From NCBI GenBank assembly GCA_028685755.1, contig JAQUDJ010000002.1:53677-100021 (forward strand): 46,345 bases of DNA. The letters run 5' to 3'. Source of the stretch: Eubacteriales bacterium (GTDB lineage: Bacteria; Bacillota; Clostridia; Saccharofermentanales; UBA5734). Made by a program: the position numbers and the translations under genes. Positions within the stretch are counted from its first letter, which is position 1. Each line of letters opens with the position of its first letter. Below are positions 1-46,345 of this stretch, one piece after another. The notes beneath the pieces are model-generated. The model searched no databases, was not told the origin of the DNA, and saw only the letters and a program-made list of their open reading frames with translations.

Positions 1-615
1 CATGAAGACACGTACTACGCAACGAAAAGCCAGTTGATCGATTCAATCATGATCGCGCTAGGTGGTCGTGCTGCTGAAGAAATTGCCTTTGGCGAGATCA
101 GCACCGGTGCGTCCTCCGACCTGCAAAGCTGCAATTCCATTGCCCGCGATATGATTACTAAATATGGCATGAGTGAAAAACTGGGCAACCTCGTGTTCGG
201 TAGTGAAAACGAAGTTTTTCTCGGCAAAGATTTCGGCCATGTCAAAGATTACAGCGAAAAGCTAGCAGCTATCATCGACGATGAAGTCAAATCGATCATT
301 GATGATGCCTACACGAACGTTCTCAAGATTTTACATGACAGTGATGAACTCGTGAATGCGTTGGCCAATCTCCTGCTTGAAAAGGAAAAGATTGAAGGTC
401 CGGAATTCGAAGCACTTATCCTACAATACAAGCCTGACATTCGCCCCTTGCCTTTAAATAGCGCACCGCGGACGAAACTTGTTGAAGCGACTACCCCTGA
501 AGCGAACGACTCTGAGGCGACTGCCCCAGAAGCGACTACCCCAGAGACAGACGGGTCAGAATCAGCTGCAGCGCCACCAATCGAAGAGCCCTCAGCGGAT
601 CAGCCCGAAGCCTAA
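1..615 (+). CDS. ftsH: ATP-dependent zinc metalloprotease FtsH (3' end)
   Basis: Membrane-anchored AAA+ protease that degrades damaged or unassembled membrane proteins and short-lived regulators. Only the last 204 codons are present, reading in frame from base 1, so the AAA module and the HExxH zinc site lie upstream. The visible part is the end of the M41 peptidase domain: LGGRAAEEIAFG followed by STGASSD, whose Asp (bases 118-120) aligns with the third zinc ligand of FtsH (Asp495 in E. coli). The final 50 or so residues are a low-complexity tail rich in Ala, Glu, Thr and Pro, with repeats such as EATTPE, presumably disordered in the cytosol. A good terminator follows at once, so this is the end of its transcription unit. 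Identification is secure despite the truncation by the window edge. Confidence 0.95.
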   Translation, partial: HEDTYYATKSQLIDSIMIALGGRAAEEIAFGEISTGASSDLQSCNSIARDMITKYGMSEKLGNLVFGSENEVFLGKDFGHVKDYSEKLAAIIDDEVKSIIDDAYTNVLKILHDSDELVNALANLLLEKEKIEGPEFEALILQYKPDIRPLPLNSAPRTKLVEATTPEANDSEATAPEATTPETDGSESAAAPPIEEPSADQPEA

Positions 616-637
616 AGCAAAATTATACAACCATTTT

Positions 638-673
638 AAAAGCCGACAGATCAAAAGATTTGTCGGCTTTTTG
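638..673 (+). terminator. Intrinsic terminator of ftsH
   Basis: An 11-bp stem pairs 638-648 with 661-671 around a 12-nt loop and runs into a T-rich tail. It lies 22 bases after the ftsH stop and also faces the end of the convergent murC gene. Confidence 0.88.
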
Positions 674-727
674 CTGTTGTGTTATATTTTGCCTGCTCGA
701 AAAATTACGCTTCAAACAGAAAATGGT

Positions 728-2173
728 TTAGTGATGTTTTGACCGTCCGGTTAATTGGTCAGCTAAGTTGCGTATATCCTCAGGTCCTAGCACGAGAATC
801 AAGTCACCGGGCTTTACCCGCTGATCAAGTTCAGCTCGGATCACTGCGAAGCTTTCGCCAAATTGCGCATGGCCACCGAGTTCGTTGATGCGCTTAACCA
901 AATCGCGCGAGCTAATATAATCGCGTTTTGTTTCGCGATCACTAAATATCTCAGCAAAAATCACCCACTCACAATCCTTTAGGGCATCGACAAATTCATC
1001 GAATAAAATTTGTGTTCGACTAAAGGTCAAGGGCTGAAAAACAACCCAGGTGTGGTTGTGCGGAATGGTCGCAGCCGCTGCGAGCGTAGCCCGGGCTGCA
1101 GCTGGGTGATGGGCATAATCGGCAACGACTTCAGCCCCACGGTAGGTTCCTGTTCGAGTGAACCGCCCTTCAGCGCCTTGGAAATCTTTTAAAACAGTTT
1201 TTGCAGCATCAGGGGTGCCACCACAAAGATGGGCGCAGGCTATGGCGGCAAGGGCGTTGACGACATTATGTTGTCCAGGAATCTGAAGTTTGATGTGCGC
1301 ATAAAATGAATCCAAATAGTAAACGTCGAATTGCGGCAAACCGTTATCATAATGAAGATTACGGGCTTGCCATTCCGCCGTTTGGTTCTCAAGACCAAAC
1401 CAGACTAAACGGGGTAGAGCAAGACCAGCTATTTCGCGGCGTTTTTGCAACCGATTAACCATTTCAATGACATTTAAATCAAATGCAGGTAAAACGAGAA
1501 CACCTTGATCAGGTAAATTATCAGCAAATTCAACAAAGACATCGATGACCGCATTGAGGTCTTTAAAACAATCCACATGGTCAAAATCAATATTTAAAAT
1601 TGCTGCGACAGTTGAATAAAATTTCAAAAAGCTGTTTTTATACTCACATGCTTCGGACACCATCAGGCGCCCCGGTTCGCCGAGACGGACGGTGGTTTTG
1701 AATTGCTTTAATTCGGCACCTAAATGGACCGTTGGATCTTGCCCTGCATCGGTTAGCAGCAAAGCAGTCATTGCGGTAGTTGTAGTTTTGCCATGCGTCC
1801 CAGCAATGTTGACGACCTGCTGATAACGGCGATTTAGCCAACCTAAAAATGCAGCACGGTCGATAGTCTGAATCACTGCCTCGCGAGCTGCTTGTAATTC
1901 TAAATTTTCAGTGGGGATTGCTGCGGTATGGACGACTAAATCTGGTTTGAAGTTCAGCAAATTAGCCGCTTCGTGCCCCTCATGAATGAGCATGCCTTGA
2001 TTTATTAAATAAGCGGTGCGGTCAGAAAAATGACGATCAGAACCGGCAACATCAAAGCCGATCGAGACTGCAATCTCAGCTAAACCACTCATGCTAATTC
2101 CACCGATACCGATAAAATAGATGCGGGCGCCAGGTTTTAATTCGAAATTGAGTGAAGCGTCGGATTGAGTCAT
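728..2173 (-). CDS. murC: UDP-N-acetylmuramate--L-alanine ligase MurC
   Basis: Cytoplasmic Mur ligase that adds L-alanine to UDP-MurNAc with ATP, the first step in building the peptidoglycan stem peptide. The protein is 481 residues, normal for the family. An N-terminal nucleotide-sugar binding domain carries GIGGISMSGLA near residue 22. The central ATPase has the P-loop GTHGKTTTT at about 125-133. The Mur ligase C-terminal domain holds DYAHHP. The ATG at 2173 is preferred because GGAG sits 10 bases before it; a TTG two codons upstream (2179) is only 4 bases from the same site. The gene stands alone and converges on ftsH; no other division or wall gene is next to it. Confidence 0.96.
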   Translation of the reverse strand: MTQSDASLNFELKPGARIYFIGIGGISMSGLAEIAVSIGFDVAGSDRHFSDRTAYLINQGMLIHEGHEAANLLNFKPDLVVHTAAIPTENLELQAAREAVIQTIDRAAFLGWLNRRYQQVVNIAGTHGKTTTTAMTALLLTDAGQDPTVHLGAELKQFKTTVRLGEPGRLMVSEACEYKNSFLKFYSTVAAILNIDFDHVDCFKDLNAVIDVFVEFADNLPDQGVLVLPAFDLNVIEMVNRLQKRREIAGLALPRLVWFGLENQTAEWQARNLHYDNGLPQFDVYYLDSFYAHIKLQIPGQHNVVNALAAIACAHLCGGTPDAAKTVLKDFQGAEGRFTRTGTYRGAEVVADYAHHPAAARATLAAAATIPHNHTWVVFQPLTFSRTQILFDEFVDALKDCEWVIFAEIFSDRETKRDYISSRDLVKRINELGGHAQFGESFAVIRAELDQRVKPGDLILVLGPEDIRNLADQLTGRSKHH

Positions 2174-2347
2174 AGACAAGGGACTCCTTCAAGGTCAAAT
2201 CTCAAAACATCCTATCACAGATGGCTGTAATTGACTATGCTACCCCACAGGTGAAAATTGACGTTAAGTGGTAGTTGGATGGCCAACATTTTAGGATTTG
2301 AAATGAATTTAATATTAAAATATTAATTAGTGCAAAAAATTGACAGG

Positions 2348-2377
2348 TTGTCGAGCATTCGAAAAAAATGATATAAT
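2348..2377 (+). promoter_or_regulatory. Putative spoVG promoter
   Basis: TTGTCG at 2348-2353 and a perfect TATAAT at 2372-2377 are 18 bases apart, in an AT-rich stretch about 75 bases before spoVG. In Bacillus subtilis spoVG uses sigma-H; an AGG...CGAA pattern overlaps here but is too weak to assign to that factor. Confidence 0.6.
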
Positions 2378-2451
2378 ACATTTGTGTATATCGCTAAGCA
2401 TTTCGACGTAGAAAATGACAGAATAGTCAGCTCGAGAATGGAGGCATCTGC

Positions 2452-2751
2452 ATGGAAATCACAAGTATAACCATTCGTAAAATGGGCACCGAAGGTAAAA
2501 TGAAAGCGATAGTTTCGGTTACTTTCGACAACGCTTTTGTTGTCCATGACATCAAAGTCATTGAAGGTACGAACGGCTACTTCATTGCAATGCCGAGCCG
2601 TAAGACACAAGATGGCGAATTCAAGGACATTGTACATCCGATCAATTCCGAATTCCGCGAGCGTCTTTCAAGTGAGGTCCTCAAGAAATATCAGGAAGCT
2701 CTCGAAATTGCACAAGCTCAAGTGACAGATGCCGGTGGCGCACTCGACTAG
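2452..2751 (+). CDS. spoVG: Septation/regulatory protein SpoVG
   Basis: Small (99 aa) nucleic-acid-binding regulator. In Firmicutes SpoVG affects septation during sporulation, and in non-sporulating species capsule, virulence and gene expression. The sequence has the family opening [11 protein letters not shown], the central block [22 protein letters not shown], and the basic-acidic helix near the C-terminus. GGAGG lies 7 bases before the ATG. The gene is monocistronic as far as can be seen: its own TATAAT promoter upstream and a long palindrome downstream. Its presence suggests, but does not prove, a spore-former, because many non-sporulating Firmicutes keep it. Confidence 0.95.
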
Positions 2752-2780
2752 CGGCTGACATATTTGTAATGATTTTTATA

Positions 2781-2820
2781 AAATGGTGTTAGGCACGTGC
2801 CTGGCACCATTTCCATTTTT
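2781..2820 (+). terminator. spoVG terminator / palindrome before glpK
   Basis: Two 16-base arms (2781-2796 and 2797-2812) form a continuous inverted repeat, perfect except for two G-T pairs, followed by CCATTTTT. It is most simply the spoVG terminator. A possible glpK promoter (CTGACA 2755-2760, TATAAA 2777-2782, 16-base gap) overlaps its left end, so it could also act as an operator or leader hairpin. Confidence 0.6.
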
Positions 2821-2841
2821 CACTCCGGAGGATTGATGATT

Positions 2842-4350
2842 ATGCGTCCGACATTTCTAATTACGTTAGACCAAGGTACGACAAGCTGCCGGGCGCTGAT
2901 TTTTAATGATGCGGGTCAACTCGTCACCTCGAAACAGGCACCGATCAAGCAATTTTACCCGCAACCCGGTTGGGTCGAAGAAGACCCGAATGAGATTTTA
3001 AAGACCCAGGTCCAGGTTTTGCAAGCGGCATATAGTGAACTTATAGCGAGTCAACAGGTCGTTCCAAGCCAAATTGCTGGGATCGGGATTACCAATCAGC
3101 GTGAAACAGTCGTCCTGTGGGACAAAAAGACGGGTCAGCCGGTCCATCCCGCAATTGTTTGGCAATGTCGTCGAACAACGAAACTTATTGATCGCTTGCG
3201 CGCAGAAGGCTATGCGGAGTGGATTCACGAACGGACTGGACTCGTGCTGGATGCCTACTTTAGTGCGACCAAACTGATGTGGCTATTTGAAAATGATCCG
3301 GATTTGCTCGTGCGAGCTCAAGCTGGCGAGCTTTTAGCTGGAACGATTGATTCATGGTTGATTTGGCATTTAACAGGGGGGAGGACCCATGTAACCGATG
3401 CCAGCAACGCTTCTCGGACGATGCTTTTCAATATCAAAACGGGTCAATGGGATAATGAACTACTCAGGTTATTCGGGATACCGAGTCAAATCTTGCCCCA
3501 GGTCGTTCGCTCAGCGGGCACTTATGGCACATTAGATGAATCGATCTTGCCGGGTCACTTGCCATTGGCTGGGTTAGCTGGTGATCAACAGGCCGCACTA
3601 TTTGGGCAAGCATGCTTTCTGCCTGGAATGACTAAAAACACATACGGGACAGGTTGCTTTATATTAATGCAGACTGGCCAACAACCAATATTTTCAAAAA
3701 ACGGTTTACTTACGACAGTGGCTTGGGATATCGGTCACGGGTTGAATTACGCGCTCGAAGGCAGTGTTTTCAATGCCGGATCGACGATTCAATGGCTGCG
3801 GGATGAACTCAAAATCATCCGTCAAGCATCGGATTGCGACACGCTAGCAGCTTCGGTGTCAGACTCCGCGGGTGTGCAGATTGTCCCAGCTTTTACGGGG
3901 CTTGGCGCGCCTTATTGGGATATGAATGCCCGCGGTTTAATCAGTGGAATCACGCGTGGTACGACGAGCGCTCATATTGCACGCGCAGTCCTCGAGTCGA
4001 TTGCCATGCAAAGCCAAGACGTCTTACACCTGATGCATCAGGAAACGGGGATCCCAATATCTGATCTCAAAGTCGACGGCGGAGCTGCTGTCAGTGATCT
4101 GCTAATGCAAATGCAGGCCGACTTCAGTCAAGTTCCAGTTGATCGACCCCAAATCACAGAAACGACTGCCTTTGGCGCAGCCGCACTGGCAGGAATTGGC
4201 TTATCCGTCTGGCCTGACCTGACCCAAATTACGCAGGTACGGGCGTCTGATCGCATTTTCCAACCACACCCAATTGATGCTCGATACGAGGCACGTCTGA
4301 TTGCTTGGCAAAAAGCCATCGCTGCAGCACGTGCGATCGGTTGTTCTTGA
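2842..4350 (+). CDS. glpK: Glycerol kinase GlpK
   Basis: Phosphorylates glycerol to sn-glycerol 3-phosphate with ATP, committing it to glycolysis or phospholipid synthesis. The protein is 502 residues, the usual FGGY kinase length. The N-terminal ATP motif DQGTTS is at residues 10-15. NQRETVVLWD and ASRTMLFN are glycerol kinase blocks, and the second FGGY signature region VDGGAAVSDLLMQMQAD lies in the C-terminal half. The ATG at 2842 has GGAGG ten bases upstream; another ATG at 2836 is only four bases from it. No glpF or glpD is adjacent, so the gene appears to stand alone. Its stop codon overlaps the -35 box of the next promoter. Confidence 0.95.
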   Translation: MRPTFLITLDQGTTSCRALIFNDAGQLVTSKQAPIKQFYPQPGWVEEDPNEILKTQVQVLQAAYSELIASQQVVPSQIAGIGITNQRETVVLWDKKTGQPVHPAIVWQCRRTTKLIDRLRAEGYAEWIHERTGLVLDAYFSATKLMWLFENDPDLLVRAQAGELLAGTIDSWLIWHLTGGRTHVTDASNASRTMLFNIKTGQWDNELLRLFGIPSQILPQVVRSAGTYGTLDESILPGHLPLAGLAGDQQAALFGQACFLPGMTKNTYGTGCFILMQTGQQPIFSKNGLLTTVAWDIGHGLNYALEGSVFNAGSTIQWLRDELKIIRQASDCDTLAASVSDSAGVQIVPAFTGLGAPYWDMNARGLISGITRGTTSAHIARAVLESIAMQSQDVLHLMHQETGIPISDLKVDGGAAVSDLLMQMQADFSQVPVDRPQITETTAFGAAALAGIGLSVWPDLTQITQVRASDRIFQPHPIDARYEARLIAWQKAIAAARAIGCS

Positions 4351-4375
4351 CAGTCAAGGGACCCGATGCTATGAT
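4347..4375 (+). promoter_or_regulatory. Strong sigma-A promoter for the rplU operon
   Basis: A consensus TTGACA (4347-4352) and TATGAT (4370-4375) are separated by 17 bases. The -35 box overlaps the glpK stop codon, so transcription should begin near 4382 and make a leader of about 138 nt before rplU. Confidence 0.82.
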
Positions 4376-4381
4376 GCTTCG

Positions 4382-4519
4382 GTGACCGTTTTGTCCGGGC
4401 TCTGTTAAATGCCCTAATGACGATGCAAGTTGTCAATCTCACACCTTGTGAGGCCGATGCGACAAGCATCGAAGGCATGCCTGGGACAGACGAGACTGAT
4501 TACAGGAGGAACACACATA
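4382..4519 (+). ncRNA. Candidate L21 ribosomal protein leader
   Basis: The 5' UTR of rplU is long and contains several short hairpins: GGGC (4397-4400) with GCCC (4411-4414), CTCAC (4438-4442) with GTGAG (4448-4452), and GATGC (4456-4460) with GCATC (4466-4470). Firmicute rplU genes often carry an autoregulatory L21 leader. Position and structure fit, but I cannot confirm the family from memory of its consensus. Confidence 0.45.
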
Positions 4520-4831
4520 ATGTACGCAGTAATTGCAACAGGCGGTAAACAGTACCGCGTCACCGTTGGCGAAGAGATCTTTGTCGAAAAGCTCGCTGGT
4601 GAAGCAGGAGAAGCAATTTCTTTCTCAGAAGTCCTGATGGTTTCTGATGACAATGGTCTCAAAGTCGGCACCCCGACAGTTGAAGGCGCAGTTGTCACTG
4701 GCGAAATCGTCAAACAGGGCAGATCGAAGAAAATCATCGTTTTCAAGTACAAAGCCAAAAAAGGCTTTCGTCGTAAAAACGGCCATCGCCAACCTTACAC
4801 CCGCGTCATCATCAACGCGATCAACGTTTGA
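4520..4831 (+). CDS. rplU: 50S ribosomal protein L21
   Basis: Structural protein of the large ribosomal subunit that contacts 23S rRNA. It has 103 residues with the family start [14 protein letters not shown] and the C-terminal [11 protein letters not shown] segment. AGGAGG lies about ten bases before the ATG at 4520; an in-frame extension further upstream lies in the untranslated leader and is not credible. It is the first gene of the rplU-prp-rpmA cluster, the standard Firmicute order. Confidence 0.97.
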
Positions 4832-4887
4832 TCACAAGCCACACAGTTTGGTTTGAGTGATCAAATCAATCACAATTGGACATTGAC

Positions 4888-5253
4888 ATGATAAAAGTCA
4901 GTTTAGCCAAGAACAATGCAGGCCTCATCAGAAAATTTTCTGCAAAAGGCCACGCCGGTTATGGACCTTATGGAGAAGACATTCTCTGTGCCGCAGTCTC
5001 AGCAATTGCTCAGACCGTGATCGGGTCCTTGCAGGATATCGCCGGATTCAATCCGGACTATATTTTGCAAGATGGTGATATTCGTTGTGAAATCCTCGAT
5101 TTTGATTCTTTAACGGATCATCAGATCGAAATCGCCCGGATCCTGATGGAGTCGTTCGCGGTTGGATGTAAGCAATTCGAAGCGAGTTATGGTTCTGATT
5201 TTGTCAAAGTCAAAGAAGTAAGATATCAACAAAGAGGAGGTGCAAGAGCATGA
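4888..5253 (+). CDS. prp: Ribosomal-processing cysteine protease Prp
   Basis: Cysteine protease that removes the N-terminal extension of ribosomal protein L27 in Firmicutes and relatives. The protein is 121 residues if started at the ATG at 4888; a TTG at 4876 would add four residues and has no better ribosome site. The catalytic pair is His22 in [11 protein letters not shown] and Cys34 in ILCAAVSAI, the same spacing and numbering as in Staphylococcus aureus Prp. The gene sits between its substrate gene rpmA and rplU, and its last codons overlap the rpmA start (ATGA), which suggests coupled translation. The matching cleavage motif is present in the downstream L27. Confidence 0.93.
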
Positions 5254-5531
5254 TTTTAGTCAATCTGCAGCTTTTGGCTCATAAGAAAGGTGTCGGTAGC
5301 ACGCGCAATGGCCGTGACTCCGAATCAAAACGTCTCGGCGCTAAAAAAGGTGACGGACAACCTGCAGTCGCCGGCAACATTCTCGTTCGCCAGCGCGGCA
5401 CCAAGATCCATCCCGGCACAAACGTCGGCATTGGTTCTGATGATACCCTTTTCGCGCTCGTTGACGGCAAAGTCAAATACGAACGACTCGGCAGAGATAA
5501 GAAAAAAGTCAGCGTCTATCCAGCCGAATAA
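5250..5531 (+). CDS. rpmA: 50S ribosomal protein L27 (with cleavable N-terminal extension)
   Basis: Large-subunit protein whose N-terminus reaches toward the peptidyl transferase centre. It has 93 residues as encoded. The first nine, MILVNLQLL, form the Firmicute-type extension; by analogy with S. aureus the Prp cut falls just before the AHKKG that starts the mature chain. [12 protein letters not shown] and [13 protein letters not shown] are standard L27 blocks. GAGGAGG precedes the ATG, which overlaps the prp stop. A strong terminator follows 30 bases after the stop. Confidence 0.97.
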
Positions 5532-5562
5532 GTCTTTTGCCTTTATGCCATTAAATACAAAC

Positions 5563-5599
5563 AAGGGATCCGGCCACTAGCCTGGCGGGATCCTTTTTT
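5563..5599 (+). terminator. Intrinsic terminator after rpmA
   Basis: Arms around GGATCC (5566-5576 and 5583-5595 region) form an 11-bp stem with one mismatch and a 6-nt loop, followed by TTTTTT. It separates the ribosomal protein genes from obgE, though some read-through into obgE is likely. Confidence 0.85.
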
Positions 5600-5616
5600 G
5601 CACACAGGAGTAAAAC

Positions 5617-6885
5617 ATGTTTATTGATAGTGCGAAAATTTACGTTCGCGCCGGAAATGGCGGCAACGGTATGGTGTCTTTCCATACTGCCAAATATGTC
5701 CCGAACGGCGGCCCAGATGGCGGCGACGGCGGACGTGGCGGCAGCGTAATTTTCTATGCCGATGAGAACAAAACAACGCTTCAGGATTTCCGTTTTAAGC
5801 GCAAATATGTAGCTGAAGATGGGGAGAAGGGCGGACGGCGCAACAAGTCTGGCCATAGTGGCGGGGACATGCGCTTGCCAGTTCCAGTCGGCACGCTGAT
5901 CAAGGACTCTGAATCCGGTCGGACTATTGCTGATTTAGCCGAAGCTGGGCAAGAAGTTGTTATTGCCCGTGGGGGACGCGGGGGCGCTGGCAATGTCCAT
6001 TATGCAAACAGTGTCCGTCAAGCACCCAATTTTGCCCGCGCCGGTGAACCTGGCGACGAGCTTAATTTGCAAGTTGAGCTCAAGTTGCTCGCCGACGTTG
6101 GCCTCGTCGGTTTTCCAAATGTTGGTAAATCGACGCTGTTGTCGGTCGTATCAGCAGCTCGCCCCAAAATTGCCGATTACGCGTTCACCACACTCGAACC
6201 GAATCTCGGAGTCGTTGCTGTCGATGATTCACACTTTGTATTAGCCGATATCCCAGGTCTAATTGAGGGTGCCCATACGGGTGCTGGACTCGGTTTAGAT
6301 TTTTTAAAGCATATTGAACGGACCCGCATGTTGATTCATGTCCTCGATGCCTCGGGCAGTGAAGGACGTGATCCGCTACATGACTTCGAAATCATCAACT
6401 TAGAACTCGAATCCTATCATCCAGGATTGTCGAGCCGCCCGCAGGTTGTTGCCCTCAATAAAATCGATATGTTAGACGATGCTGCGTTGGCAGTGCTGAC
6501 TAAAAACCTGCAAGATCGTGGTTTTCAGGTATTCCCAATGAGTGCTGCCATTAATGAAGGCGTCTGGCCGCTCATCCAATATGTTGCTTCGCAGCTTCAG
6601 TCGTTACCCAAAACAATCTTAACTGAGGTTGTTTCTGCTCAGATGCTTTACAAATATGAGCAGGATGCACTTTATACACTTCGCAAAGACTCAGAGGGCT
6701 TCCATATCGAAGGCGATTGGATCAAAACGTTGGTCGCTTCAACCAATTTTGACGATTCAGAATCCCTGCAATACTTCCAACGCTTGATTCGCAAAAAAGG
6801 CGTTATAGCCGCGCTTGAAGAAGCCGGTGTTCAAGAAGGCAGTGTCGTCTCACTTGACGACTTCGAATTTGAATTTATTAATTAA
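5617..6885 (+). CDS. obgE: GTPase ObgE/CgtA
   Basis: Essential GTPase that binds the 50S subunit late in assembly and links ribosome maturation to the stringent response. It has 422 residues in three domains: a glycine-rich Obg fold (about 1-157, with GGPDGGDGGRGG), a GTPase domain with G1 GFPNVGKS (165-172), G3 DIPG (211-214) and G4 NKID (281-284), and a C-terminal OCT domain typical of Gram-positive Obg (about 345-422). CAGGAG precedes the ATG. It follows rpmA, the usual arrangement, and is followed 12 bases later by yhbY, another 50S assembly gene. Confidence 0.97.
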   Translation: MFIDSAKIYVRAGNGGNGMVSFHTAKYVPNGGPDGGDGGRGGSVIFYADENKTTLQDFRFKRKYVAEDGEKGGRRNKSGHSGGDMRLPVPVGTLIKDSESGRTIADLAEAGQEVVIARGGRGGAGNVHYANSVRQAPNFARAGEPGDELNLQVELKLLADVGLVGFPNVGKSTLLSVVSAARPKIADYAFTTLEPNLGVVAVDDSHFVLADIPGLIEGAHTGAGLGLDFLKHIERTRMLIHVLDASGSEGRDPLHDFEIINLELESYHPGLSSRPQVVALNKIDMLDDAALAVLTKNLQDRGFQVFPMSAAINEGVWPLIQYVASQLQSLPKTILTEVVSAQMLYKYEQDALYTLRKDSEGFHIEGDWIKTLVASTNFDDSESLQYFQRLIRKKGVIAALEEAGVQEGSVVSLDDFEFEFIN

Positions 6886-6897
6886 CAGGAGTTCACA

Positions 6898-7203
6898 ATG
6901 CTCAACAGTAAACAACGCGCCCAACTGCGCAGCCTAGCTAATTCGCTCGAAAGCCAATTCCAAGTCGGTAAAGGTGAAATCGACGAACATGTGGTCACAA
7001 GCCTAGACGAATATATGACCACTCATGAATTAGTCAAAATCACTATCCTAAAAACTGCCGATGAAACGCCTAACGAAATCGCTACTCGGCTCGCCGCAGC
7101 GGTGAGTGCCGAAGTTGTTCAAGTCATCGGTCGCAAGCTCGTATTTTATCGGTATTCACCCAAACTAGCCAAACTTGGCAAGTCGCTCACAATTCGATTT
7201 TGA
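6898..7203 (+). CDS. yhbY: YhbY-type CRM-domain RNA-binding protein
   Basis: Single CRM-domain protein of 101 residues associated with pre-50S particles. The sequence shows the hallmark opening LNSKQRAQLRSLAN, the basic glycine loop QVGKGEID near residues 22-29, and the C-terminal VIGRKLVFYR strand. It lies directly behind obgE with an AGGAG site and is probably co-transcribed with it. Role by family: RNA binding in ribosome assembly. Confidence 0.9.
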   Translation: MLNSKQRAQLRSLANSLESQFQVGKGEIDEHVVTSLDEYMTTHELVKITILKTADETPNEIATRLAAAVSAEVVQVIGRKLVFYRYSPKLAKLGKSLTIRF

Positions 7204-7330
7204 GCAATTGTCCGAATTGCGTTGAAAATGTGTACTTTCACGCGTTTTCACGCGTTTTTACAGTGAAAATGATTGTGAAATTCGCGGGATTGCTGTAACA
7301 TTTGCTGTGTTATCAGTTTGATACCAACTG

Positions 7331-7336
7331 TATAAT
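7331..7336 (+). promoter_or_regulatory. Possible rubredoxin promoter (-10 only)
   Basis: A perfect TATAAT lies about 60 bases before the rubredoxin gene. The only -35-like match, TTATCA at 7310-7315, gives a short 15-base gap, so this is tentative. Confidence 0.4.
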
Positions 7337-7394
7337 GATCGCGTAAAGCTGAATTTATTACCTTTCAGCTCATGAGAAAGAGAGGCTTAATCCT

Positions 7395-7553
7395 ATGAAA
7401 AGATACGTTTGCGACCTTTGTGGTTATGTTTATGATCCGACCGAAGGTGATCCGGATAACGGTGTTGCACCGGGAACTGCTTTTGAAGATATCTCAGAAG
7501 ATTGGGTATGCCCGCTCTGCGGCGTAGGCAAAGACGGTTTCAGCGAAGAATAA
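7395..7553 (+). CDS. Rubredoxin
   Basis: One-iron electron carrier of 52 residues. The iron is held by two Cys pairs, CDLCG near residue 6 and CPLCG near residue 39. Between them are the usual [18 protein letters not shown] and the aromatic DWVCP. GAGAGG lies about nine bases before the ATG. The next gene encodes a flavodiiron protein, whose normal electron donor is rubredoxin, so the two likely act together in NADH-driven reduction of O2 or NO. Confidence 0.96.
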
Positions 7554-7610
7554 TTTTCGGGTTATTCGTCGGAGACATTCACCTGATTCAACACAATTTA
7601 TACCACGCAT

Positions 7611-7653
7611 GCACCTGCGCATCGGCTGATTTTTGGCCGGTGCGTAGCGGTGC
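7611..7653. other. Long hairpin between rubredoxin and flavodiiron genes
   Basis: GCATCGGC (7619-7626) pairs with GCCGGTGC (7636-7643), and the stem continues outward through CGT/GTA-type pairs and GCACC (7611-7615) with GGTGC (7649-7653), interrupted by a 2-nt bulge. No T-run follows, so it is not a classic terminator. It could be an RNA-processing or stability element. Confidence 0.5.
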
Positions 7654-7726
7654 GCTTAAGACCGTTTAACTCGATCGCTCAACTGCGCGTTCACGTTGTA
7701 CATTCATGTATTCAAGGAGATTGACC

Positions 7727-8938
7727 ATGCCCTTCCTGACTATCGGTGAGAATTTATTTGAAGTTGGCGCGATTCATCCCGATCGCATTTTATTTGACTG
7801 TTTAATGCCTACGCCCCATGGCACGACGTATAATGCTTATTTGATCATCGGTAAGGACAAAACTGCCCTGATCGATACGGTTGACCCCGAGAAATCGAGT
7901 GTGCTCTTGAGCAATCTTGCCGATACCGGGATCAAGCGCCTCGACTATATCGTCAGCCTGCATACCGAACAAGACCATTCCGGGTCAATCGAAGCCGTCT
8001 TACGCCGTTTCCCGGAAGCAAAAGTCGTTGCCAATGCCAAAGTTAAAGAAATGGCAATGACTCATTTACACCTTGCGGAAGACAAAATTCAACTCATTGC
8101 TGAAGGTGACACATTAGAACTTGGTGGCAAAACCTTGCAGTTCACGATGATCCCTTTTGCCCACTGGCCGGATAATTACATGGCACACTTACTCGAAGAC
8201 AATATCCTTTTCTCGAGTGACTTATTTGGGTCGCATTATTCATTCCCTAACAAAGCCTTCTCGACATCAAGTTCAGATCAGGTTCGCGCAGCTAAGCATT
8301 ACTACGCCGAAATCATGATGCCTTACCGCACGCATGTCCAAAAATACACAACTAAAGTTCGCAACATGGCACCACGCATGATCGCCCCTTCACATGGTCC
8401 TATTTGGTCGGATCCAGAACTCGTCCTCAGTAGCTATGATCGCTGGGCCGGAGATGCGATGAAACCTCTCGTCACCATTCCGTTCATCAGCATGCATGAT
8501 TCAACGCGCGTCATGGTCGACCGCTTGGCCGTCAAATTAGCAGAACAAGGCATGTCGGTCGTCTGTCGTAACCTCGGGGAAGATACCGATAGCATGGCTG
8601 TTGAAACCGGCCATTTCATCACCGATCTTGTCGATGCCGCTGCCGTTGTTTTTGCATCGTCGACGGTCCTTGGTGGACCACACCCGGCAGTAGCCTATGC
8701 TGCTTTGGTCGCTAACGCGATGCGCCCAAAATGCAAATTTGTCGGATTGGTTGGCTCATTTGGTTGGGGCACGCAGATAACTAATGTAGTTAACTTGCTG
8801 ACGGGCAATATCAAAGCCGAACGCCTTGATCCAATTCTTATTAAAGGTTTGCCACGAGATGAAGATCTCGCAATTATCGATGCGATGGCAAAAGATTTGG
8901 CTGACAAAATCAAAGCCCTACCTAATCTCGTACGCTAG
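7727..8938 (+). CDS. fprA: Flavodiiron protein (O2/NO reductase, FprA type)
   Basis: Cytosolic detoxifying enzyme of anaerobes that reduces O2 to water and/or NO to N2O at a non-heme diiron site with electrons passed through FMN from rubredoxin. The protein has 403 residues. The metallo-beta-lactamase-like half carries the diiron ligands in HTEQDH (His79, Glu81, Asp83, His84), His146, Asp165 in SSDLFGSH and His223 in PSHGPIW. The C-terminal half (about 250-403) is flavodoxin-like, with SMHDSTRVM in the FMN phosphate loop position. AAGGAGA is six bases before the chosen ATG at 7727. The rubredoxin gene just upstream supports the role. No fused rubredoxin or flavin reductase domain is present. 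Confidence 0.94.
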   Translation: MPFLTIGENLFEVGAIHPDRILFDCLMPTPHGTTYNAYLIIGKDKTALIDTVDPEKSSVLLSNLADTGIKRLDYIVSLHTEQDHSGSIEAVLRRFPEAKVVANAKVKEMAMTHLHLAEDKIQLIAEGDTLELGGKTLQFTMIPFAHWPDNYMAHLLEDNILFSSDLFGSHYSFPNKAFSTSSSDQVRAAKHYYAEIMMPYRTHVQKYTTKVRNMAPRMIAPSHGPIWSDPELVLSSYDRWAGDAMKPLVTIPFISMHDSTRVMVDRLAVKLAEQGMSVVCRNLGEDTDSMAVETGHFITDLVDAAAVVFASSTVLGGPHPAVAYAALVANAMRPKCKFVGLVGSFGWGTQITNVVNLLTGNIKAERLDPILIKGLPRDEDLAIIDAMAKDLADKIKALPNLVR

Positions 8939-8946
8939 GACAGTTG

Positions 8947-9669
8947 CTAAAACAATTCTTGTTCACCAGCTAAACGGTCTGTTTGATCGCTTGACGCTTG
9001 ATTCGTTTGTATCGTTGGTGTGTTTTGGGCGTTTAAATCCGCATGATTATTATTTTCAGGTGCAAAACTGGCATACCGATCGAGATCTTGGCCCGTGACG
9101 AGCACCTGTTTATTTGCCACGGGTTCATCAGATAGTAAAGCTAACAAGCCAAGATACATGCTTTGTGGCAGTCTTTGCCAACGATCCATGATTTGATGGG
9201 CGATACTCAGGTCGGGAATAATCAGGCTGAGATCGACCATCGCCCGTTCGCCTTCCATTTGGCGCAAGCGAACACGGTATTGGCCATTACCATCTGGATC
9301 AACTGTGGCCGATAATTGCCGTTCCCGGCGGATATCTCGCCGCCATCCGGCACTTTCTTGAACTAAATATGATCGAATAGGAACTGGGATCTTGTGCTCG
9401 AGCGCTTCTAAAATGGTCCGGCCACGTTCCGTTAAGTCACAGCGGACGACGGCACGTCCCGCGGCGTCGCGCGACTGTTCATCTTTTCGAACAGAGGCAG
9501 CGATCATTTGGTCGTTGCGCAAGCCTTCATAAGCCGAAGCGAACCCGAAATAATCCATATAGAGCGTGTCGAGAGATAAGCTCGTCAGTTGGTGTTGCGT
9601 AACAGCTGGTAGACTGCGCAAGATATATAGAATGATGAGTTTAGTAGTTGCAAGTTCTGCCCGTTCCAT
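8947..9669 (-). CDS. DUF4364 family protein (winged-helix-like)
   Basis: Clostridial protein of unknown function, 240 residues from the ATG at 9669, which has GAGG just upstream; another ATG at 9687 would add six residues without a ribosome site. The N-terminal 110 residues (TTKLIILYILRSLPAVTQHQ, then YEGLRNDQMIAA and LTERGRTILEAL) look like a PadR- or MarR-like winged helix. The middle part is beta-rich. The last 35 residues are polar, rich in Asn and Gln. It converges on the flavodiiron gene with only eight bases between stops. A regulatory role is plausible from the fold but is inference. Confidence 0.78.
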   Translation of the reverse strand: MERAELATTKLIILYILRSLPAVTQHQLTSLSLDTLYMDYFGFASAYEGLRNDQMIAASVRKDEQSRDAAGRAVVRCDLTERGRTILEALEHKIPVPIRSYLVQESAGWRRDIRRERQLSATVDPDGNGQYRVRLRQMEGERAMVDLSLIIPDLSIAHQIMDRWQRLPQSMYLGLLALLSDEPVANKQVLVTGQDLDRYASFAPENNNHADLNAQNTPTIQTNQASSDQTDRLAGEQELF

Positions 9670-9784
9670 GCTGCCTCGTATCCACATTTTTTGTCATTTT
9701 AACATATTATGATTGTTCAGCGGCAGCGGATCTGTCGCAGATTCAGTTGAGTTTTGTATTTAGTTCGGGAACTATTCAGGACAG

Positions 9785-9888
9785 TTTGACGTCAAAGTGC
9801 AGGTGAAACGGTGATTTGTCTAGATTATTTGTGCGTGTTTGTGATTATAACCAGTAATAACGCGTATAAATGATGATAATTTTCATCA
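9785..9888. other. Intergenic region with short palindromes
   Basis: The 343-bp gap between the DUF4364 and first LCP genes (9670-10012) holds no credible ORF. It contains a 12-bp palindrome at 9785-9796 and an inverted repeat TGATGA/TCATCA at 9871-9888 with a 6-nt spacer, possibly operators. The promoter and leader hairpin that follow are listed separately. Confidence 0.4.
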
Positions 9889-9916
9889 AATCGCCCCTTT
9901 ATAAATTGGCATAGAA

Positions 9917-9925
9917 TGCTATAAT
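9917..9925 (+). promoter_or_regulatory. Extended -10 promoter for the first LCP gene
   Basis: TG, one base, then a perfect TATAAT (9920-9925) form an extended -10 element about 88 bases before the start codon. No good -35 box lies 17 bases upstream, as is usual for extended -10 promoters. Confidence 0.6.
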
Positions 9926-9960
9926 CTACTCATGTGTGCAAATTTCAAATAGCACGTTTC

Positions 9961-9984
9961 AAAAGTCATGACCCATGACTTTTT
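9961..9984 (+). terminator. Leader hairpin with T-tail before the first LCP gene
   Basis: A 10-bp stem (9961-9970 with 9974-9983) with a 3-nt loop ends in five T residues. It lies between the predicted start of transcription (about 9932) and the LCP start codon (10013), where it could act as an attenuator or shield the 5' end. Confidence 0.45.
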
Positions 9985-10012
9985 GTATTCATATTATTCC
10001 GGAGGAATTCGA

Positions 10013-11185
10013 ATGGGAAGAAATCGTCAACGCAGAGCGTCCAATTGGAGATTAATCGCAGTTTTGGTCGCAGCTGTCTTTGTTGTTGTCTCAATCAGTG
10101 CTGTCCTGATTGGCCGCACTTTTTTAAATAAAATTGATAATGACAATTTTGTTGAAACCGTCCCTGAAGAATATAACGTACCCACAGAGTCCTTGATCCA
10201 CGATATCCCACAAGAAGCGGGTGTCACGAATATCTTGCTGCTCGGTGTTGATAACCGTGACAAAACAGTTGAGAGTGTTCAAGAACGCTCTGACTCCATG
10301 ATCATTTTGACAATCGATGAACGTAACAAGAAGTTCAAACTGACTTCGCTACAACGTGACATGATGGTCTATTTTCCAGGCTCAGACAACCTACACAAAT
10401 TAAACTCAGCCAATGCTGAAGGTGGCCCACTGTTAGCGATGCGCGTGATCAACGACACATTCCGCTTAAACATCGACCAATATGTTGTGGTCAACATGCT
10501 CGGCATGGAACAGATCATTGATTTGCTCGGCGGAGTCACAGTCGATGTCTCTACAGACGAAATGAAAGCCTTGAACGCTGAACTTGCCATGATAAACCTG
10601 ACCTTCAAAAACACCGAGCCAGCCGTTGTGCTTAAGTCCACTGGCATCCAGTTACTCGATGGTCGTCAAGCCGTTACATATGCGCGAATTCGCCAAAACG
10701 ACGATGACTATCACCGCATGAGCCGCCAGCGCGAAGTCTTACAAGCTATGTTCAATTCCTTTATGAAAGCTGATCTCGCAACCAAGACCCAAGTCTTGAA
10801 TGCTGGCTTACCACTGATTACGACCAATATCACAGATGACGAAATCGTCAAAATGGGCGTTGATATCTTGCCGATGATGAATGCGACATTAGACCAATTG
10901 CAGATCCCGATCACCGGTGACTTCCGCGAATACAGCGGCGCGATCTGGATGAATCTATGTGATTACAATGCCATGATCCCCAAGCTCCAACAGTTCATGT
11001 ATGGTAAGACTTACGAATTTGACCCGGTCCGTGAAATCCCCGGTGCACCGAATTCGAGCATTGCTTTGCCAGCCTCCTTTGAGAAAAAAGTCCTAGAAAC
11101 GGCCAAACCTGACGAATCAGTTGATCCAGCGCTGACCCAAACCGATCCGACGGCTAGCACTGAAACAACCGCCGCAGCTAATTAA
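10013..11185 (+). CDS. LytR-CpsA-Psr (LCP) family glycopolymer ligase, copy 1
   Basis: Membrane-anchored phosphotransferase thought to attach teichoic acid-like or capsular polymers to peptidoglycan outside the cell. It has 390 residues: a short cytosolic start, one membrane helix (about 14-34), then the LCP domain with ILLLGVDNRD (74-83), ERSDSMIILT (91-100) and SLQRD (112-116), which carry the conserved Arg and Asp residues that bind the polyprenyl pyrophosphate and metal. A Thr/Pro/Ala-rich tail ends the protein. GGAGG is seven bases before the ATG at 10013. A close paralog lies at 14276. It is followed by cvpA after 15 bases. Confidence 0.93.
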   Translation: MGRNRQRRASNWRLIAVLVAAVFVVVSISAVLIGRTFLNKIDNDNFVETVPEEYNVPTESLIHDIPQEAGVTNILLLGVDNRDKTVESVQERSDSMIILTIDERNKKFKLTSLQRDMMVYFPGSDNLHKLNSANAEGGPLLAMRVINDTFRLNIDQYVVVNMLGMEQIIDLLGGVTVDVSTDEMKALNAELAMINLTFKNTEPAVVLKSTGIQLLDGRQAVTYARIRQNDDDYHRMSRQREVLQAMFNSFMKADLATKTQVLNAGLPLITTNITDDEIVKMGVDILPMMNATLDQLQIPITGDFREYSGAIWMNLCDYNAMIPKLQQFMYGKTYEFDPVREIPGAPNSSIALPASFEKKVLETAKPDESVDPALTQTDPTASTETTAAAN

Positions 11186-11200
11186 CCGATACATTTTTTG

Positions 11201-11872
11201 ATGCTACTTGATTTAGCTATTCTGATTTTAATTTTGATATTTGCGCTCAATGGCTTCCGGCGAGGATTTTTAGTCCTCGCCGGTCGTTTGCTTATTCTAG
11301 TCGTTTCGCTTTTGTTATCGCTTTTGATTTTAGGGCCAACCGCGAAGTTTTTAGCCTATTTCCCTTTTTTAAATCCGATCGTCGAATCGATCAATGATCA
11401 GGTCATTCGGCCCTTAATACCTGCAGCCGCAACGCTTGGCGAGGCGGTCAAACGTCTCGATTTACCTCAATCCATCGAATCCCTGTTACTCGCTGAATTT
11501 CCAAATCAAAATAGCCCTTTGACAGATCTCTGGCCGCAATTATCGAGTACACTTGGTCGCTATGTGATTACGGCTGTTGTGTTTTTTATGCTTTTAACGA
11601 TCATTTCGATTTTAATTGGAAGTTTTGTTGGCTTGATGACCAATGTACTCGATCATGTGCCAGTTATCGGTGGCATTAACCGTATCAGTGGCCTTTTACT
11701 TGGCCTAGTTCATGGCAGCTTAATCATTGCTTGCGTTATTTTAGCAATCGGCTTTTTAGCACCTTTTATTCCAATATTAGCAGACCTCAAACATGATTCG
11801 CGGATCGTCGAGTATGTCTACCAGCAAGACCTCATTGCTCGCGGTATTCGATATTTTTTGCAGACAATATAA
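11201..11872 (+). CDS. CvpA family membrane protein
   Basis: Integral membrane protein of 223 residues in the CvpA (colicin V production) family. The first helix carries DLAILILILIFALNGFRRGF, the family's typical opening. Three more hydrophobic segments lie at about 27-48, 124-150 and 166-195. The precise biochemical role of the family is unsettled; it is linked to envelope functions. No clear ribosome site precedes the ATG at 11201, and the gene starts 15 bases after the LCP stop, so it is probably translated from the same mRNA. Confidence 0.85.
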   Translation: MLLDLAILILILIFALNGFRRGFLVLAGRLLILVVSLLLSLLILGPTAKFLAYFPFLNPIVESINDQVIRPLIPAAATLGEAVKRLDLPQSIESLLLAEFPNQNSPLTDLWPQLSSTLGRYVITAVVFFMLLTIISILIGSFVGLMTNVLDHVPVIGGINRISGLLLGLVHGSLIIACVILAIGFLAPFIPILADLKHDSRIVEYVYQQDLIARGIRYFLQTI

Positions 11873-11959
11873 ATTTTCAGGCGTATTGCATTTTTCAATT
11901 TTCACCCCATACAAAGCAAATTCATTTGTAAAATTTCTGCAACTATGATTAATTTGCGC

Positions 11960-11988
11960 TTGACATTTTTGACGCAAAATCTTATATT
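11960..11988 (+). promoter_or_regulatory. Sigma-A promoter of groESL
   Basis: Consensus TTGACA (11960-11965) and TATATT (11983-11988) with a 17-base gap. The start of transcription would be about 11995, immediately before the CIRCE operator. Confidence 0.9.
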
Positions 11989-11999
11989 CAGTCTTGGAA

Positions 12000-12026
12000 T
12001 TAGCACTCGATACAAACGAGTGCTAA
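12000..12026. promoter_or_regulatory. CIRCE operator (HrcA binding site)
   Basis: A perfect CIRCE: TTAGCACTC and GAGTGCTAA separated by nine bases, placed at the predicted transcription start of groESL. It indicates heat-shock control by the repressor HrcA, whose gene is not in this window. Confidence 0.98.
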
Positions 12027-12050
12027 ACCATCAATCACAAAATCGCTTGA

Positions 12051-14003
<1,953 letters not shown>

Positions 14004-14066
14004 GCTAGCGCCACATAAACTAAATTCACACCTAAACACGGTCATAACATCTCATGATTTCAAACG

Positions 14067-14102
14067 ACCACCTCGCAGTACAGAATTGCGGGGTGGTTTT
14101 TT
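14067..14102 (+). terminator. Intrinsic terminator of groESL
   Basis: An 11-bp stem with one mismatch (14067-14077 with 14087-14097), a 9-nt loop, and a run of six T residues about 60 bases after groEL. Confidence 0.88.
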
Positions 14103-14178
14103 GTGAGTCAACGAGGCAACGTCGTGAACATCACACGTTTCCATCATACGTCCACCCTACCTTGCCCTTGTATTTAAG

Positions 14179-14207
14179 TTGACATTGCTACAAAAAAGGA
14201 TTATATA
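14179..14207 (+). promoter_or_regulatory. Promoter of the second LCP gene
   Basis: TTGACA (14179-14184) and TATATA (14202-14207) with a 17-base gap, about 70 bases before the start codon. Confidence 0.78.
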
Positions 14208-14275
14208 TACAAATTGCGAAAAATATTGCGCAAAACAACTAATATTATTCAAGTGAACACAGAACAGGAAATTTC

Positions 14276-15436
14276 ATGAAAAAACACGATGAATTCAATT
14301 CAGATTTACAAAACGATCATCTAAAAGCAGATCAGCTAACAAGCAATAAGCAAATGGAATCCCCAGCTGACCCTTGCGAAACAAAAATATATTGTCGATC
14401 CAAAGCTAAAAAGTCATCTGGTGCAAAATGGACGTTGCGCATTTTTGGTGGCCTCTTGGTTATAACTTTATTGCTCGGTACTGGGCTATGGGTTACGGTC
14501 AATCAGCACGTCAATCGTTTTGATCCGCAAGCTGTGTTGGCGGATGAATTTAATTTGCCAGCAGATGTGCTCAAAAACCCACTGCCCGCCGTCAAAGGGA
14601 TCACCAATATTCTGCTTTTAGGTGTCGACAACCGTGACCCAGAGTCGAATAGTATTCAAGAGCGATCTGATTCGATGATGATTTTGACGGTCGACTCCCG
14701 GCACGGCAATCTTAAATTAACATCCCTACAGCGGGATATATCGGTTTATTTTCCGGGCGACAAAACGCCTAATAAAATAAATTCGGCCAATGCAATTGGT
14801 GGGCCGCTCCTCGCGATGCGCGTCGTCAATGACACCTTCCGTTTGAATATTACAAAATTTGTTATCGTCAATATGGCAGGCTTGGAACAAATTATCGATG
14901 CGGTGGACGGAGTGACCGTCGATGTCACGGCCAAAGAACTCAAAGCCGTCAATGAAGAATTGGCGATGGTAAACAAAACGTTCCCTGACACGATACCTTC
15001 ACCAACCCTTGAGACTGAAGGTGTTCTGACACTGAATGGCCGTCAAGCTGTAACCTATGCCCGTATCCGCAAAATTGATAGTGACTATGCGCGCATGGAA
15101 CGCCAGCGCGACGTGTTGCAAGCCTTGGCCAAAGCTACATTAACTGCAGGTCCTGTCGGCCAATATCGTTTAATGACCGTCGGCTTATCGAATATTACGA
15201 CAAACCTTTCGACTGCAGAAATGGCAACGATAGGGTTGCGTTCCGTGCTCTTGCTTGCAAAACCGATCGAACAGTTACAGATTCCAATAGACGGTTTTTT
15301 CAACAATGTTAATACCGATGCCTGGAAAAGCCTGTGTGACTTTAATGGTATGATCCCTTTGCTGCAAGACTTTATCTACGGTCAAACGTTTCCGTTTGAT
15401 GCCGTCAAAAAGATCAAGGGTGCGCCAAATTATTAA
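14276..15436 (+). CDS. LytR-CpsA-Psr (LCP) family glycopolymer ligase, copy 2
   Basis: Second LCP-family membrane ligase, 386 residues. A longer, charged cytosolic N-terminus (about 50 residues) precedes one membrane helix (about 54-74). The extracellular LCP domain has ILLLGVDNRD, ERSDSMMILT and SLQRD in the same order as copy 1, and long shared stretches such as GGPLLAMRV and NDTFRLNI show that the two arose by duplication. The acidic/Thr tail of copy 1 is absent. It has its own promoter and a weak CAGGAA site. Between the copies lie cvpA and groESL, so the duplication is old or was later interrupted. Confidence 0.93.
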   Translation: MKKHDEFNSDLQNDHLKADQLTSNKQMESPADPCETKIYCRSKAKKSSGAKWTLRIFGGLLVITLLLGTGLWVTVNQHVNRFDPQAVLADEFNLPADVLKNPLPAVKGITNILLLGVDNRDPESNSIQERSDSMMILTVDSRHGNLKLTSLQRDISVYFPGDKTPNKINSANAIGGPLLAMRVVNDTFRLNITKFVIVNMAGLEQIIDAVDGVTVDVTAKELKAVNEELAMVNKTFPDTIPSPTLETEGVLTLNGRQAVTYARIRKIDSDYARMERQRDVLQALAKATLTAGPVGQYRLMTVGLSNITTNLSTAEMATIGLRSVLLLAKPIEQLQIPIDGFFNNVNTDAWKSLCDFNGMIPLLQDFIYGQTFPFDAVKKIKGAPNY

Positions 15437-15493
15437 TTGATGATTCGCCTAATATGATTTTAACGCGTTGTCCTTTAGTCCACATTTGCGTGA

Positions 15494-15522
15494 TTGCCCA
15501 TCCTGTTGAATATCGTTAAAAT
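15494..15522 (+). promoter_or_regulatory. Putative promoter of the 15.5-18.3 kb operon
   Basis: TTGCCC (15494-15499) and TAAAAT (15517-15522) with a 17-base gap, 25 bases before the first gene of a tightly packed three-gene set. Confidence 0.6.
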
Positions 15523-15547
15523 GACAGAAGAAGGGCGGTGACCTGCT

Positions 15548-16081
15548 TTGGATGACTCATTTCATGAAATCATTGTCAAAGGTCAAAGAACAAAACAAGA
15601 TGGCTTAAAAATTGTTGGGCTTTATGTTGCGGCTTTGGCCGCTTGGATCCTCACCTTTATGTTTGGCGCCTATTTAGGGATGCTCATGCCGTTGCTACTT
15701 GTTGGCATTGGTTATGGGCTTTTTTATTTGGTGCGGGGCTTTTCCCGCGAATTTGAATATACCGTCACAAATGGCGATCTGGATATCGATATGATCGTTG
15801 CGCAGCGCAAACGCAAACGCGTTTTTAGTGGGTCAGCCCGTCAATTTGAATCGATGGCGCCCCTATCTAACCACGACCAATCGCAGACCCAAGCGCCTGG
15901 CACTGCATGGGTCATAGACTGCAGAGGTTTAGCAGCTGCACGCAACCAGGTGACCAATCGCGTGCATTATCGAATTTTGGCTGAATTTAAAGGCAAACGA
16001 GTTCAGGTGCTGTTTACACCGGACGAATTTATTGTAAATCAACTTAAAAAGTTTAACCCAGCTCGAATCTTACTCGGTTGA
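15548..16081 (+). CDS. DUF6106-like membrane protein
   Basis: Small membrane protein of 177 residues, function unknown. Two hydrophobic segments at about 22-41 and 43-62 are followed by FEYTVTNGDLDIDMIVAQRKRKRV, which matches my recollection of the clostridial DUF6106 family; the family name is not certain. The rest is a soluble domain with no catalytic motif that I can see. It starts with TTG at 15548, preceded by a GGCGGTGA site; no better start is available. The next gene begins about 32 bases after its stop. Confidence 0.65.
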   Translation: MDDSFHEIIVKGQRTKQDGLKIVGLYVAALAAWILTFMFGAYLGMLMPLLLVGIGYGLFYLVRGFSREFEYTVTNGDLDIDMIVAQRKRKRVFSGSARQFESMAPLSNHDQSQTQAPGTAWVIDCRGLAAARNQVTNRVHYRILAEFKGKRVQVLFTPDEFIVNQLKKFNPARILLG

Positions 16082-16113
16082 CCGCACAGGTGGCGGTGGA
16101 AAGGATTTCCCCG

Positions 16114-17457
16114 ATGACGCAACGTAAAAAGCAACGTTTCACCAAGACCGAACGCAGTTGGATTCTCTATGACTGGGCCAATTCAGCCTATGCCACGATT
16201 ATCATGGCGGCTATTTTCCCAATCTACTTTGCGAATGTCACAAAATCCGCTGGCGTCAGTGGGGATGTCTGGTGGGGGTATGGTTCCTCGATTGCGACAT
16301 TAACCGTCGCAATATTAGCACCTGTGCTCGGGGCAATCGCTGACTTTCACGGAATGAAAAAGAAATTTCTGGCAACATTTTTAGGCATTGGCCTTGTCTT
16401 TACGACGTTGATGGCATTGACCGATAATTGGCAATGGATGCTCGTCGGATACGTCTTTTCTTATATCGGCTTTTCCGGTTCACTGCTCTTTTACGATGCC
16501 TTCATCACGGATGTGACGACCCCGGCACGCATGGATAAAGTGTCGGCCTGGGGTTATGCCATGGGCTATCTCGGTGGTAGCACGATACCCTTTATACTAT
16601 CGATTGCCCTGATTATGTTCGGTTCAGCCTTTGGTATTGGTGGAGCCTTAGCTGTTAAAATATCGGTCATTATCTGTGTCCTGTGGTGGAGCGGTTTTAG
16701 CATTCCGATTTTGCGCAATGTCCAGCAAGTCCATTCGATTGAAATGCCGGCAAAAGCCTTAATTGGCAGTGCTTTGAAGGGAATTGCCCGCACGGCGCAC
16801 GACATTTTTGCGAACAAATCGATCTTAGTTTTCATGTTGGCTTATTTTTTCTACATTGACGGGGTCAATACTGTAATCCATATGGCAACCGTTTATGGAT
16901 CGACGCTCGGCCTTGATTCAACCGGAATGATTTTAGCATTGCTTGTGACGCAGGTGGTCGCAGTACCATTTTCAATTGCCTTTGGCCGGCTGGCAAAGCG
17001 CTTTGGTTCGATCAACATGATCACGGCTGCGATCCTGATTTACATCGTAATTTGTATTGTTGGCTTCTATATGGGCATTACAGTCGAATCCGGCGCGCCC
17101 GGTGCCGTAGCCAAAGCGACTCAACTATTCTGGGCGATGGCGGTGCTTGTTGGCACGAGCCAGGGCGGGATTCAAGCACTCTCCCGCTCTTTCTTCGGCA
17201 AACTGATCCCACCCGCGCGATCCAATGAGTTTTTCGGATTTTTTGATATTTTCGGCAAATTTGCCGCTGTCATGGGACCTGCGATCTACGCCTTTTTTGC
17301 ACATTCGACCGGTCGATCATCGTCGGGCATCTTGGCTTTAGTAATTCTATTCGTCATTGGGCTCGTGATCATTGCCCTTGGTCGCAAACAACTGGCAGCT
17401 GTTGAACTGCTAGCTGCCCAAGCAGAACTAAAATCTGAACGACAAGCTGAAGCCTGA
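16114..17457 (+). CDS. UMF1-family MFS transporter
   Basis: Twelve-helix major facilitator of 447 residues. The signature ERSWILYDWANSAYATIIM near the N-terminus is typical of the UMF1/Atg22-like branch, whose eukaryotic members export amino acids from vacuoles; bacterial substrates are not known. SQGGIQALSRSFFGKLIP in the second half is another family block. The ATG at 16114 has GGAAAGGA upstream and is preferred over a TTG at 16078 that overlaps the previous stop. Its stop codon overlaps the start of the thioesterase gene, so the two are translated together. Confidence 0.88.
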   Translation: MTQRKKQRFTKTERSWILYDWANSAYATIIMAAIFPIYFANVTKSAGVSGDVWWGYGSSIATLTVAILAPVLGAIADFHGMKKKFLATFLGIGLVFTTLMALTDNWQWMLVGYVFSYIGFSGSLLFYDAFITDVTTPARMDKVSAWGYAMGYLGGSTIPFILSIALIMFGSAFGIGGALAVKISVIICVLWWSGFSIPILRNVQQVHSIEMPAKALIGSALKGIARTAHDIFANKSILVFMLAYFFYIDGVNTVIHMATVYGSTLGLDSTGMILALLVTQVVAVPFSIAFGRLAKRFGSINMITAAILIYIVICIVGFYMGITVESGAPGAVAKATQLFWAMAVLVGTSQGGIQALSRSFFGKLIPPARSNEFFGFFDIFGKFAAVMGPAIYAFFAHSTGRSSSGILALVILFVIGLVIIALGRKQLAAVELLAAQAELKSERQAEA

Positions 17458-18314
17458 TGCAAACGACAAAACCCTTGCCAGAACTCGAATTCGATTCACG
17501 TTTTGCAGATGGTGTTTACTCATTTGAAATTCGCAGTACAGATGTCGATTTTTCGGACCAATTGCAATTACCGACCCTTTTCGCGTTTCTCCAAGAAGCT
17601 GCCTATCGCCATGCGGAGCAACTCGGCATTGGCTCAGGCTGTCTTGATGCGTTGGATTTATCGTGGGTTTTGACTAAAATCAGTTTGCGGCTAGATCGCT
17701 TGCCGGTTTGGGGAGAAGTCGTACAAGTCCGGACATGGAGTAGAGGTGCGCAGAAATTAATCTTTGCCCGTGACTTTGAATTGTCGGCTGGCTCAGATTT
17801 GGATTCACTGCAGCCCTTTGCGCGGGCGTCTTCCGAATGGCTCGTGATTCGCCGCGATAATCATCGCCCCCAACGTCCTGAGATCGTCTTGACTGCAGCT
17901 GGCTTACCATCGGAACGACCCGGCGTGCAACGCATTCTGCCAGAGGATTGCCCCAAAATCAGCCCACCCGAAAACGGCAAAATTATTTTGAATAAGCAAG
18001 CTGACTTTTCAGAGATTGACCGCAACCGCCACCTCAATAATACGCGGTACATCGCCTGGGCCATGGATGCATTGTATGCGCAACAGGTGGGTGATTTGGC
18101 TAATCTTTGCAAACCTGACATGAAAGCGATGGACATCCGATCGTTAGACATCAACTATTTATCAGAAATCTTACCAGGTGACCTTGTTGATTTGGTTGTG
18201 GGTACCGATGTGGAAGGGATGGAATTGACCGCCCGAATCGAGGGAATCAAGTCGCAACTAGGCACATCATCCTTCCGTTGCCACGTCCAGTGGGCATTTC
18301 AGCAAACAAATTAG
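17457..18314 (+). CDS. Acyl-ACP thioesterase (FatA/FatB family)
   Basis: Double hot-dog enzyme that hydrolyses acyl-ACP to free fatty acid and ends chain elongation. It has 285 residues. The N-terminal half begins FEIRSTDVDFSDQLQLPTLF and has the acyl-pocket helix. The C-terminal half has the catalytic segment DRNRHLNNTRYI (Asp188, Asn190, His192) and the helix DINYLSEILPGD. The ATG lies in the overlap TGATG with the transporter stop, so co-translation is likely. A link between the transporter and fatty acid release is suggestive only. Confidence 0.9.
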   Translation: MQTTKPLPELEFDSRFADGVYSFEIRSTDVDFSDQLQLPTLFAFLQEAAYRHAEQLGIGSGCLDALDLSWVLTKISLRLDRLPVWGEVVQVRTWSRGAQKLIFARDFELSAGSDLDSLQPFARASSEWLVIRRDNHRPQRPEIVLTAAGLPSERPGVQRILPEDCPKISPPENGKIILNKQADFSEIDRNRHLNNTRYIAWAMDALYAQQVGDLANLCKPDMKAMDIRSLDINYLSEILPGDLVDLVVGTDVEGMELTARIEGIKSQLGTSSFRCHVQWAFQQTN

Positions 18315-18344
18315 AAAACCGGCAAAATCAGGTATAGAAACTGT

Positions 18345-18373
18345 TTGAATTTGCATCGTCGGATGCTTATACT
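18345..18373 (+). promoter_or_regulatory. Promoter placing the start of transcription at the next start codon
   Basis: TTGAAT (18345-18350) and TATACT (18368-18373) with a 17-base gap. The -10 box ends only six bases before the ATG at 18380, and no ribosome binding site is visible, which suggests a leaderless mRNA. Confidence 0.6.
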
Positions 18374-18379
18374 GTTCAC

Positions 18380-19534
18380 ATGAATGCACGCCCAACACTC
18401 AATAATCCAAAACGCAGCAAAGCCAGCCTGATCATCTTGATCTTGCTGGCTCTGCTTTTGCTGACTGCAGCGGTTTTTTTGGCTGCTAGTATCCCAGAGG
18501 AAACGGTTCTGCCTGATACCACGGCGCCGATTGAGACAGCCCCTCTTGCGAATACCGGCTTTGATTGCGATGCCTCAGAAGCCCAACATCTCTATCCGTT
18601 TGGTGATGGCATTGTCAAATTGACAAACAACCGTCTAGCCTTCCTCGCTCTGGATGGTAGCGAAATATTTGCACAGGAAATCGACATGGCCTCGCCATTT
18701 TCGGTCGCTAGCGGTGATCGACTATTAGCTGCAGATCGTGAAGGCAATAGCTTTGTTGTCCTCAGCCCGGATGGTGTATTGTACACCGGTAACCGAGAAG
18801 GCCGAATTGTTGGGGCCGCCTTCAACCAGGACGATACGCTTGCGCTCATCGAAGATCGCCACAACAGTACCGGTGTCGTCGCAATCCTTGATCCAGTGAC
18901 TGGTCTGTTGCAATATGAGTGTTTTTTCCCAGAGTCTGGCTATGTCCTATCAGTCAATTTCACACCCGATGGGCAAGCTTTTGATGTGGTCCTCGTCAAT
19001 ACCGACGGGGCAGCGATTAAACCGCTCCTCAAACGTTTCACGTTACTAGGTGAACCAAGTGGGCAACGGATGTTTGAGCTCGAAGGGATTTTCCCGCAGG
19101 TTGTATATGATCAGACCAATCAGCCGGTACTTTGTAGCTTTTCCCAATTGGCTGGCCTGACCTACCAAAACGAAACGTTGCGGTATACGAATGATATGGC
19201 GCGGATTGAAGCAGTCGCTACAACCTCGGATGATCCCGTTGTGTTGGCGGGAACTCGAACCTCTGGTAAACTGTTGGTGTATTCGCTTGGCACGAATGGT
19301 CAATTGACCATCGGAGGCGAAGTTGGCGATCAAGTAACCCCTTTAGCTGTATCGAGTCACTTTGTCGCCTTTGGTAGTAGCACTCATGTCTATGTTTTCG
19401 ATGCAGCGACGGCAAAATTAGTCCTCGACAATAATTTGGCGAATGAGATCGTCCGAGTCGGCTTTGCAAGTCCAACTGCCCTGACCGTCGTCACCGCTAC
19501 CGGTGTACGTCAACTAACCGTTCAAACTGATTAA
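18380..19534 (+). CDS. DUF5711-like membrane-anchored beta-propeller protein
   Basis: 384 residues, function unknown. A basic cytosolic start is followed by one membrane helix (about 15-36), a Pro/Thr-rich linker, and a large outside domain made of repeated strands of the type AFLALDGSEIFAQEI, VVLSPDGVLYTG and VYVFDAATAKLVLD, which resemble WD/PQQ propeller blades. This architecture fits the clostridial DUF5711 family, named from memory. No enzyme motif is seen. It may be a sensor or scaffold at the membrane. The mRNA appears to lack a leader (see the promoter just upstream). Confidence 0.7.
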   Translation: MNARPTLNNPKRSKASLIILILLALLLLTAAVFLAASIPEETVLPDTTAPIETAPLANTGFDCDASEAQHLYPFGDGIVKLTNNRLAFLALDGSEIFAQEIDMASPFSVASGDRLLAADREGNSFVVLSPDGVLYTGNREGRIVGAAFNQDDTLALIEDRHNSTGVVAILDPVTGLLQYECFFPESGYVLSVNFTPDGQAFDVVLVNTDGAAIKPLLKRFTLLGEPSGQRMFELEGIFPQVVYDQTNQPVLCSFSQLAGLTYQNETLRYTNDMARIEAVATTSDDPVVLAGTRTSGKLLVYSLGTNGQLTIGGEVGDQVTPLAVSSHFVAFGSSTHVYVFDAATAKLVLDNNLANEIVRVGFASPTALTVVTATGVRQLTVQTD

Positions 19535-19579
19535 AGCTTACTTGACCAAGCCCGACTTATTGAACTAAAAGGAGAACCC

Positions 19580-21475
19580 ATGGAAACCCAGGCGGACCCC
19601 CCTCGAGAGCCTATGCAGCCAGATCAGAACGATCAGGCTGATCGAAACGCCACTCCATTAACCTTTGAAAAACGTGCCGATATTCCCTTGTCAGCGCGAT
19701 GGCGATTGACCGATATATTTGCGGATGCTGCGAGCTGGGAAACCACGTTTTCGCAACTCCCAGAACAGGTTTTGGTTCTTTCTGGCTATCGTGGCCGATT
19801 ATCTGCCTCTGCAGCGAATCTTGCTGCAGCGCTTCGGCTTTCTAGCCAAATCGAAATGACCTGCCTTGAATTACTCGCTTATGCCCGGATGCATAAGGAT
19901 GAGGACAACAAGCAAGCGACCTACCAGGCTTTAACGGATCGCATCACGGCCTTTTATTATCAATTTGCCGAATCAGCCTCTTATATCCAACCGGAACTGG
20001 CACGAATTCCTGAAACGTTACTCAAACAATGGCAGATCGAAGAATCTGATCTCGCAACCTTTCACATACTGATCGACGATAGCATTCGCAATCGCCCCCA
20101 TACGCTGAGTGAAGCGGAAGAGTCGCTATTATCGCGTTTTGGCCCTACGAGTGAAGGGATTAATGATGTTTTTGGTATGCTCGACCATGTCGAACTTGAT
20201 TTAGGCGAATTTCCGACCGACGAAGGTCAACCCGGCCGGTTAACACAAGGCCGCTTTGCCCAACTGCGTGAGCACCCGGATCGCACGATTCGTGAGAATG
20301 CCTTCCGCCAAATCCATGAGTCCTATGCCAAATTTGGTCGGACGATTGCCGCCCTATATGCCACACGTGTCAAAACCGATATCGCTTATTCAACAGCTCG
20401 CAAACATCCAGATACGTTAACCTCAGCGTTGTTCTCAGACAACCTGCCACCGACGATTGTGACCGGTTTGATCGGCGCAATTGAAGAGGGCCTGCCGACG
20501 CTTTATCGATATCTCGAATTGCGCCGCCGCTTGATGAATGTCCCGGAATTACATATATATGACACCTACGTACCGATTGTCGCAGAAAGTAAACGTCATT
20601 TCACATATGACCAAGCCTGTGACCTCGTGCGCAATGGCCTCAAACCACTCGGCGCGCAATACCTTAGCATTTTAGATAAGCATTTGACCGACCGTTGGAT
20701 TGATGTCTACGAAACACCGGGCAAGACAACGGGCGCATATTCGTGGGGTACTTATCAATCCCACCCCTATGTCCTGTTGAATTTTAGTGGCCTCCTCAAT
20801 GACGTTTTCACTTTAGCGCATGAGGTCGGGCACAGTTTACATACGTATTTCTCGTCCAAGCAGCCTTTTGAAACGTCACATTACCCGATTTTTTTAGCTG
20901 AAATCGCGTCAACCGTCAATGAAAATTTGCTGATCCGCCATTTGCTCTCACAAAACGATCCCTCGACACCTGAAGGTAAGGCTGAACGAATTGGTCTTCT
21001 AAATCATTTCTTAGAAGAATTTCGCCTCACCGTATTTCGCCAAACGATGTTTGCCGAATTCGAATACCAGGCTCACGCCAAAGCTGAAGCCAATGAACCC
21101 TTGACTGCTGATGCGCTGACAAGCCTCTATCGGGGTTTGCTTGTCAAATATTTCGGCGAAGCTGTTGTAATCGATGACTATATGCAGTGGGAATGGAGCC
21201 GGATTCCGCACTTTTACAACGCTTATTATGTCTACAAATACGCGACTGGCTTTTCTGCAGCGGTGGCACTTTCGAGTAAAATAATAGAAGATGGTCAACC
21301 GGCTGTAGATCGTTACCTCAATTTCCTCGCTGCTGGTGGTTCAGATTATCCACTAAACACGCTCAAAAAGACCGGTGTCGATTTGTCATCACCGGAACCG
21401 ATTCGTGCTGCATTATCAGTATTTGCACAAACCCTAACAGAACTCGAATCGTTGTTGGCGGAAGTAACCACATGA
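19580..21475 (+). CDS. pepF: Oligoendopeptidase F
   Basis: Cytosolic zinc metallopeptidase of family M3 that cuts short peptides, including exported or signal-derived fragments. It has 631 residues. The zinc motif HEVGH is at 414-418 in FTLAHEVGHSLHTYF, and the third ligand Glu lies in FLAEIASTVNE about 28 residues later. The C-terminal DYMQWEWSRIPHFYNAYYVY block is typical of PepF. The first 25 residues are a polar extension. GGAG precedes the ATG. It follows the propeller gene by 45 bases and may be co-transcribed. Confidence 0.95.
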   Translation: METQADPPREPMQPDQNDQADRNATPLTFEKRADIPLSARWRLTDIFADAASWETTFSQLPEQVLVLSGYRGRLSASAANLAAALRLSSQIEMTCLELLAYARMHKDEDNKQATYQALTDRITAFYYQFAESASYIQPELARIPETLLKQWQIEESDLATFHILIDDSIRNRPHTLSEAEESLLSRFGPTSEGINDVFGMLDHVELDLGEFPTDEGQPGRLTQGRFAQLREHPDRTIRENAFRQIHESYAKFGRTIAALYATRVKTDIAYSTARKHPDTLTSALFSDNLPPTIVTGLIGAIEEGLPTLYRYLELRRRLMNVPELHIYDTYVPIVAESKRHFTYDQACDLVRNGLKPLGAQYLSILDKHLTDRWIDVYETPGKTTGAYSWGTYQSHPYVLLNFSGLLNDVFTLAHEVGHSLHTYFSSKQPFETSHYPIFLAEIASTVNENLLIRHLLSQNDPSTPEGKAERIGLLNHFLEEFRLTVFRQTMFAEFEYQAHAKAEANEPLTADALTSLYRGLLVKYFGEAVVIDDYMQWEWSRIPHFYNAYYVYKYATGFSAAVALSSKIIEDGQPAVDRYLNFLAAGGSDYPLNTLKKTGVDLSSPEPIRAALSVFAQTLTELESLLAEVTT

Positions 21476-21594
21476 TTGGAAAGACCGACTCTCCATAAAT
21501 AAACAACTCACCATAAATAACCAAAACGTAAAAATCCACCGCGCAAGCTTATGCCCTCATGTGAATCACCCGTGAAATTAAGAGGAGGAACCCC

Positions 21595-22263
21595 TTGGAA
21601 ACCGAAATTAAACTGCGCCTGCGAAATGAAACTGAACTTCTGGATGCCCCAGAAAATTCGTTAATTTCCCGTCTGATCATGCCAGACTCAAGGCGCGAAA
21701 TGGAACTGATCAATTTGTATTACGACACGGCTAGCCACGATTTGACCAACCGCATGATGTCACTGCGATTGCGGCAGGAAGGCGATGATAACATCATCAC
21801 CCTCAAGTCTGGAGATTCATCGGAAAACGAGTTACATCAGCGGTTTGAGTGGTCTGCCTGTTTACCGGAAAGTTCTGAAGATGGCCTTGAAGCAGGGCTT
21901 GATACCGCATGGTTTAAACGTGAGGCCACTAGCAACGGTGACCCTGATTCGCAGCTGATGGAAGCCCTTAAGTTACTCAAAGGCCAGCCGCTAAAAGCGA
22001 TCTGCGAAGCACGATTCACGCGAATCTCGATCGATATCGGTTACGGTGACTCGCTGATGGAGTTAGCCCTCGATCGTGGGGAATTGATTGTCGGCGACCG
22101 TTCGGAACCTGTTTGTGAAATGGAAATCGAACTCAAAGAAGGCGATGTGCGCGACCTCGTTGAACTCGGCCAAGAAATACAAGCAATCTTACCAGCAGAA
22201 CCTGAATTGCTCAGTAAATTTGCCCGGTGCATTGCCTTGTTGAATACCGCCAACGCCCAATGA
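21595..22263 (+). CDS. CYTH domain protein (triphosphate-tunnel phosphatase)
   Basis: CYTH enzymes hydrolyse triphosphate compounds such as inorganic triphosphate or thiamine triphosphate in a beta-tunnel with metal. The protein is 222 residues and has the defining ExExK motif at its very start (Glu2, Glu4, Lys6 in METEIKLR), then NLYYDTASHDL and MSLRLRQEGDDNIITLK, and later VCEMEIELKEGD. The start is a TTG at 21595 with a strong GAGGAGG site nine bases upstream. Its last codon overlaps the next gene (ATGA). The precise substrate is not readable from the sequence. Confidence 0.9.
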   Translation: METEIKLRLRNETELLDAPENSLISRLIMPDSRREMELINLYYDTASHDLTNRMMSLRLRQEGDDNIITLKSGDSSENELHQRFEWSACLPESSEDGLEAGLDTAWFKREATSNGDPDSQLMEALKLLKGQPLKAICEARFTRISIDIGYGDSLMELALDRGELIVGDRSEPVCEMEIELKEGDVRDLVELGQEIQAILPAEPELLSKFARCIALLNTANAQ

Positions 22264-23570
22264 TTGCTACACCGCTGCAGGCTGATCTGATTGTGATCGG
22301 AGGCGGTGCTTCCGGACTGGTCGCAGCAATTGCAGCGGCTAGATCTGCGAAACCCGCACGATCAGTCCTGCTATTAGAAAAAAATGAAACACTCGGCCGA
22401 AAAATTTTAGCAACGGGCAACGGTCGCTGTAATCTCAGTAATTTAACGACCCGCGCTGAGACTTTTCATGGTCAGAATCCTATGTTTGCAGCAGCAGCAC
22501 TGCAACATTTTTCTGTGGCAGATACGCTCGCATTTTTTCTGGATTTAGGTCTGCCGTGCCGTGAAGAAGCAGACGGCCGGATTTATCCGGTGTGTCAACA
22601 AGCGGCTGCTGTATTGGATGTGCTCAAACAAACCGTAGATCAACTCGCGATTCAAGTTGTCACGGGGGCTGAGGTTATCGAATTGGTGCCTATTATGCCC
22701 TTGCTGATCAACGATAAGCCACTCGATCCAAATCATCGCTGGCAAATCAAAACGGCTGACGGTGCGACTTATCAGGCGACTGCTGTCATTTTAGCGACTG
22801 GCGGCTGTGCAGCGCCCAATCTCGGCAGCGATGGTAGTGGCTATGACCTTGCTGGCCAAAATGGCCACCATCTCGTCGATCTGTGGCCCGCATTGGTCCA
22901 AGTGGAGACCGTCGGCCGCAAGACTGCACCGCTGGCTGGGATTCGAGTCGAGTCCAACCTCACCCTACTAGCCGGCAACCAAGTGATCGCCCATGAAACA
23001 GGCGAAGTTTTGCTGACGGATTATGGATTATCCGGGATCCCGATTTTGCAGCTTGCGCGCCAAATCAATCAAACCGCTAGCACAACTAAAACCCCACTGA
23101 CAATTGAACTAGACTTATTGCCGGAACTTTCTACCACCGAAATTACGACAATCATCCGTCATCGTTGTCAGATCCAACCGAATTTGATGTTAGGTGGACT
23201 GTTAACAGGGCTCGTACACCAAAAGATCAGCCGCCAGATGACCCGTGAGGTCACTGGGTTAACCGCCGAAACACCGGTCGCCCACCTGACTACACACCAA
23301 ATGACCGCACTTGCCCAAGCGATCAAAGCGATGCCTTTCACGATCAAGGGCACGCGCGACTTTTCACAAGCCCAAGTGACCGCCGGCGGTCTTGATTGTA
23401 GCGAATTCAATCCTGCGACCTTAGAATCTATCTTGCACCCCGGCCTCTTTGCAGCCGGTGAAGTCTTGGATATCGATGGCGATTGTGGCGGTTTCAATTT
23501 GCAGTGGGCGTGGTCGAGTGGCCATTTAGCGGGCCAGGCAGCCGCACACGCTCTATTGGAGGCGAACTAA
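22260..23570 (+). CDS. NAD(P)/FAD-dependent oxidoreductase (HI0933/BaiN-like)
   Basis: Flavoprotein of 436 residues in the HI0933 family. The dinucleotide fold DLIVIGGGASGLVAA starts at residue 9, followed by GRKILATGNGRCNLSN, a family hallmark, and GLFAAGEVLDIDGDCGGFNLQWAWSSG near the end. Substrates are mostly unknown; some members act on steroid or bile acid double bonds. The ATG at 22260 overlaps the CYTH stop, so an upstream in-frame start inside that gene was not used. The next flavoprotein gene begins two bases after its stop. Confidence 0.9.
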   Translation: MIATPLQADLIVIGGGASGLVAAIAAARSAKPARSVLLLEKNETLGRKILATGNGRCNLSNLTTRAETFHGQNPMFAAAALQHFSVADTLAFFLDLGLPCREEADGRIYPVCQQAAAVLDVLKQTVDQLAIQVVTGAEVIELVPIMPLLINDKPLDPNHRWQIKTADGATYQATAVILATGGCAAPNLGSDGSGYDLAGQNGHHLVDLWPALVQVETVGRKTAPLAGIRVESNLTLLAGNQVIAHETGEVLLTDYGLSGIPILQLARQINQTASTTKTPLTIELDLLPELSTTEITTIIRHRCQIQPNLMLGGLLTGLVHQKISRQMTREVTGLTAETPVAHLTTHQMTALAQAIKAMPFTIKGTRDFSQAQVTAGGLDCSEFNPATLESILHPGLFAAGEVLDIDGDCGGFNLQWAWSSGHLAGQAAAHALLEAN

Positions 23571-23572
23571 AC

Positions 23573-25201
23573 GTGCCAGACACCAAGCGCCCGCCACTCT
23601 CGATACGCTTGCCCTTAGGTCACACGCCGGTCGATTTGGAGCAGGCAGTTGCTCAAGCGATCCACCGACCAGGTCGTAAGCCTGGTCCTTTTCAAATTAC
23701 GCGCAAATCAATTGATGCGCGCCGCAAAGGCGAGATCATTTTGCACTATACAATCGAACTTATCTCAAAACCACAGCCGATTCGTGGCATCGTCCAATGC
23801 GTATTGCCGGAAATCGTGCGGGCGCGCAAGTTACGACCCCTTGTGATTGGCAGTGGGCCTGCTGGGCTTTTTGCGGCGCTCCAATTAGCCCGCGCAGGGC
23901 TCAACCCCCTCGTCATCGAACGCGGCCAATCTGTTGATGTTCGCCAGGCTGCGGTCGATCATTTTTGGCAAACCGGCGAGCTTGATCCAGAAAATAATGT
24001 CCAATTTGGTGAAGGCGGCGCGGGGACGTTTTCGGATGGTAAACTGACAACGAATATCAAAGATCCCCGCTGTCAGGCCGTACTTGAAGAATTGGTTTTG
24101 GCCGGTGCACCGGCAGAAATTCTAATCCTCCACAAGCCCCATGTCGGCACAGATTTACTCACCGGTGTGGTGAAGAAAATTCGCGAAACGATCATTAGCC
24201 TTGGCGGTGAATTTCGCTTTGGGACCAGACTTGACCATGTAATAATTCAAGGCAGTTCTGACTTAGCCTTATCACACCTAACCGGTATTGAAATTAGCTG
24301 CCTTGGAGCAGATGGGACGCGCGTCAGTGAAACCTTACTGACTGATCAGCTCATATTGGCTATCGGTCATAGTGCCCGCGATACCCTGCTGATGCTACAT
24401 GGGCACCAGATGAAAATCGAACCCAAGGCATTTTCCATTGGTGTCCGCATCGAACATCGCCAAGCTTTGATCGATCAAAGTCAATATGGCAATCAGGTCG
24501 GCCACCCAGATTTGCCGGCAGCTGACTATAAATTAGCCGTGCATTTGCCCAGTGGCCGCTCGGTCTATACATTTTGCATGTGTCCAGGTGGCCAGGTTAT
24601 TGCCTCGGCATCGGAACCAGGTGGACTCGTCACCAATGGGATGAGTTTGCAAGCTCGCGATCAAGAAAATGCCAACAGTGCCTTGTTGGTGGAGGTCACG
24701 CCGGCCGACTTTTCTAGCGAAGATCCTTTAGCCGGTGTGAACTTGCAACGCCAGATCGAACAGGCCGCCTTTGAACTCGGCGGTAATAACTATCATGCAC
24801 CGGCCCAACGTGTTGGTGACTTCCTCGCATGTCGCGCCACCGCGACACCAAACAATAACACTTCCGATAAATCTGTAGTGCCAAGTTACCAACCAGCGGT
24901 GACTTGGACAGACTTAAATCGATGCTTACCCACCTATCTAACCGATGCCCTGCGGGAAGCCTTGCCGTTGCTTGATCAGAAACTGCACGGCTTTGCCGAT
25001 CCAGACGCGGTTCTAACCGGCGTTGAAACGAGAAGTTCGTCGCCCGTGCGGATGGTTCGTAACGCCATGTTCCAAAGTAATCTCGTGGGTGTTTTCCCAT
25101 GTGGCGAAGGGGCTGGCTATGCAGGGGGCATTATGTCCGCGGCGGTAGACGGGCTGCGCTGTGCGCAGGCCTTAATTGAACGTTACGACGAAGCCACGTG
25201 A
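23573..25201 (+). CDS. FAD-dependent dehydrogenase (COG2509 type)
   Basis: Flavoprotein of 542 residues. An N-terminal domain of about 85 residues precedes the FAD fold PLVIGSGPAGLFAALQLARAG (GSGPAGL at 93-99). NNVQFGEGGAGTFSDGKLTT and the C-terminal GEGAGYAGGIMSAAVDGLRCAQAL are characteristic of the COG2509 group, whose reaction is not established. The start is GTG at 23573, two bases after the previous stop, with GGAGG 11 bases upstream. Its final codons carry the extended -10 promoter of the next gene. Confidence 0.88.
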   Translation: MPDTKRPPLSIRLPLGHTPVDLEQAVAQAIHRPGRKPGPFQITRKSIDARRKGEIILHYTIELISKPQPIRGIVQCVLPEIVRARKLRPLVIGSGPAGLFAALQLARAGLNPLVIERGQSVDVRQAAVDHFWQTGELDPENNVQFGEGGAGTFSDGKLTTNIKDPRCQAVLEELVLAGAPAEILILHKPHVGTDLLTGVVKKIRETIISLGGEFRFGTRLDHVIIQGSSDLALSHLTGIEISCLGADGTRVSETLLTDQLILAIGHSARDTLLMLHGHQMKIEPKAFSIGVRIEHRQALIDQSQYGNQVGHPDLPAADYKLAVHLPSGRSVYTFCMCPGGQVIASASEPGGLVTNGMSLQARDQENANSALLVEVTPADFSSEDPLAGVNLQRQIEQAAFELGGNNYHAPAQRVGDFLACRATATPNNNTSDKSVVPSYQPAVTWTDLNRCLPTYLTDALREALPLLDQKLHGFADPDAVLTGVETRSSSPVRMVRNAMFQSNLVGVFPCGEGAGYAGGIMSAAVDGLRCAQALIERYDEAT

Positions 25202-25207
25202 TATAAT
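25199..25207 (+). promoter_or_regulatory. Extended -10 promoter before the lipid kinase gene
   Basis: TG, A, TATAAT (25202-25207); the TG is part of the previous gene's stop codon. Predicted transcription start is about 25214, 28 bases before the ATG. Confidence 0.65.
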
Positions 25208-25241
25208 TTAATTAAGTTATCAATCGTTACAAGGAGCTCGT

Positions 25242-26138
25242 ATGCGCGCCCGAGTGATCATTAACCCCTCATCCGGTCGGCAAATTATTCAACACCGCGC
25301 CGAACGCCTCGTCAATAGCCTTTTAGCTGACGGGACGTTTACGAACGTTGATACGGTCAAAACGCGAAAAGGTGGCGATGCCTATCAAGCAGCGCGCTTT
25401 TTCCAAGACTGGCAATTTGATTTGATACTAGTTGTCGGGGGTGACGGCACGGTCAATGAGGTGATTAGCGGGCTGCTCGATGGCCATCATCAGACACCGT
25501 TGGCGATCTTGCCTGCCGGAACGGTCAATGATTTTGCCTTTGCGATGAATTTGCCACGAACAGAGGGCAAACTAGCCAAAATGCTGCGCAAACATAAAAC
25601 AGTCGCGGTTGATGTTGGGCGTGCGAATGATCGCTATTTTTTAAATGTAGCCGCTGCCGGATTGTTGACCGATGTTGCATACAAAGTGCCTTCAGATGCA
25701 AAGACAGTTCTCGGTAAATTAGCCTATGTACTAGAAGGTGCACGTGATCTTTCGCTGCAGTCGATTGAACCGATTCGAGTGCGGGTCGAAACGCCTGAAC
25801 AAACCTTTGACGAAGATATTTTATTGATTCTAGTCTCAAATACGAGCAGTGTGGGGGGGTTCCGGAGTTTTGCCCCCCAAGCCTCGGTTTCCGATGGCTT
25901 GCTCGATGTGATCATTGTCCATCGCCAAAATATTTTCGAGATCTTGCCACTTTTATTACAAGTCGTTAACGGCGACCATGTTAGCCACCCGAAAATTAGC
26001 TATTTTCAGACTGATCATCTCAGTCTGACATGCGTCGATAAATGCCCGATCGCCATGGATTTAGACGGCGAACGTGGCGATCATTTACCTGTTGAAATTA
26101 GCGTTTTACCGAGGGCGATCAATCTCATCGTACCGTAG
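25242..26138 (+). CDS. YegS/DgkB-type lipid kinase
   Basis: Diacylglycerol-kinase-catalytic-domain protein of 298 residues. It opens MRARVIINPSSGR and has the ATP motif VVGGDGTVNEVISGL (GGDGT at 66-70), then LPAGTVNDFA, all hallmarks of the DgkB/YegS family, which phosphorylates diacylglycerol or related lipids at the inner face of the membrane. AAGGAG precedes the ATG. It has its own promoter and converges on the ABC-F gene with 23 bases between stops. The exact lipid substrate cannot be told from the sequence. Confidence 0.9.
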   Translation: MRARVIINPSSGRQIIQHRAERLVNSLLADGTFTNVDTVKTRKGGDAYQAARFFQDWQFDLILVVGGDGTVNEVISGLLDGHHQTPLAILPAGTVNDFAFAMNLPRTEGKLAKMLRKHKTVAVDVGRANDRYFLNVAAAGLLTDVAYKVPSDAKTVLGKLAYVLEGARDLSLQSIEPIRVRVETPEQTFDEDILLILVSNTSSVGGFRSFAPQASVSDGLLDVIIVHRQNIFEILPLLLQVVNGDHVSHPKISYFQTDHLSLTCVDKCPIAMDLDGERGDHLPVEISVLPRAINLIVP

Positions 26139-26161
26139 ACTGTGCTTGCTGCTTTAGCCAC

Positions 26162-28102
26162 TTAAGATTCAGATAATTCGAGATAACGGACATACGTTGC
26201 GTCGATTTCTTCGAGGACGACGGCATAGCGGGCATAATCCTCGGCTCGTGCGTCGCTACCAAATCGAGTCTCGAGTTCATCACGCTCAGCTTCCAGTTGT
26301 TCGATAGTTACTTCAGCTGCGCGGATCATTTCCTTGCGCCGGGCATTTTCTTTACGTTCCTGAGATTTATTTAGATTGCTAAGTACGGCTGGCTTTTCGG
26401 CAAACGCTGCAGATTTCGGAGGGCTCGACCGCTGTGAGTCCTGTATCGCAGCCTTTTCAGCCTTGCTGGCTTTGGCAGTCAAGTCAGTTTGGACTTGTTC
26501 GGCTCTTGCATAGACGCGATAATTTTCGTATGTCTCAAAGGGTTTAACAGCCGTGCCGATAAAGCCCAAAATCTTGCGGGCGATTCGATCAATGAAATAG
26601 CGGTCGTGGCTGACTGCAAAAATTGCGCCTGGAAAATCAAGCAGCGCTTGTTCTAATATTTCGCGCGAGTGGATGTCGAGGTGATTGGTCGGTTCGTCAA
26701 GCAGTAATAAATCAGGCTGCTCAAGCAGTAAACAACATAAATAGAGTCGCGCCCGTTCACCCCCGGATAGGACGGAGATTGATTTAAACACGTCAACATC
26801 GCGGAACCCATAGCGCGCTAATAGTGAACGGCCACCCGACTCATCGAGATCAAACCGCGAAAGGAGCTCGGCTAAGACTGTCACATGCTCGTCTTGAAAT
26901 TGCACATGTTGGCCCATATGGCCAAAAACTGCGCCGGAGGCTAAACGCAATGTCCCGGTACTCGATGGAATTTTTCCTAAAAGCAAAGCCAAAAGTGTAG
27001 ACTTACCACAACCATTCGGACCGCAGACGCACAGCTTGTCACGGCCACGCACTTCAAAATTGACTTGCGTAAATAAAGTCCGGGCATTAAATGCAATTTC
27101 TAAGTCACTCGCGAGTAAAAGTTGTTTGTCTTTGTCGCCGCTATTTTGTACAGGCAGGAAATTGAATTTAAGTTGGGTCTGATGCAACTTGGCGCGGTCA
27201 CGGATCTGATCGAGCTCGGCTGACAACTTAGCAACGACCTTTTCGCGGGCATGATAGCTCGACATTTTACGGTGTGATAGCATCGTCTGGGTGACCGACT
27301 CTTGATGTGCAAGATCTTTTTCCATCTGTTTGATCGTGCGGATCAAGGTCAATTGGTCATTCGCCTCAATCATTTTAAAATTCGAATAATTGCCCGGACG
27401 AACCGTTAATTGGCCCATCGATAATTCAGCCACGGTGGTCGCGACTTGATCGATAAACGCTCGATCATGGGAGACGAGCAATACCGCGCCTTTGAAGCGC
27501 TGCAGATAATTCTCGAGCCATTCTTGGGCAGACGCGTCCATGTGGTTGGTTGGTTCATCGAGGAGGAGGACATCGGGGGCTCGCAGCAACAATCGCGCCA
27601 ATGCGACACGCATTCGTTCGCCACCAGATAATGTCGACAAGGGCCGATTGATTGCGTCCCCAGAAAGACCCAGACCTTCTAAGGCTTCCTGCATCCGCCG
27701 GGGGAAATCGTAGCCATCCAGGGCCTCATAGCGCGCGGTGCACTCAGCGTATCGTGTCAAAAGTTGCTTATCATCAAGATGGTGGCCCATCTGAATTTCT
27801 AATTGCCGGAGTTCATCTTCCAAGTCGGTCAACTCTTGACTGACGAGTGAGTGACTATCGAGATCACAAATATCTTCAACATGTTGACTAAGATAGCCAA
27901 CCACCACCCGCTCCGAGGTGATAATTGATCCCATATCTGGCTTTTCAGCACCCGTAATCAGTCGCAAAAGTGTCGTTTTTCCCGCGCCATTCTCACCAAT
28001 TAAAGCGACGCGATCGCCACGATCCAAACGCAAAGAGACGCCCGCCAGCACGGAGCGCCCAAAGTAAGCTTTTTGAATATTTTGCAGCGAGAAGAGACTC
28101 AT
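26162..28102 (-). CDS. ABC-F family ATPase
   Basis: Soluble tandem-ABC protein of 646 residues without membrane segments; ABC-F proteins act on the ribosome in translation or antibiotic protection. The first ABC domain has Walker A GENGAGKT (36-43) and LSGGERMRVALARLLL; the second has GPNGCGKST and LSGGERARLYLCCLLL, each with an LLLDEPTNH-type Walker B. A charged linker lies between them and a coiled coil ends the protein (about 590-646). The family includes housekeeping and resistance proteins; this one resembles the former in length and tail, but subfamily is not assigned. AAAGGA precedes the ATG by 12 bases. Confidence 0.92.
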   Translation of the reverse strand: MSLFSLQNIQKAYFGRSVLAGVSLRLDRGDRVALIGENGAGKTTLLRLITGAEKPDMGSIITSERVVVGYLSQHVEDICDLDSHSLVSQELTDLEDELRQLEIQMGHHLDDKQLLTRYAECTARYEALDGYDFPRRMQEALEGLGLSGDAINRPLSTLSGGERMRVALARLLLRAPDVLLLDEPTNHMDASAQEWLENYLQRFKGAVLLVSHDRAFIDQVATTVAELSMGQLTVRPGNYSNFKMIEANDQLTLIRTIKQMEKDLAHQESVTQTMLSHRKMSSYHAREKVVAKLSAELDQIRDRAKLHQTQLKFNFLPVQNSGDKDKQLLLASDLEIAFNARTLFTQVNFEVRGRDKLCVCGPNGCGKSTLLALLLGKIPSSTGTLRLASGAVFGHMGQHVQFQDEHVTVLAELLSRFDLDESGGRSLLARYGFRDVDVFKSISVLSGGERARLYLCCLLLEQPDLLLLDEPTNHLDIHSREILEQALLDFPGAIFAVSHDRYFIDRIARKILGFIGTAVKPFETYENYRVYARAEQVQTDLTAKASKAEKAAIQDSQRSSPPKSAAFAEKPAVLSNLNKSQERKENARRKEMIRAAEVTIEQLEAERDELETRFGSDARAEDYARYAVVLEEIDATYVRYLELSES

Positions 28103-28138
28103 CAGGTTGTTTATCCTTTATTATTTCAATGCGCCGAC

Positions 28139-28147
28139 AGTATAGCA
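28139..28147 (-). promoter_or_regulatory. Extended -10 promoter of the ABC-F gene
   Basis: On the minus strand TG, C, TATACT forms an extended -10 element; the TATACT occupies 28139-28144. It lies about 37 bases before the start codon at 28102. Confidence 0.6.
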
Positions 28148-28201
28148 TGAAATATGGGCATTTTCATCAGAAAGCGTGAAGAAAAAAGGGGAGAGCCGAC
28201 C

Positions 28202-28230
28202 TTGTCGATTGGCAGGGTTCACGGTAGACT
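28202..28230 (+). promoter_or_regulatory. Putative promoter of the cimA operon
   Basis: TTGTCG (28202-28207) and TAGACT (28225-28230) with a 17-base gap, giving a leader of about 65 nt. The leader holds a CTTCC/GGAAG stem with CCTG/CAGG arms near 28238-28258. No T-box motif is present. Confidence 0.5.
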
Positions 28231-28302
28231 GAATAAACCTGTACCTTCCGGAAGCAGGCTATTTGCCGGATAAGACCGGAATCAAAAGGAGGCTAGCTGA
28301 TT

Positions 28303-29889
28303 GTGAAACCTTTCGTCGAGATTTTAGATACAACACTTCGCGATGGCGCCCAAATGGAAGGCGTATCGTTTTCTGTAAATGATAAGTTCCAAATCCTCGA
28401 TCATTTAGTTGACTTTGGCGTCACCTATATTGAAGCGGGCAACCCGGGCTCAAATCCCAAGGACCGCGAATTTTTCAACCGTCTCAACGCCAATAAGCCA
28501 AACATGGGCACGACTGAACTGGTCGCTTTCGGCCCGACGAAGCGCAAAGGCATTCGCCCGGATGAAGATACTGGTCTAAAAGATCTACTCTCGGCAGAAA
28601 CTGCTGCTGTTGTTGTCTTTGGCAAAACGTGGGACCTCGAAGTGCGCGATATTTTGCGCTGTACGAACGACGAGAACCTCGAGCTCATCCGTGAAACGAT
28701 GGCCTATCTCACGAGTCAAGGCCGGCAAGTCATATTTGATGCGGAACATTATTTTGAAGCCTTCCGCTCCAATCCTGATTATGCGATTGCATGCCTCAAA
28801 GCGGCTCAGGACGGGGGTGCGAACTGTGTCGTCCTTTGTGATACCAATGGTGCGACAATGCCTGATGAGGTCGGTGCTGTCACGGCTGCTGTCGTCAACG
28901 CATTACCGGACCTCAAAATCGGCATTCACTGTCACAATGATAGTGGAATGGCCGTTGCCAATTCCCAAGCTGCCGTACTAGCTGGTGCGACCCATGTCCA
29001 AGGGACATTCAATGGTATCGGCGAACGCTGTGGGAATGCCAATTTATCGACAATTATTCCAAACCTCCAACTAAAATACGGATATTCATGTATCCCTGAA
29101 GCAAAAATGGAATTGTTGACACCGATTGCCCGCGCGATCGCTGAAATTACGAATATTCAATTACCCAATGGTGAGCCATATGTTGGAACATCCGCCTTTT
29201 CGCACAAAGCGGGGATGCATGTTGATGGGGTCAAGAAAAATTCCAAGACCTTTGAACATGTTGAACCGGTCTCCGTCGGCAATGCGCGTCGTTTCTTACT
29301 CTCCGAAATCAGCGGCCGATCAGCAGCCCTTGATATTATCCGCCGCATCAAACCCGACATTGACCGAGATGCGCCTGAAGTCGCCCGTGTTCTCCATACG
29401 ATGAAAGATCTCGAACATCAAGGCTATCATTTTGAAGGAGCAGAAGCTTCGCAGGAACTATTAGTCTGCAAAGAACTTGGCCTATACCAGCCATTCTTCA
29501 CCCTCGAAAAATTGCGCATTACAAACGAACACCCGCAAACGGGGGCATACAGCGCCTTTACTTATATCAAGGTGTTGGTCGATGGCGTCGAAGAAGTCAC
29601 CGCCGCAGAAGGTGAAGGCCCCGTCAATGCCATGGATCGTGCGCTCAAAAAAGCCCTGCAGATTTTCTACCCAGAGCTAATCGATGTCCGATTGACCGAT
29701 TTTAAAGTGCGTGTCCTCAACCATGAGGCGACCGCGTCATCCGTTCGGACTTTGATTGAATCAACAGATGGGATCAAGACGTGGCATACAATCGGGGTAT
29801 CTACCGATATTCTCGAAGCCTCGTGGCTCGCGCTCGTCGACTCCCTAGAATACAAGCTGATGATGAAAAAGCTCGGCTGGGAAAAATAA
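28303..29889 (+). CDS. cimA: Citramalate synthase
   Basis: Condenses pyruvate with acetyl-CoA to (R)-citramalate, the first step of the threonine-independent route to 2-oxobutyrate and isoleucine. It has 528 residues, the length of the long CimA family rather than 2-isopropylmalate synthase. The HMGL-like TIM barrel opens VEILDTTLRDGAQMEG (residues 5-20) and has the metal site HCHNDSG. The C-terminal third is a LeuA-type allosteric dimer domain, probably for isoleucine feedback. The start is GTG at 28303 with AGGAGG ten bases upstream. It heads an operon with leuB, ilvD and ilvB. Confidence 0.9.
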   Translation: MKPFVEILDTTLRDGAQMEGVSFSVNDKFQILDHLVDFGVTYIEAGNPGSNPKDREFFNRLNANKPNMGTTELVAFGPTKRKGIRPDEDTGLKDLLSAETAAVVVFGKTWDLEVRDILRCTNDENLELIRETMAYLTSQGRQVIFDAEHYFEAFRSNPDYAIACLKAAQDGGANCVVLCDTNGATMPDEVGAVTAAVVNALPDLKIGIHCHNDSGMAVANSQAAVLAGATHVQGTFNGIGERCGNANLSTIIPNLQLKYGYSCIPEAKMELLTPIARAIAEITNIQLPNGEPYVGTSAFSHKAGMHVDGVKKNSKTFEHVEPVSVGNARRFLLSEISGRSAALDIIRRIKPDIDRDAPEVARVLHTMKDLEHQGYHFEGAEASQELLVCKELGLYQPFFTLEKLRITNEHPQTGAYSAFTYIKVLVDGVEEVTAAEGEGPVNAMDRALKKALQIFYPELIDVRLTDFKVRVLNHEATASSVRTLIESTDGIKTWHTIGVSTDILEASWLALVDSLEYKLMMKKLGWEK

Positions 29890-29952
29890 CTAGCAATTGC
29901 CAAAAAATCAGACACCTGAATATAAATCGATATCAAAGGAGCACTTTATTTT

Positions 29953-31044
29953 ATGACAAAATTCAACATTGCAGTTATTCCTGGCGATGGCATCGGCCCA
30001 GAAGTAGTCAACGGGACTCGCCTCGTGCTCGACGCCATCGCTTCCAAGTTTGGCCACGATTTCAATTACACGGAATTATTAGCTGGTGGAATCGCTATTG
30101 ATGCTACGGGTGAACCGTTACCAGCTGCTACTGTCGCCGCTTGCAAAAAGAGCGATGCCGTCCTCTTGGGTGCTGTCGGTGGCCCCCAATGGGATACACT
30201 CCCAGGCGACAAACGTCCGGAACGCGCCCTGTTAGGCCTGCGCGCTGAGCTCGGGCTATATGCAAACTTGCGACCCGCTGTTCTTTACCCAGCCCTTGCA
30301 GCTGCTTGCCCCCTCCACCCACAAACTGCACTCGAAGGCATCGACGTGATGATCGTCCGCGAGCTGACAGGTGGAATGTATTTTGGTGAACGCGGCCGCC
30401 GTGAAGGTGCGAACGGACCTGAAGCTTATGACACCGAATGCTACAGTGTGATGGAAGTCGAGCGGATCGCGCGCGTTGGTTTTGAACAGGCTATGATGCG
30501 CAACAAGCGTTTGACTAGTGTCGACAAAGCCAATGTCTTAGAAAGCTCACGCCTCTGGCGCGAAACCGTATTGCGCTTGGCAACCGAATATCCGGAAGTT
30601 ACCTTAGATCATTTGTATGTTGATAACGCGACGATGCAATTGATCAAGCGCCCTTCGGAATTTGACGTCATGGTCACGACCAATATGTTCGGCGATATCA
30701 TTTCTGATGAAGCCGCAATGATCACCGGTTCAATCGGGATGCTCGCATCCGCTTCCCTCGGCAAACCCGGTACACCTGGGATGTATGAACCAGTCCACGG
30801 ATCAGCGCCGGACATCGCCGGCCAAGACAAAGCAAACCCGCTTGCGACGATTCTCTCCGCCGCAATGCTCCTCCGCACCTCGTTAGGTTTAATTCAAGAA
30901 GCCGACGCGGTCGAAGCTGCTGTTGCTAAAGTCCTTGCTGACGGTTACCGCACTGGTGACATTCTTCAGAATGTTGGCACAAGTTCCACAGAAAAACTCG
31001 TCGGAACGCGTGAAATGACGCGCCTCGTGGTCGAAGCTGTTTAA
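29953..31044 (+). CDS. leuB: 3-isopropylmalate dehydrogenase
   Basis: NAD-dependent decarboxylating dehydrogenase of 363 residues. In leucine synthesis it oxidises 3-isopropylmalate; in the citramalate route it oxidises 3-methylmalate to 2-oxobutyrate, which its place behind cimA favours. It begins [16 protein letters not shown] and has the substrate/metal segments [14 protein letters not shown] and [26 protein letters not shown] lies 11 bases before the ATG. leuC and leuD, needed between CimA and LeuB, are not in the window. Confidence 0.95.
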
Positions 31045-31061
31045 GAAAGAAGGTACCGCAC

Positions 31062-32735
31062 ATGCGCAGTGACGCAATTAAAAAAGGTCCAAGTCGCGCT
31101 TCTCATCGTTCGCTCCTCTATGCACTCGGCCTGTCCGAAAGTGAAATGAAGAAGCCCTTTATCGGCGTGGTTAACTCGTTTAATGAAGTAGTTCCCGGCC
31201 ATGTTCACTTAAGAACGCTCTCGGATGCCGTCAAAGATGGTATCCGCAATGCCGGTGGCGTCCCCTTTGAATTTCCGGCAATCGCTGTCTGTGATGGCAT
31301 TGCGATGAACCATGGCGGGATGAAGTTTTCACTGATCAGCCGCGATATTATCGCGGATAGTGTCGAAATTATGATGACAGCGCATCAGTTCGATGCCGTC
31401 GTCTTTATCCCGAGCTGCGACAAAGTAGTCCCCGGGATGTTGATGGCAGCTGCTCGCCTCAATGTTCCGAGTATTTTTGTCTCAGGCGGACCCATGCTCC
31501 CAGGCATCGTCGGCCGCGATCGTGTTGGTCTTGGCAATGTTTTTGAAGCGGTCGGGGCCCATGCCGTTGGCAAAATTTCTGACGCGCAACTGACTGCCAT
31601 GGAAATGTCAGCTTGCCCAACATGCGGCAGTTGCTCCGGTATGTACACTGCCAATACCATGGCGTGCTTGACAGAAGCCATGGGTCTAGCACTCCCCGGC
31701 AGCGGAACCATCCCCGCGGTCTACTCAGATCGCAAACGCCTGGCTAAAATGACCGGCGAGCGCATTATGGATTTGCTCGAACAGAATATTTGCGCCCTCG
31801 ATATCATGACGCCAGCTGCCTTGCGCAACGCGTTACGCATGGATATGGCACTCGGTGGCTCGACTAATTCCGTCCTCCACATGCTTGCGATCGCACGCGA
31901 GGCAGGATACAATCTGACCCTTCAAGAAATCAACGAAATCAGCGCAGCCACACCACAAATTTGCAAACTCAACCCGGCAAGCGATCATTATATCTCTGAC
32001 CTCAATGAGATGGGCGGCCTGCGTTCAGTCATGTCTGAACTGGTGAAAGGCAACCATATTGAATTAGATGTCCTGACGGTTAGCGGACTCTTATCCGATC
32101 GCCTCAAAGGTTCAATGGCGGCTGATGGCGTGATCATTCGAACCCTCGATAATCCCTATTCCGTCGATGGCGGCTTAGCAGTTTTGACCGGCAACATCGC
32201 GACCAATGGTTGTGTTGTCAAAAAGGGCGCAGTCGTTCCAGAAATGATGCAACACGAGGGGCCTGCCCGCGTTTACGAATCAGAAGAAGAGTCAGTCGAT
32301 GCTATCTTTGGCGGACAGATCAATGCCGGTGATGTAGTCGTTGTCCGTTTTGAAGGCCCCAAAGGTGGCCCCGGCATGCGGGAAATGCTCACACCGACCA
32401 GCGCGCTTGCCGGCATGGGACTCGATCGCAGCGTCGCATTGATTACCGATGGTCGTTTCTCTGGCGCATCCCGTGGCGCCTCGATCGGCCATGTTAGCCC
32501 AGAAGCTGCAAGTGGCGGCTTGATCGCCTATGTTCAGGAAGGTGATCGGATCAAGATTGATATTCCGGCACGTACTATCGAATTACTCGTGTCCGAAGCT
32601 GAATTAGCCAAACGCCAGCCTGCCCAACAACCTGACCGAAATCTCCGCGGTGTCTTGAAACGTTATCAGACCCAAGTTGTCGATTCGAGCGAAGGCGCCC
32701 GCCTTCGTCGCTACGGAAAGGAAGATGAATCATGA
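31062..32735 (+). CDS. ilvD: Dihydroxy-acid dehydratase
   Basis: Dehydrates 2,3-dihydroxy-isovalerate and -methylvalerate in valine and isoleucine synthesis, using an Fe-S cluster. It has 557 residues. Cluster cysteines lie in [11 protein letters not shown] (Cys119) and [18 protein letters not shown] (Cys185 on). The position that carries an extra Cys in [2Fe-2S] enzymes reads VPGHVHL here, as in E. coli IlvD, which points to an oxygen-sensitive [4Fe-4S] type, fitting an anaerobe. It begins 17 bases after leuB and its stop overlaps the ilvB start (ATGA). Confidence 0.95.
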
Positions 32736-34453
32736 ATGGTGCAGAAGTAATCGTCAAATTTCTCCAAGACAAGGGCGTCAAACACGCTTTCGGTTATCCG
32801 GGCGGCCCTGTTCTCGTTCTTTATGATGCCATCTATAATGCTGGTTTTCCCCATGTGCAGGTGCGCCATGAACAAGGCGCCATACATGCCGCCGAAGGCT
32901 ATGCAAAAGTTACCGGCGTGCCCGGTGTTGTTATTGCAACCTCAGGGCCTGGCGCAACAAATCTCGTCACAGGGATTGCCGATGCGATGCTTGATTCGGT
33001 GCCAGTCCTCTGCGTAACTGGTGCAGTCGCGCGCAAAGCAACAGGCACGGACGCTTTTCAAGAAGCCGATATTACCGGCATTACTCAACCAATCACCAAA
33101 TACAATTATTTGGTCATGACCCCGGAAGACTTACTGCCCATTTTAGAAGAAGCGTGGGCCTTGACGACTGAAGGCCGTCCCGGTCCCGTGCTCGTCAATG
33201 TCCCTAAAGATCTGCTAGCCATTCAAATTGATACAACGGCTGAAGCACGGTCGATCAGCTCTTATACACGCCATCGTCCGGCTAAAGTCCAAACTGGCGC
33301 AATGACCGAGAAAGTCTATGCAGCGCTAGCCAAATCCAAAAAGCCACTGCTGCTCGCCGGTGGTGGTTGTGTCATTTCCAAAGGTGGCGTCGATGACATG
33401 ACCGAATTCATCCGCTGTCTCGGTATTCCCGTGGCAACGACTTTGATGGGAAAAGGTGCTGTCTCGGATGACCATTCCAAGTATTTGGGCCACATCGGTA
33501 TGCACGGCACACCTCAAGCGAATACCGCACTCGGAACCTGTGATCTCTTGCTTGCAGTAGGTTGCCGCTTTAGTGACCGAATCATCGGCGATCCGGACAA
33601 ATATAATCTCGACACAGACCGCGTTATCATTCACGTCGACATCGATTCCGCCGAAATCGGCAAAAATGTCCGTGCCGATATTGCAATCGAAGACGATGCT
33701 GCGGATTTCTTTCGCACGATGGCGGCCAATTACCCGACAGATCGCACGTGTGGCGTCTATTCAGAGGATTGGCTGGACTGGATTGACAGTCTCTTGGCGA
33801 AAAAGAAGCGCTATGATGAACTCGTCGAAGCCATGTACGTCCCGACATATCCACTCCTGCCGCAGTATTTGATTCACCGCGTCGCCCAAGCCAACAAAGG
33901 CAAAAACCCAATCGTCGTCACTGACGTCGGACAACATCAAATGTTTGCAACTCAACATTTCCCGGTCGAATCCCCACGGAGCTGGATCACCTCAGGGGGC
34001 CTCGGCACGATGGGCTTTGGCTTACCGGCCGCAATTGGCGCATCCTTCGCTGACCACTCCCGCCCGACGATTTTATTTGTCGGTGATGGTGGCTTCCAAA
34101 TGACCTTCCAAGAACTCGGCGTTCTGGCAAACCTCAAATTACCGGTCAAAGTTTTTATCATGGACAATGGCAGTCTCGGGATGGTTCGCCAGTGGCAAGA
34201 ACTCTTCTATGACCGGCGCTTTTCCCAATCCGGCATGGAAGGCACACCAGACTTCAACATGATCGCAAAAGCATACAATTTGCCATGTGGCTTTGCCAAC
34301 GATGAAGCAAGTCTAGCCCGCGAAATCGCCAAATCCGTTGAAACCGACGGCCCATACATCGTCCATTGCATCGTCGACACTGGCGCTAATGTTTATCCGA
34401 TGATCCCAGCCGGACGCATGCCGAATGAATTGATTATGCCGGGTATGGACTGA
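32732..34453 (+). CDS. ilvB: Acetolactate synthase large (catalytic) subunit
   Basis: Thiamine-diphosphate enzyme of 573 residues that makes acetolactate from pyruvate, or acetohydroxybutyrate from pyruvate and 2-oxobutyrate. The N-terminal domain has [15 protein letters not shown] and the catalytic Glu47 in [16 protein letters not shown]. The C-terminal domain has the metal/thiamine motif from [13 protein letters not shown] through to [12 protein letters not shown]. It overlaps ilvD by four bases. The regulatory subunit gene ilvN, normally next to it, is about 7.5 kb away on the other strand. A palindrome-rich island begins 31 bases after its stop. Confidence 0.95.
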
Positions 34454-34484
34454 CGCCGGTTCGTCTGAAATCCAAGAAGTAAAT

Positions 34485-34598
34485 ATTCCAGAGGGAGCAT
34501 AGTATCTGTTCGCTCGAACATCCTCGAAGAGCCGTAATCGCCTGCGATTACGGCTCTTCTGCGAACTCGCTCGGCAGATACTATGCTCCCTCTGGAAT
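34485..34598. repeat. Palindromic element, copy 1 (114 bp)
   Basis: Perfect 24-base inverted arms (34485-34508 and 34575-34598) with ATTCC at the tips and AGTATCTG at the inner edge enclose a 15-bp central hairpin (34527-34541 with 34544-34558). Two short palindromes flank that hairpin, at 34508-34519 (GTTCGCTCGAAC) and 34561-34570 (GCGAACTCGC). The whole can fold as a cloverleaf-like multi-arm structure. It begins 31 bases after ilvB, so it may also end that transcript. Copy 2 lies in inverted orientation at 34760-34874. Confidence 0.9.
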
Positions 34599-34694
34599 GA
34601 TATGAATCTAAGATTCAGCTATTTAGATTGTCAGGCTGATAATTATCAAAAAAGCATTAACTCGATCAGCAAACGCAAAATCACCGCCACCATC

Positions 34695-34742
34695 AGAGCG
34701 TCCCGCCCTCTTGCCGAGCGAACAAGAGGGATGGGATGCTCT
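34695..34742. repeat. Third palindrome between the two elements
   Basis: An imperfect stem of about 18 bp pairs AGAGCGTCCC... (34695-34713) with ...GGGATGCTCT (34723-34742) around a loop whose GAGCGAAC also occurs inside copy 2. The rest of the 161-bp spacer (34599-34759) has no credible gene. Confidence 0.75.
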
Positions 34743-34759
34743 TTCACATCTTTGTTTGT

Positions 34760-34874
34760 ATTCCAAATTGCTAAAAGTATCTGCAGAGCGAGTTCCGCAG
34801 AAGAACCGGAATCGCTTGCGATTTCAGTTCTTCGAGGATGTTTGAGCGAACAGATACTATAAGCAATTGGGAAT
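34760..34874. repeat. Palindromic element, copy 2, inverted (115 bp)
   Basis: Outer arms at 34760-34783 and 34851-34874 pair at 21 of 24 positions. They share only the ATTCC tip and AGTATCTG inner edge with copy 1; the 11 bases between differ from copy 1 yet still mostly pair. Read on the minus strand, the internal segment next to the first arm matches copy 1 at 17 of 18 bases, and the central hairpin (34801-34832) keeps 14 of 15 pairs, one by a G-C to A-T double change. Confidence 0.9.
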
Positions 34875-34902
34875 TGTATCAAAACATTATTACGTATCAT
34901 AA

Positions 34903-34936
34903 GTTACTTACAATTAGTAACCACATAGAGTATTCT
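34903..34936 (+). promoter_or_regulatory. hxlR promoter with overlapping operator-like repeat
   Basis: The inverted repeat GTTACT/AGTAAC with a 7-base spacer (34903-34921) overlaps a weak -35 (TTACAA, 34908-34913) paired with TATTCT (34931-34936) at 17 bases. This is the expected layout for an HxlR autoregulator. Confidence 0.5.
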
Positions 34937-34956
34937 ACATCCAAGAGGTAAACGAC

Positions 34957-35268
34957 ATGGAAGCATACCACTTATGTCCTAAATTCGAACAAGCTTTTGC
35001 GCTCTTAGGCAAACGATGGACCGGCCTGATCATCCGGATTTTAATGGACGGCCCGAAACGATTTTCCGAAATCGCTGATGCTGCGACCAACTTATCCGAT
35101 CGTTTACTCACAGAACGGCTCAAAGACTTGGAAGAAAACGGAATTGTGGTTCGCCACGTTTATCCCGACAAGCCAGTCCGAATTGTCTACAGTTTGACCG
35201 AACGCGGTCAAGCACTCAAACCAGTAATGGATGAGATTCAAGTTTGGGCTGAGACACATCACGATTAA
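34957..35268 (+). CDS. HxlR family transcriptional regulator
   Basis: Winged-helix regulator of 103 residues. It has the family opening CPKFEQAFALLGKRWTGLII with a Cys at position 7, then FSEIADAATNLSDRLLTERLKDLEENGIV as the recognition region. In relatives such as HypR and HxlR the N-terminal Cys senses electrophiles or disulfide stress; that role here is inference. AGAGG precedes the ATG. A nitroreductase gene follows after 19 bases, the classic pairing for quinone or electrophile response. Confidence 0.93.
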   Translation: MEAYHLCPKFEQAFALLGKRWTGLIIRILMDGPKRFSEIADAATNLSDRLLTERLKDLEENGIVVRHVYPDKPVRIVYSLTERGQALKPVMDEIQVWAETHHD

Positions 35269-35287
35269 CCACATTATGGAGGACCTT

Positions 35288-35884
35288 ATGTCAAATCTTA
35301 TTGAATCGATCAAAACCCGTCGGACCCATTATGCACTAGCTAAAAAATCCCCCGTCTCAAATGAGCGGGTCATCGAATTGGTCGAACAGGCCGTTTTGCA
35401 TACCCCAACTGCTTTCAACTCCCAGAATGGTCGGGTTGTTGTGCTCCTCGCTGGCCATCACAATAAGGTCTGGCAGTTTGCCTATGATGCCTTAAAAGCC
35501 ATCGTACCAGCGGATCAGTTCCCAGCGACATCAGCCAAAATTGACGCATTTGCTGGCGCCTATGGCACGGTCTTATTTTTTGAAGACATGGCAACTGTCA
35601 AAGCTTTGCAGGATCAATTTCCACTTTATGCCGGTAATTTTCCGATCTGGTCGCAGCAGGCCAACGGTATGCTTCAAAGCAACGTATGGGTAGCCCTTTC
35701 CGAATCGGGGTTGGGCGCATCGCTCCAACATTATAGTGAATTGATCGAGAATCAGATCCGCCAAGAATGGGAAATCCCGGCTGATTGGAAACTTGTTGCT
35801 CAGATGCCCTTTGGTCAGCCGCTCGCTGAGCCCTCTGCAAAAGACTTTGCCCCGGTCGAATCCCGCGTCAAAGTGTTTGCTTAA
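35288..35884 (+). CDS. Nitroreductase family protein
   Basis: FMN-dependent NAD(P)H oxidoreductase of 198 residues that reduces nitro compounds, quinones or similar electrophiles. The FMN-binding start LIESIKTRRTHYALAKKS and the HTPTAFNSQNGRVVVL block are typical of the YdgI/HBN1-like branch, as is the late GLGASLQHYSELIENQIRQEW. GGAGGA is just before the ATG at 35288; an upstream in-frame start inside hxlR was rejected. It is co-transcribed with hxlR and probably controlled by it. Confidence 0.9.
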   Translation: MSNLIESIKTRRTHYALAKKSPVSNERVIELVEQAVLHTPTAFNSQNGRVVVLLAGHHNKVWQFAYDALKAIVPADQFPATSAKIDAFAGAYGTVLFFEDMATVKALQDQFPLYAGNFPIWSQQANGMLQSNVWVALSESGLGASLQHYSELIENQIRQEWEIPADWKLVAQMPFGQPLAEPSAKDFAPVESRVKVFA

Positions 35885-35936
35885 TCGAATCTTCAAGGTT
35901 CTTTAGGTATCGACAACAGTGTGTAAGTAGCACCAA

Positions 35937-36788
35937 TTAAATATCGTTTGAAAAGCGCAGCTTATTGATAGGTTGCGCTTTTTCAATTGACAACATACGA
36001 TCGCAATAAGATTTCGGCGTTTCCTGAAAATATTGACTGAAAGCGCGATAAAAGGTGCGAATGTTATCAAAGCCAGATTGCATGGCAGCATCCAGTTGGG
36101 GAACCCCGGTCAGCAGTAGACTAGCTGCATGTCGACAGCGCAAACTATTCAGGTAGGCACTCAATGTCGTTTGGAAGCGCTCATTAAAAATGTGCGAAAA
36201 ACGACTTTTGCTGTAGCCAAAATGGGCCGCTAATTGATCGAGAGCCAGATCCTCCCGGAAATTATCTTGCAAAAAAGTCAGAATATCACGTCCGAGTTCG
36301 CCCGTTGGGTCATGACTATCTTCAATAAGCAGACCATATTCAAGCGCCAATCCGACTATGACTTGAACATAACCGCGGAAAACCGGGTGCTCTGGTGGAT
36401 ATTTTTCACTTGCAAGTATTTCAAGACAGCTTAAAAATTCACTCGATTCCTGAGGGTCTTTAATAAAATTGCGTGAAAAGGATTTTTTCTGGAAAGTTGC
36501 TTTTAAACCGGGGAGGTAATCAAGTGGTACGATGAGTAATAAGGTATCGGAACTTATGTCAGTCGCAAAGTGATGGACAACGTAGCTTGGAACGAGAATA
36601 ATTTCGCCAGGTCCAATCGTTTGCGACCTGCCATCGAGCGTCGCCCGGACCTCGCCACCTCGAACATAAATAATCTCAAGGCTACTGTGAAAGTGCGGCA
36701 AACAGCGGTTGTTAGGGTAATCCCAGCAAATTGGCAAGCGATCCGAGTCACGGGTGTATTCATAAGTGCCAGTCAGTTGATTTTTCAC
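35937..36788 (-). CDS. AraC family transcriptional regulator
   Basis: 283 residues from a GTG at 36788 that has AAGGCG upstream. An N-terminal cupin domain (about 1-120, with PHFHSSLEIIYVRGG and GPGEIILVPSYVVHHF) should bind a small ligand, probably a sugar derivative. The C-terminal AraC domain holds two helix-turn-helix units (about 180-270, with LDQLAAHFGYSKSRFSHIF and GFDNIRTFYRAFSQYF). An alternative GTG at 36866 with GAGG nearby would add 26 hydrophobic residues and is less natural. It diverges from the dehydrogenase-isomerase pair, which it likely controls. Confidence 0.88.
   Translation of the reverse strand: MKNQLTGTYEYTRDSDRLPICWDYPNNRCLPHFHSSLEIIYVRGGEVRATLDGRSQTIGPGEIILVPSYVVHHFATDISSDTLLLIVPLDYLPGLKATFQKKSFSRNFIKDPQESSEFLSCLEILASEKYPPEHPVFRGYVQVIVGLALEYGLLIEDSHDPTGELGRDILTFLQDNFREDLALDQLAAHFGYSKSRFSHIFNERFQTTLSAYLNSLRCRHAASLLLTGVPQLDAAMQSGFDNIRTFYRAFSQYFQETPKSYCDRMLSIEKAQPINKLRFSNDI
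35951..35984. terminator. Bidirectional terminator between nitroreductase and AraC genes
   Basis: AAAAGCGCA (35951-35959) pairs with TGCGCTTTT (35974-35982), followed by T. It ends the nitroreductase transcript and lies within the last codons of the convergent AraC-type gene. Confidence 0.75.
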
Positions 36789-36885
36789 TTTAATTCGCCT
36801 TGTAGGATATATTTTTACATAAATAATATTGAAGCATACGATTGTAAAGATAGCAATATTTGTCACTAATGCCTCATCAATTTAC

Positions 36886-36914
36886 ATGACAGACGATCCA
36901 CGAATTTCTATACT
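36886..36914 (+). promoter_or_regulatory. Promoter of the dehydrogenase-isomerase operon
   Basis: ATGACA (36886-36891) and TATACT (36909-36914) with a 17-base gap, in the region shared with the divergent AraC gene. Confidence 0.65.
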
Positions 36915-36958
36915 TAAAAAGAAAAAAGCAAATCGGGTGGCTGATGAAGGAGTTTCAA

Positions 36959-38035
36959 ATGAAAAATATTAGAGCAGGGATCGTGGGCTGCGGGGGTATC
37001 GCTAACAATAAGCACCTGCGCTCGATTCAAGAATTAGGTGGCATTGACGTCATAGCATTTTGCGATAAAGTCTTAGAAAAAGCTGAAATTTCGAAAGAAA
37101 AATTCGGCATTGAAGATGCTAAAGTTTTCACCGATTACCGTGATCTCCTGAAAATGGAACTTGATGTTGTTTACGTGTGCACCCCCAATCGTTCCCATGC
37201 AGAGATTTCCATCGCGGCGATGAGAAGTGGTAAGCATGTGCTTTGTGAAAAACCAATGGCCATGAACTATAACGAAGCCAAGCAGATGATTGCCGCGCAA
37301 CAGGAAACCGGCATGATCCTCTCGATTGCCTATCAGAATCGTTTTCGCGCCGATAGTCAATATCTGAAAAAAGAATGTGAAGAAGGGGTGCTCGGCGATA
37401 TTTACTATGCCAAAGCCAAAGCCCTGCGTCGCAGAGCCGTCCCGACTTGGGGCGTTTTCTTGAATGAATTTGAACAAGGCGGGGGACCGTTGATCGACAT
37501 CGGCACACATGCGCTGGATCTGACATTGTGGATGATGAATAATTATGAGCCGCACTATGTTGTCGGCACGAAATATCACAAGCTGAATGATCAGACAGCA
37601 CCTGGCAATGTCTTTGGGCCGTGGGATCCGCAGGAATTCACTGTCGAAGACAGTGCGTTTGGCTTTATCGTTATGAAAAATGGCGCAACAATTAGTCTCG
37701 AAGCAAGTTGGGCCTTGAATATGATCGACGCCAATGAAGCGCGGACTGTTTTGTGCGGGACTAAAGCTGGTGCCGATATGGACGATAGTTTGCGAATCAA
37801 CGGGGTCAAACACGACCGGATGTATATCACAAAACCGCTCCTTGAAGCTGGCGATGTGCCTTTCTTTGAAGGCGATGCGATACCTGAGCGCGTCTTGGAA
37901 CAGAAAGTCTTCCGTGATGCAGTCCTCGGCCGCGGCGAATTGACGGTTTTACCAGAACAAGCTGCCGTTGTCACCCGGATCCTAGAGGCCATTTACGAAT
38001 CCGCGGCAACCGGCAAACCGGTCTACTTTGACTAA
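36959..38035 (+). CDS. Gfo/Idh/MocA family oxidoreductase
   Basis: NAD(P)-dependent dehydrogenase of 358 residues acting on sugars, inositols or their keto forms. The Rossmann motif AGIVGCGGIANNKHL starts at residue 6, the family lysine is in CEKPMAMN (EKP at 97-99), and the catalytic His lies in GGPLIDIGTHALDLTLWMM. AAGGAG is six bases before the ATG at 36959; an in-frame ATG at 36944 sits before that site. The next gene encodes a TIM-barrel isomerase, a common partner in keto-sugar interconversion. The substrate is not readable from sequence. Confidence 0.92.
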   Translation: MKNIRAGIVGCGGIANNKHLRSIQELGGIDVIAFCDKVLEKAEISKEKFGIEDAKVFTDYRDLLKMELDVVYVCTPNRSHAEISIAAMRSGKHVLCEKPMAMNYNEAKQMIAAQQETGMILSIAYQNRFRADSQYLKKECEEGVLGDIYYAKAKALRRRAVPTWGVFLNEFEQGGGPLIDIGTHALDLTLWMMNNYEPHYVVGTKYHKLNDQTAPGNVFGPWDPQEFTVEDSAFGFIVMKNGATISLEASWALNMIDANEARTVLCGTKAGADMDDSLRINGVKHDRMYITKPLLEAGDVPFFEGDAIPERVLEQKVFRDAVLGRGELTVLPEQAAVVTRILEAIYESAATGKPVYFD

Positions 38036-38064
38036 GAAAGCTTAACGAAAGAAGGAATAATACG

Positions 38065-39030
38065 ATGAAACTCGGTGTATTTACGGTCATTCTCGGCGAT
38101 TTGCCGCTCGAACAGGCTCTCGCTTATCTCAAGTCCCAAGGTGTCCAAGAAGTTGAGATCGGTGTGGGTGGTAATCCCGGCACCGCACATGGTGATGCTA
38201 AGAAATTCTTAGCCGATCCGAAAGCACTCGCTGATTTTAAAGCAACGATCGATATGTCCGGCATCAAATTGGCTGCTTTGTCGACGCATGGCAATCCGGT
38301 CCACCCCAATCCTGAAATTGCTCGTCAAGACCACGAAGATTTTGAAGCAACTGTCCTAGTCGCTGAAAAGCTCGGCATCAAGACCGTTGTCACGTTCTCA
38401 GGCTGCCCAGGGGATTCAGATACCGCTACTTACCCGAACTGGGTTGTCGCGAGCTGGCCAACCGATCATCAGATCGTCAAGGAATGGCAGTGGAACGAAA
38501 AACTGATTCCATATTGGAAAAAAGCTGGTGCCTTTGCTGAAGCGCACGGTGTTCGCATTGCGATTGAAATGCACCCAGGCTTCAATGTCTATAATCCTTC
38601 GACCCTGCTACGGTTGCGTGAAGCTGTTGGTCCAGTAATTGGTGCCAATTTCGATCCGTCCCATCTCTTCTGGCAGGGGATCGATCCGGTTGCTGCTATC
38701 CGCGCCTTAAAAGGCGCAATCTACCATGTCCACGCTAAAGACACGAAAATCGATCCTTATAATAACGCGGTCAAGGGCGTCCTCGAAACCTCTTCGTTAG
38801 ATAGCCTCGGCGAGCGTTCTTGGATATTCCGCTCGGTCGGTTATGGTCACGGCGAAGCAGTCTGGCGCGCAATTTTCTCGGAACTACGTCTAGCTGGGTA
38901 CAACGGGATTATCTCGATTGAACACGAAGACGGTCTAATGACTCCGCGTGAAGGTCTGGAAAAAGCGATCCAAACCTTAAAAAATACGATCATTTTTGAA
39001 GACGATCAAGTCAATATGTTCTGGGCTTGA
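38065..39030 (+). CDS. Sugar phosphate isomerase/epimerase family protein (TIM barrel)
   Basis: AP-endonuclease-2-like TIM barrel of 321 residues. Candidate metal ligands are in IAIEMHPGFN, FDPSHLFWQG, YHVHAKDTK and ISIEHED, the four usual positions for a divalent metal that drives isomerisation, epimerisation or dehydration of keto-sugars. AAGGAA precedes the ATG, 29 bases after the dehydrogenase. The pair resembles catabolic modules for inositol, 3-keto-glycosides or uncommon sugars. No transporter or kinase is next to them, so the physiological substrate is open. Confidence 0.88.
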   Translation: MKLGVFTVILGDLPLEQALAYLKSQGVQEVEIGVGGNPGTAHGDAKKFLADPKALADFKATIDMSGIKLAALSTHGNPVHPNPEIARQDHEDFEATVLVAEKLGIKTVVTFSGCPGDSDTATYPNWVVASWPTDHQIVKEWQWNEKLIPYWKKAGAFAEAHGVRIAIEMHPGFNVYNPSTLLRLREAVGPVIGANFDPSHLFWQGIDPVAAIRALKGAIYHVHAKDTKIDPYNNAVKGVLETSSLDSLGERSWIFRSVGYGHGEAVWRAIFSELRLAGYNGIISIEHEDGLMTPREGLEKAIQTLKNTIIFEDDQVNMFWA

Positions 39031-39080
39031 ACATAGGTTTTTAATCAAACATGTACCGAAAATCAGACTAGCTTAGATCG

Positions 39081-39125
39081 AACAAGCTCAAATCAAACAA
39101 GCTCAAATCAAACAAGCTCAAATCA
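39081..39125. repeat. Three tandem copies of a 15-bp unit
   Basis: AACAAGCTCAAATCA is repeated three times without a break. Each copy contains the left arm (GCTCAA) of the terminator hairpin that follows, so three alternative stems are possible. Confidence 0.9.
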
Positions 39126-39144
39126 AAAAATTATTGAGCTTTTT
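39113..39144. terminator. Terminator after the isomerase gene
   Basis: GCTCAA in the last repeat unit pairs with TTGAGC (39134-39139), followed by seven T residues. It overlaps the last codons of the convergent DUF1836 gene. Confidence 0.7.
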
Positions 39145-39604
39145 TTAAGGCATCGCTACACAAGATTGTACAGATCGAAGCCTCTAGGGCTAATTGGAAT
39201 GCCGTCATGTGTGGCAAACGTTTGAAGGTTTCGGCAAAAACCTTTTCTTGCGTGGCGCAAAAATCAAGATAAAGTTGTTGAATCGTTTGGTTAGATTCAG
39301 GTTTGAGCAAAAGGCGGAGCTCATCGAGCGAACTAGCAGGCTTTAATATACATAGCATGATCAGCTGGGCTAGGAGTTCGCGATTGTATTTTTTGCCCGT
39401 GGGCCGTGAAATGACGCCGCTTTTCACGTAGTTGTTGATCATCGAAGGTGTGATAAAAACACGGCCATCAACAAAGTACGAGCGACATGTCTGCTCGAGG
39501 TATGTAACGACCTGATCCATGTATAACCCTAAGTCCGGCAAATTTTCCCAACCCGGTGGAATAAACGAAACGGTTGCGTCTGACTGCTCCTGCAGCGGTT
39601 TCAT
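39131..39604 (-). CDS. DUF1836 domain protein, putative regulator
   Basis: 157 residues from the ATG at 39604, which has GGAGGG seven bases upstream; an in-frame start eight codons earlier lies before that site. The centre reads VFITPSMINNYVKSGVISRPTGKKYNRELLAQLIMLCILK, which is the DUF1836 pattern and looks like a MerR-type winged-helix DNA-binding segment. The family is common in Clostridia and its function is not established. It diverges from the SGNH hydrolase gene, with an inverted repeat in between that could be its operator. Confidence 0.8.
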   Translation of the reverse strand: MKPLQEQSDATVSFIPPGWENLPDLGLYMDQVVTYLEQTCRSYFVDGRVFITPSMINNYVKSGVISRPTGKKYNRELLAQLIMLCILKPASSLDELRLLLKPESNQTIQQLYLDFCATQEKVFAETFKRLPHMTAFQLALEASICTILCSDALKKAQ

Positions 39605-39717
39605 AAAAGTTCCCTCCAAATAGCTCAATCGGTCGTTTTCATTCCAACAGGATAGAAACGGTTTAATTTACTTTATCACGTCATTATGAAATTTAAAACA
39701 TCAAAGATGATTGTGTC

Positions 39718-39762
39718 TTGACATAAATATTTAAAAGCGTAATCTAGTATTAATAACTAGAT
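39718..39762 (+). promoter_or_regulatory. SGNH hydrolase promoter with operator-like inverted repeat
   Basis: TTGACA at 39718-39723 is a perfect -35; the -10 is weak (TAATCT, 39740-39745, 16-base gap). A perfect 7-bp inverted repeat ATCTAGT/ACTAGAT with a 7-base spacer (39742-39762) overlaps the -10 and the start site, which suggests regulation, perhaps by the divergent DUF1836 protein. Confidence 0.5.
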
Positions 39763-39776
39763 AAGAGGCTATAAAT

Positions 39777-40469
39777 ATGACAACACAAGCTATACATATT
39801 TGGGGTGACTCAATCGGCAAAGGAATCATCTTTGATGAGGCCCGCAGTCGCTATTCGCTGACCGCATGGTCATACGCAGATCAAATTAAAGAAACCTTTG
39901 GTATCCCCGTGCATAATCATGCCCGAATGGGAGCCACGGTCATCGAAGGCCTAAAGACACTGCAGACTCGGGGGTTTGATGAGCAAGTACATCAAGATGA
40001 AATCATCGCCATTGAATACGGCGGCAATGATTGTGATCTAAATTGGGCACAAATTGCGGACAACCCAGAACAGGACCATTCTGCCAAAGTTCCTTTACCC
40101 ATTTTTCGTGAGAAATTGATGGATTTTGTCCAGCTCGTCCGCAAGTCGGGAGGCCGGCCGGTCTTGGTTACACCCCCGCCACTCGAAGCAACGCGCTATT
40201 TTAATTGGGTAACAAAAGGCTTAAATGCAACTTCAATTCTTAAATTTATTGGAGATGTCCAGCATATTTATCGCTGGCAAGAGCGCTATGCATTAGTTGT
40301 GCGCGATGTGGCACAAAAAACCGGTTGTGAACTGTTTGATATACGCGACCATTTTCTATCGAATCGGCATTTCGCCGACCTCCTATGCGTTGACGGCATC
40401 CATCCAAACCAAAAAGGGCAAGCCTTGATCACTCAGTTAGTCCTCCAGAAGTTAGCCCTATGGAAATAA
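39777..40469 (+). CDS. SGNH/GDSL hydrolase
   Basis: Esterase-lipase fold protein of 230 residues without a signal peptide, so probably cytosolic. The nucleophile is in HIWGDSIGKG (Ser12), the block III Asn in YGGNDCDLN (82-85), and the acid-base pair in DGIHPNQKG (Asp206, His209). The block II Gly is in HARMGATVIEG. Family members deacetylate sugars or cleave lipid esters; the substrate here is unknown. AAGAGG precedes the ATG. It diverges from the DUF1836 gene. Confidence 0.88.
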   Translation: MTTQAIHIWGDSIGKGIIFDEARSRYSLTAWSYADQIKETFGIPVHNHARMGATVIEGLKTLQTRGFDEQVHQDEIIAIEYGGNDCDLNWAQIADNPEQDHSAKVPLPIFREKLMDFVQLVRKSGGRPVLVTPPPLEATRYFNWVTKGLNATSILKFIGDVQHIYRWQERYALVVRDVAQKTGCELFDIRDHFLSNRHFADLLCVDGIHPNQKGQALITQLVLQKLALWK

Positions 40470-40915
40470 ACCCAGCGTTGGAACGGAATGCGCCATTCCA
40501 ATAGTATTTCCTTTTTGCAGATTCACTTGATGGTTAAATATATCCAAACAGTGGTTTGTTGAGATTCTTTTGTAAAAGGCTTTATTTGGAAAGCTACGCA
40601 TCACATTAAATTCAAACTATTTAAACAAAACAATGATGAATTGAATCTTAAAGTGAACACTACCCTAAACGCCGTAGGCATTTTGTTGGTGATCGGGAGA
40701 GGCTTTGAGTGTCAGACCCGGTTGCCTTAGTTGGGTCAACCCCCAACCCCCAATGCTTTTGCATCCTGTACCTGATGTAGCTTGAGCATGACCAGACGGG
40801 CGCATCAAAAGCACCCCGCCGCACCCCACCCATGCCTGCCCAATAAAAAATGCCCACGATCTTAGCGTCGTGGGCATTTTGTTGGTAAGTGCGAGAAGTT
40901 CCTAGTTTGCTACAA
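40470..40915. other. Intergenic region with structured, C-rich segment
   Basis: 446 bp without a credible gene. A weak hairpin (TTGGAA/TTCCAA) follows the SGNH gene near 40489-40502. From 40677 to 40886 the base composition changes: runs of C on the plus strand, hairpins GACCC/GGGTC (40715-40737) and TGCTTTTG/CAAAAGCA (40754-40813), and the 14-base GGCATTTTGTTGGT at both ends (40677-40690 and 40873-40886). It could encode a small RNA or be a relic of a duplication. Confidence 0.5.
40847..40880 (-). terminator. Terminator of ilvN-ilvC
   Basis: A 13-bp perfect stem (40847-40859 with 40868-40880) and 8-nt loop. Read on the minus strand it follows ilvC by 35 bases and ends in six T residues. Confidence 0.88.
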
Positions 40916-41917
40916 TCAAACTTCGATTTCGTTGTTCCAGCTCATCATGGCGCGGAGTTCGCGACCGACTTGTTCAACCTGATGCTCGGTTTCGAGACGA
41001 CGGCGGGACAAGAAATTCGGGCGACCAGCTTGGTTTTCGAGGATCCAGTTGCGGGCGAACGTGCCTTCTTGGATTTCCTGGAGCACTTTTTTCATTTCTT
41101 TCTTAGTGTCGTCGGTGATGATGCGACGGCCGATCATGTAATCGCCGTATTCAGCGGTATCGCTGACGGAGTAGCGCATCAGGGTCAAACCGCCCTGCGC
41201 GATCATGTCGACGATCAGTTTGACTTCGTGAACACATTCATAGTAGGCGTTTTCTGGATCGTAACCGGCTTCAACGAGGGTTTCGAATCCGGCTTTCATC
41301 AGTTCTGCGACGCCGCCGCAAAGGACTGCTTGTTCGCCGAAGAGATCGGTTTCGGTTTCTTCGCGGAAGGTGGTGCCGAGGACGCCACCGCGGGCGCAAC
41401 CGATACCATAGGCGTAGTCAAACGCTTTGTCTTGGCAAGTGCCAGTCGCATCTTGATAGATTGCGAAAAGACCTGGAACACCGCGGCCTTGTTGATACTG
41501 GAAGCGGACGGTATGACCCGGACCCTTCGGGGCAACGAGGAATACGTCGACATCAGCTGGCGGGACAATGCGATTGAAGTGGATATTAAAACCATGGGCA
41601 AAAGCCAAGGCTTTGCCGGCAGTTAGGTGCGGTTTGATGCTCTGTTCATATAGTTCAGGTTGCTTTTCATCGTTGATCAGGATCATGATCACATCGGCCA
41701 TGGCAGCTGCTTCAGCAGCAACAGCGACTTTGAGACCAGCCGCTTCAGCTTTTGCCCACGATTTGCTGCCTTCGTAGAGACCGACAACCACATTGAAGCC
41801 GCTCTCTTTGAGGTTTAGCGCGTGTGCGTGGCCTTGTGAGCCGTAACCGATGATCGCAACGGTTTTGCCATCGAGTGCGTGCGTGCGGCATTCATCAATT
41901 TTGTAGATTTTTTTCAT
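40916..41917 (-). CDS. ilvC: Ketol-acid reductoisomerase
   Basis: Isomerises and reduces acetolactate or acetohydroxybutyrate to the dihydroxy acid, the step between IlvBN and IlvD. It is a class I enzyme of 333 residues. The nucleotide motif is [20 protein letters not shown], and the metal ligands lie in [16 protein letters not shown]. The cofactor loop reads GLYEGSKSW where many NADPH enzymes have GLRxGSxSW, so the Arg is missing and an acid is present. GGAGG precedes the ATG. It forms a minus-strand unit with ilvN 99 bases upstream and ends at a strong terminator. Confidence 0.97.
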
Positions 41918-42016
41918 GTGAGATCCTCCATAAATTAGGTTTGCTTTGTTGTTTGATCACTTGGTCGGTTTTGAGTTAGATAGTTATATTGGGATGAACG
42001 ATTTCGATTGATTCGA

Positions 42017-42520
42017 TTAGGATTGGATTTCGACATTCATGAATTGTTCGCCACGTTCGATCGAAATCGTACCGGTGCGAACTAGCTCGAGGACGCCGTA
42101 GGGATCAAGTAGTTCTTGCATCGCGCGGATTTTACTTTCATTGCCGGTCATTTCGATCGTCATGGTACGCGGCGAGACATCGATGACATGACCACGGAAA
42201 ATATCGACGATGTCCATGATTTCGCCGCGGCTTTCGGCTGTACACCGAACTTTGACAAAGATCAGTTCGCGCGAAAAATGATCGTCTGGATTAAGATGGC
42301 GAACGATCAAGACATCCGGGAGCTTGTGGAGTTGTTTGGTAATTTGGTCAACGAGTCTCAGATCACCCAAGAGGGTGATCGAAATGCGCGAAATTGCAGG
42401 GTTCTGGGTGGTGCCAACCGCAAGACTTTCAATGTTGAAACCACGGCGGGCAAAGAGGTTAGTGACCCGGGTCAGGACCCCGGCACGATTTTCGACTAGA
42501 ATCGACAAGCTTTGCAGCAT
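42017..42520 (-). CDS. ilvN: Acetolactate synthase small (regulatory) subunit
   Basis: 167 residues from the ATG at 42520, which has GGAGGT seven bases upstream; the longer reading to 42550 starts before that site. It begins with an ACT domain, LSILVENRAGVLTRVTNLFARRGFNIESL, that binds valine for feedback inhibition, followed by the ALS small-subunit C-terminal domain (ELIFVKV on). It is the partner of IlvB, whose gene is about 7.5 kb away on the opposite strand, and sits upstream of ilvC. Confidence 0.95.
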   Translation of the reverse strand: MLQSLSILVENRAGVLTRVTNLFARRGFNIESLAVGTTQNPAISRISITLLGDLRLVDQITKQLHKLPDVLIVRHLNPDDHFSRELIFVKVRCTAESRGEIMDIVDIFRGHVIDVSPRTMTIEMTGNESKIRAMQELLDPYGVLELVRTGTISIERGEQFMNVEIQS

Positions 42521-42550
42521 AGCAAACCTCCAGACTGACTTTCCCATCAA

Positions 42551-42578
42551 ATTATCATGTTTAGCTGGTTTTCGGCAA
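42551..42578 (-). promoter_or_regulatory. Putative promoter of ilvN-ilvC
   Basis: On the minus strand TTGCCG (42573-42578) and GATAAT (42551-42556) are 16 bases apart, about 30 bases before the ilvN start. No T-box or attenuator peptide is seen. Confidence 0.5.
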
Positions 42579-42622
42579 CCGATTTACGGAGAAGGTCGAA
42601 AAACGATCAGAAAAAACGGTGC

Positions 42623-43063
42623 CTACGGAACTGAAATATCATCACGCGAGTTTGCTTTCAATAAATCGCGGATTTCTTCGAGCAATTGGACGTCCGCAGG
42701 TTTCGTTGTTTCAGCCTCGAGTTCCTTCAGTAAGTCAAATTTATCACGTAACTTATTCATACCTTTGACAATCAGAAAAATCGTGAAGCCAATGATGAAA
42801 AATTGCAAGGTGACTTGGATCAATTTGCCATAACTGATTGCCACTTCCGGTTTTGCGACTGCGCCATCTTTGATCTGGGCAACAGCGAGCACGATCTTGA
42901 GGTCGATAAAATTGATCCCGGCGGTAATGAATCCGATGATGGGCATAATGATGTCATTGACTAAACTGTTGACGATTGCCCCAAAGGCGGACCCCATGAT
43001 CAAGCCGATAGCCAGATCCATGACATTGCCACGCAACATAAATTTTTTGAGTTCTTTCCACAT
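42623..43063 (-). CDS. mscL: Large-conductance mechanosensitive channel MscL
   Basis: Pentameric membrane channel that opens under tension and releases solutes on osmotic downshock. It has 146 residues. The N-terminal helix and first membrane helix read KEFKxF-like ELKKFMLRGNVMDLAIGLIMG, where the pore-lining Gly/Ala pattern is intact; the second membrane helix is at about 76-100 and a cytosolic coiled helix ends the protein (KPADVQLLEEIRDLL). GGAGG precedes the ATG by seven bases. It lies between ilvN and a small ATPase gene on the same strand and has its own likely promoter. Confidence 0.95.
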   Translation of the reverse strand: MWKELKKFMLRGNVMDLAIGLIMGSAFGAIVNSLVNDIIMPIIGFITAGINFIDLKIVLAVAQIKDGAVAKPEVAISYGKLIQVTLQFFIIGFTIFLIVKGMNKLRDKFDLLKELEAETTKPADVQLLEEIRDLLKANSRDDISVP

Positions 43064-43098
43064 GGTGGAGCCTCCATATCTTGGTTTGTACTTATAAA

Positions 43099-43126
43099 GG
43101 TATAGGTGAGATCAAATTCGTATCAA
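43099..43126 (-). promoter_or_regulatory. Putative mscL promoter
   Basis: On the minus strand TTGATA (43121-43126) and TATACC (43099-43104) are 16 bases apart, overlapping the tail of the preceding terminator. Confidence 0.5.
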
Positions 43127-43150
43127 AAAGGGGCACCGGTTGGTACCCCT
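43125..43150 (-). terminator. Terminator of the small P-loop gene
   Basis: On the minus strand a 9-bp stem with one G-T pair (43129-43137 with 43142-43150) and a 4-nt loop is followed by TTTT. Confidence 0.8.
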
Positions 43151-43190
43151 CATCATGCGACATTATCAGACAAAACGCGACGATCTGGGA

Positions 43191-43601
43191 TTAGCAGTAC
43201 TGGCGGATGCCTTCTGAGAGGTCGGCCATCTCAGCCGAGAGAATGATCGAAACGTTCAAATTGTTCTTACTAGCATAGGCTTCTAAATCTTTGAGAAAGG
43301 CCTCGAGATGAGTCAGATCTGAGTCACCGGTAACCTTTGTAATAGAGTCGACATAGAGATGAGTCAGGTCATAATCTTCAGCATTGATCCCTGCGATGAA
43401 AGCGAGCAGTTCGCGATAACCTTTGACAGGGTATTCAAGAATATCAATCAGGCGGATTTTGTATTTGACGAGGCGATTGAGCCTTCCACCATATTCGATG
43501 CAGACAACATCTGCCGCATCATTGTAAGCCTGAGCATTGAGGTCATCAACCAGCTGGCCTGTTTTGCCGCTGCCTTTGCCACCAACAATTACCTTGACCA
43601 T
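43191..43601 (-). CDS. Small P-loop NTPase of unknown function
   Basis: 136 residues from the ATG at 43601 (GGGAG eight bases upstream). A perfect Walker A GGKGSGKT is at 7-14 and a Walker B-like strand at THLYVDSIT. It lacks ABC, AAA or SMC signatures, and is about the length of a minimal P-loop domain. Similar clostridial proteins are sometimes labelled PilT-like ATPases, which I would not rely on. It is monocistronic, ended by its own terminator. Function unknown. Confidence 0.75.
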   Translation of the reverse strand: MVKVIVGGKGSGKTGQLVDDLNAQAYNDAADVVCIEYGGRLNRLVKYKIRLIDILEYPVKGYRELLAFIAGINAEDYDLTHLYVDSITKVTGDSDLTHLEAFLKDLEAYASKNNLNVSIILSAEMADLSEGIRQYC

Positions 43602-43761
43602 AAGCATCTCTCCCTTGTATGTGTGATTGTGCCGGATGAATTTTTGTTTCGGCTTGTCATTATTGTAACCTAACAAAAGATTGAAATAAAAGACTTAATA
43701 TAAATATTTAACGTGAATTATCTGGGTTTTTGCTCGCTGTTGTGCGAGTACTCGGGATCGC

Positions 43762-43790
43762 TTGCCAAGTGAATGGCCTTGTGTTAGAAT
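43762..43790 (+). promoter_or_regulatory. Promoter of the rimP-nusA-infB operon
   Basis: TTGCCA (43762-43767) and TAGAAT (43785-43790) with a 17-base gap; predicted start near 43797, about 72 bases before rimP. Confidence 0.75.
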
Positions 43791-43814
43791 TTAGGTGTTC
43801 AGATGCAGTTTTCG

Positions 43815-43850
43815 GAAAGAGTGGGGTTTCGCCCCGCTCTTTCTTGTTAA
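43815..43850 (+). terminator. Terminator-like hairpin in the rimP leader
   Basis: A 12-bp stem with one G-T pair (43815-43826 with 43832-43843) and a 5-nt loop, followed by TTGTT. It is inside the predicted leader, 25 bases before rimP, so it may act as an attenuator rather than end an upstream gene. Confidence 0.65.
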
Positions 43851-43868
43851 AAGCCAGAAAGGAAGCCC

Positions 43869-44339
43869 ATGCCCGAACGATCCCGCCACGCACAAGCCGT
43901 ATATGATGCGCTTGTTGAACGTGTAGAAGCCCTCGGCGTTGATCTCGTCGACGTTATTTTTTCTAAGGAAGGATCGGCGAGTTTTCTCCGCATCCTGATC
44001 GACAAAGATGGTGGTGTATCCCTCGATGATTGCACCGCTGTCAACCACCTCGTGGACCCGATCATCGACCATGAATTAAAATTAACCAACCACGATTACT
44101 TAGAAGTCCAATCACCAGGTCTCGAAAGACCATTAAAGACAGACCGTGAGTTGACCCGTTACCAAGGTAGTACGATTGAGATTTCACTTTATGAAGCAAT
44201 CGATAATTGCAAGAAATTTAGCGGCAAGCTCGGACCTTTCACCGACTCAGAAATAACTTTAATCCGCGCAGATGCTAGCACGCAGCTATTTTTGCGAGAT
44301 AAAGTAGCCAAAATCAAACGAATTGTTGTATTTGAATAA
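43869..44339 (+). CDS. rimP: Ribosome maturation factor RimP
   Basis: Assembly factor for the 30S subunit, 156 residues. The N-terminal domain contains LGVDLVDVIFSKEGSASFLRILIDKDGGVSLDDCTAV and the strand LEVQSPGLERPLKTDRE, both signature RimP blocks; the C-terminal half is the small Sm-like domain. GGAAG precedes the ATG. It is the first gene of the conserved rimP-nusA-rnpM-ylxQ-infB operon. Confidence 0.96.
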   Translation: MPERSRHAQAVYDALVERVEALGVDLVDVIFSKEGSASFLRILIDKDGGVSLDDCTAVNHLVDPIIDHELKLTNHDYLEVQSPGLERPLKTDRELTRYQGSTIEISLYEAIDNCKKFSGKLGPFTDSEITLIRADASTQLFLRDKVAKIKRIVVFE

Positions 44340-44357
44340 AAAGGAGAATCCAAAGAC

Positions 44358-45476
44358 ATGAACGCAGAGCTCATTGAAGCCATCCGATTACTCGAAAAGG
44401 AACGTGGCGTTGACGCCGAAATCCTCTTTGAAGCGATCGAGGAATCCCTCGTTTCTGCTTACAAGCGTGAATTCGAAGCCAAAACCACCGATAATATTCG
44501 AGCCGAAGTTGACCGTGAATCTGGTGAAATGCGCGTCTACCTGACCAAGACCGTTGTCGAAGTCGTTGATGATCCGAATGCTGAAATGTCCCTCGAAGAA
44601 GCTCGTGCCTTGTCCGAAGATTTCGATCTCGGCGATATGATGGAGTACCAGCTCAGCCCGCAGGATTTCGGTCGTCTAGCTGCCCAAACAGCCAAAAATG
44701 TCATTAATCAGAAGCTTTCAAGCGCTGAGCGTGAACGCATTCAAAATGAATTTTCCAACCGCGTTGGTGAAATTTCTGCGGGTGTTGTTCAACGCAAAGA
44801 CCGCCGAGAAGTCATCGTCGATATCGGCCGTGCTGAAGCTGTGCTCCCTTTCAATGAGCAGGTTCGGAATGATGGTTACAATTTCAATCAGCGGATGCGT
44901 TTTTACATCCTGAAAGTGGATGAGAAGAAGGGTCGCCCGATCGTTTATGTGTCCCGCAGCCATCCCAATCTTGTCCGCAAGCTCTTCGAACAAGAAGTCC
45001 CAGAAATTGCCGGTGGTATTGTTGAAATTGTCTCCATTGCCCGCGAAGCCGGTTCCCGCTCCAAAATTGCTGTCGCCTCGCGCGATGCCAATGTTGATGG
45101 CGTTGGTGCTTGCGTCGGTCAGCGTGGCCTTCGTGTCCAAGCTGTCATGGACGAATTGATGGGTGAAAAAATCGACATCATTGAATGGGATTCTGACGTC
45201 ACCGTTTTTATCAGTAACGCCTTAAGCCCAGCCAAAGTCGTCAAAGTTGACATTTTGTCGGATGACAAAATTGCTCGCGTAGTTGTACCTGATCATCAGC
45301 TGTCACTAGCCATCGGGCGTGAAGGCCAAAATGCGCGACTTGCTGCTCGTTTGACTGGCTGGAAGATCGATATCAAGAGTGAATCACAGTATCGTGAAGC
45401 GGTTGAAGCCGAATTTATGAATAGTTTCGCACAGGCTGTCGAAGCGAATATCGAAGTCGAAGGTGAAGATGCCTAA
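44358..45476 (+). CDS. nusA: Transcription termination/antitermination factor NusA
   Basis: RNA polymerase-bound factor that promotes pausing and intrinsic termination. It has 372 residues, the Gram-positive length without the C-terminal acidic repeats of E. coli. The N-terminal domain (about 1-125) binds polymerase, followed by an S1 domain (about 135-200), then KH1 and KH2 domains; the GxxG loops are visible in VGACVGQRGLRVQ and LAIGREGQNARLAARLTGW. AAGGAG precedes the ATG. The rnpM start lies within its last codons. Confidence 0.97.
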   Translation: MNAELIEAIRLLEKERGVDAEILFEAIEESLVSAYKREFEAKTTDNIRAEVDRESGEMRVYLTKTVVEVVDDPNAEMSLEEARALSEDFDLGDMMEYQLSPQDFGRLAAQTAKNVINQKLSSAERERIQNEFSNRVGEISAGVVQRKDRREVIVDIGRAEAVLPFNEQVRNDGYNFNQRMRFYILKVDEKKGRPIVYVSRSHPNLVRKLFEQEVPEIAGGIVEIVSIAREAGSRSKIAVASRDANVDGVGACVGQRGLRVQAVMDELMGEKIDIIEWDSDVTVFISNALSPAKVVKVDILSDDKIARVVVPDHQLSLAIGREGQNARLAARLTGWKIDIKSESQYREAVEAEFMNSFAQAVEANIEVEGEDA

Positions 45477-45762
45477 ACATATTCCCGTTCGCCAATGTGT
45501 GTCCTGCCGGACTGCACACCCCAAGCGCGAACTGCTGCGCATTGTTTTTAATCAGGCTGGTGAGATTGATCTCGATCCAACGGGTAAAAAACCTGGCCGC
45601 GGTGCCTATATCTGCCGGACACGGGAGTGCCTTGAACTGGCTATCCGTGCCCACAAACTCGATCGCAGTCTCAAGACGAAGATCGATGAACAAGTCATCG
45701 CCGCTTTGGTGGCACAACTGGAGGCATTGCCCAAACGTGACGACACCAGCGACGACTCCTGA
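45469..45762 (+). CDS. rnpM: RNase P modulator RnpM (YlxR family)
   Basis: RNA-binding protein of 97 residues. The family opening RQCVSCRTAHPKRELLRIV and GRGAYICRTREC are clear. YlxR of B. subtilis has been shown to bind and modulate RNase P. The ATG at 45469 overlaps the end of nusA; a GTG at 45463 is an alternative two codons upstream. AAGGTG lies just before. It is part of the nusA-infB operon. Confidence 0.92.
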   Translation: MPKHIPVRQCVSCRTAHPKRELLRIVFNQAGEIDLDPTGKKPGRGAYICRTRECLELAIRAHKLDRSLKTKIDEQVIAALVAQLEALPKRDDTSDDS

Positions 45763-46072
45763 CTCAATCTGGCGGTTAATTGGACTCGCCAGGCGCGCGG
45801 GTAAAATGGTTTTTGGCAGTGAAGCTGTCGAACGATCAGCCCGCAGCGGCAAAATTCAATTACTGATCCTATCTGGCGATGCTGGACCGAACACCACCGG
45901 CCGTCTCGAACAGGTCAGTCGAGTCACACAGATACCGATCCTTGTTGTCAGCGACCGCGATAGCCTTGGCCGCTGGACAGGAAAGTCCCAACGTGTTGTT
46001 GCAGGGCTGACTGATCAAGGATTTGCCGATCGCTTGCAGGCACTTGCCGCAAACGAGACCGAGATTAAATGA
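45737..46072 (+). CDS. ylxQ: L7Ae family ribosomal protein (YlxQ)
   Basis: Kink-turn RNA-binding protein of 111 residues, homologous to L7Ae/L30e. It shows IGLARRAGKMVFGSEAVERS and the helix-strand LLILSGDAGPNTTGRL. The start is taken as GTG at 45737, which overlaps rnpM by 26 bases, with GGAGG 12 bases upstream; upstream in-frame codons lie deep in rnpM. The gene order rnpM-ylxQ-infB is the standard Firmicute arrangement. Confidence 0.88.
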   Translation: MTTPATTPDSIWRLIGLARRAGKMVFGSEAVERSARSGKIQLLILSGDAGPNTTGRLEQVSRVTQIPILVVSDRDSLGRWTGKSQRVVAGLTDQGFADRLQALAANETEIK

Positions 46073-46109
46073 TGTATTGAACGATTGTTGGAGGATAAAC
46101 GAGACAATT

Positions 46110-46345
46110 ATGATTAAAAAAGACGAAAACCCAGCGGTTGAGCCGCACACACCTATTCATCCGGGCGAAATGACCCCACATCATCAGGACCAAACATCTG
46201 GCCCGACGATCACCATGCAGGGGGTATCCGGTAAAAAGATCACTGGGACTGTCAAAGTCGTCAAAGTGGTCAAAGCAGGTGCGCAAAATGAATCTGCTCA
46301 CGAGGTTGCAGAATCAGCCCCGGACGTTCATGCTCCCGCTCCGGC
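46110..46345 (+). CDS. infB: Translation initiation factor IF-2 (5' end)
   Basis: Only the first 78 codons are present and the window ends inside the gene. The part seen is a polar linker of Lys, Glu, Ala, Pro and Thr (KKITGTVKVVKVVKAG, then ESAPDVHAPAP), like the disordered N-terminal region of many IF-2 proteins. No GTPase domain is visible, so the name rests on position after rimP-nusA-rnpM-ylxQ. GGAGG is 15 bases before the ATG at 46110, which is rather far. The usual short IF-2 N-terminal helical domain is not evident at the start. Confidence 0.72.
   Translation, partial: MIKKDENPAVEPHTPIHPGEMTPHHQDQTSGPTITMQGVSGKKITGTVKVVKVVKAGAQNESAHEVAESAPDVHAPAP

Follow-up and report, generated by a model that had tools for sequence, protein, structure and literature searches.

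The window (the whole stretch of 46,345 nucleotides that was analysed) carries a cluster of palindromic elements between a gene for a thiamine-pyrophosphate enzyme of the acetolactate synthase type, which we take to be of the IlvB type, and a gene for an HxlR-family regulator (Table 1). As proposed earlier from the sequence of the window, two complete elements lie there in opposite orientation; their positions, their lengths (114 and 115 bp) and their pairing (24/24 for the outer arms of copy 1, 8/11 for the arm middle of copy 2) were all recovered. The 5' internal loop, TTCGCTC(G/A)AACATCCTC, is identical at 16 of 17 positions between the copies, or at 17 of 18 when the preceding G is counted, which reproduces the near-identity first noted for the internal single-stranded segments. 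The arms read ATTCC-AGAGGGAGCAT-AGTATCTG and ATTCC-CAATTGCTTAT-AGTATCTG, and the middle 11 bases pair at 11/11 and 8/11 positions within their own copies. The inner hairpin of copy 1 is fully paired (34526-34541 with 34544-34559, 16/16). Comparison of the two copies confirms the double change from G-C to A-T described for the central hairpin, together with one C-G to U.G change and one mismatch. RNA folding gave z scores of -13.3 for copy 1 and -6.9 for copy 2, with 0 of 200 dinucleotide shuffles folding as low. Selection on the fold is not provable from copies 1 and 2 alone.

A third, decayed copy, overlooked in the original prediction, lies between the two. It was located at 34702-34734 on the minus strand (E 0.0014) by running a covariance model, derived from 30 copies, exhaustively over the window. 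Copy 2 is antisense to both neighbouring genes, and the tails of the window copies are not convincingly T-rich. Elsewhere in the window, a near-perfect simple palindrome, AAATGGTGTTAGGCACGTGCCTGGCACCATTT, at 2781-2812 is probably a bidirectional terminator, and about three copies of a short tandem repeat, AACAAGCTCAAATCA, occupy positions ~39078-39127 in the gap after the open reading frame at 38065-39030.

Table 1. Features of the palindrome cluster and its neighbouring genes (window coordinates)
Feature	Position	Strand	Basis or remark
Upstream gene, thiamine-pyrophosphate enzyme, acetolactate synthase type	32732..34453	+	copy 1 begins 32 nt past the stop
Copy 1, complete palindromic element (type A core), 114 bp	34485..34598	+	pairing, folding, copies in the same genome
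Copy 1, 5' outer arm	34485..34508	+	24/24 paired with 34575-34598
Copy 1, conserved 5' internal loop TTCGCTCGAACATCCTC	34509..34525	+	alignments of copies
Copy 1, variable inner hairpin, 16 bp stem, 2-nt loop	34526..34559	+	pairing
Copy 1, conserved 3' internal loop TGCGAACTCGCTCGG	34560..34574	+	alignments of copies
Copy 1, 3' outer arm	34575..34598	+	pairing
Spacer, alignable in part with A-B spacers at C5 and C32 of the same genome	34599..34693	+	alignment
Decayed type B copy, arms AGAGCGTCCCGCCCTCTTG / CAAGAGGGATGGGATGCTCT around CCGAGCGAAC, inner hairpin lost	34694..34743	-	
Copy 2, complete element, inverted orientation, 115 bp	34760..34874	-	pairing, folding, covariance model
Copy 2, 3' outer arm	34760..34783	-	pairing
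Copy 2, conserved 3' internal loop TGCGGAACTCGCTCTG	34784..34799	-	alignment
Copy 2, inner hairpin	34800..34833	-	folding
Copy 2, conserved 5' internal loop TTCGCTCAAACATCCTC	34834..34850	-	alignment
Copy 2, 5' outer arm	34851..34874	-	pairing
Downstream gene, HxlR-family regulator	34957..35268	+	after the cluster

Anatomy and distribution of the element family

The window's own genome has 11 good copies, and others were found in several phyla. Within the genome, type A copies have the outer stem CCCATCCG/CGGATGGG, or arms as in the window, and type B copies an outer stem beginning CTCCAGAGCACC with the inner hairpin GCCAGC..GCTGGC; the copy at C54 sits within a terminator stem, AAGGGGCCGATCTG..CAGATAGGCCCCTTATTTTTTT, followed by a T-rich tail. 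At three other places in this genome, A and B copies form an inverted pair around an alignable spacer, and the window cluster is a decayed instance of this A-spacer-B composite unit. Left half-units, made of the left arm and 5' loop only, form tandem arrays of 47- and 43-bp units (locus L020, 1325-1467, 1788-2034 and 2777-2920), and in a congeneric species full copies follow one another in tandem every 117-119 bp (L171, at 1267, 1384 and 1501, and L181).

Across copies, the element measures ~60-115 bp and has two self-complementary stems that vary freely; between them lie the constant internal loops, TTCGCTCRRACAGTCCTC on the 5' side and TGCGGAACTCGCTCGG on the 3' side. An outer stem of ~8-25 bp encloses, in order, a 5' loop TTCGCTCRRACAG with TCCTC, the variable inner hairpin and a 3' loop TGCGGAACT with CGCTCGG. 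Variants show which parts are essential: a related family lacks the TTCGCTC / CGCTCGG block, and the TCCTC/TGCGGA part is missing from one Omnitrophota lineage, from the C54 copy and from L319/L320. Reduced to its minimum, the core of relatives reads RRACAG..AACTCG and usually encloses TCCTC/TGCGGA. Copies of the related family f2 that contain TCGTCGC..GCTCC (L365-L368 and others) have a second tandem pyrimidine mismatch in the inner stem (GTCGC/GCTCC), like the CGCTCG block of the outer loop.

The loops are nearly identical across phyla, though the stems are unrelated, and paired positions covary in outer stems, in inner hairpins and at orthologous sites. Outer-stem covariation was 0.665, against 0.200 +/- 0.019 for shuffled and at most 0.197 for slid arms, the first value being inflated by preselection of copies with pairing arms. 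For 107 inner hairpins taken without preselection, pairing was 0.85 against 0.546 after shuffling, with a maximum of 0.623 in 2000 shuffles. The pattern first described in the window, conserved unpaired bases with covarying stems, holds for the family, in which the loops are constant and both stems vary yet pair.

A GTDB search with the two loops as the pattern gave, among the matches listed, Adlercreutzia/Enterorhabdus/Parvibacter, three Omnitrophota MAGs, Actinomycetota including Acidimicrobiia, and one MAG labelled Lachnospiraceae. By covariance model, copies numbered at least 33-41 in each of three genomes of Adlercreutzia, a member of the Eggerthellaceae, at least 19 in Parvibacter, at least 49 in one Omnitrophota MAG and at least 1-12 elsewhere. 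Pattern matches in Streptomyces, Bradyrhizobium, Pontibacter and others were dismissed as chance because their arms are unpaired. A shorter core, TCCTCG-hairpin-CTGCGGAACT, was present in 73 of the 188 genomes of the window's own order, where the reversed control pattern gave 7 matches in all. None of 238 genomes of the phylum from outside the order had a true copy, five of them showing a match without the hairpin; the distribution is therefore patchy. In IMG/VR, the full pattern had 2 matches, neither with strong arms, and the short pattern had 23, in which inspection revealed no clear nested palindrome. Plasmids gave no match and phages one partial, weak match; a phage or plasmid origin was rejected on account of this lack of appreciable carriage by either.

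No Rfam model matched the window at its gathering score, E-value mode gave nothing relevant, and on the relatives' loci only the neighbouring tRNA and FMN riboswitch were matched. A literature search with sequence strings returned no relevant paper. The earlier impression that no named family matches is upheld for Rfam. The original prediction is partly supported: its own refuting outcomes did not occur, since many copies exist in this genome and elsewhere and no Rfam family covers them. Palindromic candidate structured RNAs, most of them predicted terminators, have been reported from human microbiomes (PMC8040213); they are likewise palindromic intergenic structures, a likeness drawn by description only. 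As far as could be searched, and with these candidates compared in that way, the element family is undescribed so far.

Evolution of the stems

G.U pairs made up 1 of 665 pairs in Eggerthellaceae inner stems, 0 of 126 in f2 inner stems and 11 of 464 in f2 outer stems, against 5-8% in plain T-tailed hairpins of the same loci. On the sense strand, G.U was not favoured over A.C (11 v 10 in f2; 16 v 94 in Eggerthellaceae, where the A.C excess comes partly from one conserved position). Stem extraction scored G.U and A.C equally and favoured Watson-Crick pairs, in the element and plain-hairpin sets alike. Eggerthellaceae copies such as L061, L141 and L062 have a conserved A.C mismatch in an outer stem with otherwise perfect arms; it reads ggTAccctga / tcaggGCAcc on the sense strand and is G.U on the other strand.

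Among 21 orthologous pairs, the loops were 96-98% identical and the arms 71%, non-orthologous arms being 66% identical. Arm changes in the orthologous pairs were two-sided in 70 cases and one-sided in 3, which is the trace expected of self-templated arm correction or of exchange between copies. One genome, G098, contains two dispersed subfamilies with shared arms in different surroundings, and copies there follow tRNA-Leu, tRNA-Val and tRNA-Gly. The base pairs at the outer end of the stem differ from copy to copy but remain paired, and arms of two types are combined in one copy. Because G.U is nearly absent, two-sided changes prevail at 70:3 and shared-arm subfamilies are dispersed in G098, the data point to a DNA-level palindrome rather than to ordinary RNA-stem evolution. 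The original prediction had offered a structured RNA or a hairpin-dependent mobile element; the mobile element fits these three observations better than a classical structured RNA does. Counting against it, many f2 copies within a given genome differ in both arms and inner stem. The set also informs the evolution of palindrome arms: changes come in pairs and skip G.U intermediates, a pattern that covariation tests can misread as RNA selection.

The 70:3 ratio and the scarcity of G.U would also match self-templated correction in neutral relics, that is, old palindromes whose symmetry stems only from template switching during replication and whose loops are alike by recent common descent. We consider this very unlikely: the loops are nearly identical across phyla though the stems are unrelated, and they are kept at orthologous sites whose arms are ~29% different. 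The loops are therefore constrained.

Placement, and possible mobility and origin

Copies are dispersed in genomes and mostly intergenic, occurring singly, as inverted pairs or in tandem repeats. In f2, tRNA genes (Leu, Ala, Arg, Val, Thr) precede 16 of 33 copies at a distance of 28-38 nt, all 16 copies having the same, sense, orientation, and most of the remaining f2 copies that were read follow closely behind a stop codon (~30 nt or less). Tails were T-rich in 82% of f2 copies against a background of 28%. At one tRNA-Leu, a plain terminator-like hairpin stands 3' of the gene in some relatives and the loop-bearing hairpin in others. T-rich tails were not convincing in Eggerthellaceae and were not clear elsewhere outside f2; orientation to genes in Eggerthellaceae was mixed, as judged by rough gene calls from a simple codon model that was unreliable in at least one case, and the copy between plsY and gpsA is antisense. 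Copies just after genes, and in relatives often directly after tRNA genes, look like transcription stop signals, and their placement argues for a role in RNA at the ends of transcripts.

Such a role could be filled at the RNA level, by terminators or 3'-end hairpins of a class whose constant loops would bind a protein controlling termination, processing or stability of the RNA upstream; copies would arise in DNA and be kept by RNA selection, and the stems would vary because only the fold matters. This possibility, which we think less likely than not, draws on the sense orientation and fixed spacing behind tRNA genes, the proximity to stop codons, the T-rich tails of f2, the plain hairpins at the same tRNA-Leu and the retention of near-identical loops at orthologous sites. 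It accords poorly with G.U frequencies that do not exceed A.C on the sense strand and fall far below those of ordinary terminators, with the mixed Eggerthellaceae orientation and the antisense plsY-gpsA copy, with the lack of a clear T tract outside f2 and with window copy 2, which is antisense to both neighbours. The DNA and RNA readings are compatible if a DNA element is tolerated, or useful, as a terminator.

Intrinsic (Rho-independent) terminators resemble the element in their location 3' of tRNAs and genes, their long GC-rich stem and, for f2 and the C54 copy, the T-rich tail, and the exchange with a plain terminator-like hairpin at one tRNA-Leu adds to the likeness. In contrast to them, the element has constant internal loops, a second inner hairpin and almost no G.U, is dispersed within the genome and lacks a T tail in most other hosts.

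We found no Y1 transposase in the window's genome, in genomes G198, G199, G201 and G206-G209, or in 7 of 8 f2 genomes, and no copy within ~1.5 kb of any of 27 Y1 genes tested. The TnpA_REP-like (RAYT) transposase suggested as a possible partner was thus lacking from the own genome and from most hosts. In Eggerthellaceae, 21 of 60 copies had GTAG at their antisense foot, against an expected 1.3; neither GTAG nor CGTC tags were found at the foot of copies in the window's genome, and in f2 they were at about chance level. Classical REP elements mobilised by RAYT would account for palindromes that lie between genes, form inverted pairs and reach a high copy number, as in REP/BIME, and for the Eggerthellaceae GTAG foot. 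With Y1 genes and tags distributed as described, this reading is largely refuted and we regard it as highly improbable.

REP and BIME elements carry GTAG and CGTC tags (PMC3733652). Like them, the elements are short palindromes found between genes in numerous copies, for the most part on the 3' side of a gene and often in inverted pairs, and they are plausibly transcribed and form genome-specific subfamilies. They differ in being longer (60-115 bp), with two stems round constant loops instead of a single 20-40 bp hairpin, in having no universal GTAG/CGTC tag, so that they are not tagged REPs by the PMC3733652 definition, in hosts that mostly lack a Y1 transposase and in sharing the same loops between distant phyla. 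Bacterial MITEs with strong folds, namely ERIC, NEMIS, RUP and Bcr1 (PMC3733652), are similarly non-coding, transcribable, palindromic and dispersed between genes, at 70-300 bp; unlike theirs, the stems here are copy-specific rather than constant, the range spans phyla, and no terminal inverted repeats of known IS were seen, a comparison made without an IS library.

Variable stems, conserved unpaired bases and strand asymmetry are also features of attC sites, and a folded single-stranded recombination or integration site for a site-specific recombinase might further explain the placement at tRNA 3' ends and the tandem copies spaced at 117-119 bp in a sister species. No cassette genes were seen between copies, however, the attC R/L box consensus is not obvious, and no Rfam match was obtained; we give this attC-like origin scarcely any credence.

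On balance, and with about even confidence, we read the elements as a candidate dispersed REP/MITE-like family of non-autonomous palindromic DNA elements that often provide a transcript 3'-end hairpin. One strand would fold into the hairpin through which they spread at the DNA level, and a putative enzyme or host factor would recognise the constant loops. Copying of one arm from the other, or exchange between copies, may keep the arms perfect. Insertion or retention would be favoured just 3' of genes, above all of tRNA genes in f2, and there the hairpin could act as a transcription terminator or as a 3'-end stabiliser of the upstream RNA. No mobilising enzyme was found, and no coding partner stood beside the copies read. 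The comparison of filled and empty sites gave no clean case with target duplication; at plsY-gpsA, the species without the element differs across the whole intergenic stretch. Stable presence at orthologous sites also fits a selected function.

A more specific proposal, which we think rather unlikely, casts the element as a portable terminator of transcription, a DNA hairpin, either selfish or domesticated, that a putative enzyme recognising hairpins and reading their constant loops would have carried from phylum to phylum. Such a terminator would settle at tRNA and gene 3' ends because the native terminator could be replaced there without harm.

Small bacterial repeats usually consist of one hairpin sequence and are confined to related hosts. 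Here, at least four distant lineages share constant loops combined with free stems, and in one family the elements are placed at the 3' ends of tRNA genes. Should the loops serve as a recognition site, an undescribed protein would await discovery; if the hairpins terminate transcription, they would show that terminators can be swapped as mobile modules.

For the window, the favoured reading as a dispersed DNA element would make copy 1 the 3' hairpin of the ilv transcript, and copy 2 and the decayed copy the remaining members of a composite inverted cluster. Sister species have no element at the window's site, where the gene order also differs, the site being rearranged. As a separate observation, another dispersed palindrome, whose stem covaries (AAAAAGGGACGGCGTCCCAATATCGAAAACCGATATTGGGACGCCGTCCCTTTTT and one variant) and which does not have the constant loops, lies 3' of the ilvB-like gene in sister species (L251 and L253).
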